This document shows positions 1 to 64,000 of a stretch of DNA of 64,000 bases, piece after piece (positions within the stretch are counted from its first letter, which is position 1; every line of letters begins with the position of its first letter). A program made the translations under genes and the position numbers. A model generated the notes under the pieces. It saw nothing but the letters and a program-made list of their open reading frames with translations. It was not told the origin of the DNA and did no database searches. Source of the DNA: Ideonella alba (lineage in GTDB: Bacteria; Pseudomonadota; Gammaproteobacteria; Burkholderiales; Burkholderiaceae_C); NCBI RefSeq assembly GCF_018069875.1, contig NZ_JAGQDF010000005.1, forward strand, positions 372,001-436,000, in the 5' to 3' direction.

Positions 1-2903
<2,903 letters not shown>

Positions 2904-2934
2904 CCTGCACACCGGAGCAAGCAAGGACCCTGCG

Positions 2935-3207
2935 ATGTGCCGCAACATCAAGACGCTGTTCAACTTCGAGCCGCCGGCCACCGAGCTGGAAATCCGCGAC
3001 GCCTCGCTGCAGTTCGTGCGCAAGCTCAGCGGCTTTGCCGTGCCCTCGCAGGCCAACGAAGCCGCGTTTGAGCGCGCGGTGGAGGAGGTGGCCGCCGCCG
3101 CGCGCACGCTGATCGCCGGTCTGGTGACGAACGCGCCGCCCAAGGACCGCGAGGTCGAGGCGCGCAAGGCGCGCGAGCGCTCGGGGCGGCGCTTCGGGGG
3201 CGGCTAA
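2935..3207 (+). CDS. DUF2277 family protein
   Basis: This is a 90-residue soluble protein with the family-typical opening MCRNIKTLFNFEPPAT. A helical middle (ASLQFVRKLSGFAVPS) and a basic tail ending RRFGGG follow. DUF2277 proteins are small, widespread in proteobacteria and actinobacteria, and of unknown function. The length matches the family. The start was chosen at the ATG that gives the conserved MCRNI N-terminus; the frame extends further upstream into dnaE2 but that part is not conserved. It sits 31 nt after dnaE2 and 1 nt before the next gene, so it may be cotranscribed with both. Confidence 0.85.
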   Translation: MCRNIKTLFNFEPPATELEIRDASLQFVRKLSGFAVPSQANEAAFERAVEEVAAAARTLIAGLVTNAPPKDREVEARKARERSGRRFGGG

Positions 3208-3208
3208 G

Positions 3209-3538
3209 ATGCGCGGCATGCGCCCTGCCTGCCTCCTGCCCCTGACTGTGCTGCTGGCCCCCGCCTGGGCCGGTGCGGTCAGCTGCGAGGACCTGCGCGA
3301 GCAGGTGCTGGGCCGCTACCGTGCCAATGGCGTGGCCGATGTCCAGATCGACATCGTCGAGCCGGCCGCCCCGGGCCGTGAGGTCGGCCGCTGTGACCGC
3401 GGCGCCCACAAGCTGGTGTTGCGGACCCGGGGTGCCGGCGCCGCACCCGTGGCCGCTTCGGCGCCACCGCCGCGCGCGATCATCACCGAGTGTGACGACG
3501 GTCGCACCGTCACCACCGGCCGCTGCCGGCCCTCCTGA
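3209..3538 (+). CDS. Small exported DUF1161-like protein
   Basis: This is a 109-residue protein with a clear signal peptide (MRGMRPACLLPLTVLLAPAW, cleavage probably after AGA near residue 23). The mature part begins with a CEDLREQV segment, then a GVADVQIDIVEP strand and a GRCDRGAHKLV segment. This is the pattern of DUF1161, a family of small periplasmic proteins with a cysteine pair (the C of CEDL and the C of GRCD) that probably forms a disulfide. The C-terminal part contains two more cysteines (TECDDG, GRCRPS) in an extension after an Ala/Pro-rich linker. A second ATG three codons in is an equally good start. Function is unknown. Confidence 0.7.
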   Translation: MRGMRPACLLPLTVLLAPAWAGAVSCEDLREQVLGRYRANGVADVQIDIVEPAAPGREVGRCDRGAHKLVLRTRGAGAAPVAASAPPPRAIITECDDGRTVTTGRCRPS

Positions 3539-3548
3539 GCCGCACGCC

Positions 3549-3947
3549 ATGTCCGGACCCGCCCGCGCCGGCCTGTTCATCTACGCGGTCGATGCGCCGC
3601 GGCTGGCGGCCTTCTACGAGGCCGTGGCCGGCATGCGCCAGCTGCACCAGGCCGATGAGCTGTGGGTGTTGCAATCGGCGGACATCCAGCTGCTGGTGCA
3701 TGCGATCCCTGCGCCCATCGCGGCACAGATCACCGTCACCACGCCGCCGCAGCGGCGCGAGGACACGGCGCTGAAGTTCTTTTTCAGCGTGGCCGATCTG
3801 GCGCAGGCCGGCGCGCTGATCCAGCGACTGGGTGGCGAGTTGTTTGCCGAACGCTGGTCTGGCCCCGGCTTCATCATCGCCCACGCGATGGACCCCGAGG
3901 GCAATGTGTTCCAGCTGCGTGAGCCTCTGCAAGCCCCCGATGCGTGA
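3549..3947 (+). CDS. VOC family (glyoxalase/bleomycin resistance fold) protein
   Basis: This 132-residue protein shows the single-chain VOC layout: two beta-alpha-beta-beta-beta modules, the first starting at AGLFIYAVDAPRLAAFYEAV and the second around TALKFFFSVADLAQAGALI. It ends with the typical metal-site strand MDPEGNVFQLREP (Glu in NVFQLRE). The substrate cannot be told from sequence; relatives include dioxygenases, lyases and antibiotic-binding proteins. It starts 10 nt after the DUF1161-like gene and overlaps the next gene by 8 nt, so the small genes here form one transcription unit. The ATG used is the first one giving an intact first beta strand. Confidence 0.8.
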   Translation: MSGPARAGLFIYAVDAPRLAAFYEAVAGMRQLHQADELWVLQSADIQLLVHAIPAPIAAQITVTTPPQRREDTALKFFFSVADLAQAGALIQRLGGELFAERWSGPGFIIAHAMDPEGNVFQLREPLQAPDA

Positions 3948-4350
3948 CACCGCCTTGCTGATCCCGGTGTTCGTGCTGGCCGGCTGGACCGGCCTGGTGC
4001 TGCTCTACGTGGCCTTCAGCCGCGTGCGCGGCGGTGTGTCGCCGCGCGAGTACACGCTGGGCGAGTCCCCGCAGGTGCCGGCGCGCGCCCTGCTGGCCAA
4101 CCGCAACTACATGAACCTGCTGGAGCTGCCGCTGCTGTTCTATGTGGTGTGCCTGCTGGCCTGGGTGACGCCGCCGGTGCCCACCGCCGCGCTGCCGCTG
4201 GCCTGGGCCTATGTGGGCCTGCGCCTGTTGCACAGCCTGATCCACCTGAGCTACAACCGCGTGATGCACCGCTTCCTGGTCTTCGGCCTGAGCAACGTCA
4301 CGCTGCTGGCGCTGTGGGTGGTGGTGGGCCGGGCGGTGCTGGCCGGCTGA
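3940..4350 (+). CDS. MAPEG family membrane protein
   Basis: This is a 136-residue integral membrane protein with four hydrophobic segments, near residues 5-25, 60-80, 85-105 and 115-133. The second loop has the MAPEG-like [18 protein letters not shown] stretch, and [19 protein letters not shown] matches the conserved helix-3 region of bacterial MAPEG proteins (membrane-associated proteins in eicosanoid and glutathione metabolism). Bacterial members are mostly uncharacterised; some are glutathione transferases. The start ATG overlaps the stop of the VOC gene (8 nt), indicating translational coupling. Confidence 0.85.
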
Positions 4351-4363
4351 GCGCAGACCGCCC

Positions 4364-5260
4364 ATGCGCCGCCTGATCATCGCCTGGTTGCTGCTGCCGC
4401 TGACGGTGCTGGCCGCCGACTACAGCGGGCCGCTGTTCGACGCCCACCTGCACTACAACGTCGAGGCCTGGGACGGCCGCGCCGGCCCGCATCCACCGGC
4501 CGACGTGCGGCGCCGGCTGCAGGAGGCCGGCGTGCGCACGCTGCTGGCCAACTCGCGGCCCAACGAGGGCACCCATGTGCTGGCGCGCGACGCCGGCCTG
4601 CGCGAGGCCGGCATCCGCGTGGTGCCGCTGGTGCGCCTGTACCGCGACCGCAAGGACTACGACCACTGGTTCGAGGACCCGAGCATCGCCGCGATGGTCG
4701 AGACCGAGCTGGCGCGCGGCACCGCGGCCGGCCCGTTCCGCGGTCTGGGCGAGTTTCACCTGTACCGCTCGGCCGATGCCCGTGGCGCCGTGGCGCAGCA
4801 GCTGATGGCCCTGGCCGAGCAGCGTGGCCTGGTGGTGATGGCGCACTGCGACGACACCGCGGTCGAGCTGCTGATGGCCGCCACGCCCACCGCTGCGCAG
4901 CGCCTGCGCATGGTCTGGGCGCACACCGGCATCGACGGCGGCGCCGCCCCGGAGCGCGTGGCGGCGCTGTTCGAGCGCTACCCGGGCCTGGTGGGCGAGC
5001 TCTCGTACCGGCCCGGCCTGGTCTGTGCCGACGGACATCTGTGCCCGGCCTGGAAGGCGCTGATCGAGCGCTACCCGCAGCGCTTCCTGATCGGCTCGGA
5101 CACCTGGGTCAACGGCCGCTGGGAAGCCTACGCGGGCCTGATGCGCGACTACCGGCGCTGGCTGGGCGGCCTGTCGCCCGAGACCGCGCGGGCCGTGGCC
5201 TTCGACAACGGCGAGCGCCTGTTTCCGCCGCTGCCCGAACGCAGCGCTCAAGCCCGCTGA
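4364..5260 (+). CDS. Exported amidohydrolase-superfamily protein
   Basis: This 298-residue protein has a signal peptide ([19 protein letters not shown], cleavage after ALAA-type site near residue 18), followed at once by the metal-binding strand LFDAHLHYN (HxH near residues 28-30). Later metal or active-site strands are visible as [29 protein letters not shown] and [14 protein letters not shown], the last providing the catalytic aspartate. The layout fits the amidohydrolase-2/TatD-like TIM-barrel hydrolases. The substrate is unknown. Export to the periplasm is unusual for this superfamily and suggests a periplasmic ester or amide hydrolase. It follows the MAPEG gene by 13 nt. Confidence 0.75.
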
Positions 5261-5296
5261 ACGCGCTGTCGCGGGGCCGGCGGCACAATCGTCGCC

Positions 5297-6019
5297 ATGG
5301 ATGACACCATCAACACCCTGCGCTGGCTGCCCGAGCAGGGCGCGCCGCAGCAACTCTTCCTGCTTTTTCACGGCGTGGGGGCCAATGCGGCCGACCTGGC
5401 GCCGCTGGCTGAGCAACTCCACCAGGCCTTTCCTCAGTCCGCGGTGCTGGCCTTCGACGGCTTCGAGCCCTTTGATGGCATCCCGGGCGGGGGGGCCGGC
5501 CGGCAGTGGTTCTCGATCCTGGGCGCGAACGACGGCAACCGGGCCCAGCGCGTGGCCGCGGTGATCCCGGCGCTGTCGGATCTGGTGCGCGCCGCCCAGC
5601 AGGCCACGGGGGTCGACCCGCAGGCCACCGCGCTGGTGGGCTTCTCGCAGGGCGCGATCTGCGCGCTGGAGCTGGCCCAGGCCCACGACGGCCTGGTCGG
5701 CCGCGTGCTGGCCTTTGCCGGGCGCTACGCCACGCTGCCCACGCTGGCGCCGCGCATGACCACGCTGCACTTCTTCCACGGCGCCGATGACGCGGTGATC
5801 CCGGTCCAGCATGCCCGCCAGGCGATCGAGCGGCTGGCGGCGATCGGCGGCGACGCGACGATCGACATCGCCAGCGGCATCGGCCACGAGATCGACACCC
5901 ATCTGCTGCGCAGCGCGCTGCTGCGCCTGTCGCGCCACATTCCGGCGCGCACCTGGGCCCAGGCGATGGGGGCGGCGCCGGGCCAGGGCGGCGCCGACGA
6001 CGACGAGCGGGAGGACTGA
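5297..6019 (+). CDS. Phospholipase/carboxylesterase family hydrolase (YpfH-like)
   Basis: This 240-residue cytosolic alpha/beta hydrolase carries the nucleophile elbow ALVGFSQGA (Ser near residue 117), an acid residue in HGADDAVIP and the catalytic His in ASGIGHEID. The oxyanion-side loop LLFHGVGANAADL is typical of the phospholipase/carboxylesterase family that includes E. coli YpfH and acyl-protein thioesterase. It probably hydrolyses short-chain esters or thioesters. A -10-like CACAAT lies 7 nt before the ATG. The stop overlaps the start of yaaA by one base (TGATG), so the two are coupled. The acidic tail DDDERED is not conserved in the family. Confidence 0.85.
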   Translation: MDDTINTLRWLPEQGAPQQLFLLFHGVGANAADLAPLAEQLHQAFPQSAVLAFDGFEPFDGIPGGGAGRQWFSILGANDGNRAQRVAAVIPALSDLVRAAQQATGVDPQATALVGFSQGAICALELAQAHDGLVGRVLAFAGRYATLPTLAPRMTTLHFFHGADDAVIPVQHARQAIERLAAIGGDATIDIASGIGHEIDTHLLRSALLRLSRHIPARTWAQAMGAAPGQGGADDDERED

Positions 6020-6795
6020 TGCTCTTCGTGCTGTCGCCCGCCAAGACGCTGGACTACGAGACCCCGCTGGACCCGCAGGTCGAGGCGCTGGCCACCCGGC
6101 CGGCCTTCGTGCCGCAGGCCGCCGCACTGATCGAGGTGCTGCGCACGCTGACCCCGGCGGACGTGGCCTCGCTGATGGACCTGTCGGACCCGCTGGCCCA
6201 GCTGAATGTGGCGCGCTACGCCGCCTGGCGCAGCCGCTTCACGCCGCACAACAGCCGGCCGGCGGCGCTGGCCTTTGCCGGCGATGTCTACGAAGGCCTG
6301 CAGGCCGGCACGCTGGACGTGGACGATCTGCGCTGGGCGCAGCAGCATGTGGCCATCCTGTCGGGGCTGTATGGCGTGCTGCGGCCGCTGGACCGGCTGC
6401 AGCCCTACCGGCTGGAGATGGGCACCCGTCTGGCCACGCCCGGCGCCAGGGACCTGTACGGCTACTGGGGCACGCAACTGGCCGAACACCTCAACGCCTG
6501 GCAGGCGCGCGAGAAGGCGCCGGTGCTGGTCAACCTGGCCTCGCAGGAGTACTTCAAGGCGCTGCCGCGCAAGGCGCTGCGGGCCCGCGTGGTCGACTGC
6601 CAGTTCGAGGATTGGAGCGCCGGCCAGTGGAAGGTGGTGAGCTTCTTCGCCAAGCGGGCGCGCGGCATGATGGCGCGCTTTGCGATCCAGCACCGGCTGG
6701 AGAAGGTGTCGCAGCTGCGCGACTTCGACACCGACGGCTATGCCTTCGATCAAGGGGTGTCGGACGAGAAACGGCTGGTTTTTCGCCGACGCTGA
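6019..6795 (+). CDS. yaaA: Peroxide stress protein YaaA (DUF328/UPF0246)
   Basis: This 258-residue protein matches YaaA over its whole length. It begins with the signature MLFVLSPAKTLDYETP, then has PLDRLQPYRLEMGTRL, NLASQEYFKAL and GYAFDQGVSDEKRLVFRR. In E. coli, YaaA belongs to the OxyR regulon and lowers free intracellular iron, limiting Fenton damage to DNA and protein. The start is fixed by one-base overlap with the esterase stop. A Fe(II)-dependent dioxygenase gene follows 14 nt downstream, so the two may be cotranscribed. No OxyR site was identified. Confidence 0.95.
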   Translation: MLFVLSPAKTLDYETPLDPQVEALATRPAFVPQAAALIEVLRTLTPADVASLMDLSDPLAQLNVARYAAWRSRFTPHNSRPAALAFAGDVYEGLQAGTLDVDDLRWAQQHVAILSGLYGVLRPLDRLQPYRLEMGTRLATPGARDLYGYWGTQLAEHLNAWQAREKAPVLVNLASQEYFKALPRKALRARVVDCQFEDWSAGQWKVVSFFAKRARGMMARFAIQHRLEKVSQLRDFDTDGYAFDQGVSDEKRLVFRRR

Positions 6796-6809
6796 CACAA
6801 TATCGGTCC

Positions 6810-7748
6810 ATGGCTGCGAGCACCTCGACCGGACAACAGTCGGCCCAGCAGGCGGTGACGCCCCAGCTGCGCCAGTGGATCATCGCCCAGGCCCAGGCCG
6901 GCTGCCGTCCCGAGGACGTGCTGGCCGCGATGCAGGCCGCCGGCTGGAACGAGGACGTGGCGATCCGCGCCCTCGAGGACACGCTGGCCCAGCACCTGGC
7001 CAGCCAGTCGGCACCCGCGCCGGCACCCACGCCCGTGGCGCCGGCCCAGACCACTCAGACGGCCCGGCATGCCCAGCCTGAACCCCAGGCCACCGCGGTG
7101 CCCGAGCCCAGCCTGGCCGGTGAGCCCACGGTGCTGTGGGCCGGTGACCGCCAGGTGCAGGTGCTGATGACCAGCAAGCTGCCGCGGGTGGTGGTCTTCG
7201 GCGGCTTCCTGTCCGACGAGGAGTGCGACGAGCTGGTGGCGCTGGCCTCGCCGCGCATGGCGCGCAGCGAGACCGTGGTCAACCTGACCGGCGGCTCCGA
7301 GGTCAATGACGTGCGCACCAGCGACGGCATGTTCTTCCAGCGCGCCGAGAACGAGCTGTGCGATCGCATCGAGCGGCGCATCGCCACCCTGGTGAACTGG
7401 CCGGTCGAGAACGGCGAGGGGCTGCAGGTGTTGCACTACCGGCCGGGCGCGCAGTACGAGCCGCACTACGATTACTTCGATCCTTCGCACCCCGGCACCG
7501 CCACGATCCTGGCGCGCGGCGGCCAGCGCGTGGGCACGCTGGTGATGTACCTGAACACGCCCGAGGCTGGCGGCGGCACCACCTTCCCGGACGCCGGGCT
7601 GTACGTGGCGCCGCGCAAGGGCAACGCGGTGTTCTTCAGCTACGACCGCCCCCACTCGGCCACCCGCACGCTGCACGGCGGCGCGCCGGTGATCGCTGGT
7701 GAGAAATGGGTCGCCACCAAGTGGATGCGTCAGGGCGAGTTCATCTGA
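6810..7748 (+). CDS. 2-oxoglutarate/Fe(II) prolyl-4-hydroxylase-like dioxygenase
   Basis: This 312-residue protein has two parts. Residues 12-60 form a UBA-like three-helix segment (AQAGCRPEDVLAAMQAAGW), followed by an Ala/Pro/Gln-rich linker to about residue 105. The C-terminal half is a P4Hc double-stranded beta helix: iron ligands HYDYFD (H218, D220 approx.) and a distal His in SYDRPHSATRTLHGG, and a 2-oxoglutarate-binding Lys in GEKWVATKW. It should hydroxylate proline or another residue in a protein target. Bacterial relatives modify EF-Tu or are uncharacterised. The ATG at 6810 follows a CACAATATC hexamer region by about 8 nt; the longer upstream frame overlaps yaaA and was rejected. 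The 3' end overlaps the convergent next gene by 8 nt. Confidence 0.88.
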   Translation: MAASTSTGQQSAQQAVTPQLRQWIIAQAQAGCRPEDVLAAMQAAGWNEDVAIRALEDTLAQHLASQSAPAPAPTPVAPAQTTQTARHAQPEPQATAVPEPSLAGEPTVLWAGDRQVQVLMTSKLPRVVVFGGFLSDEECDELVALASPRMARSETVVNLTGGSEVNDVRTSDGMFFQRAENELCDRIERRIATLVNWPVENGEGLQVLHYRPGAQYEPHYDYFDPSHPGTATILARGGQRVGTLVMYLNTPEAGGGTTFPDAGLYVAPRKGNAVFFSYDRPHSATRTLHGGAPVIAGEKWVATKWMRQGEFI

Positions 7749-8994
7749 GGTAGAGCGCCAGCGCCGCGGCGGCCAGCTGGGCCGCCAGGCCGACCCCCAC
7801 CAGCGCGCCGAAGCGCCTGCCGCCACTGGCCAGCGCGGCCACCGCGCGCACCGCGCTGTTCGACAGCAGCGCCGCCCAGACCCCCCAGATCGCCGTGCCC
7901 GGGGCCAGACCACCCGAGGACAAGCCGCCCAGCGCGGCCATGGCAGCGTGCGCGTCGGCCACGCCGGCCAGCGCGGCACCGGCCACCACGCCGCGCTCGC
8001 CCAGCCAGCGCCCGGCGGCGCCCAGCAGCAGCGTGGCGGTGACGATCATCAGGGCCACCGCAGCGGCCTCGCGCACCCGCAGCATCGCGCTGTCCGCCGG
8101 CGGGCGCGCCTCGGTGGGCGCCTCGCCCAGGCTCAGCCAGGCGACCAGCGCCAAGGCGACGGCAGCGCCGGCCAGCGCCGCCGGCAGCAGCAGCCAGGCC
8201 AGCGGCGGGGCGATGGCGCCCAGGATCATCATGGACTGGATCCAGGTGGCGGCGCTGGAGGCCAGCGCGCCGGCCTGGGCGGCGCGCAGCGGCACGTCGC
8301 CATGGCGCGCCCGGGCGCCGATCGAGGCGATCGTCGCCAGGCTGGAGACGAAGCCGGACAGGAACCCTGACAGCGCCAGCCCCGTGCGCGCGCCGAACAG
8401 GCGCAGCGCCACATGGCCGACCGCCTGCAGCAGCAGGATCAGCAGCACCAGCGCGGCCAGACGCCGCAGATCGGCGCCGCCCAGCCAGGCCTGCGGTCCC
8501 GCCGGCAGCAGCGGCACCGCCACCAGGGCCAGCGCGGCCAGCAGCAGGCCGTCGTGCAGCTCATGCTCGGTCAGCACCCGGGTGGCGAAATGGTGCAGGC
8601 GGCCACGCGCCGCCAGCAGCAGGGCCAGCAGCGCGCCGGCCCCGGCGCCCCAGGCCGGCGCGCTCATGCACAGCAGGCCGATGAGGTAGGTCGCGCACAG
8701 CGCCAGCTCGGTGGTCAGGCCGGGGTCGCGTGCGGCGCTGCGCCAGTAGGCCGCCACCGCCAGCGCGCCCACCATGGCCCCGCCCAGCAGCAACAGACCC
8801 GGCGCCGCCAGGGCCTGCGACAGACCCTGGGCCAGCGCACCCAGCAGGGCCACCACGGTGAAGCTGCGGATGCCGGCGGCCTGGCGATCGGGCCCCTCGC
8901 CCTTGCGCCGCTCGCGCTCCAGGCCCACCAGCAGGCCCACGCCCAGCGCCGCCGCGGCGCCGGCCAGGGGGCCGTCGGCCAGTGGCAGGCTCAT
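7741..8994 (-). CDS. MgtC/SapB and DUF4010 domain membrane protein
   Basis: This polytopic inner-membrane protein of 417 residues has about twelve hydrophobic segments. The N-terminal part carries the MgtC-type signature GLLVGLERERRKGEG followed by GIRSFTVVALLGAL. The C-terminal two thirds (SGFLSGFVSSLATIASIG, DAHAAMAAL) match DUF4010. MgtC-type domains are linked to magnesium limitation and virulence in other bacteria; for the DUF4010 fusion the function is unknown. The ATG at 8994 is preferred over the adjacent TTG, because it overlaps the upstream gene's stop by one base (TGATG) and starts MSLPLADG. Translational coupling with the beta-CASP protein is therefore likely. Confidence 0.85.
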   Translation of the reverse strand: MSLPLADGPLAGAAAALGVGLLVGLERERRKGEGPDRQAAGIRSFTVVALLGALAQGLSQALAAPGLLLLGGAMVGALAVAAYWRSAARDPGLTTELALCATYLIGLLCMSAPAWGAGAGALLALLLAARGRLHHFATRVLTEHELHDGLLLAALALVAVPLLPAGPQAWLGGADLRRLAALVLLILLLQAVGHVALRLFGARTGLALSGFLSGFVSSLATIASIGARARHGDVPLRAAQAGALASSAATWIQSMMILGAIAPPLAWLLLPAALAGAAVALALVAWLSLGEAPTEARPPADSAMLRVREAAAVALMIVTATLLLGAAGRWLGERGVVAGAALAGVADAHAAMAALGGLSSGGLAPGTAIWGVWAALLSNSAVRAVAALASGGRRFGALVGVGLAAQLAAAALALYLR

Positions 8995-10370
8995 CAAGGC
9001 AGAAAGCGTCCGCCCTGCGGTGGCACCCGCACTGCCCAGCCCAGCTCGCGCGCAATCCGTTGGCGCAAGGCGTCGGCCGCCTCCGGCTCGCCGTGCACCA
9101 CGTAGGTCTGGCGGGGCGGCCGCGGCAGGTGGCGCAGCCAGGCCATCAGTTCGTCGGCGTCGGCGTGGCCCGACAGGCCCGACAGGTGCTCCACCCGGGC
9201 GCGGATGGGGATGAACTCGCCGTGGATCTTCACGTCGGCCGCACCGCCCACCATCAGCGCACCGCGGCTGCCGCCGACCTGGAAACCGGCGAAGACGATG
9301 GCATGGCGCGGGTCCGGCGCCATCGCCTTGAGGTGGTTCAGGACCCGCCCGCCGGTGGCCATGCCGCTGGCCGAGATGATCACTGCCGGCAGGCGCCCGG
9401 CCTGTTGCGAGCGTGCCAGGCGCTGCGACTGTGCGCCGGTGGTGACCAGCGTCACGTGTTCCACCAGCCGCGCCATTTCGCCCTGGGGCACGCGCAGCAG
9501 CTGGCGGTGGCGGCGGTAGAGCTCGGTGGCCTCGATGGCCATCGGGCTGTCCAGGAAGACCGGCAGCCGCGCCGGGATCTCGCCGTGGCTCTTCAGGCGC
9601 TGCAGGGCCAGCAGCAAGGCCTGGGCACGCCCGACGGCAAAGGCCGGCAGCAGCACCGAGCCGCCGCGGCCGATGGTGTCGCGCACGATCGCCCCCAGGC
9701 GGGCCACGTCGTCCTCCTGCGGGTGCAGGCGGTTGCCGTAGGTGGATTCGATGAGCAGCACATCGGCTTCGGGCGGGTTGGCCGGCGGCGGCATCAGCAG
9801 GTCCGCCTGGCGGCCCAGGTCGCCGGAGAACAGCAGCCGCTCGCCGGACTGGCTGAGCAGCACGCTGCAGGCGCCCAGCAGGTGGCCGGCGGGCACCAGT
9901 TGCAGCGCCAGGCCGCCGCCCAGGGACTTGGCGCGGCCCGGCGTGACGCTGACGAACTGCTTCATCGCGCTGCGGGCGTCGGCCTGGGTGAACAAGGGCA
10001 GCGCCTTGGCGTGGCGGCTGAAGCCCTGCCGATTGGCGCGCCGGGCGTCTTCTTCCTGCAGGTGGGCGGCGTCGAGCAGCAGCACCTCGGCCAGGTCACG
10101 GGTGGCGGGGCTGCTGTAGATGGGGCCGCGGTAGCCGTGGCGCACCAGGGCCGGCAGCCAGCCGCTGTGGTCCAGGTGGGCGTGGCTGAGCACCACGGCG
10201 TCGAGCGAGCGCACATCGAAGCCCGGTGGCGCCCAGTTGCGCTCGCGCAGGACCTTGAAGCCCTGGAACAGGCCGGCGTCGAGCAGCACGCGCCGCCCGT
10301 TCCAGTCGATCAGGTGGCGCGAGCCGGTGACGCAATCGGCGGCACCGAGGAAGTCGATCTGCAGGCTCAT
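8994..10370 (-). CDS. Beta-CASP metallo-beta-lactamase fold nuclease-like protein
   Basis: This 458-residue protein has the full set of motifs of bacterial beta-CASP RNA-processing proteins (CPSF73/YsgA-like). The metal site is SHAHLDHSG (near residue 59), with later ligands in AGHLLGA and LFSGDLG. The beta-CASP region includes IESTYGNR, then SGLSGHADADEL and YVVHGEPEA; the C-terminal RNA specificity loop (Zn-dependent MBL RMMBL) is also present. Such proteins act as 5'-3' exonucleases or endonucleases on RNA. The start at MSLQIDFLGAAD gives the conserved first strand. The DUF4010 gene follows with one-base overlap, and the RNA helicase rhlE lies 70 nt upstream in the same direction. Confidence 0.9.
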   Translation of the reverse strand: MSLQIDFLGAADCVTGSRHLIDWNGRRVLLDAGLFQGFKVLRERNWAPPGFDVRSLDAVVLSHAHLDHSGWLPALVRHGYRGPIYSSPATRDLAEVLLLDAAHLQEEDARRANRQGFSRHAKALPLFTQADARSAMKQFVSVTPGRAKSLGGGLALQLVPAGHLLGACSVLLSQSGERLLFSGDLGRQADLLMPPPANPPEADVLLIESTYGNRLHPQEDDVARLGAIVRDTIGRGGSVLLPAFAVGRAQALLLALQRLKSHGEIPARLPVFLDSPMAIEATELYRRHRQLLRVPQGEMARLVEHVTLVTTGAQSQRLARSQQAGRLPAVIISASGMATGGRVLNHLKAMAPDPRHAIVFAGFQVGGSRGALMVGGAADVKIHGEFIPIRARVEHLSGLSGHADADELMAWLRHLPRPPRQTYVVHGEPEAADALRQRIARELGWAVRVPPQGGRFLP

Positions 10371-10440
10371 CGGGAGGGGGCCAAGGCCAGAGTCTCCCGC
10401 GAGTGTGGCACCACCCAATGGCGGTGCCCAGGGGGCTGGA

Positions 10441-11892
10441 TCAACGGCGGCCGCTGCCGCCGCCCCCCTGGCCGCCCGAGCCGCGCGGGCGCGAGGCGCC
10501 GCCGCCGGCCGGCCGGCCACCGCCGCCGGTCTGCGGACGGGCCGCGCCGCGGCCCGGCGCCTGCCCCGCCGGCCGAGCGCCGCCCTGGCCGGCCGAGGCC
10601 GGCGGACGCGGGCCGCGCGGCGCGCCCTGCGGGCCGCCCCGGCCACCGCCGCCACCGCCACCGGGGCGACCACCACGGCCGCCGCCACCGGCGCCCACGC
10701 CGATGGTCATGCGCCGCCCCAGCACGATCGGCTCGGGCTTTTCACCGGCCGGCGGCTCGAAGCCGGGAATGGTCTGGCGCGGGATCTCGCGCTTGATCAG
10801 CTTCTCGATGTCGCGCAGGAACTGCTCCTCGTCGACGCAGACCAGCGAGATCGCCTCGCCCTGGGCGCCGGCGCGGCCGGTGCGGCCGATGCGGTGCACA
10901 TAGTCCTCGGGCACATTGGGCAGCTCGAAATTGACGACGTGGGGCAACTGGTCGATGTCGATGCCGCGCGCGGCAATGTCGGTGGCCACCAGCACCTGCA
11001 GCGTGCCAGCCTTGAACTCGGACAGCGCCTTGGTGCGTGCGCCCTGGCTCTTGTTGCCATGGATGGCCATGGCGGTGATGTCTTCCTTGTTCAGGAACTC
11101 GGCCAGGCGGTTGGCGCCGTGCTTCATGCGGGTGAAGACCAGCACCTGGTGCCAGTCGCCCTGGCGGATCAGGTGGGCCAGCAGCTCCTTCTTGCGCTCG
11201 CGGCCGACCGGGTGCACCTTCTGGGCGATGGCGTCGTTGGTCTGGTTGCGCCGGGCCACCTCGATCAGCTGCGGCTGGTTCAGCAGGCGGTCGGCCAGGG
11301 CCTTGATCTCGTCGCTGAAGGTGGCGCTGAACAGCAGGCTCTGCTTCTGCTTGGGGACGATGGCCAGGACCTTCTTGATGTCATGGATGAAGCCCATGTC
11401 CAGCATGCGGTCGGCCTCGTCGAGGATGAAGATCTCGACGTGGCTCAGGTCCAGCGTGCCCTGCTGGTGGTGGTCCAGCAGGCGGCCGGGGGTGGCCACC
11501 AGGATGTCCACGCCCTTGCGCAGGCGGTCGATCTGCGGCTGCATGCCCACGCCGCCGAACATCACCATGCTGGTCAGCGGCAGGTACTTGCCGTAGGTGC
11601 GCACGCTTTCCTCGACCTGGGCGGCCAGTTCGCGGGTGGGCGTGAGGATCAGCGCGCGGATCGCGATGCGGCCACGCGCGTCCTTCTTGTGGCCGGCGGC
11701 GGCCAGGCGGTGCAGCGTGGGCAGCGTGAAGCCGGCGGTCTTGCCGGTGCCGGTCTGGGCGCCGGCGAGCAGGTCGCCGCCGCTCAGCACCATCGGGATG
11801 GCCTGGGCCTGGATCGGCGTGGGGTGGTCATAGCCCTGATCGCGCACGGCGCGCAGCAAGGGTTCGGCAAGGCCGAGTTGGTCAAAGGTCAT
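10441..11892 (-). CDS. rhlE: DEAD-box ATP-dependent RNA helicase RhlE
   Basis: This 483-residue helicase contains all DEAD-box motifs: the Q motif ([14 protein letters not shown]), Walker A AQTGTGKT near residues 41-48, [12 protein letters not shown] near residue 157, SAT near 189, and the second RecA domain with [11 protein letters not shown] and [10 protein letters not shown]. From about residue 400 the tail is rich in Gly, Arg and Pro (RGG-type, RNA-binding), as in RhlE of beta- and gammaproteobacteria. RhlE functions in ribosome assembly and RNA decay, often at low temperature. The start MTFDQLGL is the family start; the longer frame upstream is not conserved. A 272-nt gap separates it from the divergent GGDEF-EAL gene. 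Confidence 0.95.
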
Positions 11893-12041
11893 GGGGCTCT
11901 TCGCGAGCGGGCACGCCCATCGGCCGGCAAGTGATGCCGGCAACCAGCCTGGGTCGCGCGGATGAGGGACGGACGGCGGGGATGCCGGCCGGGTCGGAAT
12001 CGACATGCGCCGTCGGGCTGGAGCCGTCGACGCCTGGCGCC

Positions 12042-12072
12042 AGTGTATCAGTCTGATCCGCGCCACAGGCAA
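12042..12072 (-). promoter_or_regulatory. Possible rhlE promoter
   Basis: On the minus strand TTGCCT (12072-12067) is followed after 17 nt by GATACA (12049-12044), 150 nt before the rhlE ATG. The match to a sigma-70 promoter is partial. If it is real, rhlE has a long 5' leader, as is common for cold-inducible helicases. The rest of the 272-nt divergent gap holds no recognisable gene. Confidence 0.3.
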
Positions 12073-12164
12073 GCCTACAGCGTCAGGCGCAGCGGCCGAT
12101 ATGCAGAGAACGTGAGCCCCGCACCCGGTCAGAGCGGGGGGCTGCGGGCGCACAATCGTCCGTC

Positions 12165-14630
12165 GTGCCGTCCGGGCCTGCATTGGTCCAGTCGAGGATC
12201 CTGGTTTTGTCGCTGTCGTTTTTCCATCGTCATTGGGCCGCCTGGCGCGAGGAGACGCGTGTCTTCTCCGACCCGGACAGCGCGTCCGCGGAGCTGCGGG
12301 CGCGGCATCTGGCCGGCATCACGCGACTGACGCCGGTGCTGATGGTGGCCAATCTGTTCAACGCCCTGGGTCTGCTGGTGGCGGTGAGCGGCAGCGTGTC
12401 GGCCAAGGCCTGGCTGCTCTGGCTGGGCGTGCTGCTGCTGATCGTGGGCGTGGCGCTGCGCGGCTGGCTTCGGCATCGGCGCGAGCCGGTGATGCGCGCC
12501 TCGCCGCGCGCCATCCGGCATGCCACCTTGCATGCGCTGGTGCTGGCCTGCGTCTGGACGGTTCCGGTGGTGGGGTGGCTGGACGCCTTGACACCGATCC
12601 AGCAGCTGATGGTGGCCGTCACCACCACCGGCATGATGGCGGCCGGTGGCTTTGCGCTGTCCTCGGTGCCCCAGGCGGGCCTGGCCTGGACGCTGGCGCT
12701 GGGGACGGGGGCGATCGTGGGCGTGGCCCGGCTGGGCGGCACGGTCGCCTGGGTGCTGGCCGGCATGCTGCTGGGTTACGTGCTGGTGATCGCCGTGGCG
12801 GTGCGCTCGGCCGCCCGGCAGTCGGCGCTGCGCCTGCGCTCGGAACGCGAGGCCGAGCGCCAGAGCCAGATGGTCGGCCTGCTGCTGCGCGACTTCGAGG
12901 AGCATTCGGCCGACGTGCTCTGGGAGGTGGACCGCCAGGGCCACTTCACCCATGTCTCGGCCAAGCTGGCGGCGCTGTTCGGCGACGACCTCGACATGTC
13001 CTCGCTGGGCCTGTTCGAGGTGCTGGCGGCCCGCTCACCCGGCGGCGCCGAGGCCGAGGGCCTGCGCAAGCTGCGCCAGGCCCTGAACGCCGACAAGCCC
13101 TTCCGCGACGTGCTGCTGACCGTCGAGGTTGGCGGCGTGCCCCGCTGGTGGTCGATCACCGCCAAGCCGCTGGTCGAGGACAGCGGCCGCACCGTGGGCT
13201 GGCGCGGCGTGATCTCGGATGTCACCCAGCAGCGCCTGGCGCACCAGCGCCTGACCTACCAGGCCTATTTCGATTCACTCACCGGCCTGGCCAACCGCGA
13301 CCAGCTGCGCAACCGCCTGGTGCAGGTCATCGACGCCTGCGCCAACACGCCGCGCCGCTGCGCGCTGCTGTGCCTGGACCTGGACAATTTCAAGGCCATC
13401 AACGATTCGCTGGGCCACTCGGTCGGTGACGGCGTGCTCAAGCTGGTGGCCCAGCGCCTGCAATCGGTGATGCGCCGCGCCGACCTGGTGGCCCGGCTGG
13501 GCGGCGACGAGTTCGCGGTGCTGCTGGACGATGTGCGCAGCGACGACGAGGTCGACCTCCTGGCCCGCCGGCTGCTGCAGGTGCTGAACGCGCCGGGCGA
13601 GATCCAGGGGCGCAGCGTGATGGTGGGCGCCAGCATGGGCGTGGCGCTGATCCCCGACCACGGGCAGTCGATCGACGACGTCATGGGCAACGCCGACCTG
13701 GCGCTGTACGCCGCCAAGGAAGCGGGCCGCGGTCGCTTCGAGACCTTCGCCACCTGGCTGGGCGAGCGCAGCCGGCGCCTGGTCACGATCGAGGCTGAGC
13801 TGCGCCAGGCCCTGACCCGTGGCGAGCTGAGCCTGCACTGGCAGCCCAAGGTCGACATCGCCACCTGGCAGATGCGCGGCGTGGAGGCGCTGCTGCGCTG
13901 GAACCATCCTGAGCTGGGCTCGATCTCGCCCGGCGAGTTCGTGCCGGTGGCCGAGAAGTCCGGCCTGATCGGCGACATGGGCGCATGGGTGCTGAAAGAG
14001 GCCTGCCGCGTGGCGCGCGATCAACTGCCGGACCTGCTGATCTCGGTCAACGTCTCACCGCTGCAGCTGATGCGCGAGGATTTCCTGGCCGATGTCGAGG
14101 CCGCGTTTGCCGAGACCGGGCTGGCGCCGGGGCGGCTGGAGATGGAGATCACCGAGTCGGTCTTCATGGACGACGCGGCCACCGCGCTGCGCAACCTGCA
14201 TGCGCTCAAGCGCCTGGGGGTGCAGATCGCGCTGGACGATTTCGGCACCGGCTATTCGGCCTTCCAGTACCTGCGCCGTTTCCCGTTTGACACGCTGAAG
14301 ATCGACCGCGCCTTCGTGCGTGAGCTGCTGACCCACCACGATGCGCGCGCCATCGTGCGCACCATCGTCGCGCTGGCCAACACGCTGGGCATGCGCACCG
14401 TGGCCGAAGGTGTGGAGGAACCCGCCCAGCTGGAGGTGCTGCGACAGGCCGGCTGCAGCGAGATCCAGGGCTTCCTGGCCGCGCGCCCACTGCCGCTGGA
14501 GCGGCTGCTGGGCCTGATGGACACCTGGAACGAGCACAACCGGCCCGAGCCCGGGGCGATGCCCGAGACCCAGACCGTACCGCTGGACATGCTGGCGCCG
14601 CTGTCCGACACCACGCGGGCGGTGCGCTGA
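12165..14630 (+). CDS. Membrane GGDEF-EAL cyclic-di-GMP protein with PAS domain
   Basis: About 821 residues. The N-terminal part holds around six membrane helices (residues 60-215), followed by a PAS-like segment (235-345, [16 protein letters not shown]). A diguanylate cyclase domain follows with an intact GGDEF near residue 445 and an RxxD inhibitory site (RRAD) five residues before it. The EAL domain has all catalytic signatures: VEALLRW near 575, [25 protein letters not shown] and AEGVEE. Both activities are therefore possible on sequence grounds; which dominates cannot be read. It controls the biofilm/motility messenger c-di-GMP at the membrane. The start is uncertain: GTG at 12165 lies 8 nt after CACAAT and precedes a short cytoplasmic stretch; internal starts up to residue 20 are possible. 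Confidence 0.9.
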
Positions 14631-14633
14631 GCA

Positions 14634-14660
14634 GGCGTTGCCGGGGCGCCCGGCAACGCC
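14634..14660. terminator. Hairpin between convergent genes
   Basis: A perfect 12-bp stem (GGCGTTGCCGGG with its complement) closes a three-base GCG loop, lying 3 nt after the GGDEF-EAL stop and 9 nt from the end of the convergent M4 protease gene. It has no T tract on either side, so it may act as a bidirectional RNA 3'-end stabiliser or a Rho-assisted terminator. Confidence 0.6.
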
Positions 14661-14669
14661 GCTTCAGCC

Positions 14670-16229
14670 TCAGTTGACGAGCACGGCCGACCAGGCGGCG
14701 GCCACCGCGTTCCACTCGGCCGAGCCGGCACCGTACAGGTCGGTGGCGGCGTTCAGCGTGGCGGTGCGGGCGCCTGCGTATTTGGTGCTGCTGGTCATGT
14801 AGACCGTCAGCGCGCGGTACCAGATGGCGCCGGCCTTGTCGCGGCCGATGCCGCTCAGGCTGGCGCTGCCGGTGGCCTTCTTGGTGTTGCCGGCCACGCA
14901 GGTCGGGCTGGCCGGTCCGCTGGCCGGTGCGCTGCCTTCAGCCAGCAGGTAGAAGAAGTGGTTGGCCACGCCCGAGCTGTAGTGCACGTCCAGCGAGCCC
15001 AGGGTGGAGTACCAGCAGTCGGCCGAGGCGCCGTCGCTGTTGGGGCTGTGCATGTAGCGCAGCGCCTTGCCGCCACCCGCCTTGTAGAGCTTCTCGCCGA
15101 TCAGGTAGTCGCCGGCGTCGCTGGCGTTGTTCGCGTAGAACTCGACCAGGGTGCCGAAGATGTCCGACGTCGCCTCGTTCAGGCCGCCCGACTCGCCCGA
15201 GTAGGTCAGGTTGGCGGTGCGGCTGGTCACCCCGTGGGTCATCTCGTGGCCGGCCACGTCCAGCGAGTCGAAGGGGTTGAAGGTGGTGCCGTCGCCGTCA
15301 CCGTAGGTCATGCAGAAGCAGCTGTCCGACCAGAACGCGTTGTTGTAGCGGCGGCTGTAGTGGACCCGGTTGTAGGCGCCGACGCCGTTGTTGGCAATGC
15401 CGTTGCGGCCATGGACGTTCTTGTAGTAGTCCCAGGTGACCGCGGTGCCGTACTGGGCATCGACACCGATCGTGGCGGTGTCGCTGGTCGCTCCATTGCC
15501 CCAGGTGTTGTCGGCATCGGTGAAGATGCTGCCACCGCTGGTGCGGTTCTTCATGTCGATCGTGTAGGTGTTGCCGCGGCTCGGGTCGCGCAACGAGTAG
15601 GTGCTGCCCACCAGGTCGGTGGTCAGCGGCACGCTGCCGCTGAAGAAGCTGTTGCCGGTGCCGGCCGCGGCGGCGTCATGCACGTCGTCCCAGCTGTCGA
15701 GCACCTTGCCGGTGCGGGCGCTGACGATCACATGGGCTTCGATCGGGGTGCCGTCGGGGCGGGTTCCGAAGACGCGGGTGTCCCAGGCCAGGCGGGCGCG
15801 GTCGCCGCGGGCGTAGACCACCAGCTCAGGGGCACTGCCGCGCGCGTCACCGGCCACGCGGCCCTGGGCCACTGCCTGGGCCGCTGCCGGACCGTAGACC
15901 GGCGTGGCACTGACGTCGATGCCGCGCTGCAGCGTCTGCGACACGCCCAGGAAGCTGCCCGAGCCGTGCGAGTGCACGACCACGTCGCCACCGATCACGC
16001 GCAGGCCCTTGTACTGGCGGTCCAGGCGGACATGTTCGGTGCCGTCGGCATCGACGACCACGTCTCGCACGCTGTAGCGGTGGTCCGGACCGTGGAAGGT
16101 CTGCGCCGCGAAGCGGGCCAGATGGGCCTCGGCGCGGGCCTGGGCGGTGTCGGTCGCGGCCAGGGCGGGGGCAGCTGCCAGCGCGGTCAGCGCCAGGGCC
16201 AGGGCGTGGGTCAGGATCTTGGTCTGCAC
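14670..16229 (-). CDS. Secreted M4-family (thermolysin-like) zinc metalloprotease
   Basis: This is a 519-residue preproprotease. A signal peptide (residues 1-24, ending APALA) precedes an FTP propeptide segment (DHRYSVRDVVVDADGTEHV...GGDVVVHSHGSG) and a PepSY-like region up to about residue 185. The catalytic domain has the zinc site HEMTH near residue 328 and the third ligand in GLNEATSD about 20 residues later. The general-base histidine is in DVHYSSGVANH. Two cysteines (SDSCFCMTYGDGDG) suggest a disulfide. It should be exported, self-processed and degrade extracellular protein. The start is a GTG with a good AGGAG Shine-Dalgarno sequence about 10 nt upstream. The gene is monocistronic and convergent with the c-di-GMP gene. 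Confidence 0.93.
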   Translation of the reverse strand: MQTKILTHALALALTALAAAPALAATDTAQARAEAHLARFAAQTFHGPDHRYSVRDVVVDADGTEHVRLDRQYKGLRVIGGDVVVHSHGSGSFLGVSQTLQRGIDVSATPVYGPAAAQAVAQGRVAGDARGSAPELVVYARGDRARLAWDTRVFGTRPDGTPIEAHVIVSARTGKVLDSWDDVHDAAAAGTGNSFFSGSVPLTTDLVGSTYSLRDPSRGNTYTIDMKNRTSGGSIFTDADNTWGNGATSDTATIGVDAQYGTAVTWDYYKNVHGRNGIANNGVGAYNRVHYSRRYNNAFWSDSCFCMTYGDGDGTTFNPFDSLDVAGHEMTHGVTSRTANLTYSGESGGLNEATSDIFGTLVEFYANNASDAGDYLIGEKLYKAGGGKALRYMHSPNSDGASADCWYSTLGSLDVHYSSGVANHFFYLLAEGSAPASGPASPTCVAGNTKKATGSASLSGIGRDKAGAIWYRALTVYMTSSTKYAGARTATLNAATDLYGAGSAEWNAVAAAWSAVLVN

Positions 16230-16486
16230 GGGTCAACACTCCTGTCGGATGTGGGTGGGTGGTCCGGAAGTTCCGGCTGGCCGGCGGATCGCGCTCAGCC
16301 GAGGCCGATTCTTCACGGCGTGAGCGCGCAATCCAAGCCCACCAACCCGGGGGGGGATCCGCGGGTGGTGGGGTTCCGGCGATAATCACGGGTTGATCCC
16401 GATGCAGGGCGTTGCGCTGTACAGACAGCGCTGCCCGGAAATGCCGGTTGCCACCGGCCCCCACCCGAACCCCACAGGCTTGACCC

Positions 16487-18151
<1,665 letters not shown>

Positions 18152-18177
18152 TCGCCCGCGTGGCATCGCGCCCATGA

Positions 18178-18203
18178 ACAAGGCCGCCCTCGGGCGGCCT
18201 TGT
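18178..18203. terminator. Rho-independent-type terminator hairpin after ettA
   Basis: A perfect 12-bp inverted repeat (ACAAGGCCGCCC with its complement) has a TC centre and is followed on the plus strand by CGTTTCC. It lies 26 nt after the ettA stop and 24 nt beyond the end of the convergent FAS1 gene, so it can serve both. Confidence 0.75.
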
Positions 18204-18226
18204 CGTTTCCGTGCGCTGTGGTGCGG

Positions 18227-19168
18227 TCAGGGCAGGATCACGCGGTCGATCACGTGGATCACGCCGTTGCTGGTCAGCACGTCGGTGGCGACGATGCCAG
18301 CCTGGCGTCCGCGTGCGTCGGTGATCTTCAGGCTGCTGTCCACCGTGAAGGTGCCGCCTTGCAGCGTGGTGATCGCACTGCCCACCGGCACCTGGGCCTT
18401 CAGCACCAGCGAGGGCACGACGTGGTAGGTCAGCACCTGCGTCAGCAGCGTGGTGTTGGCCAGCAGCGCGGCCTTGGTGACACCCAGCTCGGTCAGCAGT
18501 GCGGCGAAGGCGGCGTCGGTGGGCGCGAAGACGGTGAACGGCCCATCGGCCTGCAGCGCCGAGACCAGGCCGGCGGCCTGCAGCGCCTCGACCAGGATCG
18601 TGAATTCCGGCGGGCTGGCGGTGCCGGCGGCCACGGCGGTGGCCACGATGTCGCGGTTGGCCGGCAGCAGCACCTTGTCGACCACATGGACCACGCCATT
18701 GCTGGCGTGCCGGTCGGCCTCCAGCACCGTGCTGCGGCGGTTGCGGCCGTCGGTGAAGACCAGGGTCGAGCCCGAGGCCTCGGCCTTGAAGAAGCCGCCG
18801 CCCACGGGCTCGATCGGGCTGCCCAGCGGCACGTCCGCGGCAGTGACCCGACCGCCAATGACGTGGTAGGTCAGCACCGCCGTCAGCAGTGGCTTGTTGG
18901 CCAGCAGCGTGGCCTTGTCGACGCCCAGCTCGGCCAGCAGGCTGGCGAACGCCGCGTTGGTGGGCGCCAGCAGCGTCGACGGACCGGCGGCGGTCAGGGC
19001 GGACTGCAGCCCGGCGGCCTCGACGGCCTCGACCAGGATGCTCAGGTTCGGATCGATCTGGGTCACGCTCAGCAGGCTCGGATCGTCACCGCCGCCGCCG
19101 CAGGCGGTCAGGCCGGCCAGCAGGGCCACGGAGCTCGCCAGGGCGGCGCGTCGGGTCAGTCGGTTCAT
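18227..19168 (-). CDS. Lipoprotein with two fasciclin (FAS1) domains
   Basis: This 313-residue lipoprotein has the lipobox LAGLTAC at residues 17-23, followed by a GGGGDD spacer. Two tandem FAS1 domains follow (about residues 40-170 and 178-312). Each has the H1 motif (LLAPTNAAFASLL; TVFAPTDAAFAALL), a YHV strand (LTYHVIGG; LTYHVVPS) and a terminal NGVVHVVDKVLLP or NGVIHVIDRVILP. FAS1 domains mediate adhesion at the cell surface. The start was chosen at the second of two in-frame MNRL sequences because CAGGAG lies just before it; the upstream ATG at 19201 gives no better signal peptide. It is divergent from a TetR regulator that probably controls it. Confidence 0.9.
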   Translation of the reverse strand: MNRLTRRAALASSVALLAGLTACGGGGDDPSLLSVTQIDPNLSILVEAVEAAGLQSALTAAGPSTLLAPTNAAFASLLAELGVDKATLLANKPLLTAVLTYHVIGGRVTAADVPLGSPIEPVGGGFFKAEASGSTLVFTDGRNRRSTVLEADRHASNGVVHVVDKVLLPANRDIVATAVAAGTASPPEFTILVEALQAAGLVSALQADGPFTVFAPTDAAFAALLTELGVTKAALLANTTLLTQVLTYHVVPSLVLKAQVPVGSAITTLQGGTFTVDSSLKITDARGRQAGIVATDVLTSNGVIHVIDRVILP

Positions 19169-19205
19169 TGGAGTCTCCTGGGTTGAGACCAGTCGGTTCA
19201 TTTGG

Positions 19206-19282
19206 TGACTGGACGGTATAAGCATGACTGATTGGTAATCGCCATGCTGACCAAGTAGTCTTTTTCGTGACTGATGAGTCAC
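19206..19282. promoter_or_regulatory. Candidate TetR operator region between FAS1 and TetR genes
   Basis: The 165-nt divergent gap is markedly AT-richer than its surroundings. It holds a 16-bp perfect palindrome GTGACTGATGAGTCAC (19267-19282), and the half-site TGACTG recurs at 19206, 19225 and 19268. Such a palindrome between a TetR gene and its divergent neighbour is the usual place for an autoregulatory operator. This is inference from position and symmetry. Confidence 0.55.
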
Positions 19283-19333
19283 AAAATCAACCCGGCAATC
19301 GCGCTGATGACCGTCGACCCCTAGAATCGGGCG

Positions 19334-19969
19334 ATGGTGAAGCTGTCCTTCAAGACCCAGGTGCTGCAGGTGCGCGAGCAGGCCATCCTCGACGCGGTGG
19401 TGCACCTGCTGGCCGAAAAGGGCTACGAGCTGATGACGCTGGACGAGGTGGCTGCCGAGGTCGGCATCGCCAAGGCCAGCCTGTACAAGCACTTCGATTC
19501 CAAGGAGGCGCTGGCCGCCGCCGCGATGGTGCAACTGCTCGACGCCTGCCACGCCGAGCTGCAGCGCCTGCAGGCCCAGCCGGGCGCGCGCGCGATCGAC
19601 CGCCTGCAGGGGGTGGTCCGCTGGGCCCTCCACACCCAGCTGGCCGGCAAGATGCCCACGCTGCCGGCGCAGAACTCCGCGCTGCGCAGCGCCCTGGTGG
19701 CCGACCGCCGCTACATGACCCGCCTGGACGAGGTCAGCGAGCACCTGGGCGCCTGGATCGTCGAGGCCCAACGGACCGGCGACCTCGACCCCGGCCTGCC
19801 GGTCGAGCTGGTGCTGTTCACCCTGTTTGCCCGCGCCTGCGACCCGGTGCTGGGGGTGATGCGCGCCACCGGCCGCTACGCCGACGAGACCCTGGTCGAG
19901 TGGCTGCTGCGCACCTGTTTCCATGGCCTGGCGGCCACCGTCGCCGAGCCTTCGCCCGTGCAGCCATGA
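19334..19969 (+). CDS. TetR/AcrR family transcriptional regulator
   Basis: This 211-residue repressor-type protein has a TetR N-terminal helix-turn-helix at residues 15-60 (VHLLAEKGYELMTLDEVAAE, VGIAKASLYKHFDSKEAL). The C-terminal ligand/dimerisation domain has no recognisable specificity. It is transcribed divergently from the FAS1 lipoprotein gene across a gap containing a palindrome. It also overlaps the alternative start of the metalloprotease gene (ATGA at 19966), so it may be cotranscribed with that gene. TAGAAT sits 6 nt before the ATG. Its likely role is to regulate the surface lipoprotein and itself. Confidence 0.92.
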   Translation: MVKLSFKTQVLQVREQAILDAVVHLLAEKGYELMTLDEVAAEVGIAKASLYKHFDSKEALAAAAMVQLLDACHAELQRLQAQPGARAIDRLQGVVRWALHTQLAGKMPTLPAQNSALRSALVADRRYMTRLDEVSEHLGAWIVEAQRTGDLDPGLPVELVLFTLFARACDPVLGVMRATGRYADETLVEWLLRTCFHGLAATVAEPSPVQP

Positions 19970-20007
19970 GCTGCCGATCTTCGTTCCCGTTGTACCCACC
20001 CCGTGCG

Positions 20008-22770
20008 ATGAGCCTGACCCACCGATCCCTGGTTCCCACCGCCGTGAGCCTGTCCGCCCTGCTGCTGCTGGGCGGCTGTGCCAGCCTGCCGAGCCTGGGC
20101 GGCGGCCCGGCTACGACCGACGCCGCCAAGCCGACGGCCGGCAAGCCTGAGCCAGCCCGCAGCGGCACCGCGAGCGCCGCGCCCGCCGCGCCGGGGGCGG
20201 CAGGTGCGGCACCGGCGGCGGGTGGCCCGCCGGCCTTCGCCACCGTCACCAAGGATGCCAAGCGCATCGACGGCCTGCTGCCGCTGTGGCAGAAGGACGA
20301 GAAGGTCTGGCTGGAGCTGCGCCCCGAGGACCTGGGCAAGCCCTTCTTCCTGTCGCCCAAGCTGGCCCAGGGTCTGGGCGAGAACGGCCTGTTCGGCGGC
20401 CTGATGGTGGGCCGCTGGCAGCCCTGGGGCCGTGCCCAGGTGGTGGAGTTCCGCCGCATCGCCAACCAGGTGCAGATGGTGGCGCGCAACGACCAGTACA
20501 CCGCCGCCGCGGGCTCGCCGGAGGCGGCCGCCGTGAAGTCGGCCTTCTCGGACAGCCTGCTGGGCAGCACCGCCGTGGCCAGCCAGGCCCACCCGGACAG
20601 CAAGGCCATCCTGATCGATGCCAACGCGCTGTTCGTCACCGACCTGCTGGGCATGGGCATGACGCTGCAGCGCCAGTACCGGCAGACCTACAGCTTCGAC
20701 AAGGCCAACTCGGCCGTGGTGGACCTGCGCGGCAACCCGGATGAGACCGTGCTGCGCGTGCAGGCGCATTACGTCGCGCCCACCCTGGCGCAGCCCCAGC
20801 CGGGCGCGCCGCCCACCACGCCGCAGCCCACGCTGCCCACCACCTTGCCCGATGCGCGCAGCCTGTTCCTGACGCTGCACTACTCGCTGGTGCGCCTGCC
20901 GGCCGAGCCGATGCCCGCGCGCCGTGCAGACCCCCGCGTGGGCTACTTCACCACCTCGGTCGACGACTTCGGCAATGACCTGCGCCAGCAGCCGCGCCAG
21001 CGCTTCATCAACCGCTGGCGCCTGGAGAAGAAGGACCCGGCGGCGGCCCTGTCCGAGCCGGTCAAGCCCATCACCTTCTGGCTGGACCGCAACATTCCCT
21101 TGAAGTACCGTGACGCGATCACCCGCGGCGTGCTGGGCTGGAACGCGGCCTTCGAGCGCATCGGCTTCAAGGACGCGCTGGTCGTCAAGCAGCAGGGGCC
21201 CGAGGACAGCTTCGACACGCTGGACGTGGGCGCGGCATCGATCCGCTGGATGACCAACGCCAAGCCGCAGTTCGGCGCCATCGGGCCCAGCCAGGTGGAT
21301 CCGCGCACCGGCGAGATCCTGGATGCCGATATCGGCTTCGAGAGCCTGTCCAGCCGCGCCATCCGCCACACCCGGGCGCAGGTGCTGGCACCGCGCTCGG
21401 TGACCCAGTGGGAAGCGATCCTGCAGGCGCCGCACCTGCATGCGCCGGGCGCCGAGGCCTGCCAGCACGCCGACGAGGCCGCCGAGCAGCTCTCCTATGC
21501 GCTGGACGTGCTGGAGGCCCGCGGCGAACTCGACCCCGACAGCCCCGAGGCCGAAGCCTATGTGCAGGCCTACCTGGAGGACACCACGCTGCACGAGGTG
21601 GGCCACACCCTGGGCCTGCGCCACAACTTCCGATCCTCGCGCATCTACACCGATGCGCAGCTCGACGACCCCGAGTTCACCCGCCGCAACGGTCTGGCCG
21701 GCTCGGTGATGGAGTACGCGCCGATCAACCTGCCGGCCCCGGGCCAGCGCGGTGGCATGCCCTTCCAGACCGTGCTGGGCCCCTACGACTACTGGGCCAT
21801 CGAGTATGGCTACAAGCCGATCGAGCCGACGCAGGAAGCGTCCGAGCTGATGCGCATCGCTGGCCGCAGCGCCGAGCCCGAGCTGGCCTACGGCACCGAC
21901 GAGGACAACTCGCTGGGCATCGACCCCGATTCGCTGCAGATGGACCTGGGCACCGACCCGGTGCTGTTCGCCCGCAAGCGCCTGGCGATCGCCCGCGACC
22001 TGATCCATCGCCAGGAAAACCGGCCGCTCAAGCCCACCGAGGACTACACCGTGCTGCGCCGCTCGATCAGCTACGCGCTGCGCGATGCCGGCCGCTCGGT
22101 GGGCACCTTGCTGCGCCAGATCGGCGGCCTGCGCACGCTGCGCGATTTCCCCGGCAGCGGCCGCGACCCGCTGCAGCCCGTGCCGCCGGCCGTGCAGCGC
22201 GAGGCGCTGCAGCTGGTGGCCAGCCAGGTGCTGGCGGCCGACGGGCTGTCGATCTCGCCGGCGCTGGCGCGCAAGCTCTCGACCGATTACCTCGCCCGTT
22301 TTGACAGCGGCGAGCCGGTGGCCACCGACTTCTCGGTCGAGGGCATGGTGCTCGACCTGCAGCGCGCCGTGCTGGCACAGCTGATGAGCGACAGCGTGGC
22401 CGCACGCGTGCTGGACAACGAGGCCAAGGTGGACCGTCCGGGCCAGGCGCTGGCGTTGTCGGAGCTGATCGACACCATCGGCAAGGCGGTCTGGGCCGAT
22501 GCCCTGGCCGGCGGCGAGATCCCGGCGGCGCGGCGTGAACTGCAGCGCGAGCATGCCTCGCGCCTGGCCGAGCGGCTGTTGCGGCCCACGCCCGGCAGTC
22601 GGGCAGACGCGCGCGCGCTGTGGCGGGCCCAGGCGCAGCGGCTGGTGCGTCAGCTGGACAAGGCGCAGGCTGCGGGCCAGGGGTCGGCGATGAAGGCGGC
22701 GCACCTGGCCGACCTGAGCCGCACGCTGAAGCTGGCGCTGGAGGCGCCGCTGCAGCGCAGCGGCATCTGA
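20008..22770 (+). CDS. Lipoprotein zinc-dependent metalloprotease (DUF5117/DUF4953 type)
   Basis: This 920-residue protein has a lipobox LLLGGC near residue 24, then an Ala/Pro-rich linker to about residue 75. The first domain (DUF5117-like, TVTKDAKRIDGLLPLWQKDE) precedes a metzincin-type catalytic domain with HEVGHTLGLRHN near residue 528 and a downstream GSVMEYAP Met-turn. This fits the DUF5117-DUF4953 zinc proteases found in many Gram-negatives, with an outer-membrane lipoprotein location. Substrates are unknown. Two starts are possible: ATG 20008, chosen because it gives a normal signal peptide, and ATG 19966, which overlaps the TetR stop (ATGA) and would lengthen the leader by 14 residues. 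Confidence 0.9.
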   Translation: MSLTHRSLVPTAVSLSALLLLGGCASLPSLGGGPATTDAAKPTAGKPEPARSGTASAAPAAPGAAGAAPAAGGPPAFATVTKDAKRIDGLLPLWQKDEKVWLELRPEDLGKPFFLSPKLAQGLGENGLFGGLMVGRWQPWGRAQVVEFRRIANQVQMVARNDQYTAAAGSPEAAAVKSAFSDSLLGSTAVASQAHPDSKAILIDANALFVTDLLGMGMTLQRQYRQTYSFDKANSAVVDLRGNPDETVLRVQAHYVAPTLAQPQPGAPPTTPQPTLPTTLPDARSLFLTLHYSLVRLPAEPMPARRADPRVGYFTTSVDDFGNDLRQQPRQRFINRWRLEKKDPAAALSEPVKPITFWLDRNIPLKYRDAITRGVLGWNAAFERIGFKDALVVKQQGPEDSFDTLDVGAASIRWMTNAKPQFGAIGPSQVDPRTGEILDADIGFESLSSRAIRHTRAQVLAPRSVTQWEAILQAPHLHAPGAEACQHADEAAEQLSYALDVLEARGELDPDSPEAEAYVQAYLEDTTLHEVGHTLGLRHNFRSSRIYTDAQLDDPEFTRRNGLAGSVMEYAPINLPAPGQRGGMPFQTVLGPYDYWAIEYGYKPIEPTQEASELMRIAGRSAEPELAYGTDEDNSLGIDPDSLQMDLGTDPVLFARKRLAIARDLIHRQENRPLKPTEDYTVLRRSISYALRDAGRSVGTLLRQIGGLRTLRDFPGSGRDPLQPVPPAVQREALQLVASQVLAADGLSISPALARKLSTDYLARFDSGEPVATDFSVEGMVLDLQRAVLAQLMSDSVAARVLDNEAKVDRPGQALALSELIDTIGKAVWADALAGGEIPAARRELQREHASRLAERLLRPTPGSRADARALWRAQAQRLVRQLDKAQAAGQGSAMKAAHLADLSRTLKLALEAPLQRSGI

Positions 22771-22778
22771 GGCAGGCA

Positions 22779-22799
22779 GCGGGAGGCCGGGCCTCCCGC
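22779..22799. terminator. Hairpin between convergent genes
   Basis: A perfect 9-bp stem (GCGGGAGGC with its complement) and CGG loop occupy the 31-nt gap between the metalloprotease stop and the end of the convergent ATPase gene. There is no T run, so any termination would be Rho-assisted or act by stabilising 3' ends. Confidence 0.55.
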
Positions 22800-22801
22800 G
22801 C

Positions 22802-25327
22802 TCAGGTGTTCGAGGTGGCGCGCACTTCCTCGATGGTGGTGATGCCCTGCAGCACCTTCTCGATGCCGTCCTGGCGCAGGGTGCGCATGCCTTCGGCGAT
22901 GGCCTGGGCCTGGATCAGCTCGGCGCGTGAGCCGGTCTGGATCAGGTGGCGCACGCCGCGGCTGACGCTCAGCAGCTCGTGCAGGCCGGCGCGACCGCGG
23001 AAGCCGCTGCCCTCGCAGTGATCGCAGCCCGGGCTGCGCCAGGCCAGCAGCTTGCCGTCGCGGCCGAAGCGGGTGGTCCAGTCGGCGATCAGCGCGTCGG
23101 GGTTGGGGCGGTTCTCGGCCTCGCCCCAGGCATGCAGGTAGTCGTCGACCAGCTCCTGCAGCGGCTCGGCGCCGATGGGCGTGGACTGCCGGCACTTCGG
23201 GCAGATGCGGCGCACCAGGCGCTGGGCCAGCACGGCCAGCAGCGAGTCGGCGAAGTTGAACGGGTCCATGCCCATGTCCAGCAGGCGGGTCACCGTCTCG
23301 GCGGCGCTGTTGGTGTGCAGCGTGGACATCACCAGGTGGCCGGTCAGCGAGGATTCCACCGCGATCTGCGCGGTCTCGGCGTCGCGGATCTCGCCCACCA
23401 TGATCACGTCCGGGTCGGCGCGCAGGAAGGCGCGCAGGGCGCGGGCGAAGGTCCAGTCGATCTTCGGGTTCACCTGCACCTGGCGCAGGCCGGCCTGGGT
23501 GATTTCCACCGGGTCCTCGGCCGTCCAGATCTTGCGGTCCGGGGTGTTGATCTCGGCCATCGCCGAGTGCAGCGTGGTGGTCTTGCCCGAGCCGGTCGGG
23601 CCCACGCACAGCACCATGCCGTAGGGGCGCTCGATCGCGCGCACCAGCGCGCTGCGGTTGGCCGGTGACAGCCCCAGGTTGGCCAGCGGGATCGGCTTGG
23701 CCGAGGCCAGGATCCGCAGCACCGCGTCCTCGAGGTTGTTGTTGGTGGGGATCGTCGCCACCCGCAGCTCGATCGGGCAGCTGGGCACGAAGCGGGCGAA
23801 GTTGATCTTGCCGTCCTGCGGCCGGCGACGCTCGGAGATGTCGAGGTCGCACATGATCTTGATGCGCGCCAGCAGCGCCTGGCGGTAGGTGTGCGGCAGC
23901 TCCAGGTAGGGCCTGAGCACGCCGTCGCGGCGGAAGCGGATGCGCACCTTCTCGCGGCCGGGCTGGGCCTCGATGTGGATGTCCGAGACGTTCTGCTGGT
24001 GCGCCTCGTAGATCATGGTGTTGATCAGGCGGACCAGCGAGTTGTCGGACTGCTCGACCGGCTTGTCCTCGACCAGGTCGCGCTCCTGGGGCGCGTCTTC
24101 CAGCGCGGCCAGCAGCTTGCCGGTGCCGCCTTCGTCCAGCGCTGCCATGCCGGAGCCTTCCAGCGTGGCGGTGGCGGTGGCCTCGGTGATGCCGTGGCGC
24201 GCATAGATGGACTGCACCAGCAGCGCCATGTCCTCCTGGATCGGCAGGACGGGCATCACCTTGGACTGGGTGATGAACTCGATCTCGTCGATGGCCTGGC
24301 GCTTGGACGGGTCGTCGATCGCCAGCACCAGGCGGCCGTTCATCTCGGACAGCGGCACCGCCAGCAGGCGCCTCGCGGCGCCCAGCGGCAGGCGCGAGAT
24401 CACGGCCGGATCGATCGGATAGGCCTCGACGTCCACCACCGGATAGCCCATCTTGCGGGCCAGCGCGGTGCGCAACTCATGGCGCTTGATGTCGCCGCGG
24501 TTGACCAGCAGTTCGCCCAGCGGCAGGCCCTTGTTGCTGCGCTGCTGGTCCAGGGCGGCCTCGAGCTGCGGCTGGCTGATGTAGCCCAGCGCCACCAGCG
24601 CTTCGCCGATGCGCACCATCGGCATGCGCGACTGGGTGTCCAGCGCCGTGGCGAGCTGTTCCGGGGTGACGATCTTCTGCTGCAGCAGCACGTCGCCAAC
24701 GCGCTGCTGGCGCAACTGGGCCTGCTCAGCCAGGGCGGCGTGGATCTGGTCCGGGGTGGCCGAGGAGTCGGCCAGCAGCTGCTGGCCCAGGCTGGGCCCC
24801 ATGTCCCAGGACAGGTAAGCGTCGCGCGGCACGAACAGCCGGGTCACCTCGTCGCTGGCGGGTTCCACGGGCGGGAACAGGTACAGACCCTGGGCCGTCT
24901 CGACATGGCCAATGGTCTTGCCGCTCAGGGCCGGCGCATCGCGCAGCACCACGCGGTAGTCGACCTGGGGATGGAAGTCGATCAGCGCCTCGGGATGGGC
25001 CTGGCCGGGCGGCGGGTCGGGGCGCAGGATGCGCGGCAGGGCCACGCGGCGGAACTGCGTCAGGCGCAGCGGCATGGCGTTGCGCGAGGGCGGCACCCGC
25101 ACCATCACGTGGCCCATGGCGGGCTCGAAGGCGATCAGCTCGGCCTGCATGGTGCGGCCGTTCAGGCCCTCGATCAGGCACTCCTCGCCCTTGAGCAGCG
25201 GCTGGCTCAGCGCGTAGGCGGGGTAGGGCGGGGCGGGCCAGGCGAGCGACGACGTCCCCGGGTGATCGGAGGCGATCAGGTCCAGACCCTCCAGGGGAGG
25301 GAGATCGGGTGGCGTGCTGTCAGGCAT
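22802..25327 (-). CDS. GspE/PulE/PilB-type secretion ATPase without local partners
   Basis: This 841-residue protein has an unusual N-terminal region (residues 1-190) with a PilZ-like flavour (CLIEGLNGRTMQAELIAF, VMVRVPPSRNAMPLRLTQF). A GspE N-terminal (MshEN-type) domain follows, about 190-400 (LGQQLLADSSATPDQIHAAL, RIGEALVALGYIS). The ATPase core has Walker A GPTGSGKTTTLH near 576, an Asp box (IWTAEDPVE), Walker B VIMVGEIRDAETAQ and a His box. A zinc-binding CPKC...CDHC pair lies near 707 and 769. Such ATPases power type II secretion or type IV pilus assembly. No gspF, gspD or pilC lies nearby, so its machine is unknown. The start at MPDSTPPDLPPL was chosen because the longer frame upstream overlaps pcp. 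Confidence 0.88.
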   Translation of the reverse strand: MPDSTPPDLPPLEGLDLIASDHPGTSSLAWPAPPYPAYALSQPLLKGEECLIEGLNGRTMQAELIAFEPAMGHVMVRVPPSRNAMPLRLTQFRRVALPRILRPDPPPGQAHPEALIDFHPQVDYRVVLRDAPALSGKTIGHVETAQGLYLFPPVEPASDEVTRLFVPRDAYLSWDMGPSLGQQLLADSSATPDQIHAALAEQAQLRQQRVGDVLLQQKIVTPEQLATALDTQSRMPMVRIGEALVALGYISQPQLEAALDQQRSNKGLPLGELLVNRGDIKRHELRTALARKMGYPVVDVEAYPIDPAVISRLPLGAARRLLAVPLSEMNGRLVLAIDDPSKRQAIDEIEFITQSKVMPVLPIQEDMALLVQSIYARHGITEATATATLEGSGMAALDEGGTGKLLAALEDAPQERDLVEDKPVEQSDNSLVRLINTMIYEAHQQNVSDIHIEAQPGREKVRIRFRRDGVLRPYLELPHTYRQALLARIKIMCDLDISERRRPQDGKINFARFVPSCPIELRVATIPTNNNLEDAVLRILASAKPIPLANLGLSPANRSALVRAIERPYGMVLCVGPTGSGKTTTLHSAMAEINTPDRKIWTAEDPVEITQAGLRQVQVNPKIDWTFARALRAFLRADPDVIMVGEIRDAETAQIAVESSLTGHLVMSTLHTNSAAETVTRLLDMGMDPFNFADSLLAVLAQRLVRRICPKCRQSTPIGAEPLQELVDDYLHAWGEAENRPNPDALIADWTTRFGRDGKLLAWRSPGCDHCEGSGFRGRAGLHELLSVSRGVRHLIQTGSRAELIQAQAIAEGMRTLRQDGIEKVLQGITTIEEVRATSNT

Positions 25328-25474
25328 GGTGTCGCAAAATGGACGACGGAGCGGTATCGATCCTAGTGGTGACCCGGATGCGGCAAAGCGCCGAACAGGG
25401 GCCTCCCGGACGCCCAATCCCGGCGGCTGCGTCAGTGCGGCCCCGACCATGACGCCCCCCGTTGCGGAGGACCG

Positions 25475-26122
25475 ATGAGCCCACCGTGGCTGCTGCTGAC
25501 CGGCTTCGAGCCCTTCGCGGGCGATACCCTGAACCCGTCCTGGGAACTGGCCCGACGGCTGGACGGTGAGCGCTTCGGCGCGTGGACGGTGCGGGCCCGC
25601 TGCCTGCCCTGCCGCTTCGACACGGCGCCAGCGGTCCTGGGCCAGGCGCTGGCGGATGAACCGGCCGCGGTGGTCTGCCTGGGTCTGGCGGGCTCGCGCG
25701 CCGCGCTGTCGGTCGAGCGCGTGGCGGTGAACCTGGTCGACGCCCGCATTCCCGACAACGACGGCGTCCGGCCGACGGACCAGCCGGTCGTGGCCGGCGC
25801 GCCGTCGGCCTACTTCAGCCGCCTGCCGGTCAAGGCCATGGTGCACGCCGCCCGGCAGACCGGCGTGCCGGCCGAGTTGTCGCTGAGCGCCGGCAGCTTC
25901 GTCTGCAACCAGATCTTCTACACGCTGCTGCACGCCCTGCAGCACCGCCCCAGCATCCCGGCGGGATTTGTCCATGTGCCGCGCCTGCCGGACATGCCCG
26001 GGGGCGACGGACCCGGTCGCCCGCTGCCCCTGGACGACCAGTGGCGAGGGTTGCGGGCGATGCTGGCGGCCGTGGCGGCCGGCGGGCCGGATCGCCGTGA
26101 CTTTGGTGGCGCCCTCGACTGA
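25475..26122 (+). CDS. pcp: Pyroglutamyl-peptidase I
   Basis: This 215-residue cysteine peptidase (family C15) removes N-terminal pyroglutamate from peptides in the cytosol. The catalytic triad is visible: Glu in LGLAGSRAALSVERVAVN, Cys in SAGSFVCNQIFY and His in AGFVHVPRLP. The opening LLTGFEPFAGDTLNPSWE is diagnostic. A strong Shine-Dalgarno GCGGAGGA precedes the ATG. It is divergent from the secretion ATPase gene with a 147-nt gap. Length and motifs match the family. Confidence 0.94.
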   Translation: MSPPWLLLTGFEPFAGDTLNPSWELARRLDGERFGAWTVRARCLPCRFDTAPAVLGQALADEPAAVVCLGLAGSRAALSVERVAVNLVDARIPDNDGVRPTDQPVVAGAPSAYFSRLPVKAMVHAARQTGVPAELSLSAGSFVCNQIFYTLLHALQHRPSIPAGFVHVPRLPDMPGGDGPGRPLPLDDQWRGLRAMLAAVAAGGPDRRDFGGALD

Positions 26123-26223
26123 GGTCTCAGTAGAAGGGGGGATGTCCAGCCACGCCGGGCCTGCATAGACTCCGCGCCACGCTGTATCCCCCAACCGAGA
26201 CAAGCAGTACAAGGAGTCTCCCG

Positions 26224-27483
26224 ATGCCGTTGTCCTTCCGCCCCCTCTTTGCGTCGGCGCTTGCGCTGGCCGCCGCCCTGGCCAGCGGTCAGGTGCTCGC
26301 CGCCAAGCCGGTGGCCTACGCGGCCGAGAACGGCTTCGGCCAGTCCGACGCCCTGCTGATCGAGCTCAAGAACAGCGGCACCCGTGCCGTGGTGGTGACC
26401 CCGCTGGGCCGTGGCCAGGGCGCGGTGTCGACGGTGGCCGGTTTCCAGGTGGTGACCCTGGACACGCCCTACACCGAAGAGCAGGACGGCCCGATCGCCG
26501 ACTGCGACGGCCTGCCCACCCGGGTGCGCCACGACACGACCCAGGTCGGCACGCGTCTGCGCAGCGGCACGGCCAACAAGGGCCTGTCCGAGCTGTCCTA
26601 CGCCGGCACCGACACCACGCTGGACGGCTGTGACGCCGGCAAGGTGGTGAGCTGGGGCGGCTTCGTGGCCGGCCAGGGCACCAACACCATTCACCGCAAC
26701 CTGGCCCAGATCCCCGGTCTGGCCGATCTGGTCCCCGGCTCCACGCTGGCCGGCCTGAGCGCCGACCCGGGCACCGTGGTGAACAACCAGCTGGGCGCTG
26801 ACCTGGCCACCTTCGGCAGCGGCAGCCTGAGCTTTGCCCGCTCCGGCGCCACCGTGCCTTACACCGTCAATGCCGACGGCTGGATCGTGATGAGCCTGCC
26901 CACCGGCGCCCAGCGCGGCTACCTGCGCCTGGCGCTGGCCGACAACCGGGGCATGGAGCAGTGGCTCTCGGCCGACATGCTGGGTGGCGTGCCGCAAAAC
27001 CTGTGGTCGCCGCAGATGATGAAGCCGGTGGCCGGCACCGCCTGGGGCGCGGGTGCAGCCAACGCGCGGATCTGGGAATCGGCGATCTTCGCCAAGTCCA
27101 CCTTCCCGTTCTTCTTCTACCTGTACAAGGACGGCACGGGCGAGCGCGTCAGCAAGGACCTGGTGGCCGGCACCGAAAGCCGGGCGCCGCTGAGCGCCTG
27201 GACCGTGGATGGCAGCGGTGCGCTGGTCACCGAGCGCACCACCGGTGGCAGCCTGCTGCGCCGCCGCACCTGGCAGCCGCTGGCCCTGAACGGCAAGGCG
27301 ATGGGGGTGCTGGAATCGGAGACCGGCTACTTCCCTGATGGCAGCACGGTGGTCATCATCCCGCCGCGGGTCAATGCCTACATCGACCAGGGCAAGGCGG
27401 TGAAGCCGGCCGTGAAGCAGGCGGCGCGCCAGGCGACTCAGTCGCTGCGCTCGCCTTCGTCGAGCCGTTCGCTGTCGCGGTAA
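26224..27483 (+). CDS. Exported protein of unknown function
   Basis: I do not recognise this family. The 419-residue product has a signal peptide ending at about residue 26 (ASGQVLAAK) and no membrane segment after it. The mature part is rich in Gly, Ala and Thr with predicted beta strands, has one pair of cysteines (IADCDG, LDGCDAG) and ends in a basic Ser/Arg-rich tail (SPSSSRSLSR). No catalytic motif is apparent. AAGGAG lies just before the ATG, so translation is likely strong. The last 46 nt overlap, in antisense, the 3' end of the anti-sigma gene; the odd tail may result from this overlap. It stands alone, 101 nt after pcp. Confidence 0.75.
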   Translation: MPLSFRPLFASALALAAALASGQVLAAKPVAYAAENGFGQSDALLIELKNSGTRAVVVTPLGRGQGAVSTVAGFQVVTLDTPYTEEQDGPIADCDGLPTRVRHDTTQVGTRLRSGTANKGLSELSYAGTDTTLDGCDAGKVVSWGGFVAGQGTNTIHRNLAQIPGLADLVPGSTLAGLSADPGTVVNNQLGADLATFGSGSLSFARSGATVPYTVNADGWIVMSLPTGAQRGYLRLALADNRGMEQWLSADMLGGVPQNLWSPQMMKPVAGTAWGAGAANARIWESAIFAKSTFPFFFYLYKDGTGERVSKDLVAGTESRAPLSAWTVDGSGALVTERTTGGSLLRRRTWQPLALNGKAMGVLESETGYFPDGSTVVIIPPRVNAYIDQGKAVKPAVKQAARQATQSLRSPSSSRSLSR

Positions 27484-27659
27484 GCACGCCAGGGGCCCAT
27501 GGCGCCCCTGATCAGGTCCTGCTGCTTCGAGAACCGGGTGCAGGCGTCGCACATCGCCAGATGGGCGCGCAGCCGCAGGCGCTGCACCCAGTTCAGCGCC
27601 AGGTCCTGGCGCAGCAGCATCAGGCCGGCGGCCTGTCGGCAGGTCAGCCAGGGTTTCAT
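27438..27659 (-). CDS. Zinc-finger (zf-HC2) anti-sigma factor
   Basis: This is a 73-residue protein with the ZAS-type zinc motif HLAMCDACTRF (Hx3Cx2C), plus an upstream Cys in TCRQAAGLM as likely fourth ligand. Members of this class bind a partner ECF sigma factor and release it on oxidative or envelope stress. It lacks a membrane segment, so it is a cytosolic anti-sigma. Its ATG overlaps the sigma gene stop (ATGA), the usual arrangement for a sigma/anti-sigma pair. The 3' end overlaps the convergent exported-protein gene by 46 nt. It was called from length, zinc motif and position. Confidence 0.85.
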   Translation of the reverse strand: MKPWLTCRQAAGLMLLRQDLALNWVQRLRLRAHLAMCDACTRFSKQQDLIRGAMGPWRAYRDSERLDEGERSD

Positions 27660-28237
27660 CGGGCGCCCTTCACGGCCATGTCCTGGCCGAACCATTGCTG
27701 TTGCAGGCACTCGCGCAGGCGCAGCCGCGCCCGGTGCAGCAGCACCCACAGGTTGGACGGGGTGATGGCCAGCGTCTGGCAGACCTCGTCGCTGTCGAGC
27801 TCCAGCCATTCACGCATCAGGAACACGCGGCCCTGCACCGACGGCAGCTTCTCCACGCAGGCGTCCAGCACCGTCAGGAACTGGCGCTGACCCAGCGCCG
27901 AGTCGGGCATGCTGGGCCAGTCGGCCGGGGCATCCAGCCAGTGGCCGGACTTGTCGAACAGCAGCTCGTCCAGATCGGTCTCGTCGTCTTCGCCGGGCAG
28001 GGCGGCCTCGCGGTGCTGGCGGCGCAGCTGGTCGACCAGCTTGTGCTTGAGGATGCCCACCAGCCAGGTGCGCAGCTGCGACTGGCCCGCGAAGGACTGC
28101 GGTTTCTCCAGGGCTGCCAGCAGCGTGTCCTGCACCGCGTCCTCGGCCCAGGCCTCGTGGCGCAGCTGGCTGCGGGCATAGCGCATCAGCTGCGGTCGCA
28201 GCGCCTCGACGCGGTTGGCGAAGTCGTCCATGGTCAT
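27656..28237 (-). CDS. ECF-type RNA polymerase sigma factor
   Basis: This 193-residue sigma-70 family protein has region 2 (LRPQLMRYARSQLRHEAWAE, DAVQDTLLAAL, LRTWLVGILKHKLVD) and region 4 (LPSVQGRVFLMREWLELDSD, CQTLAITPSNLWVLLHRARL). Between them lies an acidic linker. The promoter it reads is unknown. Its start overlaps the tolA stop by one base (TGATG) and its stop overlaps the anti-sigma start, so tolA, sigma and anti-sigma are translated in series. That links sigma activity to expression of the Tol envelope system, an arrangement worth noting because tolB and pal usually occupy this place. Confidence 0.93.
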   Translation of the reverse strand: MTMDDFANRVEALRPQLMRYARSQLRHEAWAEDAVQDTLLAALEKPQSFAGQSQLRTWLVGILKHKLVDQLRRQHREAALPGEDDETDLDELLFDKSGHWLDAPADWPSMPDSALGQRQFLTVLDACVEKLPSVQGRVFLMREWLELDSDEVCQTLAITPSNLWVLLHRARLRLRECLQQQWFGQDMAVKGAR

Positions 28238-29109
28238 CAGTCCCGGGGTCTGAATCCGACCACAATGGTCGGCGGCACGCGGCCGTCGGTGTCGCGCGGC
28301 AGCACGCCGGTGCGGTCGACGGCGCGCAGCACGGCGTCATCCCAGACCTTGGAGCCACTGCTCTGGCTGATGCGTCGCCCGACGATGCTGCCGTCAGGTC
28401 CCACACGCAGTTCCACCTCGGCGCGCGGATTGCCCGCCACCTCTTCGGTGAGCACGATGTTGGGCTTGATCCGCGCGACGATGCGCCCGGCGTAGTTGGC
28501 CGAGGGCCCGGCGTCGCGCGCCGCGGCGCCGGTGCTGCCAGGCGCGCCCGTGCCCGTGGGGCCGCCGCCCAGCTGCTCGGCCATGCGCCGCATCTGCTCC
28601 TGGCGCAGCTTCTCGCGCTGGGCCTCGGCGGCCTTCTCCTTGCGCTGGGCTTCGAGCTTCTCGGCCTTGTCGCGCTCGGCTTTCTCCTGCTGGGCCTTGT
28701 CCTGCTGGGCTTTCTGCTCGCGCTCCTTGCGGCGCTGGTCCTCGGCGTCCTGGCGGGCCTTCTCCTCGCGCAAGCGGCGGGCCTTCTCGATCGCGATGTC
28801 GGCCTCGCGTTCGGCCGCCGGGGGCGGCGCCGGGGGCGTCACCACCGGGCGCGGTGGCGGCGTGGGCTCGGGGGTCTCGGCCGGCTCAGGCCGGGCGGGG
28901 GCGGCGATCTGCGGCACCGCGGCCCACAGCTCGGCGCTGACGGCAGCGGGCTCCTCGGTGCGCCACTGCACACCCAGGGCCAGCGCCGCCAGCAGCCCCG
29001 CATGGGCCAGGGCCGACATCGCCAGGCCGGCGCGCGGGCTGTCGGCGCTGGGCGGGCGCAGCGACTCGCGCGGCACCATCAGCGGAGGGGGCAGACCCAG
29101 GGAGGCCAT
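28237..29109 (-). CDS. tolA: TolA-type energy-transducing envelope protein (TonB C-terminal fold)
   Basis: This 290-residue inner-membrane protein has a single N-terminal anchor (residues 30-48, AMSALAHAGLLAALALGVQW). A Pro-rich stretch (70-105) is followed by a charged Ala/Lys/Glu/Arg coiled coil (106-185, many KA, EKA and QR repeats). The C-terminal domain (YAGRIVARIKPNIV, PRAEVELRVGPDGSIVGRR, VWDDAVLRAVDRTGVLPRD) is the TolA/TonB periplasmic fold. TolA spans the periplasm, links TolQR to the outer membrane and helps constriction at division. It is separated from tolR by a 242-nt array of 81-bp repeats, and runs directly into an ECF sigma gene. The start is the first ATG after the repeats; MVPRESL ten residues in is possible. 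Confidence 0.88.
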   Translation of the reverse strand: MASLGLPPPLMVPRESLRPPSADSPRAGLAMSALAHAGLLAALALGVQWRTEEPAAVSAELWAAVPQIAAPARPEPAETPEPTPPPRPVVTPPAPPPAAEREADIAIEKARRLREEKARQDAEDQRRKEREQKAQQDKAQQEKAERDKAEKLEAQRKEKAAEAQREKLRQEQMRRMAEQLGGGPTGTGAPGSTGAAARDAGPSANYAGRIVARIKPNIVLTEEVAGNPRAEVELRVGPDGSIVGRRISQSSGSKVWDDAVLRAVDRTGVLPRDTDGRVPPTIVVGFRPRD

Positions 29110-29111
29110 CT

Positions 29112-29350
29112 CAGTGGCGCCCGGCCGTCCGAAGCCACTGAGCGCCCCCTCGGGGGGCAGCGAACGACAGTGAGCGTGGGGGTGTCATGGGCCAGTGGCG
29201 CCCGGCCGTCCGAAGCCACTGAGCGCCCCCTTGGGGGGCAGCGAACGACAGTGAGCGTGGGGGCGTCATAGGCCAGTGGCGCCCGGCCGTCCGAAGCCAC
29301 TGAGCGCCCCCTTGGGGGGCAGCGAACGACAGTGAGCGTGGGGGCACCAT
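29112..29350. repeat. Three tandem copies of an 81-bp repeat between tolR and tolA
   Basis: Copies start at 29112, 29193 and 29274, each 81 bp apart; the third stops about 4 nt short. Each unit contains two hairpins: CAGTGGC paired with GCCACTG 15 nt later, and GCCCCC-TT-GGGGGC, the second followed by a conserved AGCGAACGACAGTGAGCG block. Copies differ at a few bases (TC or TT in the hairpin centre). Both strands stay open because 81 is a multiple of three, which creates spurious reading frames. The spacer interrupts the tol operon and could attenuate tolA expression. Confidence 0.92.
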
Positions 29351-29351
29351 G

Positions 29352-29780
<429 letters not shown>

Positions 29781-29787
29781 GGCCGGC

Positions 29788-30477
29788 TCAGCGCGTCGCG
29801 CCCGCCGGCGGGGCGGACACGTTGCGCTGCAGGATGTTGGAGAACTCCTCGGTGAAGCTCTCGAGCTGGATGGCGATGCGGTCGATGTCGCGCGCGAAGC
29901 GGTTGTAGCCGATCACCGCCGGGATCGCCGCGAACAGGCCGATCGCGGTGGCCACCAGCGCCTCGGCGATCCCCGGCGCCACCGTGGCCAGCGTCACCTG
30001 CTGCAGGTTCGACAGGCCGACGAAGGCATGCATGATCCCCCACACCGTGCCGAACAGGCCCACGTAGGGGCTGACCGAACCCACCGAGGCCAGGAAGCCC
30101 AGGTTGCCTTCAATCGCATCGAGCTCGCGCTGCAGGCTGGCCTTCATCGCACGGCGGGCGCCATCGAGCTGGGCGGCGGTGTCCAGGCGGCGCTCGCGCA
30201 GCTTCATGAACTCGCGCATGCCGCTGGCGAACAGCCGCTCCATCGGCGAGGTGTCCGGCCGCGTGCCGGCCGCCTGGTACAGGTCGGTGAGGTTCTTGCC
30301 GGACCAGAACTCCTGCTCGAACTGGTCGTTGCCGCGGCGCACGCGCCCCAGGCCCACCAGCTTGGCGAAGATCACGGTCCAGCTGGCCAGCGAGATCAGC
30401 AGCAGGCCGGCCACCACCAACTGGACGACCCAGCTGGCGTGGAGCACGAGGGAAACGATGGACAGGTCCTGGTTCAT
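29788..30477 (-). CDS. tolQ: Tol-Pal proton-channel subunit TolQ (ExbB family)
   Basis: This 229-residue protein has three membrane helices (about residues 14-38, 130-155, 168-195). The third contains the conserved APGIAEALVATAIGLFAAIP, and the second LGFLASVGSVSPYVGLFGTV. It forms the pentameric channel around TolR. Its start overlaps the ybgC stop as ATGA, and tolR follows after 7 nt, so translation is coupled along ybgC-tolQ-tolR. Confidence 0.96.
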   Translation of the reverse strand: MNQDLSIVSLVLHASWVVQLVVAGLLLISLASWTVIFAKLVGLGRVRRGNDQFEQEFWSGKNLTDLYQAAGTRPDTSPMERLFASGMREFMKLRERRLDTAAQLDGARRAMKASLQRELDAIEGNLGFLASVGSVSPYVGLFGTVWGIMHAFVGLSNLQQVTLATVAPGIAEALVATAIGLFAAIPAVIGYNRFARDIDRIAIQLESFTEEFSNILQRNVSAPPAGATR

Positions 30478-30914
30478 TCGGTGAGGTCGGCCTGCGGCTG
30501 CAGGCGGGCAATGATGTCGGAGGGAATGCGGCGCGGCCGGTGCTGGGCGCGGTCGATGCAGGCCACGGTGATCTGGCCTTCACACAGCAGTTGCTCGCCC
30601 AGGCGGCAGCGCTGCAGGAAGCTCAGCCGGGCGCGGCCGATCAGCTGCGGCTCGACGCTGACCTGCAGCGCGTCATCCAGGCGGGCCGAGCCCAGGTAGC
30701 GCAGCCGAGCGTCGGTGACCACGAAGAGGGCGCCCTCGCGCTCGGCCAAAGCCTGCTGCTCCACGCCTTGCGCACGCAGCCACTCGGTGCGGGCGCGCTC
30801 CATGAACTTCAGGTAGTTGGCGTAGAACACGATGCCGCCGGCGTCGGTGTCCTCCCAGTAGACGCGCACCGGCCACTCGAACACGGTCGTTGACGCGGCG
30901 GCGGCCAAGCTCAT
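30474..30914 (-). CDS. ybgC: Tol-Pal-associated acyl-CoA thioesterase YbgC
   Basis: This 146-residue hotdog-fold thioesterase has the 4HBT active-site stretch VYWEDTDAGGIVFYANYLKF (catalytic Asp in DTDAGG) and ERARTEWLR. In other proteobacteria it hydrolyses acyl-CoA or acyl-ACP thioesters and lies at the head of the tol operon, as here. The start MSLAAAASTTVFEW was preferred to a longer frame because its upstream part overlaps the neighbouring gene and is not conserved. The stop overlaps the tolQ ATG. Confidence 0.93.
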   Translation of the reverse strand: MSLAAAASTTVFEWPVRVYWEDTDAGGIVFYANYLKFMERARTEWLRAQGVEQQALAEREGALFVVTDARLRYLGSARLDDALQVSVEPQLIGRARLSFLQRCRLGEQLLCEGQITVACIDRAQHRPRRIPSDIIARLQPQADLTE

Positions 30915-30922
30915 GCGGCGGC

Positions 30923-31312
30923 TCAGCGCAGGCTGCGCTGGTACACCGGGCCCCACAGCGGGTGACCGGCCTCGGACTTGCCAAGCTGGAACTGGGGATC
31001 AGCGGCCCGCGCGGCGCGGAAGGCGGCTTCGCACTCGGTCTCGCGCTGGCTGGTGCAGAAGATGAAAGCGAGCGTCTTGTACGCCGACGCGCGGTCGCGC
31101 GGGCTGGCCAGTTGCAGGCGCAGCGCCTCCTGCAGCGCGGCCTCGGCCTCCGGGTACTGGGCGTCGTCGTACAGGCGCAGGCCGGCGATCAACTGGCGCT
31201 CGGCCGGGCGGTCGAGCACCTCGGCGACGCCGGTGGGCGGTGTGCTGCAGGCGGCCAGCCAGAGGCTGACCAGGCAGGCCAGGGCGGTGCGCAGCAGGGC
31301 AAGAGGACTCAT
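30923..31312 (-). CDS. Small TPR-like lipoprotein, possibly TssQ-type
   Basis: This is a 129-residue lipoprotein with lipobox LWLAAC at residues 17-22. The rest forms helical pairs (LIAGLRLYDDAQYPEAEAAL, ASAYKTLAFIFCTS) that resemble a short tetratricopeptide unit, then a GHPLWGPVYQR end. The last motif and the size recall the TssQ family of lipoproteins annotated as associated with type VI secretion, recalled from memory and not verified. No type VI genes lie in the window. Its start overlaps the kinase stop by one base, so the two are coupled. Confidence 0.65.
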   Translation of the reverse strand: MSPLALLRTALACLVSLWLAACSTPPTGVAEVLDRPAERQLIAGLRLYDDAQYPEAEAALQEALRLQLASPRDRASAYKTLAFIFCTSQRETECEAAFRAARAADPQFQLGKSEAGHPLWGPVYQRSLR

Positions 31313-32862
31313 CAGAAACGGAACTTCAGGGTGGAGGGCTGGGCCGGGTCGACCTCGATGTGGCGCACCTGCGGGGGGGCATCACCGTTGCGCACGGTGA
31401 TCGTGTGGGGACCTGCCGGCAACTCCAGGTGACGCAGCGGGGGCGCCACCCCGACCGGACGGCCATCCACCTCGACCTCACCCCAGGGGGTGACCGCCAA
31501 CTGCACGCGTCCGAGGGCGGGTGGGGCCGGTGGCGGCGCTGACGCCGTCACCTCGACCGGGCGCACCTTGGTGCGGGGGGGCTTGCGGCTGGCGGTGTCG
31601 GCGGGCTTGGCGGCCACCAGCTCGGACTCTGGCGTCGGCGCCGATGCGGCTGCGGCCGATGCCGGTGGCGGGGCGGGCGGTACCACGGTGCCGGGTGGCG
31701 GGCTGGCCAGCGCCGCCTCGGTGGTCAGTCGGCCCGGGCCGATCGCGGTGGCCGGGCGTTGTGAGGTCCACCAGGCCTGCAGGCCGGCCGCCACCCCCGC
31801 GGCACCCAGCGACAGGCCGGCCAGCACCAGCAGGCGTCGGCGTTGCTGGTCCTGGGTTTCACCCAGCGCGGCGGCTTCGGGCGATTCCAGCCAATGGCGC
31901 AGGTCCATCGCCATGTGCCGCGCCGAGGGATAGCGGTCCTCCGGGCGGCGCGCCATGGCGCGTGCGGCGATCGCCGACAGCGCTGCCGGCACCTTGGCAT
32001 TGAGCCGGCGGGCCAGCGGCAGCGGGGCCTCGCGCACGGCGCGGTGGATTTCCTCGATGGTCGCGCCGGTGTAGGGCCGCTGGCCGGTGAGCAGCTCGAA
32101 CATCACCACGCCCAGCGAATAGACGTCGCAGCGGCGGTCTACCGCGCCGCCGGCCAGTTGCTCGGGCGCGAGGTAATACGGCGAGCCGGCCAGCGGACCT
32201 TCGACCGTCGGCACATCGCGGTGGGCGACGCGGGCAATGCCGAAATCGAGCACCTTGGGCAGCTTGCGGCCCACCATGAAGATGTTGGCGGGCTTGATGT
32301 CGCAGTGGATCACGCCCTTGCCGTGCGCATAGGCCAGCGCGTCGGCCACGCGCCGCACCAGGTGGGCGATCTCCAGCAGGCTGGGTTGCCACTGTTCACG
32401 CAGCAGGTGGCGCAGGTCGCGTCCGCGCAGCGGCTCCATCGCGATGTAGACGCCCTGCTCGGAGGGCCCGGCATCGAACACCGTGACGATGTGCGGGTGC
32501 GACAGCCGCGCGGCGGCACGCGCCTCATTGAGGATCAGGTCGTCCAGCGAGCTGCCGTAGTCGCCCGCCGCCGAGGCCGGCAGGTGCAGGGTCTTGACCG
32601 CCACCGCGCGCGACAGCAGCGGATCCCAGGCGGCGTAGACAGTGCCCAGCCCGCCCTCGCCCAGCACCGAGCGCAGCGTGTAGCGGCCGACATGGCCGAT
32701 CGAGGCCTGGGTGGCCGGACCCTCGGCCGCTGCCTGGGCCGCTGCGGCACTGGCCGAACGCAGCGCGGCGGGCAGGTCCTCGACCACGGTGGACTCGAAG
32801 CCGGAGTCCACCGCATCAGCCGGCATCGGCCGTTTGCGCAGGAAAGGCAGGGTCCAGCGCAT
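31312..32862 (-). CDS. Membrane Ser/Thr protein kinase with PEGA-type tail
   Basis: This 516-residue eukaryotic-type kinase has a glycine loop LGEGGLGTVYAAWD, the ATP-binding Lys in AVAVKTLHL near residue 90, and catalytic loop HCDIKPANI near 186 (Cys in place of Arg in HRD, so a non-RD kinase). It has DFG (VLDFGIARV) and the APEQ activation-loop end (YYLAPEQLAGG). A single membrane helix (about 345-366) is followed by a long Ala/Pro linker and a C-terminal PEGA-like domain (RVQLAVTPWGEVEVDGRPVG). The kinase domain is cytosolic, the tail periplasmic. The start MRWTLPFLRK is chosen by frame and the NusB stop 14 nt upstream; MPADAV at residue 13 is possible. Targets are unknown. Confidence 0.88.
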   Translation of the reverse strand: MRWTLPFLRKRPMPADAVDSGFESTVVEDLPAALRSASAAAAQAAAEGPATQASIGHVGRYTLRSVLGEGGLGTVYAAWDPLLSRAVAVKTLHLPASAAGDYGSSLDDLILNEARAAARLSHPHIVTVFDAGPSEQGVYIAMEPLRGRDLRHLLREQWQPSLLEIAHLVRRVADALAYAHGKGVIHCDIKPANIFMVGRKLPKVLDFGIARVAHRDVPTVEGPLAGSPYYLAPEQLAGGAVDRRCDVYSLGVVMFELLTGQRPYTGATIEEIHRAVREAPLPLARRLNAKVPAALSAIAARAMARRPEDRYPSARHMAMDLRHWLESPEAAALGETQDQQRRRLLVLAGLSLGAAGVAAGLQAWWTSQRPATAIGPGRLTTEAALASPPPGTVVPPAPPPASAAAASAPTPESELVAAKPADTASRKPPRTKVRPVEVTASAPPPAPPALGRVQLAVTPWGEVEVDGRPVGVAPPLRHLELPAGPHTITVRNGDAPPQVRHIEVDPAQPSTLKFRF

Positions 32863-32875
32863 CGCTCGGGCAGGC

Positions 32876-33475
32876 TCAGCCCCCGCGGGCGGCCGCCACC
32901 TCGGCGGGACGCAGCTGGGCGGCAGCCTTGTCAAGCACGCCGTTGACGTACTTGTGGCCGTCGGTGCCGCCAAAGGCCTTGGCCAGGTTGACGGCTTCGT
33001 TGATGGCGACGCGGTAGGGCACGTCCACGCAGTGCGCCAGTTCATAGGCGCCGATCAGCAGGGCCGCATGTTCGACCGGCGAGAGCTGCTCGGTCGGCCG
33101 GTCGACGTAGCGGCGCAGCGTTTCATCGAGCTGCGGCGCGGTCTCGATGCAGCCCGAGAGCAAGGCATCCAGGTGCACGGTGTCGCAGGTCTCGAACTCG
33201 GCCTCGGCCTGGCGGCGGATCTGCGCCTGCACCTCGTCGACGCTGAGGTCTTCGGGCGCCGACAGCTCGGCGCCGCCCTGGGTGGACAGGCGCTCGACGA
33301 TGGACTGCAGGGCGAACTCGCGCACCTCGGGCAGCAGCGTGGAGGGATCCTGACCGTTGAGCAGCCAGCGGTACAGGCCTTGCAGCGCGTAGGCACGGGC
33401 CTGGCGACGCGCGGCGATGTGCTGCTGGTGTCCGGGATCGCGAGGCGCGCGGCTGCCGGGTTTCTTGCCGCTCAT
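32876..33475 (-). CDS. nusB: Transcription antitermination factor NusB
   Basis: This 199-residue all-helical protein matches Nus[21 protein letters not shown] at the start, an acidic insert, then [47 protein letters not shown] and [11 protein letters not shown]. It binds boxA of rRNA leaders with NusE/S10. It is longer than E. coli NusB (139 residues), mainly through an N-terminal basic leader and a middle insert. Its ATG overlaps the ribH stop (ATGA). This ribH-nusB order is common in proteobacteria. Confidence 0.95.
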
Positions 33476-33936
33476 GGCAGCGCGTCCAGCAGGTTGGCCA
33501 TCTCGACGGCCACGCGCGCGGCATCGCGGCCCTTGTCCTCGGCGCGGGCCCAGGCCTGGGCCTCGTTCTCGACGGTGAGGATGGCGTTGGCGATCGGGAT
33601 CTGGTGGTCCAGCGACACCCGGGTGACACCGGCGCCGCTCTCGTTGGCCACCAGCTCGAAGTGGTAGGTCTCGCCGCGGATGATGCAGCCCAGCGCGATC
33701 AGCGCGTCGAAGTCCTCGCTGTCGGCCAGGGCCTTCAGGGCCACCGGCACCTCCAGCGCACCGGGGACGGTGACCATCTCGATGTGCCGCTCGGCCACGC
33801 CCAGCGCGGCCAGCTCGGCCAGGCAGGCTTCGGCGAGCTTGCGGGTGATGTCGTCATTGAATCGGGCACGGACGATGGCGATCGACAGCTCGTGGCCGTC
33901 GAGCGATCCGCTTTGGCCCTGGTTGGCGCCTTGCAT
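33472..33936 (-). CDS. ribH: 6,7-dimethyl-8-ribityllumazine synthase (RibH)
   Basis: This 154-residue protein catalyses condensation of the pyrimidinedione and DHBP to lumazine. It shows [52 protein letters not shown] and the catalytic-His region, then [21 protein letters not shown]. Length and motifs match the family. The gap to ribBA is 13 nt and the stop overlaps nusB. Confidence 0.96.
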
Positions 33937-33949
33937 GGGGTCCTCGTGT

Positions 33950-35047
33950 TCAGTCGGCAGCGACGAAGCCGCTCACCTCGAGCCCGAAACCGGTCATGCT
34001 GGGCATGCGGCGCGGGCTGCCAAGCAGCTTCATGCGGGTGATGCCCAGCTCGCGCAGGATCTGCGCGCCCACCCCATAGGTGCGCAGGTCCACGCTGGGA
34101 CGCGGGGAGGTGTCGGCGTCCTGGGGCAGCAGTTGCGCCAGCAGGCCATCGGCGGATTCGCGGCCGCAGTTCAGCAGCACCGCCACGCCCTGGCCCGCCT
34201 GTTGCAGCCGTGCCAGGGCCTGCGGCAGGCCCCAGGAATGGCGGTTGCTGCTGGCATGGTCCAGCAGGTCGACCACGGTGAAGGGCTCGTGCACGCGCAC
34301 CAGCACCTCGTCCGTGGGTGACCAGCGGCCCACCGACAGCGCGAGGTGCACGCCGCCGGAGTGGTCGCGGAAGACATGGGCGTCAAACTCGCCCTGGGCC
34401 GTGACCAGGCGGCGCTGGCCGGCGCGCGTGACCAGGGTCTCGTGGCGGCTGCGGTGGGTGATCAGGTCGGCGATGGTGCCGATCTTCAGGCCATGGGTCT
34501 TGGCAAAGATTTCCAGGTCGGGCAGCCGGGCCATGCTGCCGTCGTCGTTCATGATCTCGCAGATCACGGCGGCAGGGCTCAGGCCGGCCATTGCGGCCAG
34601 GTCGCAGCCGGCCTCGGTGTGGCCGGCGCGCATCAGCACGCCGCCGTCCTGGGCCTGCAGCGGGAAGATGTGGCCTGGCTGCACCAGGTCGGAGGCGCGC
34701 GCATCGCGGGCCACCGCGGCCTGCACGGTGCGGGCGCGGTCGGCGGCGCTGATGCCGGTGGTGACACCTTCGGCGGCCTCGATCGACACCGTGAAGGCGG
34801 TGCCGTGCGAGGTGCCGTTGCGCGCCGTCATTGGCGGCAGGCGCAGGCGTTCGCAGCGCTCGCGGGTGAGCGTCAGGCAGATCAGTCCACGCCCGAAGCG
34901 GGCCATGAAGTTGATCGCCTCGGGCGTGACATGGTCGGCGGCCATGACCAGGTCGCCTTCGTTTTCGCGGTCCTCCTCGTCGACGAGGACCACCATGCGG
35001 CCGGCCGCCAGTTCGGCGACCAGCTCGGGGACAGGGGAAATCGGCAT
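33950..35047 (-). CDS. ribBA: 3,4-dihydroxy-2-butanone 4-phosphate synthase with degenerate GTP cyclohydrolase II domain (RibBX type)
   Basis: This 365-residue protein has a complete DHBP synthase (RibB) domain at residues 1-205: [45 protein letters not shown]. The rest aligns with GTP cyclohydrolase II, but the zinc-binding motif with three cysteines (usual form SECLTGDVFGSLRCDC) is absent; the segment reads [20 protein letters not shown] with none of them. Only RibB activity is expected; GTP cyclohydrolase II would need a separate ribA. Proteobacterial RibBX proteins with this loss are known. The gene lies 17 nt after ribD. Confidence 0.92.
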
Positions 35048-35064
35048 CGCCCGGATTGTAGGCG

Positions 35065-36174
35065 TCAGCGGCGCAGGCGCAGGCGCAGGTCCTCACCGAC
35101 CGGGGTGATCTCATGGAATCGCCAGCGCGTGGCCGCGTCCAGGCCCGGCAGGGCCGTCAGCTCGGCCAGCGGCCGTCCCGGCCCCACCAGCATCGGGGCC
35201 AGGTAGAGCAGCAACTCATCGACCCAGCCGCCGCGCAGCCAGGCGCCCGCCAGCGTGGGGCCGCATTCCAGGTGCAGTTCGTTGCAGGCCAGCGCGTGCA
35301 GGTCGGCCAGCACCGCGGCCAGATCGATGCGGCCGTCCACCAGCGGGCAGGGCACCAGGGTGGCACCGCGCTCGCTCAGCGCCTGGGCCGCGGCGCCATC
35401 GGCGCTGGCGGTGTAGAGGCGCACCAGCGAGGGGCCGGCATCGAACAGCCGCGCCTGGGGGGGCGTCTGAAGGTGGGTGTCGACAATCGCCCGCACCGGT
35501 TGGCGGGCGACCGCCACCTCGCGCACATCCAGCCGCGGGTCGTCGGCCAGCACCGTGCCGACACCGCACAGCAGCACGCCGGCGCGGGCGCGCCAGGCAT
35601 GACCGTCGGCGCGTGCGGCGCCACCGGTGATCCACTGGCTGCGGCCGTCGGTCAGCGCGGTCCGGCCATCCAGCGAGGCGGCCATCTTCAGCCGCACCCA
35701 GGGCCGGCGGCGCTGCATGCGCGAGAAGAAGCCGATGTTCAGCTCCCGCGCCTGCTCGGCCAGATCGGGCGGGCCCCATTCGGCACGGATCCCGGCCCCC
35801 GCCAGCCGGGCCATGCCCTGGCCGTTGACCAGCGGGTTGGGGTCGCCCACGGCGGCCACCACGCGGGCCACGCCGGCCTCGATCAGGGCGTCGCAGCAGG
35901 GGGGCGTGCGGCCGTGGTGGGCGCAGGGCTCCAGCGTCACATAGGCGGTGGCGCCACGGGTGGACTGGCCGCGCGCCTGGGCGTCGCGCAGCGCCATGAC
36001 CTCGGCATGCGGGCCGCCAGCCTGCTGGGTGAAGCCCTCGCCGATGACCTGCCGGCCCCCCGGTGCCACCAGGACGCAGCCCACCCGCGGGTTGGGCTCG
36101 CTCAGGCCGATGGCGTGCCGGGCCAGTGTCAGGGCCTGGCCGAGGTGGTGGGCGTCGAGATCGGTGGGGTGCAT
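35065..36174 (-). CDS. ribD: Bifunctional riboflavin biosynthesis deaminase/reductase RibD
   Basis: This 369-residue protein has a deaminase domain (1-150) with zinc site [10 protein letters not shown] and [13 protein letters not shown] reductase domain follows (150-369: [70 protein letters not shown]). It converts the GTP cyclohydrolase product in two steps toward the ribityl pyrimidine. It is the first gene of the rib block here. No FMN riboswitch pattern was recognised in the 146-nt gap upstream. Confidence 0.95.
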
Positions 36175-36320
36175 CGGTAACGGGGTTGAGTGGCGATTGT
36201 CCCCCCTTCAGAGGGAGGGACGCGCGGCCGCCGTCGGTGCAGCATGTCGACGTACCGCGCATGCCTGCCCCGGCGTGGCGGACCAGCGCCGCAGTCGATG
36301 GCGCGTACCAGGGAGACCCC

Positions 36321-36911
36321 ATGCCAAGTCATCGCGCTCAACGCCCCCCGAGGCGTGCGCCCGCCGTCGCCGGCTTTGGCCTGCTGGAGCTGGTCATCGG
36401 CCTGGCCGTGCTGACCATCCTGGCGTCGGCGGCGGTGCAGCCGGCGCAGCAGATGCTGCGCGCCCGCAGCGTCGACCAGTCGGTCGAGGGCCTGGTGACG
36501 GCGCTGGCCCGCGCCCGAGCCGAGGCCATGGCCCGTGCCGAGGTGGTCACGGTCTGCCCACGCGACCCGCTGGCCGGCGATGCCGCGGCCGTCTGTGCCA
36601 ACAGCCTGGAATGGAGCGCTGGCTGGCTGGTCTTCGTCGACCGTGACCGGCGCGGCCTGCTCGAACCGAGTGACCTGCTGCTGCAGGCCATCCAGCCGCC
36701 CCCGCACGCGCCACGGGTGATCGCCACGATGCGCCGCATCAGCTTCATGCCCACCGGCATTTCCCTGAACGCGGCCTCGCACTTCGATTTCGTGCCCGAG
36801 GGTGGCGACCCCGCCGCGCCCGATATCGTCGGCGCCCGGCGCGCCTGCATCAACAAGCCCGGCCGGCTGCGCATGCTCCCCCGGGCGCTGCCCTGTGCGG
36901 GCTCGGCATGA
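36321..36911 (+). CDS. FimT/GspH-type minor pseudopilin (first copy)
   Basis: This is a 196-residue prepilin. It has a basic leader ending in GFG (cleavage before FGLLELVIGLAVLTILA, Glu5 present), the hydrophobic helix of type IV pilin-like proteins, and a soluble domain with several cysteines (TVCPRDP, AAVCANS, RACINKP, LPCAGSA). FimT/GspH members prime pilus or pseudopilus assembly and FimT can bind DNA in other bacteria. A GGGAG ribosome site lies before the ATG. A terminator-like hairpin separates it from the second fimT-like gene, so it may be its own transcription unit. Confidence 0.85.
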   Translation: MPSHRAQRPPRRAPAVAGFGLLELVIGLAVLTILASAAVQPAQQMLRARSVDQSVEGLVTALARARAEAMARAEVVTVCPRDPLAGDAAAVCANSLEWSAGWLVFVDRDRRGLLEPSDLLLQAIQPPPHAPRVIATMRRISFMPTGISLNAASHFDFVPEGGDPAAPDIVGARRACINKPGRLRMLPRALPCAGSA

Positions 36912-36920
36912 CCGTTCGTC

Positions 36921-36938
36921 GCCGCCCGGCGGCCTTTT
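36921..36938 (+). terminator. Intrinsic terminator after the first FimT-like gene
   Basis: A 5-bp GC stem (GCCGC with GCGGC, CCG loop) is followed by CTTTTG. It lies 10 nt after the stop and about 35 nt before the -10-like GACAAT of the next gene. Confidence 0.55.
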
Positions 36939-36986
36939 GTCCGGCGCTCGCGTCAAGCCGGCCCCGGTCCGGCCGACAATCCGGGT

Positions 36987-37577
36987 ATGAGATGCGTCGC
37001 AATCCGTCCCGGTTACCGGGCACGCCAGTCCGGCCGGGGGTTCACCGTGGTCGAACTGGCCGTCACCCTGGTCGTGCTGGCCGCCCTGGTGATGTCCGCC
37101 GTGCCCTTCATGCGGGACTTTGTCGGGGGTCGGATCGCCGAGTCCCAGGCCGAGGAACTGGTGTCCTCGCTGCGCCAGGCACGCAGCGAGGCGATGAAAC
37201 GGCTGGTCGAGGTGTCGGTGTGCGCCGGCAAGAACCTCACCACCGACAACGCCGAGTGCTCCGGGTCCCGGACCTGGAGCCAGGGCTGGATCAGTTTCGT
37301 GGACTACAACAACAACGGCATCCGCGAGGCCGGCGAACCCGTGCTGCGGGTGTTCGCCGGCCCGGCAGGCCTGAAGGCGGCCGATGGCAGCGTGCAGTCG
37401 CTGACCCTGGCCCGCACCGGCATCCTGTTGCGCGCCGATGGCGCCGCACTGACGAACGATGCCCAGTCCTGGGTGCGCTTTGCCCCCAATACCGGGTCCG
37501 ACCGGTCGGCGCGCACGATCTGCGTGAATCGTCAGGGCCGGGTGGCGCTGTTGAAGGGAGCGGGCGCATGCGCATGA
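36987..37577 (+). CDS. fimT: FimT-type minor pilin (second copy)
   Basis: This 196-residue prepilin has cleavage site SGRG|FTVVELAVTLVVL with Glu5, and a domain containing the GspH-like segment QAEELVSSLRQARSEAMKRL. Cysteines lie at SVCAGKN, AECSGS, TICVNRQ and the C-terminal ACA. The GWISFVDYNNNGIREAGE segment matches the conserved calcium-like loop of FimT/FimU proteins. It starts the pilin block proper and overlaps pilV by 10 nt. GACAAT lies 6 nt upstream of the ATG. Confidence 0.88.
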   Translation: MRCVAIRPGYRARQSGRGFTVVELAVTLVVLAALVMSAVPFMRDFVGGRIAESQAEELVSSLRQARSEAMKRLVEVSVCAGKNLTTDNAECSGSRTWSQGWISFVDYNNNGIREAGEPVLRVFAGPAGLKAADGSVQSLTLARTGILLRADGAALTNDAQSWVRFAPNTGSDRSARTICVNRQGRVALLKGAGACA

Positions 37578-38140
37578 TTCGGTCCTCCGTCCACCAGCAG
37601 CGAGGCGCCTCGCTGATCGAGGTGCTGGTGTCCATCCTGGTGGTGTCGCTGGGGGTGGTGGCCATGGGCGGCCTGCTGGCCTCGGCCACCCGCCTGGGCA
37701 AGGCCAGCGAGATGCGCGCCGTGGCCAGCCTGATGGCCTCTGACATCGCCGACCGCATGAAGGCCAATGTTGGAGCGGCCCGCAGCAGCCTGTACGACCA
37801 CACCGATGCCTTCGTCAGCCCGCCCGCCACGCCGACCCCGGTGAACTGCGCGTTGCCGTTGAACTGCCAGCCCAAGGAGCTGGCCGACCAGGACATGGCG
37901 CAGTGGCGGCTGTCGCTGCTGAATGCCCTGCCGTCCGGCACCGGCTACGTGCGCTACGACGCCGGTGCGCTGGATGCCGCCGGCGGCGCGGTGGACGTCT
38001 GGGTGGCGTGGCTGGACCCGACCGCACTGTCGGTGGGCGCCTTCCAGGACATCGACAGCCTGAACGCCAAGACCTGTCCGCCGGGCTTCCGCGACCTCAA
38101 CCCGCAGCCGCGCTGCATGTATTTCCGGGTGGCACTGTGA
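37568..38140 (+). CDS. pilV: Type IV pilus minor pilin PilV
   Basis: This 190-residue prepilin has the site QQRG|ASLIEVLVSILVVSLG (Glu5). The rest of the protein has SEMRAVASLMASDIADRMKA, which is typical of PilV, and a short cysteine-containing C-terminal region. It is part of the minor pilin tip complex in type IV pili. Its start overlaps the fimT stop, and its stop overlaps the pilW start (TGATG). Confidence 0.88.
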   Translation: MRMIRSSVHQQRGASLIEVLVSILVVSLGVVAMGGLLASATRLGKASEMRAVASLMASDIADRMKANVGAARSSLYDHTDAFVSPPATPTPVNCALPLNCQPKELADQDMAQWRLSLLNALPSGTGYVRYDAGALDAAGGAVDVWVAWLDPTALSVGAFQDIDSLNAKTCPPGFRDLNPQPRCMYFRVAL

Positions 38141-39003
38141 TGAGGACCGCCCACATGCGCCGCGCACCGGGACAGGCCGGCTTCACGCTGGTGGAGCTGA
38201 TGGTGTCCCTGATGGTCGGGATGATGGTCGTGGCCGCGTTGCTGGCCGGCTACTTCGCGATTTCCGTCAGCAGCCGCCACACCCGCGCGCTCACCCAGAT
38301 GACCGAGGACGCCAGCGCCGCGCTGGGCGTGCTGCGCACCCACCTGGCCCAGGCCGGCTACAGCCGACCCTCCGGGGTGACCACCAGCGGCTTTCAACGC
38401 ATCTACACCGGTGCGGCAGTGGTGGGGTGCGATGGCAGCTTCAAGGATGTCACTGCCGCCATTGACGCGCTGGCCTGCGCCGACACCACGGGCAACGATG
38501 CCCTGAAGGACGCGGTGTCGGTGGCCTATGAGGCCGACACGGCCAACTCCATCGCCTCCGGCGGCAAGCCGCTGGACTGCCTGGGCAACGCGCTGACCAG
38601 CATCGGCACGGCGCCCAACGCCTACTACCTGAACACCAGCACCTTCTACGTTGCCAGCGGGGTGGATGGCCGCGGCGCACTGTTCTGCCGGGGCAATGGC
38701 GGCGGCACGCCGCAGGCACTGGTCGAGAACATCGCCGACCTGCAGGTGCTTTACGGCATCAGCACCAACCTCAATGCCGACCCGGTGACCGTGGGCTATT
38801 ACGGCAAGGCCTCCGCGGTGAACATGGCCAACGTGGTGGCGGTTCGCCTGTGCGTGGTCGTGATGAGCAGCGACGAGGTCATGGACGACAAGACCCCTTA
38901 CTTCAACTGCAGCGATACCCAGGTCACGCCCACCGACAAGCGCATGTACAGGGCGTTCCGATCGACCGTGCTGCTCCATAACCGCCTGAAGGCCAACCTG
39001 TGA
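38140..39003 (+). CDS. pilW: Type IV pilus minor pilin PilW
   Basis: This 287-residue prepilin has cleavage site GQAG|FTLVELMVSLMVGMMV (Glu5) and a longer soluble domain than other minor pilins, as PilW usually has. Segments SAALGVLRTHLAQAGYSRP and ALVENIADLQVLYGI are family-typical, the second being the PilW core helix-strand region. It sits between pilV and pilX with overlapping starts and stops. Confidence 0.9.
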   Translation: MRTAHMRRAPGQAGFTLVELMVSLMVGMMVVAALLAGYFAISVSSRHTRALTQMTEDASAALGVLRTHLAQAGYSRPSGVTTSGFQRIYTGAAVVGCDGSFKDVTAAIDALACADTTGNDALKDAVSVAYEADTANSIASGGKPLDCLGNALTSIGTAPNAYYLNTSTFYVASGVDGRGALFCRGNGGGTPQALVENIADLQVLYGISTNLNADPVTVGYYGKASAVNMANVVAVRLCVVVMSSDEVMDDKTPYFNCSDTQVTPTDKRMYRAFRSTVLLHNRLKANL

Positions 39004-39548
39004 AGCCCGCCCTGTCTGCGCGCCGTCGCGGCGCCTCCTCCTCGCGCCAGCGCGGCGTGACGCTGATCATCGCGCTGGTGATGCTGGTCGTGATCGGCCT
39101 GGCCTCGGCCGCCGTGATGCGCAGTTCGCTGACCTCCGACGTGGTCTCGAACAACGCCCGGCTGCACACCCTGGCCCAGCAGGCGGCGCAGCTGGCGCTG
39201 CGCTTCTGCGAAACCCAGATCGAGCGCGAATCCAAGGACTGGATCGGCGGCTTCACGATCAATGCCGCATCGCCGGGCGACCCGTACTGGCAGTCATTCA
39301 CCACCTGGCACGGCGGCAGCGCGGTCCAGGCCATCAAGGTGCCTGACGCGGTGCTGGCCTCTGGCGACAGCAGCTTCAAGCCGACCACGGTGCCGCAGTG
39401 CCTGGCTGAGTGGAGCGACGCCGTTCCGGGCACCCGGACCATCATCGTCACCGCCCGCGGCTTCAGCCCCGATTACGACCAGACCGACGCCGGCCGGCAG
39501 ACCGCCGGCTCCGTGGTCTGGCTGCAGTCCACCCTGCGCATCAAGTGA
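39000..39548 (+). CDS. pilX: Type IV pilus minor pilin PilX
   Basis: This is a 182-residue protein with the site RQRG|VTLIIALVMLVVIGLASAAV. Glu5 is absent, as is usual in PilX. The region after the helix has SDVVSNNARLHTLAQQAAQL, typical of PilX. The start is a GTG overlapping the pilW stop (GTGA). It belongs to the pilV-W-X-Y1-E block. Confidence 0.88.
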   Translation: MKPALSARRRGASSSRQRGVTLIIALVMLVVIGLASAAVMRSSLTSDVVSNNARLHTLAQQAAQLALRFCETQIERESKDWIGGFTINAASPGDPYWQSFTTWHGGSAVQAIKVPDAVLASGDSSFKPTTVPQCLAEWSDAVPGTRTIIVTARGFSPDYDQTDAGRQTAGSVVWLQSTLRIK

Positions 39549-39579
39549 GCGCAGCATGCCCGCATCCAGAGAGGCCCGC

Positions 39580-42500
39580 ATGAACCGATCCCATTCCCTC
39601 CAGGCCTGGTCGCTGGCCGGCGCTGCGCTGCTGGCTGCAGCCACCCACGCCTGGGCCGAGCCGGCGCAGTCGCCGCTGACCGCGCGCAGTGCGGCGCCGC
39701 CGCTGCCCAACCTGATGCTGACGATCGATGACTCGGGGTCGATGCTGTTCGACTTCATCCCCGAAGAGACGTTCACGGTCAATGGCAAGAGCGTCATCAT
39801 TGCCACCTCGCCCACCGACGCGAACCAGCGCTTCTGGCCGGTGGGTTACCCGAACGACAAGCGGCGCTCACCCTATCGCCAGTGGACCGACGGCAACTGG
39901 TACACCTTCTCGTACACCGTGGGCGGCGTCGTCACTGCGCTGGGACCGAACAAGGCGGCGGTGTTCGAGATGCAGTTCCGCTCGCCCGATGTCAACGCGC
40001 TCTACTACAACCCGGACATCTGGTACCGGCCCTGGAAGAACGTCGATGCGCTGCCCAACGACATGGCGAATTCGACCTACACCAACGCCCGGCTGGATCC
40101 GGTCTTCGATGCCACCAGTGTGCTGGACCTCAGCAAGATCTTCACCGGCAAGCAGACCTGGTGCACCAGCTACAAGGTTTGCGATGCCACGCCGACCTCG
40201 CGCAGCTTCAATCCGGCGATCTACTACCGGTTGAAGGATGGCTCTGTTGATCCCAACCAGAAGACGTCGTACACCTTCTACAACCTCAACACCACCAACG
40301 ACACGTCCGAACCTTATGCACCGGCCACCAAGCACGCCAACCGCAAGGATTGCGCCGGCTCGCGTTGCACCCAGGCCGAGGAACAGCAGAACTTCGCCAA
40401 CTGGTTCACCTACTACCGCCTGCGCGAGACCATGACCAAGGCGGCCATCAGCCGCTCGCTGGTCGACTACCAGGACAAGATCCGTGTCGGCTGGGCCCAG
40501 TTCAACGCCTACAACAACAGCTCAACCAAGACGCGTGTCCAGCAAGGCATCCAGCAGATGACGGCTGCACAGCTCAAGACGGTGCTGTCGGGCATCCACC
40601 AGGTGTCCTCCTTCGAGGGCACGCCCACGCGCAACGTGCTGGACGAGATCGGCCAGTACTTCCAGAAGGAGGACAGCAGCAACCCCTGGCTGGGCACGCC
40701 TGGTGACACGGCGTCGAGCAAGCTGTCGTGCCGTCGTTCGGCCAACTTCCTGTTGACCGATGGCTACTACAACGACACGTACACCGCCGCCGGCAATGCC
40801 GACGGCTCGAACGGACCGAAGTACGAGGGGAGCCTGAACCCCGACAACTACACCGACGTGCAGTACCTGGCCGTCCCGCCGTATTCCGACGGCACCACGC
40901 CTTACTCCGACACGCTGGCGGACGTTGCGATCAAGTACTTCAAGAACGACCTGCAGCCGGGCATTGCGAACCGGGTGCCGCCGGTCCAGGGTGACATCGC
41001 CTTCTGGCAGCACCTGACCCAGTACACGGTGGGTCTGGGCGTTGTGGGCACGCTGGATTCCACGGCCGCCAACAAGGCCACCACGCTGGCCCAGATCAAG
41101 AGCGGCGCGAAGAACTGGCCCGATCCATCGGCGGGCTCGGCCCAGAAGGTCGATGACCTCTGGCACGCAGCGGTCAACACCGGCGGCGATTTCTATTCGG
41201 CCAAGAGCTACGAGGACCTGTCCAAGGCCATGCGGGATGCGATCGGCAAGGCGATCTCGAAGACCGCGAAGGAAGCCGGCGTGTCGTTGAACTCCTCCAC
41301 CAAGGTGCTGGGGACCTACAAGTTCGTCCCGAAGTACCAGGCGGTGTCCTGGTACGGTGACCTGGAAGCCTATGCATTGACCGATGTCGGTGCAGAGAGC
41401 GGTGCGCCCGTCTGGAAGGCTTCACAGCCCAAGACGGCCACGAACAAGCCGGTGGAGTGGACGGCCCGCAACCTGCTGGTCTGGAACCCGGACGCCAAGA
41501 AGGCCACGCCCTTCACCTGGCCCAAGGTCTCCACCGATGGCATGGGTGCCACGAACGCTGCCGCGATGAAGATCGACGGCACTGTGGACGGCCCCACGCT
41601 GACCGACTGGGTGCGTGGTGACACCAGCAACGAGGCGGCCGACAAGCCCTACCGCACGCGCAGCGGCAACCGCTACCCGGACTTCGTCAATTCGCCACCG
41701 GTCTACGTCAAGGACCTGGTCCAACGGGATTATTCGGGCATCGATGCCGGATACACCACCTACCTGGCCTCCAAGGTCGACCGTACCAAGGGCGTGGTCT
41801 TCCTGGGCGGCAACGGTGGCATGCTGCACGCGTTCGACAGCAGCACCGGCGATGAGGTGATGGGCTTCCTGCCCTCGCCGGGTCTGCCCAAGCTGGCCAA
41901 GATCGCGGCCAAGAACTACGGCACCGAATCCAACTTCCACCAGTATGTGGTGGACGGCCCGCACATCGAGGCCGACGCCTACATCGTGACCCGCCGCGAC
42001 GCTGCAGCCAAGTGGGCCAATGTGGTGGTTGGCACCATGGGTGCGGGCGGCCGGGCGATCTATGCGCTGCATGTGCCGACGACCAACCCGACCGCACTGG
42101 ACGCCGACACCGTGCTGTGGCAGCGCTCCAGCACCGACGACCCCGACTTCGGCTACATGATGGGTGATGTCGCGGTTGGCAAGATCCAGGGCGGTACCGC
42201 GTCCGACGGCTGGAAGGTCTTTGTCGGCAACGGCATCGACAGCACCGACGGCAAGGCCGCGCTGATGATCATCGACCTGTCCACGGGTGCGGTGGACAAG
42301 GTGGTGCTGGATACCAGTGGTGGCAACGGCGCGATGGGTGTGTCGCTGGTGCGCAATGATCTGGGTGCCGTGATGGCCGCCTATGTGGGCGACATGAAGG
42401 GCCAGCTCTGGCGGGTCGAGTTCGCCTCGGCCACCAACAGTGCCACCTGGAAGGTGGGCTACGGCGGCAAGCCCCTGCTGCAGGCCTTTGACCCCGATGG

Positions 42501-43263
42501 CGTGACGCCGCAATCGATCACGACGGCCCCCTACAGCATGCCGTTCAAGTTCGGCAATGGCCAGCTCGTCGTGTTCGGCACGGGTCGCCTGCTGAACGAG
42601 ACCGACGCCGATTCCGCCCGCCAGCAGACGATCTACGGCGTGCTCGATCCCACGCCGGCCAAGGATTCGACCGACGGTCTGAGCAGCCCCTACTACGGCG
42701 GAACCGATATCCGCGGTGTGCTGTCCAAGCGCACCCTGGGTGCGGCCACGACCATCACGGTGGGCGGTGTCACCCGCACCTTCTACCCGATCGAGGGCGA
42801 GGACATGGACTGGAATGTCCGCAAGGGCTGGTACCTGGAGCTGACCAAGGCCGGGCAGCGGGTCATCTATCCGGTGCAGCCGATCTTCGATGACTACATC
42901 TTCGTGCAGAGCATGGTGCCGGCGCCGAAGGCGGCCGAGTGCGAGGTCACCAGCGGTTCGGGCACGAACTTCATCTTCCGTGCCCATGAAGGCCTGCCGC
43001 CCAAGGATCCCATCGTCGACACCAACAACGACGGCAAGATCGACGAGAACGACAAGCCGCTGGGTGCCTATGACGTGAACGCCGACGGCACCGACGGCCT
43101 GGTCGTGCCGCCCGACAGCGAATGCGTCGACGGCTTCAAGATCGTCTGGGACTTCGACACCGACCCGCGCGGCAAGGCCATCCGCCTGGCCTGCGGCACC
43201 ACGGCCCAGAAGGTCATTGACCGTGTCTGGCGCGAGATCGTCAACCCGCCGCAGCCCAAGTGA
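39580..43263 (+). CDS. pilY1: Type IV pilus tip adhesin/assembly protein PilY1
   Basis: This 1227-residue exported protein has a signal peptide ending THAWA near residue 26. An N-terminal von Willebrand A-like domain begins with the metal-site motif LTIDDSGSMLF (DxSxS near residues 50-56). The C-terminal half is the PilY1 beta-propeller (VFLGGNGGMLHAFDSSTGDE, VVVGTMGAGGRAIYALHV). Near the end DTNNDGKIDENDKP (about 1147-1160) is a calcium-loop sequence. PilY1 caps the pilus, mediates adhesion and modulates retraction and c-di-GMP signalling in Pseudomonas. ATG 39580 was chosen over 39556 because a GAGAGG ribosome site precedes it. Confidence 0.93.
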   Translation: MNRSHSLQAWSLAGAALLAAATHAWAEPAQSPLTARSAAPPLPNLMLTIDDSGSMLFDFIPEETFTVNGKSVIIATSPTDANQRFWPVGYPNDKRRSPYRQWTDGNWYTFSYTVGGVVTALGPNKAAVFEMQFRSPDVNALYYNPDIWYRPWKNVDALPNDMANSTYTNARLDPVFDATSVLDLSKIFTGKQTWCTSYKVCDATPTSRSFNPAIYYRLKDGSVDPNQKTSYTFYNLNTTNDTSEPYAPATKHANRKDCAGSRCTQAEEQQNFANWFTYYRLRETMTKAAISRSLVDYQDKIRVGWAQFNAYNNSSTKTRVQQGIQQMTAAQLKTVLSGIHQVSSFEGTPTRNVLDEIGQYFQKEDSSNPWLGTPGDTASSKLSCRRSANFLLTDGYYNDTYTAAGNADGSNGPKYEGSLNPDNYTDVQYLAVPPYSDGTTPYSDTLADVAIKYFKNDLQPGIANRVPPVQGDIAFWQHLTQYTVGLGVVGTLDSTAANKATTLAQIKSGAKNWPDPSAGSAQKVDDLWHAAVNTGGDFYSAKSYEDLSKAMRDAIGKAISKTAKEAGVSLNSSTKVLGTYKFVPKYQAVSWYGDLEAYALTDVGAESGAPVWKASQPKTATNKPVEWTARNLLVWNPDAKKATPFTWPKVSTDGMGATNAAAMKIDGTVDGPTLTDWVRGDTSNEAADKPYRTRSGNRYPDFVNSPPVYVKDLVQRDYSGIDAGYTTYLASKVDRTKGVVFLGGNGGMLHAFDSSTGDEVMGFLPSPGLPKLAKIAAKNYGTESNFHQYVVDGPHIEADAYIVTRRDAAAKWANVVVGTMGAGGRAIYALHVPTTNPTALDADTVLWQRSSTDDPDFGYMMGDVAVGKIQGGTASDGWKVFVGNGIDSTDGKAALMIIDLSTGAVDKVVLDTSGGNGAMGVSLVRNDLGAVMAAYVGDMKGQLWRVEFASATNSATWKVGYGGKPLLQAFDPDGVTPQSITTAPYSMPFKFGNGQLVVFGTGRLLNETDADSARQQTIYGVLDPTPAKDSTDGLSSPYYGGTDIRGVLSKRTLGAATTITVGGVTRTFYPIEGEDMDWNVRKGWYLELTKAGQRVIYPVQPIFDDYIFVQSMVPAPKAAECEVTSGSGTNFIFRAHEGLPPKDPIVDTNNDGKIDENDKPLGAYDVNADGTDGLVVPPDSECVDGFKIVWDFDTDPRGKAIRLACGTTAQKVIDRVWREIVNPPQPK

Positions 43264-43274
43264 GGAACGACAGC

Positions 43275-43724
43275 ATGACCCCTGAATCGTCGCCCGGCCG
43301 TCCCGGCCCCAGCGCCCGCGCGCCCGCCCGGGGCTTCACCCTGGTCGAGGTGCTGATCGTGGTGGCCATCCTGGGCATCCTGTCGGCCTTCGCCTACCCG
43401 GCGTATACCGAGCAGGTGGCGCGTGGCCGCCGCTCAGGGGCCCAGGCGGGGCTGATGGAAGCGGCACAGTGGATGCAGCGCTACTACGCGGCGCTGAACA
43501 CCTACAAGGACGCCGACAAGAAGATGCCCGATTCCTACAAGTCGATTCCCCGCGATGGTGGCGCCAAGACCTACACGGTGGAAGTGGCGGTGGGTTCGGA
43601 CGAGCGCAGTTACACCCTGACCGCCAAGCCGGTGACGGCCGACGCCAAGTGCGGCAACCTGACGCTCAATGACCTGGGGCAGAAGGGCAGCCAGTACGGC
43701 GACGTTCCCACCTGCTGGCGCTGA
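43275..43724 (+). CDS. pilE: Type IV pilin PilE
   Basis: This 149-residue prepilin has the classical site ARG|FTLVEVLIVVAILGILS with Glu5 and the PilE-type segment GAQAGLMEAAQWMQRYYAAL. A C-terminal cysteine pair (DAKCGN, PTCWR) is consistent with the pilin disulfide loop. ATG 43275 has a GAGGA ribosome site 8-9 nt upstream. A GTG at 43260 overlapping the pilY1 stop would add five residues and is also possible. PilE here is likely a minor pilin, since major pilins are usually found elsewhere. Confidence 0.88.
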   Translation: MTPESSPGRPGPSARAPARGFTLVEVLIVVAILGILSAFAYPAYTEQVARGRRSGAQAGLMEAAQWMQRYYAALNTYKDADKKMPDSYKSIPRDGGAKTYTVEVAVGSDERSYTLTAKPVTADAKCGNLTLNDLGQKGSQYGDVPTCWR

Positions 43725-43730
43725 GATCCA

Positions 43731-43749
43731 CCGGGCGCGTGGCGCCCGG
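43731..43749. terminator. Hairpin between pilE and nrdR
   Basis: Perfect 8-bp stem CCGGGCGC with its complement, GTG loop. The flanking CTGAG (43721-43725) and CTCAG (43751-43755) extend it imperfectly. It sits between convergent genes and lacks a T run. Confidence 0.6.
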
Positions 43750-43751
43750 CC

Positions 43752-44195
43752 TCAGATCTCCTTGATCAGCCGACTGAACTCGTCGACGTCCTCGAAGCTG
43801 CGGTAGACCGAGGCGAAGCGCACGTAGGCCACCTTGTCCAGGCGCTTGAGCTCGCGCATCACGAGCTCGCCCACGCGCGTGGACGGCACCTCGCGCAGGC
43901 CGCTGGCCAGCAGCTTCTCCTGGATGCGCTCCAGCGCGGCATCCACCTGTTCGATGCTCACCTGACGCTTGCGCAGCGCCAGGGTCATGGACGCGCGCAG
44001 CTTCTCGGGGTCGAACTCCACCCGCGCACCACCGCGCTTGACCACCGCCGGCAGCGAGATCTCGGCCCGCTCGTAGGTGGTGAAGCGCTTCTCGCAGCGG
44101 TGGCATTTGCGCCGCCGGCGCACCACGTCGCCCTCATCGGACTCCCGGGTCTCGACGACCTGGGTCTCGTCGTGTCCGCAGTAGGGGCAGCGCAT
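43752..44195 (-). CDS. nrdR: Transcriptional repressor NrdR
   Basis: This 147-residue regulator has a zinc ribbon ([32 protein letters not shown]) and an ATP-cone ([20 protein letters not shown]). NrdR senses dATP/ATP and represses ribonucleotide reductase genes by binding paired NrdR boxes. It lies 25 nt after glyA, a common order in betaproteobacteria. Confidence 0.96.
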
Positions 44196-44220
44196 CGCCG
44201 TCTCCGCCTGGGGATACCGA

Positions 44221-45480
44221 TCAGCGGTAGACCGGGAAGCGGCGGGTCAGCGCCGACACCTGCTCGCGCACGCGGGCGATGGTGGCCTCGTCGTGCGGGT
44301 TGTCCAGCACGTCGGCGATCAGGTGGGCCGTCTGACGGGCCTCCTCTTCCTGGAAGCCGCGCGTGGTCATCGCCGGCGTGCCCAGGCGGATGCCGCTGGT
44401 GACCATGGGCTTTTGTGGGTCGTTCGGGATGCCGTTCTTGTTGCAGGTCATGTGGGCGCGGCCCAGGATGGCCTCGGCCTCCTTGCCGGTCAGGCCCTTG
44501 GGACGCAGGTCCACCAGCATCACGTGGCTCTCGGTGCGGCCGCTGACGATGCGCAGGCCGCGCGCCTTCAGCGTCTCGGCCAGCACGGCGGCGTTTTTCA
44601 CCACCTGCTGCTGGTAGGCCTTGAACTCGGGCGACAGCGCCTCCTTGAAGGCCACCGCCTTGCCGGCGATCACGTGCATCAGCGGACCGCCCTGGATGCC
44701 GGGGAAGATCGCCGAGTTGATCTTCTTGGCCACCTCTTCACCGCGCATCAGGATGATGCCGCCACGCGGGCCGCGCAGGCTCTTGTGGGTGGTCGAGGTG
44801 ACCACGTCGGCGTGCGGCACCGGGTTGGGGTAGACGCCCGCGGCCACCAGGCCGGCGTAGTGCGCCATGTCGACCATGAAGTAGGCGCCGACGGCCTTGG
44901 CCACCTGGGCGAAACGCTCGAAGTCGATGCGCAGCGCGAAGGCCGATGCCCCGGCGATGATCAGCTTGGGCTTGTGCTCGTGGGCCAGCCGCTCCATCGC
45001 GTCGTAGTCGATGTCTTCCTGGGCATTCAGACCGTAGGACACCACCTTGAACCACTTGCCCGACATGTTCAGCGGCATGCCGTGCGTCAGGTGGCCACCT
45101 TCGGCCAGGCTCATGCCCATGATGGTGTCGCCCGGCTGCAGCAGGCCGAAGAACACCGCCTGGTTGGCCTGCGAGCCGCTGTTGGGCTGCACATTGGCGT
45201 ACTCGGCCCCGAAGAGCTGCTTGGCGCGGTCGATGGCGAGTTGCTCGACCACGTCGACGTTCTCGCAACCACCGTAGTAGCGCTTGCCCGGGTAGCCTTC
45301 GGCGTACTTGTTGGTCAGCTGCGAGCCCTGCGCAGCCATCACGGCCGGCGAGGTGTAGTTCTCGGAGGCGATCAGCTCGATGTGCTCTTCCTGGCGGCGG
45401 TTCTCGGCCTCGATGGCGGCGAACAGCTCCGGGTCGACACGGTCGATCGTCGATTGGGTGCGGTCGAACATGGATGTCAT
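44221..45480 (-). CDS. glyA: Serine hydroxymethyltransferase
   Basis: This 419-residue PLP enzyme interconverts serine and glycine with tetrahydrofolate. It has [20 protein letters not shown], the Schiff-base lysine in [14 protein letters not shown], and the folate/PLP-site segments [17 protein letters not shown] and [13 protein letters not shown]. The ATG at 45480 (MTSMFDR) was used, with an alternative three codons in. The gene is followed by nrdR. Two short hairpins lie in its 226-nt leader. Confidence 0.96.
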
Positions 45481-45595
45481 CCTTGGTGTGGCGTGGCGCG
45501 GCCCGGCGCGATGGTCGCTGCATGGCGGCCATCGGCGGGTTGCCCAGGCGAACGGCAGTTCAGGGCCGCATCACATGTCGGCCCCCGCGCTTCCC

Positions 45596-45639
45596 GGTGG
45601 TGATCCACCTCGCAGCGGACGCCACCCGGGGAGGGTGGC
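45596..45639 (-). promoter_or_regulatory. Two adjacent hairpins in the glyA leader
   Basis: GGTGG-TGAT-CCACC (45596-45609) and GCCACCC with complement (45621-45639, GGGGA loop on the plus strand) lie 115-160 nt upstream of the glyA ATG and 70 nt after the end of the transglycosylase gene. They could form an end-of-transcript structure for the upstream gene or a glyA leader element. No known riboswitch consensus was recognised. Confidence 0.35.
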
Positions 45640-45706
45640 CGTCACGCCCTGTCGCCAGTCGCGCGTGATGTCGTGTTGTCAGCCCGCAGTGTAACGGGTG
45701 TGCCGC

Positions 45707-46585
45707 TCAGCCGGCCAGCGCCACCTGCTCGTGCACGGGGTCGGTGGTCAGCGGAGAACTGGCCGCGGCGGCGGCCGCAGGCGCACTGGCCGTGCTGGGC
45801 GCGGCGATCACGGTGTTCGGTGCCGTCACCGGCACGTTCTGGCCTGCCGCCACCGCCATCAGGTGACGGTGCTCTGAGAGCACCTTGCCGGCGTAGCCGC
45901 CGTCGTCGTCCAGGTTGGCCGCACCCACGTAGTAGCGCAGGCCGCCTTCCAGCGAGCCGGCACGCGCAATGCACTCGCGCAGCACGGCCACGCCCACGCG
46001 CAGGTTGCTCACCGGGTCGAAGGCGGCCAGGCGGCCGCCCATGGACTCGTACTTGTCGTTGTGCACACGGGTCATCACCTGCATCAGGCCCTGCGCGCCC
46101 ACCGGGCTCTGCGCAAACGGGTTGAAGCCCGATTCAATGGCCATGATGGCCAGCAGCAGCGTGGGCTCCAGGCCCGCGCGCTGGCCCACGGTCCAGGCTT
46201 CCTGCACCAGGCGGGCCACCGGCTCCGGCGCCACGCGGTAGCGGCGCGAGATCCACTGCGTGACGGCGGCCTGCGGCCGGTTCAGCGTGTGCACTTCGGT
46301 CGCCAGCGTGCGGACCATCGCCGGATCAGCCGGCATGTCCAGCAGTTCGGGGCCTTGCCGCTCGGCGTGACGCTCCTGCAGCCAGCCCAGGGCCTGCTGC
46401 TCGAAGCTGGTGCGCAGGTCGGCGCGCCCGGCCACGAAGGCCACGGCGGCCAGCACCAGCAGGCCCAGCAGCGCCAGCATATTGTGGCTGACCTCGAGCA
46501 GACCGCCGCCCACGTCGCGCAGGAACACGCCTGCGCTGTGGCGGCCAGCCTCGGTCACGTCCTTCCACCATCGTGAAAAGCGCAT
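45707..46585 (-). CDS. Membrane-anchored lytic transglycosylase (SLT domain)
   Basis: This 292-residue protein has one N-terminal membrane helix (residues 37-57, HNMLALLGLLVLAAVAFVAG) and an SLT domain with catalytic Glu in LLLAIMAIESGFNPFAQS and the conserved GAQGLMQVM, then NLRVGVAVLRE and GLRYYVGAAN. It cleaves peptidoglycan glycan strands in the periplasm, releasing 1,6-anhydro products. The C-terminal tail is Ala-rich. ATG 46585 was chosen because AAAGGA is properly spaced; ATG 46591 is two codons further out. Confidence 0.9.
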   Translation of the reverse strand: MRFSRWWKDVTEAGRHSAGVFLRDVGGGLLEVSHNMLALLGLLVLAAVAFVAGRADLRTSFEQQALGWLQERHAERQGPELLDMPADPAMVRTLATEVHTLNRPQAAVTQWISRRYRVAPEPVARLVQEAWTVGQRAGLEPTLLLAIMAIESGFNPFAQSPVGAQGLMQVMTRVHNDKYESMGGRLAAFDPVSNLRVGVAVLRECIARAGSLEGGLRYYVGAANLDDDGGYAGKVLSEHRHLMAVAAGQNVPVTAPNTVIAAPSTASAPAAAAAASSPLTTDPVHEQVALAG

Positions 46586-46844
46586 GTCCATCCTTTCGTC
46601 TGTACCACCGGTGGCGGGAGGGCCCAGGCCCCAGTGGCGGGGCGGCCGGTGGTGATAATCAGTGGTCGCGCGCCGCAGCGGCGGGCCATCGTGGGCCTTG
46701 TGTTCGCAGACCAGGCGTCGGGTTCCCTCCAGGCTGTTGTTGCATTCAGCAGGGGAAACCCGTATTCGAACGTCGGGGCGGATTGTAGGAAGCGTCAAAA
46801 TAACTGGTCAAGCATAAGGCCACTGAAATCAATAACAATTGGCT

Positions 46845-48395
46845 ATGAAATACAAGGACCTTCGCGACTTCATGGCGCAGCTCGAACACCGTGGCGAACT
46901 GCGCCGGGTCGCAGAGCCAGTGCTGGCGCGGCTTGAAATGACAGCACTCGCCGACCGCGTGCTGCGCGCCGGCGGCCCGGCGCTGTTGATCGAGAACACG
47001 CCTGGTTACAACATTCCGGTGCTGCTGAACCTGTTCGGCACGCCGCGCCGGGTGGCCTGGGGTCTGGGCGTGGACGATGTGGGCGCGCTGCGCGACGTGG
47101 GCCGCCTGCTGGCCGCACTGAAGGAGCCGGACCCGCCCCGTTCGCTGCGCGAGGCCGGACGCCTGTGGGACATGGCCAAGGCGCTGTGGGACATGAAGCC
47201 GGCGCGGGTCAGCAAGGGCGTCTGCCAGGAGATGGTGGTCGAGGGCGCCGAGGTGGACCTGGGCCGCTGGCCGGTGCAGACCTGCTGGCCCGGCGATGCT
47301 GCGCCGCTGATCACCTGGGGCCTGGTGGTCACCCGCGGTCCGCAGTCGGTGGCGCGGCCCCGCAGCCGGCAGAACCTGGGCATCTACCGTCAGCAGGTCA
47401 TCGGCCGGCGCGAGGTCATCATGCGCTGGCTGGCGCACCGTGGTGGCGCGCTGGATTTTCGCGAGTTCGCGGCGGCCAACCCAGGACAGCCGTTCCCGAT
47501 CGCCGTGGTGCTGGGGGCCGACCCGGCCACCACACTGGGTGCCGTGACCCCGGTGCCGGACACCTTGGGTGAGTACCAGTTTGCCGGCCTGTTGCGCGGC
47601 GGGCGGACGGAACTGGTCGACACCCAGGTGGGAGAGGGCGGTCTGTGGCTGCAGGTGCCGGCGCGCGCCGAGGTGGTCTTCGAGGGCCACATCCCGACCG
47701 CTGCCGACGGCTATGAAGGGGTGAGCGAGCAGGGTGTGCCGCTGAAGTCGATCGGCGGCTACCTGCACGCGCTCGAAGGTCCTTACGGCGACCACACCGG
47801 CTACTACAACGAGCAGGACTGGTTCCCGGTGCTGCGCATCGACCGCCTGACCCACCGCCGCGATCCGGTCTACCACAGCACCTACACCGGCAAGCCGCCC
47901 GATGAGCCGGCGGTGCTGGGCGTGGCGCTCAACGAGGTCTTCGTGCCGATCCTGCAGAAGCAGTTTCCGGAGATCGTCGACTTCTACCTGCCGCCCGAGG
48001 CCTGCAGCTACCGCATGGCGGTGGTCTCGATCCGCAAGGCCTACGCCGGCCACGCCAAGCGCGTGATGTTCGGGCTGTGGAGCTTCCTGCGCCAGTTCAT
48101 GTACACCAAGTTCATCGTCGTCGTCGACGACGACATCGACGTGCGCGACTGGAAGGAGGTGGTCTGGGCCATCACCACCCGCATGGACCCGGTGCGCGAC
48201 ACCACGCTGGTGGACGGCACGCCGATCGACTACCTGGATTTCGCCTCGCCGGTCAGCGGCCTGGGCGGCAAGATGGGGCTGGACGCCACCCACAAATGGC
48301 CGGGTGAAACCCAGCGCGAATGGGGCCGGGCGATCACCATGGACGGCGCGGTGCAGGAGCGCATGGACGCGCTGTATCAGCGGCTGTTTTCCTGA
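46845..48395 (+). CDS. ubiD: UbiD-family 4-hydroxy-3-polyprenylbenzoate decarboxylase
   Basis: This 516-residue enzyme removes the carboxyl group of the ubiquinone precursor using prenylated FMN supplied by UbiX. It begins [20 protein letters not shown]. It shows the UbiD motifs [20 protein letters not shown] (prFMN/metal contact), [19 protein letters not shown], and [20 protein letters not shown] with the ExxP segment. ATG 46845 was chosen over a TTG two codons upstream. The 250-nt region in front is AT-rich near 46780-46845, probably the promoter. Confidence 0.95.
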
Positions 48396-48466
48396 GCCTG
48401 ATCAAGTCCTCTTCAAGGACGCGAATACCGCTTGCATCCGCCGCGCGCCGGGCGTAATCTTGCATC

Positions 48467-48608
48467 GCCGTCCACTGCGATGGCATCCCACCGGGCGCCA
48501 TTCCGGCGTCCCATGGAGCCCCGGCCCGATTACCGCCGGATCTCCACTGGGCAGTGAAGCTGCCCACAGGCCCCCCGGTCGTCATCGGCTTGGGGGGCTT
48601 CGTCGTTT
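48467..48608 (+). ncRNA. Candidate structured RNA (small RNA or leader) upstream of the DUF748 gene
   Basis: The 296-nt gap between ubiD and the DUF748 gene has no open frame of note but several perfect hairpins. CATCGC pairs with GCGATG (48463-48482), TGGGCAG with CTGCCCA (48548-48566, TGAAG loop) and GCCCCCC with GGGGGGC (48570-48598), the last followed by TTCGTCGTTT. A TTGCAT (48432-48437), 17-nt spacer and TAATCT (48455-48460) form a plausible promoter at the 5' side. It may be a small RNA or a long leader of the next gene. I could not match it to a known RNA family. Confidence 0.4.
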
Positions 48609-48691
48609 CTGGGGTATCTGCAGCGCGCGGCGGCGGGCACAGCCTGGGTCACGGATCGCGCAGAATCCTCTTTTCACCTGCGCTGTCGCCC

Positions 48692-51600
48692 ATGTCCCCG
48701 AAACCGCCGCCGACCCCCGCGCACCGTCCTCAACGCTGGCAGCAGCCGGCCGTGCGTCGGCTGGCGCGGATCGCCGCCGCCGTCACCATCCTCTGGCTCG
48801 TGCTGGTGGCGCTGGCCCTGGTGCTGCCCGGCCTGCTGCGCGGCATGGTGGAGCGCGAAGCCAGCCAGGCCCTGGGTCGCGCGGTGCGCATCGAGCGCCT
48901 GGCCTTCAACCCGCTCACCCTCAACGCCCAGGTCGAGGGCCTCACCGTGGCTGGGCAGTCTGCGGACACGCCGCCGCTGCTGCAGGTGGACCGCGTTTCG
49001 GCCAACCTGTCGCTGGCCAGCCTGTGGCAGCGTGCGCCGGTGCTGGACGCGCTGCAGATCGAGCGGCCGCGCCTGACCCTGGCGCGCCTGGACGCCAACC
49101 GCTACAGCATCGATGACCTGCTCGCGCGCTTTGCGCAACCGTCCGAGCCTGGGGCAGCGCCGCTGCGCTTGGCGCTGTACAACCTGCGCGTGACCGATGG
49201 CGACATCGCCCTGGATGACCGGCCTGCGAAGCGGGTGCACCGGCTCACCGCGATCGAGCTGGGCCTGCCGGTGGTGTCGAACCTCGATGAGCACGACGTG
49301 GCCATCCTGGTCGAGCCGCGGCTGCGACTGCGCCTGAACGGCACCGAGGTCGACACCGGCGCCCAGGCACGCCCCTTCGCCAAGGAGCGCGCCGGCGAGT
49401 TGCGCCTGGACCTGAACGGCCTGGACCTGGCCGACTGGCAGGCCTACTGGCCGGAGGCGGTACCAGTGCACCTGCAGGCGGGCCGCCTGCACTCGGCGCT
49501 GCGCCTGCGCTTCAGCGCGCCGGTCGGTGCCGCGCCCACGGTGAGCCTGCAAGGCCAGCTCGGCATCAGTGATGCGCAGCTGGTGTCCGCGCGCGGTGAG
49601 CCGCTGCTCGCCTGGCAGCAGCTGAACCTGAGTCTGGCCGATGTCAAGCCGCTGCAACGCCAGGTCCATCTGGCGCGGCTGGTCTGGAGCGGCGCGCGCT
49701 GGCAGCTGCGCCGCGAGGCCTCGGGCCGGCTCGCGGGCTGGATGACCGCACCCACGCCCGGACGCGTTGCCGTGTCACCTGCGGCGCCCCCGTCGTCACC
49801 CGCGTCGACGCCGGCGTCGCCAGCATCGGCCGCCTGGACCGTGCAACTGGACGACCTGCAGCTGACCGACCACGCGCTGACCTGGCAGGACGCCACCACC
49901 CAGCCCGCTGCGCAGCTTGCGTTGCAGGACATCGGACTGAGCGTGCAGCACCTGCGCTGGCCCGTGGGCGACGCCACGGTTCAGGCAGAGGCCACCATGG
50001 GGCTGCCAGCGGCGGTGGCCCCGGCAGCCTCGGCGGCGGGCCAGCTGCGTGCCCAGGCCACGCTGAGCGCCGCGCGCAGCGGCATCCGCCTGCAGGCCAG
50101 CGACCTGGGACTGGCACCCTGGCGGCCCTATCTGGCTGCGCTGCTGCAACCGCGCCTGGACGGCCGCCTCACCGTCGAGGCGCAGGCCGACTGGACCGGC
50201 CTGCCCGAAGGCCTGCCGACGGCCCTGAGCCTCCAGCGCGCGCGCCTGGACGACTTGCGCCTGACCGACGGCACGCAGCGCCCGCTGGCCTGGACCGCCC
50301 TGGAGCTGGGCCCGGTGCAGGTGGATCCGGCGCGCCGCGCCGTGCGCATCGACCGGGTGACCTGGCAGTCGCCGCAGGCGGTGCTGTCGCGCGACGCGGC
50401 CGGGCGGCTCAGCGCGCAGGACTGGCTGGTGCCGCAGCCGGCTGCGGCCTCTGGTGAGTCGGCGCCCTGGACGCTGGCGCTGGAGCGGCTCCAGGTGCGC
50501 GGCGGCCAGTTGCAATGGCAGGACGCCGCCACCGGGGGCGACCCGGTCGCCATGCTGCTGGATGGCGTGGCGCTGCAGCTCGGCCCGCTGCGCTGGCCCG
50601 CGGTGGCTGGCGCGCCCATGCCGGTGAGCGGCGAGCTGCGGCTGGCGGCCGCCAATGAGCGGCCCCAGCGCGGCGCGCCGCGCGCCGGCCAGTTGCGCTG
50701 GGACGGTCGGCTCTCGCTGGCGCCGTCGCTGGCCTGGCAGGGCAAGATCCAGGCACAGCAGTGGCCGGCCCACCTGCTGGCCCCCTATGCCGCTGATGCG
50801 CTGCCGGTGACGCTGGCGCGCGCCGCGATCGACTGGCAGGGCAGTGTCGACGCCCAGGTGCAGCCCGCCGGGCTGGCCGTGTCGGCGGCCGGCCAGGCGC
50901 GGGTGGCCGACCTGCGCCTGCTCGGCGCCCGGGGCAAGCCCTCGGCCGGCGACGAACTGCTCAGCTGGCGTGAGCTGTCGCTCGACGGTCTGGAGTGGCG
51001 CTCGGCGCCCGGACAGGCGCCGCGGCTGGTGCTCAGGAAGGTCGGCCTGAGCGACTTCTATGCCTCGCTGGTGGTGACCGAGCAGGGCCACCTGAACCTC
51101 AACGACCTTCAGTCCGCGTCCGAGTCGGGCGCAGTGGCACCGTCCGTGGCGGCCTCGGCGCCGGTCGCTGCGTCGGTCGCAGCCGCCAGCGCGGCAGCGC
51201 CCGCGGCGTCGGCCAGCGCGCCTGCGCTGCAACTGGTGCTGGGCGGCGTCGAACTGCGCAACGGCCGGGTGGATTTCGCCGACCGCTACATCCGTCCCAA
51301 CTACAGCGCCGCGATCAGCGAGCTGGGCGGCACCATCGGCGCCTACCGCTGGGATGCCGAGGACCTGGCCACGGTGGAACTGGCCGGCCGGGTGGCCGGC
51401 ACCGGACAGCTCGACATCCGGGGCAAGCTCAAGCCCACCGCCCATCCGCTGGTGCTGGACATCCGCGCCCGTGCCACCGACCTGGAGCTGACGCCGCTGT
51501 CGCCCTACGCCGCCAAGTACGCCGGCTATGCGATCGAGCGCGGCAAGCTGTCGATGGACCTGCGCTACCAGGTCCAGCCCGACGGCCGGCTGGAGGCGCG

Positions 51601-52387
51601 CAACCAGATCGTGCTGAACCAGCTGACCTTCGGCGACAAGGTCGACAGCCCCGATGCCACCCGCCTGCCGGTGCTGCTGGCCGTGGCCCTGCTGAAGGAC
51701 CGCAACGGCGTGATCGACCTGGACCTGCCGATCGGCGGCTCGATCAACGACCCCGAGTTCAGCGTCGGCGGACTGGTGATCAAGCTGATCCTGAACCTGC
51801 TGACCAAGGCGCTGACGGCGCCCTTCGCGCTGCTCTCCGGGGGCGGCGGCGGCGAGGACCTGGGCCAGGTGGCCTTCGAGCCCGGCACGGCCCGCCTGGC
51901 GCCGGCGGCCGATGAAGCGCTGGGCAAGGTGGCTCGCTCGCTGGCCGAGCGTCCGGCGCTGCAGCTCACCATCACCGGCGTTGCCGATCCGCTGCGCGAG
52001 CGCGCGGCGCTGCAGGCGGCTGCCCTGGAGCAGCGCCTGCGCAGCGTGGGCCGCAGCGAGGATGGTGATGCCCAGCCCTGGGACGCCGCGCGCCGCGAGG
52101 CCGCGCTGCGCCGCCTGTACGCCGACACCCCGCTGCCCAACAAGCCGCGCAACCTGCTGGGCCTGGCCACCACGCCCGAGCCGGCGCAGATGGAAGCCAT
52201 GCTGCAGGCCGCCATGCCGGCGGATGAGGCCAGCGCACGGACCCTGGCCACCCGACGCGCCGAGGCCGCCCGAGACGCGCTGCGCGCCCGCGGCCTGGCC
52301 AACGAGCGGCTGTTCCTGGCCGCGCCGCGCCTGTCGGGCCAGGAGGGCCCGCCGCCCGGGGCCAGCCTGCAGATCGACGTGCGCTGA
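48692..52387 (+). CDS. Large AsmA-like DUF748 envelope protein
   Basis: This 1231-residue protein has one N-terminal membrane helix (about residues 30-52) and repeats of an AsmA-type beta architecture (DUF748 units such as RAVRIERLAFNPLTLNAQVE, LQIERPRLTLARLD). The C-terminal part has an OmpA-like segment (LGQVAFEPGTARLAPAADEA, LTITGVADPLRERAAL). Proteins of this class are thought to be bridge-like lipid-transfer or outer-membrane assembly factors in the periplasm. It lies downstream of a structured region and is followed by hairpins (52401-52431). Confidence 0.85.
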   Translation: MSPKPPPTPAHRPQRWQQPAVRRLARIAAAVTILWLVLVALALVLPGLLRGMVEREASQALGRAVRIERLAFNPLTLNAQVEGLTVAGQSADTPPLLQVDRVSANLSLASLWQRAPVLDALQIERPRLTLARLDANRYSIDDLLARFAQPSEPGAAPLRLALYNLRVTDGDIALDDRPAKRVHRLTAIELGLPVVSNLDEHDVAILVEPRLRLRLNGTEVDTGAQARPFAKERAGELRLDLNGLDLADWQAYWPEAVPVHLQAGRLHSALRLRFSAPVGAAPTVSLQGQLGISDAQLVSARGEPLLAWQQLNLSLADVKPLQRQVHLARLVWSGARWQLRREASGRLAGWMTAPTPGRVAVSPAAPPSSPASTPASPASAAWTVQLDDLQLTDHALTWQDATTQPAAQLALQDIGLSVQHLRWPVGDATVQAEATMGLPAAVAPAASAAGQLRAQATLSAARSGIRLQASDLGLAPWRPYLAALLQPRLDGRLTVEAQADWTGLPEGLPTALSLQRARLDDLRLTDGTQRPLAWTALELGPVQVDPARRAVRIDRVTWQSPQAVLSRDAAGRLSAQDWLVPQPAAASGESAPWTLALERLQVRGGQLQWQDAATGGDPVAMLLDGVALQLGPLRWPAVAGAPMPVSGELRLAAANERPQRGAPRAGQLRWDGRLSLAPSLAWQGKIQAQQWPAHLLAPYAADALPVTLARAAIDWQGSVDAQVQPAGLAVSAAGQARVADLRLLGARGKPSAGDELLSWRELSLDGLEWRSAPGQAPRLVLRKVGLSDFYASLVVTEQGHLNLNDLQSASESGAVAPSVAASAPVAASVAAASAAAPAASASAPALQLVLGGVELRNGRVDFADRYIRPNYSAAISELGGTIGAYRWDAEDLATVELAGRVAGTGQLDIRGKLKPTAHPLVLDIRARATDLELTPLSPYAAKYAGYAIERGKLSMDLRYQVQPDGRLEARNQIVLNQLTFGDKVDSPDATRLPVLLAVALLKDRNGVIDLDLPIGGSINDPEFSVGGLVIKLILNLLTKALTAPFALLSGGGGGEDLGQVAFEPGTARLAPAADEALGKVARSLAERPALQLTITGVADPLRERAALQAAALEQRLRSVGRSEDGDAQPWDAARREAALRRLYADTPLPNKPRNLLGLATTPEPAQMEAMLQAAMPADEASARTLATRRAEAARDALRARGLANERLFLAAPRLSGQEGPPPGASLQIDVR

Positions 52388-52412
52388 GTCCCTGCCGGGA
52401 CGGGGTCTCCCC

Positions 52413-52431
52413 GCCCCGCGCGGCGCGGGGC
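52413..52431. terminator. GC-rich hairpin between DUF748 gene and msrA
   Basis: Perfect 8-bp stem GCCCCGCG with its complement, CGG loop. A second hairpin CGGGG-TCT-CCCCG (52401-52413) lies just upstream. It occupies the site expected for an msrA -35 element, with CATAAT at 52439-52444. Confidence 0.5.
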
Positions 52432-52450
52432 GCACACGCATAATCGACCC

Positions 52451-53005
<555 letters not shown>

Positions 53006-53028
53006 ATACCGGCTGCGAGATCTCCGCG

Positions 53029-56000
53029 ATGTCCGCACCCGCCGCGCCAGCCGCTGCCGGCGATGATCCGCTGGCCCTGTGGTGGTTTGAGGTGCCGATG
53101 CCATCGTGGCGCCTGGCTGCCGATGGCTGGCAGGGCAATCGTGCAGCCCAGGACTGGCTGAGCGAGCAGCAGCCGCCGCCCGAGGCCTGGTCGCAGGTGC
53201 TGGCCCGGCTGGCCGAGGCGCCCACCGACCGGCCTTGCCTGCTGACTCTGGCGCCGCCGGGGATCGCCTTGCAGTTCACGCCCCAGGCCCTGGGTGCGGC
53301 GCAGGGCTGGTGGCTGCAACGCTTCGAGCTGGGCTCCAGCGGGCTGGTCAGTGTGACCGAACTGCTGGAACTGCTGCGCGGCCATGGCCCCGTGGGCAGC
53401 CTGGTGCGCGACCTGGATACCGGCATTGGCCAGTGGGACGGCGATGTCTTCGAGATGCTGGGTGTGCCGCCCGCGCAAGGCACACCGGACTTCGAGCAGG
53501 CGCTGGCCATGGTGCACGAGGCCGACCGCGCCGCGTTCCTGGAGCGCCACCAGGTGCTGTCGGCCGAGCCCGGCCGCTACAGCCTGCGCTTTCGCGTCCG
53601 CCGCCCCGATGGGCAGACCCGCCACCTGCTGTCGCTGACCGAGGTGCTGGCGGCCCGCGGCGGCCACGGCCGGCGTCTGGTGAGCCTGCTGTTCGACGAA
53701 ACCGACAGCGTGGTGCGGCACCAGGCCGAGCGCGAAGCCAGTGACGACCTGTCCTCGGTGCTGGCGATGGCTGGCGTGTCGGTCTGGCGGGTGGATGTCG
53801 CCACACAGACGGTGCAGTTCAACGAGGCAGGCTACCGCATGATCGGGCTGCCGGCGCGTGAAGCGCCGATGCCGCTGGCCGAGGTGCGCGCGCTGATCCA
53901 CCCGGATGACCTCGCGCGCGTGGTGAACGCGGCGGCCGAGGCCAGCCACAGCCAGTCGGTGGTCGACGTGATGGCGCGCTACCGCGATGGTGACAGCGGC
54001 TGGCGACGCCTGCTGACCCGGCGGGTGGCGCGGCGCGATGCCGATGGCGTGGTGCGCACGCTGCTGGGCGTATCGCTGGACCTGAGCGAGCTCAGCCAGG
54101 AGCGCGACCGCGCGCTGGCCCTGATGGACCGGATGCGCCTGGTGACCGACGCGATCGGCGTGGGCTTCTGGTGGCGTGACCTCGACGGCGGCCTGCTGGA
54201 GTGGGACCAGCAGATGTACCGCCTGCACCACCGCGATCCCTCGGAGGGCACCCCCTCGCTGGACGAGTTCCTGGAGCGCCATGTGCACGCCCTCGACCGC
54301 CCGATGCTGATCGACCGGCAGCGGCGCCACATCAGCGAGTGGCCGGCCACCTCGGAGATCACCTTCCGCATCCTCACCCCAGAGGGACAGACGCGCTGGA
54401 TCCAGTCCTGGACCCAACGCCACTGGCGCGAGGGCCACCGGCTGTCCTTCGGCATGCACGTCGACGTCACCGCGCAACGCGAGGCCCAGTGGCAGGCCGA
54501 GCGCGAGCGCGAACGTGACCGCTTCGCGATCGAGGCGGCGGGCATCGGCGTCTGGGAAGTGCCGCTCGACGGCCGGCAGGCGCGCTGGAGCCCGTCGATG
54601 TACGCGCTGTTTGGTCGACCGCCCACCGAGTCCGTGTCGCCGCTGCGGGTGATGGCCGAGGCCCTGGATCGCGGCGCGCTGGCCGATACCCGCGAAGCGC
54701 TGCGACGCTGCCGCCTGCACGGCCGGGATTTCCGGGTCGAGCATGCGGTGAAATGGCCCGACGGCAGCCAGCGCTGGCTGCTGTCCTTCGGCCGCCTGCA
54801 GTGCGACAGCGCGGGCCAGCCAATGGCCGTGACCGGTGTGGCAATCGACATCACCGGCCGCCGCCGCAGCGAGGAACTGGCGCGCGAGCGCGACCGCGCC
54901 GAACAGGCCAGCCTGGCCAAGTCGGCGCTGATGGCACGGGTCAGCCACGAGCTGCGCACACCGATGAACGCGGTGCTGGGCTTTGCCGAACTGATGGCGC
55001 TGGATGCGCTGAGTGCCACGCAACAGGAGCGGCTGCGCTGCATCCGGGCCGCTGGCGGCCACCTGATGGAGCTGATCGACGACCTGCTTTCGCTGTCACG
55101 CGCCGACGCCGCCGGTACCCACCTGACCACCCAGCCGGTGCCGGTCAGCGAGGTGCTGGCCGAGGTGTGCCAGTGGGTCGACGCGCTGGCCCAGGCGCAT
55201 GGCGTGCAGATCGAGGCGCGCCAGGCCATGAACACCGCGGCCTGGGTGCAGGCCGACCGGCGCCGGCTGGGCCAGGTGCTGACCAACCTGCTGACCAACG
55301 CGATCAAGTACAACCGCGCGGGCGGTCAGGTCTGGATCGAGCTGAGCGGCGCCGATCTGGACGGCACGCCCGCCTGGTCGATGGCGGTGCGCGACAACGG
55401 ACGCGGCCTCAGCCCCGAACAGCAGGTGCACCTGTTCGAACCCTTCAATCGCCTGGGGGCCGAACGCGAGGGCATTCCCGGCAATGGCATCGGCCTGTCC
55501 ATCGTGCGCCAGCTGATCACCGACATGGGCGGGCGGCTGGCGGTGAGCAGCCAGATCGGTCAGGGCTCGGTGTTCCGTGTCGACCTGGCGGCCGTGGTGC
55601 CGCCCGAGCAGAGCACCGTGCCAGCGTCGCGCCAGGGCACGGCCCGTTCACCCGTGCCACCGAGCGCGCCGACCCAGGGGCCGATCGAGGTGCTCTACGT
55701 GGAGGACAACGCGGTCAACGAGTTGCTGGTCAGCCAGGCACTGAGCCTGCGGCCGCGGTTTCATCTGCGCACGGCCGGCGATGGCGCCGAGGGCCTGGCG
55801 CTGGCGGCCCGGCACGCACCGCGCATCGTGCTGCTGGACATGCAGCTGCCGGATTGCCACGGGCTGGAGCTGCTGCAGCGGATGCGTCAGCTGCCGGCGC
55901 TGGCCGGGTCGCGCTTCATGGCCCTGTCGGCCAACGCGATGCCCGATGACATGCAGGCGGCCCTGGCGGCCGGCTTCCACGACTACTGGACCAAGCCGCT

Positions 56001-56058
56001 GGATGTGCAGCGCTTCCTGGACGACATGGATGCCCAGGCGGCGCAGCTGGGCCGCTGA
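53029..56058 (+). CDS. Soluble multi-PAS hybrid histidine kinase with receiver domain
   Basis: This 1009-residue sensor has no signal peptide or membrane helix. Four PAS-like segments lie at about residues 115-235, 245-360, 370-490 and 500-625 (second unit ends with GVSLDLSELSQERD). A HisKA domain follows (SHELRTPMNAVLGFAELMAL, His near 639), then a HATPase with NLLTNAIKYN, DNGRGLSPEQ and GNGIGLSIVRQL. A receiver domain (885-1000) follows with acidic pocket YVEDNAVNE, phosphoacceptor Asp in VLLDMQLPDCHG near 936 and KPLD. No output domain or DNA-binding partner is encoded beside it. Ligands of the PAS units are unknown. It starts 23 nt after msrA, so a redox or oxidative cue is possible. Confidence 0.9.
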   Translation: MSAPAAPAAAGDDPLALWWFEVPMPSWRLAADGWQGNRAAQDWLSEQQPPPEAWSQVLARLAEAPTDRPCLLTLAPPGIALQFTPQALGAAQGWWLQRFELGSSGLVSVTELLELLRGHGPVGSLVRDLDTGIGQWDGDVFEMLGVPPAQGTPDFEQALAMVHEADRAAFLERHQVLSAEPGRYSLRFRVRRPDGQTRHLLSLTEVLAARGGHGRRLVSLLFDETDSVVRHQAEREASDDLSSVLAMAGVSVWRVDVATQTVQFNEAGYRMIGLPAREAPMPLAEVRALIHPDDLARVVNAAAEASHSQSVVDVMARYRDGDSGWRRLLTRRVARRDADGVVRTLLGVSLDLSELSQERDRALALMDRMRLVTDAIGVGFWWRDLDGGLLEWDQQMYRLHHRDPSEGTPSLDEFLERHVHALDRPMLIDRQRRHISEWPATSEITFRILTPEGQTRWIQSWTQRHWREGHRLSFGMHVDVTAQREAQWQAERERERDRFAIEAAGIGVWEVPLDGRQARWSPSMYALFGRPPTESVSPLRVMAEALDRGALADTREALRRCRLHGRDFRVEHAVKWPDGSQRWLLSFGRLQCDSAGQPMAVTGVAIDITGRRRSEELARERDRAEQASLAKSALMARVSHELRTPMNAVLGFAELMALDALSATQQERLRCIRAAGGHLMELIDDLLSLSRADAAGTHLTTQPVPVSEVLAEVCQWVDALAQAHGVQIEARQAMNTAAWVQADRRRLGQVLTNLLTNAIKYNRAGGQVWIELSGADLDGTPAWSMAVRDNGRGLSPEQQVHLFEPFNRLGAEREGIPGNGIGLSIVRQLITDMGGRLAVSSQIGQGSVFRVDLAAVVPPEQSTVPASRQGTARSPVPPSAPTQGPIEVLYVEDNAVNELLVSQALSLRPRFHLRTAGDGAEGLALAARHAPRIVLLDMQLPDCHGLELLQRMRQLPALAGSRFMALSANAMPDDMQAALAAGFHDYWTKPLDVQRFLDDMDAQAAQLGR

Positions 56059-56061
56059 GTG

Positions 56062-56697
56062 TCAGGGGGCGAGTCGCTCGCGCAGCCAGCGGCCGTCCGC
56101 CAGCCGGTAGCTCAGGCGGTCATGCAGGCGCGACACGCGGCCCTGCCAGAACTCCCAGCGCTCCGGCACGAGGCGGTAGCCGCCCCAGTGCGGCGGCCGC
56201 GGCGGATGCAGGCCATGGCGCGCCGCCGCCTTGGCGGCATTGGCCACCAGCACCGCGCGCGAGGCGATCACCTGGCTCTGCGGCGAGGCCCAGGCGCCCA
56301 GCCGCGAGTCCAGTGGCCGCGACTGGAAGTAGGCGTCGGATTCCTCCGCGGACACCTTCTCCACCCGGCCCTCCACGCGCACCACCCGCTCCATGACCAC
56401 CCAGTGGAACTGCAGCGCGGCCACCGGGTTCGCGGCCAGTTCCTGGCCCTTGCGGCTCTCGTAGTTGGTGTACCAGACCAGGCCACGGGCATCGACGCCC
56501 TTGATCAGCACGATGCGGGTGGACGGGCGGCCATCGGCGCCCACCGTGGCCAGCGTCATCGCGTTGGGCTCGGCCACACCGGCGTCGATGGCCTCCTGCA
56601 GCCAGGTCTCGAACTGCCGCAGCGGGTCATCGGCGGCCAGGTGTTCCTCAAGCTCAGCGCGCTCGTAGCTCTTGCGCAGGTCGGCAATGTCCTTCAT
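56062..56697 (-). CDS. pdxH: Pyridoxine/pyridoxamine 5'-phosphate oxidase PdxH
   Basis: This 211-residue flavoprotein makes pyridoxal 5'-phosphate. Family segments are [59 protein letters not shown] and the C-terminal [17 protein letters not shown] (PLP site, HDR). Length and start at [18 protein letters not shown] match the family. It is convergent with the hybrid kinase (3-nt gap). Confidence 0.95.
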
Positions 56698-56727
56698 GCC
56701 CCCAGTGTAGTGTTCGTGCTCAACCCG

Positions 56728-56995
56728 AGGGCCTGTTCGCACTACGGGAAGGGATTGCGTTGGTGCCCAGAAAGGTCGCAGGCAAGGCGCACACCACAGC
56801 CGGGTTGGATACCCGGCGCGGATGTGCAACGCCGCATGCGACCTTTCTGGGCTTCAACCCTTCGGGAAGGCCCGCCAAATCGGGCCACTCGTCGTTGCAC
56901 CGCTTGCCCGCACGTCAGTGCGGGCTGTGCGCTGCGTCTAGATTGGTCCGATTTGGCGGGCCTTCGCAACCCTTCCAGTAGTGGGAACAGGCCCT
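56728..56995. mobile_element. MITE-like nested palindromic element, about 268 bp
   Basis: The 366-nt gap between pdxH and the nucleotidyltransferase is filled by an element with imperfect terminal inverted repeats of about 31-32 bp. The left end starts AGGGCCTGTTCGCACTAC; the right end reads AGGGCCTGTTCCCACTAC on the opposite strand. Inside are two perfect inverted repeats: 15 bp (56766-56780 with 56837-56851) and 17 bp (56867-56883 with 56948-56964). Each encloses a further hairpin (GCCGGGT with ACCCGGC; GCCCGCAC with GTGCGGGC). No transposase is encoded and no target duplication was recognised. The element has no significant open frame. Confidence 0.75.
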
Positions 56996-57063
56996 AGGTG
57001 CAAGGCCTTAGGTGAACGTCCCAGCTTTGCGCCCCCGGTCGGCGGCGCGATGCTCAGGCCGTC

Positions 57064-57690
57064 ATGACCAAGCTTCCTGTCGTCCTGGTGCTGGCTGCCG
57101 GCCTGGGCTCCCGCTACCACGGTCCGCGCCACAAGCTGGCCGAGCCGCTGGGCGAGGGCAGCGTGCTGGCCATGACCGTGCGCCACGCGATTGCCAGCGG
57201 CCTGCCGGTGGTGGTGGTCACCACGCCGGCCCTGGCCGAGGACGTGGCCCCGCTGGTGGCGCGGCGCGATCTGGTGGTGCTGGGCGGACCCGGCGGCCAG
57301 CCGCGCGGCGGCATGGGCGACTCCATCGCCGCGGGGGTGTCGGCCCGCGCCTCGGCGCCAGGTTGGCTGATGCTGCCTGGCGACATGCCGCTGGTGCGCC
57401 CGCGCACGCTGCAGCAGGTGGCGGCGGCCCTGCAGAGCCAGCCCATTGCCTATGCGCAGTTCCGGGGCCGGCGGGGCCACCCGGTGGGTTTTGGCGGCGA
57501 GCTGTATTCCGAACTGGTCCGCCTGCAAGGCGACGAAGGTGCACGGCGCCTGCTGGTGCGCTATCCCACGCAGGGCATCGAGGTCGATGACCCGGGCGTG
57601 CTGGTGGATCTGGACACCGAGTCCGACCTGGCCGCGCTGCGCGCCCAGCTGTCGGGCCGAGGCGAGGACGCGCTGACGCCCTCAGAGTAG
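57064..57690 (+). CDS. MobA-like nucleotidyltransferase
   Basis: This 208-residue protein has the nucleotidyltransferase signature VLAAGLGSRYHGPRHKLAEP, then PGDMPLVRPRTLQQV (metal-binding Asp) and GHPVGFGGELYSELVRLQGD. This fits the MobA/MocA family, which transfers GMP or CMP to molybdopterin. Xanthine dehydrogenase maturation factors (MocA, XdhC-linked) are the closest described relatives. No other molybdenum gene lies in the window, so the substrate is not settled. Its 3' end overlaps the convergent chaC by 9 nt. Confidence 0.82.
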   Translation: MTKLPVVLVLAAGLGSRYHGPRHKLAEPLGEGSVLAMTVRHAIASGLPVVVVTTPALAEDVAPLVARRDLVVLGGPGGQPRGGMGDSIAAGVSARASAPGWLMLPGDMPLVRPRTLQQVAAALQSQPIAYAQFRGRRGHPVGFGGELYSELVRLQGDEGARRLLVRYPTQGIEVDDPGVLVDLDTESDLAALRAQLSGRGEDALTPSE

Positions 57691-58281
57691 CTGGTGCTGG
57701 CGCGCCAGTCGCACCTGCCGGGCCAGGTGGCGGTCGGTGATGCCGTGGCGGCGCAGCGCCTCCTCGGTCTGCACCAGATAGTCCAGCGTCCGCCCGTAGC
57801 GACCCTGGGCATGCCGCAGGATGTGCAGCAGGTCGTGATCAGCCAGCGCGCCGACATGGGCCGGGCTGTGCTTGTCCAGGGTGAAGGCCAGCGCCCGCAG
57901 CGGCCCTTGCGGCGTCTGGCAGCGCAGCCAGCGCGGTGTGTAGGTGCCGGTGGGCATCTCGCGCAGCCACAGCTGCCGCAGCGTGGCCTCGGCCTGTGCC
58001 GGCGGCAACTGCAGTGCCAGCCCGTGGCAGCTGCCGCCGCGCACCAGGGCCAGCACCAGGCCGGGCTGTTCCGGGGTGCCGCGGTTGATCCGTGAGCGCA
58101 TGCGCAGGCAGCGGTGCCAGCCCATCACCTGTGCCGGGCGCTGCTCGGCGGGGTCGAAATCGGGCTTCCAGATCAATGAGCCGTAGGCGAACAGCCACAG
58201 CGGTCCGTGGCCGCCCCATTCGTGCAGCGTGCGGTCCAGCAGCGGCGCGGGGTCGCGGGCGTCGGGCAGGGCCAGGTGCAT
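57682..58281 (-). CDS. ChaC-type gamma-glutamylcyclotransferase
   Basis: This 199-residue cytosolic protein carries the ChaC nucleotide-like loop LWLFAYGSLIWKPDFDP and downstream segments RINRGTPEQPGLVLALVRGG, REMPTGTYTPRWLRC and HGITDRHL. ChaC proteins degrade glutathione to 5-oxoproline and Cys-Gly. The start MHLALPDARDP was chosen; the frame extends 15 codons upstream through the edd promoter region and that part is not conserved. Confidence 0.88.
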   Translation of the reverse strand: MHLALPDARDPAPLLDRTLHEWGGHGPLWLFAYGSLIWKPDFDPAEQRPAQVMGWHRCLRMRSRINRGTPEQPGLVLALVRGGSCHGLALQLPPAQAEATLRQLWLREMPTGTYTPRWLRCQTPQGPLRALAFTLDKHSPAHVGALADHDLLHILRHAQGRYGRTLDYLVQTEEALRRHGITDRHLARQVRLARQHQLL

Positions 58282-58310
58282 GCGCGCATTGTGGATGTGT
58301 CCGCGGGGGT

Positions 58311-58339
58311 TTGACCATGTAACCAAGTTACCTGATAAT
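58311..58339 (+). promoter_or_regulatory. edd promoter with HexR-like operator
   Basis: TTGACC (58311-58316), 17-nt spacer and GATAAT (58334-58339) make the best sigma-70 promoter in the window. The spacer contains a 13-bp palindrome GTAACCAAGTTAC (58319-58331). Extended to 15 bases it matches the HexR box TGTAATTAAATTACA at 11 positions (consensus from memory). HexR represses edd-eda type genes in many proteobacteria and is released by KDPG. The operator would block RNA polymerase directly. Confidence 0.7.
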
Positions 58340-58385
58340 CGCAGGCATGGTTACAGACCCCTCAGACGCTTCCCAGGGCCCCCGG

Positions 58386-60218
58386 ATGAATCCGTCAAGC
58401 ACCCCGCTCCACCCCGTTGTCCATGCCGTGACCGAGCGCATCCGGCAGCGCAGCCAGGACAGCCGGCGAAGCTACCTGGACGGCGTCGAGCAGTTGCGCC
58501 AGCGTCCCCGGGGCGCCGACCGCATGGGCTGCGCCAACGTGGCGCATGCCTTCGCCGCGATGCCTGGCGATCAACGCCTGCGTGTGGTGGCCGAGCGCGC
58601 GCCGCACCTGGGCATCGTCACCGCCTACAACGACATGCTGTCGGCCCATCAGCCCTATGAGGGCTACCCGACGCTGATCCGCGAGACGGCGCTCAGCCTG
58701 GGTGCCACCGCCCAGGTGGCTGGCGGCGTGCCGGCGATGTGCGACGGCGTGACGCAGGGCTTCGAGGGCATGGAGATGAGCCTGTTCTCGCGTGACACCA
58801 TCGCCATGGCCACCGCCATCGCGCTGAGCCACGATGTCTACGACGCCGTGCTGATGCTGGGCATCTGTGACAAGATCGTTCCGGGCCTGCTGATCGGCGC
58901 GCTGCATTTCGGGCACCTGCCCTGTGTCTTCGTGCCGGCCGGGCCGATGGGCTCGGGCCTGTCCAACAGCGACAAGGCCAAGGTGCGCGAACAGGCCGCC
59001 CAGGGCCTGGTGGGCCGAGAGGAACTGATGGCCGCCGAGCAGGCGGCCTACCACAGCCCCGGTACCTGCACCTTCTACGGCACCGCCAACTCCAACCAGA
59101 TGCTGCTGCAGGCCATGGGCCTGCACCTGCCGGGCGCCGCCTTCGTGCCGCCCAATACGCCGCTGCGCGAGGCCTTGACCCGGGCCGCCGTGGGCACTGC
59201 GCTGGAGCTGCGCCGCGACCGCCGCAACCAGCCCATCGGCGTGCAGGTGGACGAGCGCTGCATCGTCAACGCCATGATCGCCCTGCTGGCCACCGGCGGC
59301 TCGACCAACCACCTGATCCACTGGGTGGCCGTGGCCCGCGCCGCCGGCATCCTGATCGACTGGGGCGACTTCTCCGAGCTGTCGGGCGTGGTGCCCCTGC
59401 TGGCCCGCGTCTACCCCAACGGCAGCGCCGACGTGAACCAGTTCGAGGCCGCGGGCGGCCCCGGCTTCGTGATCCGCGAGCTGATCGATGCCGGCCTGAT
59501 GCACGACACCCAGGCCGTGCACGAGGGCGGCCTGCGGGCCCAGGCACAGCGGCCGGTGATCAGCGGCGCCGCGCTGACCTACCAGCCCACGGCCGCGGCC
59601 AGCACCGACGAGTCGGTGCTGCGCGGCGCCGCCGCGCCGTTCTCGCCCACCGGTGGCCTGAAGCTGTTGACCGGCAACCTGGGTCGCGCGGTGATCAAGG
59701 TCTCGGCCGTGCCGGAAGACCGGCATGTGATCGAGGCGCCGGCGCGCGTCTTCGACAGCCAGGAGGCGCTGCAGGCGGCCTTCAAGGCGGGCGAACTGGA
59801 CCGCGACGTGATCGCCGTGGTGCGCTTCCAGGGCCCGCAGGCCAATGGCATGCCCGAGCTGCACAAGCTGACCCCGCCGCTGGCGGTGCTGCAGGGCAAG
59901 GGCTACCGCGTGGCCCTGGTCACGGACGGCCGCATGAGCGGCGCCTCGGGCAAGGTCCCCGCGGCGATCCACGTCAGCCCTGAAGCCCTGGCCGGCGGCC
60001 CGCTGGCCCGGGTGCGCGACGGCGATCTGCTGCGCCTGGACGCGGTGGCCGGCACGCTGGAGGCGCTGGTCGATGACGCCGACTGGGCCGCCCGCGAGCC
60101 CGCCCAGCGCGACCCGGCGCGCGCCGCCGCCCACGGCCGCGGTCTGGGCCGCGAGCTGTTCGCCGGCATGCGCCGCCATGTGGTCAGCGCCGAGCAGGGC
60201 GCCTGCACCTGGTTGTGA
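58386..60218 (+). CDS. edd: Phosphogluconate dehydratase (Entner-Doudoroff)
   Basis: This 610-residue enzyme converts 6-phosphogluconate to KDPG and binds a 4Fe-4S cluster. Cluster and active-site motifs include [54 protein letters not shown] and [10 protein letters not shown], with the C-terminal [23 protein letters not shown] 58386 aligns with the E. coli Edd N-terminus and leaves a 40-nt leader after the predicted transcription start; ATG 58347 would sit at that start point. The length is close to E. coli Edd (603). It is followed by eda. Confidence 0.95.
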
Positions 60219-60244
60219 ACCCCGACTTCCCTGACTGACACACC

Positions 60245-60865
60245 ATGAACACCCTGGAACTGGTCGACCACGGCCCCGTCATTCCCGTCATCGTCATCGA
60301 CCGCCTGGCCGACGCCGTGCCCCTGGCACAGGCCCTGGTGGCCGGCGGCGTTCGGGTGCTGGAAGTGACGCTGCGCACCCCGGTGGCGCTGGAAGCCATC
60401 CGCGCGATGAGCGCCGTGCCGGGCGCCATCGTCGGTGCCGGCACGCTGCGCAACGCCGCTGATGCGCGCGCCGCGCACGAGGCGGGCGCGGTCTTTGGCG
60501 TCAGCCCGGGCTACACCGCCGAGCTGGGTGCGGCCTGCCGCGAGATCGGCCTGCCACTGCTGCCCGGCGTGGCCACCGCCAGCGAGGTGATGGCGGCCCA
60601 GGCCGATGGCCTGTCCTTCCTGAAATTCTTCCCGGCCACCGCGGCCGGCGGCATCCCGATGCTCAAGGCCCTGGCCGGTCCGTTTCCGGATGTGGCCTTC
60701 TGCCCCACCGGGGGCATCAGCCTGGCCACCGCGCCGGACTTCCTGGCGCTGCCCAATGTGAAGGTCTGCGGCGGTTCCTGGCTGACGCCGGCCGACGCGG
60801 TGCGCAGCGGTGACTGGGCCCGCATCACCCAGCTGGCGCGCGAGGCCGCGGCGCTGCCGCGCTGA
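60245..60865 (+). CDS. eda: KDPG aldolase (2-dehydro-3-deoxy-phosphogluconate aldolase)
   Basis: This 206-residue class I aldolase splits KDPG to pyruvate and glyceraldehyde 3-phosphate. The Schiff-base lysine is in [13 protein letters not shown]; the catalytic Glu is in VLEVTLRTP; the phosphate site is [14 protein letters not shown]. It lies 26 nt after edd in one operon. Its stop codon lies inside the first copy of a 35-bp tandem repeat. Confidence 0.95.
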
Positions 60866-60965
60866 TCAGCGGCGCACCAGTGCGGCCAGGGCCGTGCTGA
60901 TCAGCGGCGCACCAGTGCGGCCGGGGCCGCGCTGATCAGCGGCGCATCAGCGCGGCCAGGGCCGC
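60861..60965. repeat. Three tandem 35-bp repeats at the junction of eda and the PaiB-like gene
   Basis: Copies start at 60861, 60896 and 60931, each beginning GCTGATCAGCGGCGCA(C/T)CAG. The palindrome TGATCA in each copy carries TGA on both strands: copy 1 provides the eda stop and copy 3 the stop of the convergent PaiB-like gene. Copies 1 and 2 resemble the coding end of the PaiB-like gene (on the minus strand, ALVRR* against ALMRR*), so the array probably arose by duplication of that end. Confidence 0.9.
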
Positions 60966-61559
60966 AGCGGCCGGATCCGGCTCGGCGTCCAGACCCGCCA
61001 GCACGCCCTGGCGGTCAGCGGGGTCGCGGTTCTGGCTGAGCTTGAACTTGGCGGCCACGGCCTGCACCTGCAGCTCCACGCCGACGATGCCGCGCAGCAT
61101 CGCGGCCATGTAGTCGGGCGGCGCGTCCTCCAGCTGCCAGCCGGGCGCGCGGTGCGCCTCGTGGTCGACGGTCAGCTGGTCGAGGAAGGCGCGCAGCCAG
61201 GCCGGGTCATCCACCGCACGCAGCCGGGCCCGGCACTCGATCAGCACGTAGTTCCAGGTCGGCACCGCCTTGCCGGTGGCTGCCTTGGACGGGTACCAGC
61301 CTGGCGACACATAGGCCTGCGGCCCATGGAAGACCGCCAGCACGGTCTGGCCATCGGCATGGCGCCACAGCGGGTTGGCGCGCGCGACATGGCCCTGCAG
61401 CAGCAGACGGTCGGCCTGCTGCGTCACGCGCAGCGGCAGCGGGTCGATCGTGGCCTGCCCGGAGGCGTCGTGGTGCACCAGCGTGGCCAGCGGATGCGCG
61501 CGCATCAGTGCCAGCCAGGTCTGGGGGTCGTGCTCGGCGAAATGGGCGGGCTGGTACAT
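60936..61559 (-). CDS. FMN-binding PaiB-type negative regulator family protein
   Basis: This 207-residue protein belongs to the PaiB/FMN_bind_2 split-barrel family. It shows MYQPAHFAEHDPQTWLALMR, HPLATLVHHD, HVARANPLWRHADGQ, VFHGPQAYVSPGWYPSK, VPTWNYVLIE and KFKLSQNRDPADRQGV. In Bacillus, PaiB is linked to repression of sporulation and protease genes; proteobacterial members are uncharacterised flavoproteins. The last residues are Ala-rich and are encoded in the 35-bp repeat. Confidence 0.9.
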   Translation of the reverse strand: MYQPAHFAEHDPQTWLALMRAHPLATLVHHDASGQATIDPLPLRVTQQADRLLLQGHVARANPLWRHADGQTVLAVFHGPQAYVSPGWYPSKAATGKAVPTWNYVLIECRARLRAVDDPAWLRAFLDQLTVDHEAHRAPGWQLEDAPPDYMAAMLRGIVGVELQVQAVAAKFKLSQNRDPADRQGVLAGLDAEPDPAAAALAALMRR

Positions 61560-61580
61560 GCCAGCCAGCTTAACGCGGAA

Positions 61581-63212
61581 TCAGGCGCCGGCCCGGGCCG
61601 CCTTGCGCAGCGCCACCGCATCGGGCAGCGTGCGGTGTTCGCCCTGCTGCAGGCGGAACACCGACACCGCGTCAGCCACCGCCATCGCCTGGGACTCCAG
61701 CTGCATCGCCGCCGCCGCCACCTGCTCCACCAGCGCCGCGTTCTTCTGGGTGATCTCGTCCAGACTGGACACCGCGGCGGTCACTTCGGAGATGTCGCGC
61801 AGCTGCCGATCGGCGCCCTGGCTGATCTCGTCGATCAGCTGGCCGACCTGGCGTACCGAGCTCATCGCATGGCCCATGGTGCCGCCGGCCGCCTCGGTAA
61901 ACTGGTTGCCGGTGGCCACGCGGTGGCTGGAGTCGTCGATGATCTGCTTGACCTCGCGGGCCGCGGCCGAGCTGCGCTGCGCGAGTGCACGCACCTCGCC
62001 CGCGACGACCGCGAAGCCGCGGCCCTGGGTTCCGGCGCGTGCGGCCTCGACCGCGGCGTTCAGGGCCAGCAGGTTGGTCTGGAAGGCGATGCCCTCGATG
62101 ACGCCGATGATCTCGTCGATGCGGCCCGAGGAGTCGCGGATGCCGTGCATCGTGGCCGTCACCTGCTGTACCGCGTCGGCGCCCTCCAGCGTCACGGCAT
62201 TGGCCTGCTGGGCGCATTGCGCCGCCTGGCGTGCGGTGTCGGCGTTGTGGCGCACCGTGCCGGTGATGGCCTCCATCGACGAGGCGGTGCGTTGCAGGTT
62301 CGCGGCCTGGCTCTCGGTGCGCTGCGACAGGTCCTGGTTGCCCACGGCGATCTCGCGTGCCGCGGCGCGCATGCGGTCGACCTCGGCACGGGCGTCGGCC
62401 ACGATCGAGCGCAGGTTCACGTTCAGCTGGTTCAGGGCGCGGGTGAACTGGCCGACCAGGTCGTCGCGGTCGCTGGCCAGGACCTGGGTCATGTCACCGG
62501 CGGCCATGCGGTTGGCGGTGCGCAGCAGCGCCAGCATCGGGCGCGTCGTCAGGCGGTTGATCCACCAGCCTCCGCCCAGCGCCGCCAGCGCACCCGCGGC
62601 CATGAAGGCCAGGATCAGCCATTGCCCCTCCAGCAGGCGCGACAGGCCGGCGCCGGTCAGCAGCGCCGCCAGGCCGAGGGCGCCGACACTCAGGCTCACA
62701 CGCTGGCCCAGTCCCAGTTGCAGCGCCTCGGCCAGGCGCCCGCGCCAGTCGGTGCGCAGCACGCGGCCGGCCTTGAGCACGTGCAGCAGTCGGCCGGCCT
62801 GGGCTTCCGCGCGCATCGTCGCGTACAGCGCTTCGCAGGCGGCCACCTGCTCGCGCGTGGGCACGCCCCGCACCGACAGGTAGCCCACCGGGCGGCCGTC
62901 TTCGACGATGGGCGTCACGTTCGCCTGGACCCAGTAATGGCGGCCATCCTTGCGGCGGTTCTTGACCACGCCGGTCCAGGGACGGCCGGCCTCGATCGTC
63001 GCCCACAGGTCGCGGAAACCCTCGGCAGGCATGTCCGGGTGGCGGATCAGGTTGTGGGGCTGGCCCATCAACTCGTCGCGGGCGTAGCCGCTGACCTCGA
63101 TGAAGGCGGCATTGCAGTAGGTGATCCGACCCTTCAGGTCGGTGGTCGACACCAGGCTGGCCCCGGGGGGCAGCAGGTATTCCTCCGGGATCACCGGCAG
63201 GTTCAGACGCAT
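61581..63212 (-). CDS. Aer-type PAS-containing methyl-accepting chemotaxis protein
   Basis: This 543-residue receptor has an N-terminal PAS domain (20-125, TDLKGRITYCNAAFIEVSGY, VKNRRKDGRHYWVQANVTPI). Two membrane helices lie near 172-215, then a HAMP-like stretch (RPMLALLRTANRMAAGDMTQ). The signalling domain has the hairpin-tip core EGIAFQTNLLALNAAVEAAR followed by GFAVVAGEVRALAQRS. PAS domains of this class bind FAD or heme and sense redox or oxygen; the cofactor cannot be told. No che genes lie in the window. The ATG fits the family start MRLNLPVIPEE. Confidence 0.92.
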   Translation of the reverse strand: MRLNLPVIPEEYLLPPGASLVSTTDLKGRITYCNAAFIEVSGYARDELMGQPHNLIRHPDMPAEGFRDLWATIEAGRPWTGVVKNRRKDGRHYWVQANVTPIVEDGRPVGYLSVRGVPTREQVAACEALYATMRAEAQAGRLLHVLKAGRVLRTDWRGRLAEALQLGLGQRVSLSVGALGLAALLTGAGLSRLLEGQWLILAFMAAGALAALGGGWWINRLTTRPMLALLRTANRMAAGDMTQVLASDRDDLVGQFTRALNQLNVNLRSIVADARAEVDRMRAAAREIAVGNQDLSQRTESQAANLQRTASSMEAITGTVRHNADTARQAAQCAQQANAVTLEGADAVQQVTATMHGIRDSSGRIDEIIGVIEGIAFQTNLLALNAAVEAARAGTQGRGFAVVAGEVRALAQRSSAAAREVKQIIDDSSHRVATGNQFTEAAGGTMGHAMSSVRQVGQLIDEISQGADRQLRDISEVTAAVSSLDEITQKNAALVEQVAAAAMQLESQAMAVADAVSVFRLQQGEHRTLPDAVALRKAARAGA

Positions 63213-63327
63213 GGCGGGCTCGTGAACGGCATGGGCGGGCCCTGGGCAGGCAGGGGGCGACGGTCTTGCCCGGAAGCTTAGGGGCGCGCGTGGCGCGCAG
63301 CCCGCCGAACAACGGGCCTGACCACCG

Positions 63328-64000
63328 TCAATTCGACGGCGAGGCCGCTCGCCGGTCCAGCCAGATCCCCATGCCCTGGGCGTTGAGCTCGATGTCGATC
63401 GCCAGGGCCTCGGCCACCGCAGCCCGCGCCATCGGGCAGCCGTGGCGGGCCAGCGCGTCCAGGTAGAGCTGCAGCAGGCCCTCGCGCAGCTGCGCGTGGC
63501 GCGTCGGCCCGGGGCTGACCGCCTCGGCCAGGGCCACCATCTGCGCGAGCTGTTCCAGCAGGCTGTCGGCCAGCGCCTGCACCTGACCCAGGCGGCCGTA
63601 GTGCGTCAGGTAGACGCAGTCGGGTTGCCGGGCGCGCAGGCGCTGGATCGAGGCCACCAGCGCCTCGGGCTCGAACTGCACCGGCGTGCTGGTGGGCAGG
63701 ATCCAGGCGCGGCCGTCGACGTCGAACTCGCGGTAGGACAGGCCGAAGGTGTCGCCGGTGAACCAGCCGCGGGTCACCGGGTCCCAGATCGCATGGTGGT
63801 GACGCGCGTGACCGGGGGTGTCGATCAGCGCCAGCTGCCGACCGCCCAGCGCCACCTGCTGGCCGTCGTGGCTGCTGTCGACCCGCTCGGCCGGCACGCC
63901 CACCAGCTGCCCGTAGGAGCGGTCCATCTCGGCCTGCCCGTAGACCGCCAACGCGCCCTGGTACAGCGCACTGGGATCGATCAGGTGGCGCGCACCGCGC
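63328..64000 (-). CDS. Metallo-beta-lactamase fold hydrolase, N-terminus cut by window edge
   Basis: About 223 codons of the C-terminal part are visible; the reading frame is open up to the last base. The later metal site is present in LIDTPGHARHHHAIWD (His) and WFTGDTFGLSYREF (Asp), with YLTHYGRLGQV as the last ligand. The HxHxDH motif must lie outside. The C-terminal 80 residues are helical and not recognisable. The type fits MBL-fold hydrolases of the glyoxalase II-like group. No substrate can be named. Confidence 0.85.
   Translation of the reverse strand, partial: RGARHLIDPSALYQGALAVYGQAEMDRSYGQLVGVPAERVDSSHDGQQVALGGRQLALIDTPGHARHHHAIWDPVTRGWFTGDTFGLSYREFDVDGRAWILPTSTPVQFEPEALVASIQRLRARQPDCVYLTHYGRLGQVQALADSLLEQLAQMVALAEAVSPGPTRHAQLREGLLQLYLDALARHGCPMARAAVAEALAIDIELNAQGMGIWLDRRAASPSN

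Follow-up and report, generated by a model that had tools for sequence, protein, structure and literature searches.

Bacterial MITEs are usually regarded as remnants of IS elements that share only their ends with the parent. The RUP element of Streptococcus pneumoniae measures about 107 bp and is not known to carry a conserved double hairpin. As far as the accessible part of a published account describes it, RUP is, like the element reported here, non-autonomous, directed to a TA target and bounded by ends like those of an autonomous element, IS630-Spn1, which belongs to another IS family (PMC2229807). The same part of that account describes the 127-bp ERIC/IRU sequences of enterobacteria, which are likewise intergenic with terminal TA and a stable secondary structure and which, compared by description, differ in their 7-bp terminal repeats and in being half the size (PMC2229807). 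The R0, R2 and R6 repeats of Pseudomonas fluorescens also have inverted repeats around a core and a tail-repeat-tail placement, with the inverted repeats of R0 and R2 held in common with resident IS, but in the available portion of their description they are 89, 110 and 177 bp long with one pair of inverted repeats; they were compared by description, including R6 against the single-hairpin type of element (PMC2718517). REP sequences and REPINs, marked by GTAG or CGTC tags, are likewise paired palindromes and often dimers in the part of the source at hand (PMC3733652), though they differ in their 20–40 bp palindromes, their tetranucleotide tag and the lack of long IS5-type ends. For the IS427 group of the IS5 family, the accessible text on the Paracoccus elements gives lengths of 832–865 bp, 2-bp repeats (4 bp in one case) and two overlapping ORFs in all save one (PMC3281130). 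This group resembles the IS with the same ends as our element in its ends, TA repeat and two-frame transposase, at 832–865 bp in Paracoccus compared to 801–829 bp for the same-ended IS (PMC3281130, as available), while the element itself differs in having no transposase and an interior unlike the IS.

Within the window, the 64,000-nucleotide stretch of DNA analysed here, a 268-bp unit with the termini AGGGCC...GGCCCT spans exactly 56728–56995. It separates the start of pdxH, which is on the minus strand, from a MobA-like gene that begins at 57064 on the plus strand; the gene names come from the sequence-only reading and from inspection by eye. That reading had described a MITE-like element filling this gap and its coordinates were exact. 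Of 16 genomes in the genus, the own genome among them, 15 contain a match to the pdxH frame used as a query. As called, the pdxH ORF (56062–56829, minus strand) begins at a TTG inside the element, upstream of the ATG at about 56698 that is the likely start. The left terminal inverted repeat (56728–56759, plus strand) has an outer AGGGCCTGTTCGCACTA that fits the family pattern and an inner part that pairs with the right repeat (56964–56995, minus strand), which has one mismatch to that pattern. The repeats are imperfect, as had been described: the outer 11 bp are perfect, 25 of the 32 outer positions match without gaps and the 29 nt at 56725–56753 and 56970–56998 are 90% complementary.

The interior of the unit consists of two nested palindromes of 100 nt each. 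Hairpin 1 (56759–56858, motif strand plus) has arms of ~25 bp and the tip CAAGGCGC...GCAACGCCG, and hairpin 2 (56866–56965, motif strand minus) is its inverted partner; the covariance model R1, which had the window copy among its own training sequences, scores them at 92.2 and 87.6 bits, respectively. The spacer between them (56859–56865) is part of a CCCTTCGGG mini-stem. Perfect inner repeats of 15 and 17 bp had been reported, and these are present inside the palindromes with corrected lengths of 16 bp (56765–56780 and 56837–56852) and 18 bp (56866–56883 and 56948–56965). The RNA minimum free energy of the element is −197.6 kcal/mol compared to −114.3 kcal/mol (sd 5.2) for shuffled sequences (z = −16.0, with 0 of 200 shuffles as low), in agreement with its earlier characterization as highly structured. 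The predicted fold is drawn as a cloverleaf due to the combination of the end stem, two hairpins and the short junction mini-stem. The unit had been said to contain neither a transposase nor an open frame; it encodes no transposase, but ORFs of 73 and 75 aa lie inside, one per strand, and are taken as putative chance frames.

The mobility proposed for the unit is supported by copies at multiple loci, by empty sites in a relative and by transposase genes between matching ends. The own genome (G000; 5.5 Mb, 36 contigs) holds four full copies on four contigs that are 87–100% identical. A search of 60 genomes, including the own genome, returned matches in 16, with the full span of the element (1–268) recovered in the own genome, G014, G022, G028, G024 and G012 and partial matches in the remaining matched genomes; the copy counts per genome are lower bounds, with up to 12 candidates scored in this search and up to 16 in the phylum hairpin search. 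Many same-ended copies were found at different loci, an outcome that the earlier reading had named as supporting mobility. Taken as an exact pattern, the ends occur in 96 of 299 family genomes (59 of 141 genera), with the reversed-pattern control found in one genome, and a broader end-pattern search located at least 119 loci. The taxa among the 80 titled matches listed include Burkholderiales, several Gammaproteobacteria (notably Thiodiazotropha), a Zetaproteobacterium, Acidobacteria, Desulfovibrio and other metagenome-assembled genome (MAG) contigs, the last of which may be misbinned; many of these matches show one end only and so represent candidate elements, and single ends near contig edges are left unclassified. 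The plasmid collection had no match to the element. Five viral contigs (L461–L465) have the end pattern, which in L463 and L465 is paired over spans of about 270 and 267 bp, respectively.

Among 109 distinct elements, 84 are 266–268 bp, 100 are 262–273 bp and nine are 283–325 bp in length, and the length of 266–268 bp is kept in those 84 although identity to the window copy drops below 70%. TA flanks are present on both sides of 82 of the 109 elements, on one side of 23 and on neither side of four, a count that is biased because many of these loci were found with end patterns that begin with TA. The 45 elements recovered by element BLAST or the hairpin model, with queries that did not include TA, are free of this bias and have TA on both sides in 29 cases, on one side in 12 and on neither in four. 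The base outside the TA is a pyrimidine at 180 of 187 TA ends.

The nearest relative, G014, has uninterrupted sequence at the sites of three of the four own-genome copies (the window, C4 and C17 copies), another outcome that had been named as supporting mobility; for the C30 copy, none of the 10 genomes searched showed a continuous empty site. Read on the window strand, the G014 locus has AGTGTAGTACCTAGGTGCAAGG at the window insertion site. At the left target site of the window copy (56726–56728) CGA stands in place of the TA, where the G014 empty site has CCTAGG, while the right target TA (56995–56997) is retained in CCCTAGG. The window copy keeps TAGGTGC on the right but has CCCGA and 12 extra bases on the left relative to G014, indicating that the left flank has been altered since insertion. 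Neither of the outcomes that had been named as contrary to mobility, a single copy in the genome or conservation at this locus in relatives, was encountered, as G014 is without the element upstream of its pdxH. A conserved intergenic region, considered as an alternative, is ruled out by this empty site.

IS elements with the same outer ends were identified in G326 (806 and 801 bp), Pelomonas sp. Root1237 (825 bp, with a right flank that ends at the end of the sequence examined), an Acidobacteria MAG (817 bp) and G104 (829 bp, with a differing inner end). The transposase is encoded in two overlapping frames in the G326, Pelomonas, MAG and G104 IS for which ORFs were listed. Transposase pieces of the same-ended IS match the Pfam families DUF4096 and DDE_Tnp_1, and all seven of the pieces match the NCBIfam IS5 profile NF033580 at E ≤ 0.001, four above its cut-off and three below. 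The largest number of end matches among the 299 family genomes occurs in G104 (50 matches). Ahead of the Pelomonas sp. Root1237 IS, two identical left ends lie 162 bp apart (L212, positions 1864 and 2026), possibly belonging to a small element beside or within the IS.

The matching transposase with similar ends that had been called for is thus present in other genomes, and none was found in the own genome. No IS-sized pair of these ends (≤1 mismatch) was among the matches listed for ten genomes including the own genome; a homologue of the C-terminal frame of the G326 transposase was found in G326, G104 and G140 among 17 genomes and not in the own genome; and a search of 14 genomes with the IS5_3 profile gave three sub-cut-off matches in the own genome, none with such ends nearby. 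No transposase with these ends having been found here, present mobility in this host is putative.

Collectively, the window unit is very probably a non-autonomous transposable element (MITE) with IS5/IS427-type ends. It is small (268 bp) and has no transposase gene, shares its ends with autonomous IS5-family elements in other genomes, is one of a set of copies mostly flanked by a 2-bp TA target repeat (retained on the right only in the window copy) and occurs as unlinked copies with empty sites in a relative. From the shared ends, the flanks and the empty sites, the unit would be inserted at YTAR targets, with duplication of the TA, by an IS5-family transposase of the IS427 type that acts in trans and recognizes the outer ~14–17 bp (AGGGCCTGTTnrCAC). 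An interior derived from the IS by deletion, which is usual for a MITE though not required, was not observed. Four elements compared to four IS (blastn) shared only the outer 10–20 nt, plus one 35-nt end match at 80%, and interior matches all had E values of 0.1 or more, without convincing similarity. The interior is instead common to elements with other ends, so the MITE-like picture of the sequence-only reading is sound but incomplete: together the nested palindromes form a module that is itself conserved and also resides inside elements with other ends.

Each palindrome is a hairpin of ~100 nt with a conserved bulged AGGC...CAAC motif borne on arms that vary in sequence and remain complementary. 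Alignment A1 was drawn from elements of 260–272 bp with two recognized hairpins and a motif score ≤6, which yielded 157 hairpins and 76 representatives of <85% identity. Of these, 71 were aligned and five omitted (L049, L098, one of two from L174, one of two from L187 and L259) because they were wrongly oriented, had a weak motif or contained undetermined bases. The 71 hairpins have invariant G28, C30, A70, A71 and C72 and the motif (C)AAGGCGC...GCAACGCCG, an apparent conservation that is raised by the motif-based filter. In the model-based hairpin set, the columns corresponding to the invariant A1 positions have A at 0.97–1.0 and C at 1.0. The motif fits poorly in two Acidobacteria copies (L213 and L259). 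Applied to the 71 hairpins, RNAalifold predicts 35 pairs, 34 of which have two-sided changes. Paired cells amount to 91.0% compared to 53.8% in shuffled alignments and 34.5–42.7% in slid controls, against which the structure is favored by having been derived from the same sequences, and the covariation score is 0.878 compared to 0.209; the paired-cell share and the score were reached by 0 of 500 shuffles, while the count of 34 pairs with two-sided changes was reached in 25 of 500 and is uninformative alone.

Searches for known motifs and families did not place the hairpin. The window copy matched no Rfam family at the gathering score and nine loci of other copies matched only tRNAs at E ≤ 0.05, and no IHF site, K-turn, primosome site or attC-like box was seen by eye in the conserved columns of A1. 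No description of the element or the hairpin was found in listings of the open literature, and it is possible that one exists under another name, for example among the Pseudomonas repeats.

Model R1 detected hairpins in seven of 12 near genomes including the own genome, in none of five congeners and, across the phylum, in 88 of 249 genomes at E ≤ 1e-4. In the own genome there are 19 hairpins, organized as five inverted pairs and nine singles. Listed pairs have the motif strand plus and then minus, about 8–10 nt apart, with L053 and L054 as exceptions. Three lone hairpins of about 100–104 nt (L341, L343 and L349) have no recognizable outer ends and are either remnants or a solo form.

The partial matches to the hairpin tips proved to come from elements that are built alike but differ in their ends. 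Four of the pairs in the own genome have AGGGCC... ends and the fifth has AGAGCCTGTGAAG... ends with TCA repeats; the singles carry AGAGGCTGA... ends (with repeats of TGA or TCA), AGGCRACGCTGAACA... ends or other ones, and in G022, G012, G015 and distant families further end types surround the hairpin. For the end class GGCAACGCTGAACAA, an IS in G028 has matching ends and encodes a 320-aa transposase that scores 322 bits against NF033581 (cut-off 140). The AGGGCC and GGCAACGCTGAACAA classes each match their own IS, and at least two end classes therefore correspond to two different IS5-family IS. As the same hairpin, single or paired, occurs inside several terminal repeats, the module appears to swap ends; its distribution gives good support to the view that the hairpin is a passenger in its own right with exchangeable ends, and we infer that the change of ends occurs by recombination. 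What is new beyond the sequence-only reading is this interior hairpin module with covarying arms, carried singly or paired inside several end classes. In these elements, across many families of Proteobacteria, the usual relationship between interior and ends is turned around: what is widely shared is the interior, and it is the ends that can be exchanged.

Arm mismatches in the 71 motif-oriented hairpins comprise 64 G-T, 27 A-C and 62 others. G-T exceeds A-C in 33 hairpins, A-C exceeds G-T in nine and the two are equal in 29. The excess is present on both locus strands (plus 37:16, minus 27:11), so that a bias from the folding step is eliminated. Another set, of 77 representatives that overlap in part with the first and were aligned by fitting to the model, has a G-T:A-C ratio of 131:40, with 113:34 in the 59 from later loci. 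The excess suggests selection on one folded strand, apparently the motif strand, and due to the two hairpins of a pair lying on opposite strands, each strand of a paired element offers one motif hairpin. G-T is better tolerated than A-C in DNA as well, so the asymmetry cannot separate DNA from RNA.

From these observations we propose a tentative reading, to which we assign a probability of roughly 0.45, that the elements are phylum-wide non-coding DNA passengers: a heritable ~100-nt hairpin, single or as an inverted pair of fixed spacing, would be read as one folded strand by a putative factor, with its ends exchanged to suit the resident IS5-family transposase and insertion at stop codons sparing host genes. 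The interior itself is a separate conserved module of two inverted ~100-nt hairpins with AGGC...CAAC tips, the arms of which drift in sequence while pairing is kept. By changing ends, the module appears to follow whichever transposase is available, at least one other end class matching another IS5-family element. In the weakest step, the preserved fold of the motif strand may act as a hairpin, either single-stranded or in a cruciform, to which a putative host or transposition factor binds. If the passenger reading is true, it raises the questions of what binds the AGGC...CAAC hairpin and whether the hairpin increases transposition or persistence, and it would explain a class of stop-codon repeats; R1 is ready for finding such hairpins.

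An end with TA outside reads TA|GGG, such that insertion into a TAA or TAG stop codon leaves TAG. Counted for flanks of at least 500 bases with a final T, the junction TAG ends an open frame of ≥100 codons at 74 of 163 junctions. Among the remaining YTAR sites of these flanks, 62 of 845 do so (odds ratio 10.5, p = 7e-30, a value made optimistic by the relatedness of the elements). For the elements recovered with TA-free queries, 33 of 66 junctions are of this kind. The excess probably arises because CTAG and TTAG are rare in GC-rich genes and the inserted end restores the TAG, which leaves the host gene unharmed; target choice and survival fit the excess alike. Among 30 single-hairpin elements, 16 have frames ending near both sides and five have frames ending from neither side.

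This placement at stop codons and between convergent genes would also be expected of an RNA element beneficial to the host, the transcript of which folds after the stop codon and alters the termination of the upstream mRNA or its stability, a role proposed for ERIC and the P. fluorescens repeats. ERIC affects the stability of upstream mRNA in the accessible part of PMC2229807, the stem-loop repeats of P. fluorescens favor tail-repeat-tail sites in the available text of PMC2718517, and, whichever way a paired element is read, one motif hairpin is presented. Yet a role in mRNA predicts that a single hairpin is co-oriented with the gene entering it, and of the nine informative one-sided elements among the 30, two are co-oriented and seven anti-oriented. 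That prediction is unsupported and the mRNA role is mildly disfavored, which is no proof of a role in DNA. No T-run terminator was found around the window copy, and the patchy presence and empty sites also weigh against a beneficial RNA. We therefore consider an RNA element unlikely.

A second alternative is an ordinary IS5-derived MITE, in which the gene was lost from the IS, the hairpins arose by chance or through repair without any function, and gene conversion between the arms keeps them paired. The ends do match IS5-family elements, and template-switch repair is known to perfect palindromes and could, rather than selection, account for some of the pairing between arms. In two G028 copies, hairpin 2 has its tip inverted in place, which also speaks for this alternative. 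However, the bulged tip is non-palindromic and nevertheless widely shared (five invariant positions in the 71 motif-filtered hairpins), the same hairpin occurs inside other ends, the interiors of four elements have no convincing match to the four IS, and the G-T/A-C asymmetry of the motif strand is not expected from repair. This origin is distinctly improbable for the module. The G028 inversions, in L053 and L054 as compared to L023, L036 and L043, leave the arms unchanged, are flip-flop-like and affect two of the five full copies.

A REP/REPIN-like element, with hairpins moved by a tyrosine (RAYT/HUH) transposase and IS5 ends acquired later, would share the inverted pair of conserved hairpins and the strand-specific fold but is very improbable, as the conserved columns of A1 have no GTAG or constant CGTC tag (the position of a CGTC at one end is GCAACGACG in part of the alignment and GCAACGCCG or others in the rest) and in most copies inspected the target repeats are TA or TNA and the ends are of the IS5 type.

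There is also a range of derivatives and apparent decay products. Derivatives of 167 bp have lost one hairpin between short direct repeats (CCTTCG in L055, ACGGG in L100), forms that fit replication slippage across a hairpin. Scars of ~26 to 55 bp were observed at L104, L109, L094, L106, L108, L007 and L011, some centered on a direct repeat; in these the ends are nearly joined, for example as the ~26-bp palindromes centered on AGCGCT in L104 and L109, and they are probably slippage deletions of the interior. Two mini-elements of 53 and 49 bp in G104 (L162 and L164) consist of almost only the ends, and with 50 end matches and a matching IS in that genome, these may be mobile forms rather than scars. 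At the other extreme of length, two G020 copies, L072 (1502–1799, 298 bp) and L101 (602–926, 325 bp), apparently have extra sequence in a hairpin tip, which in L072 is an inverted repeat.
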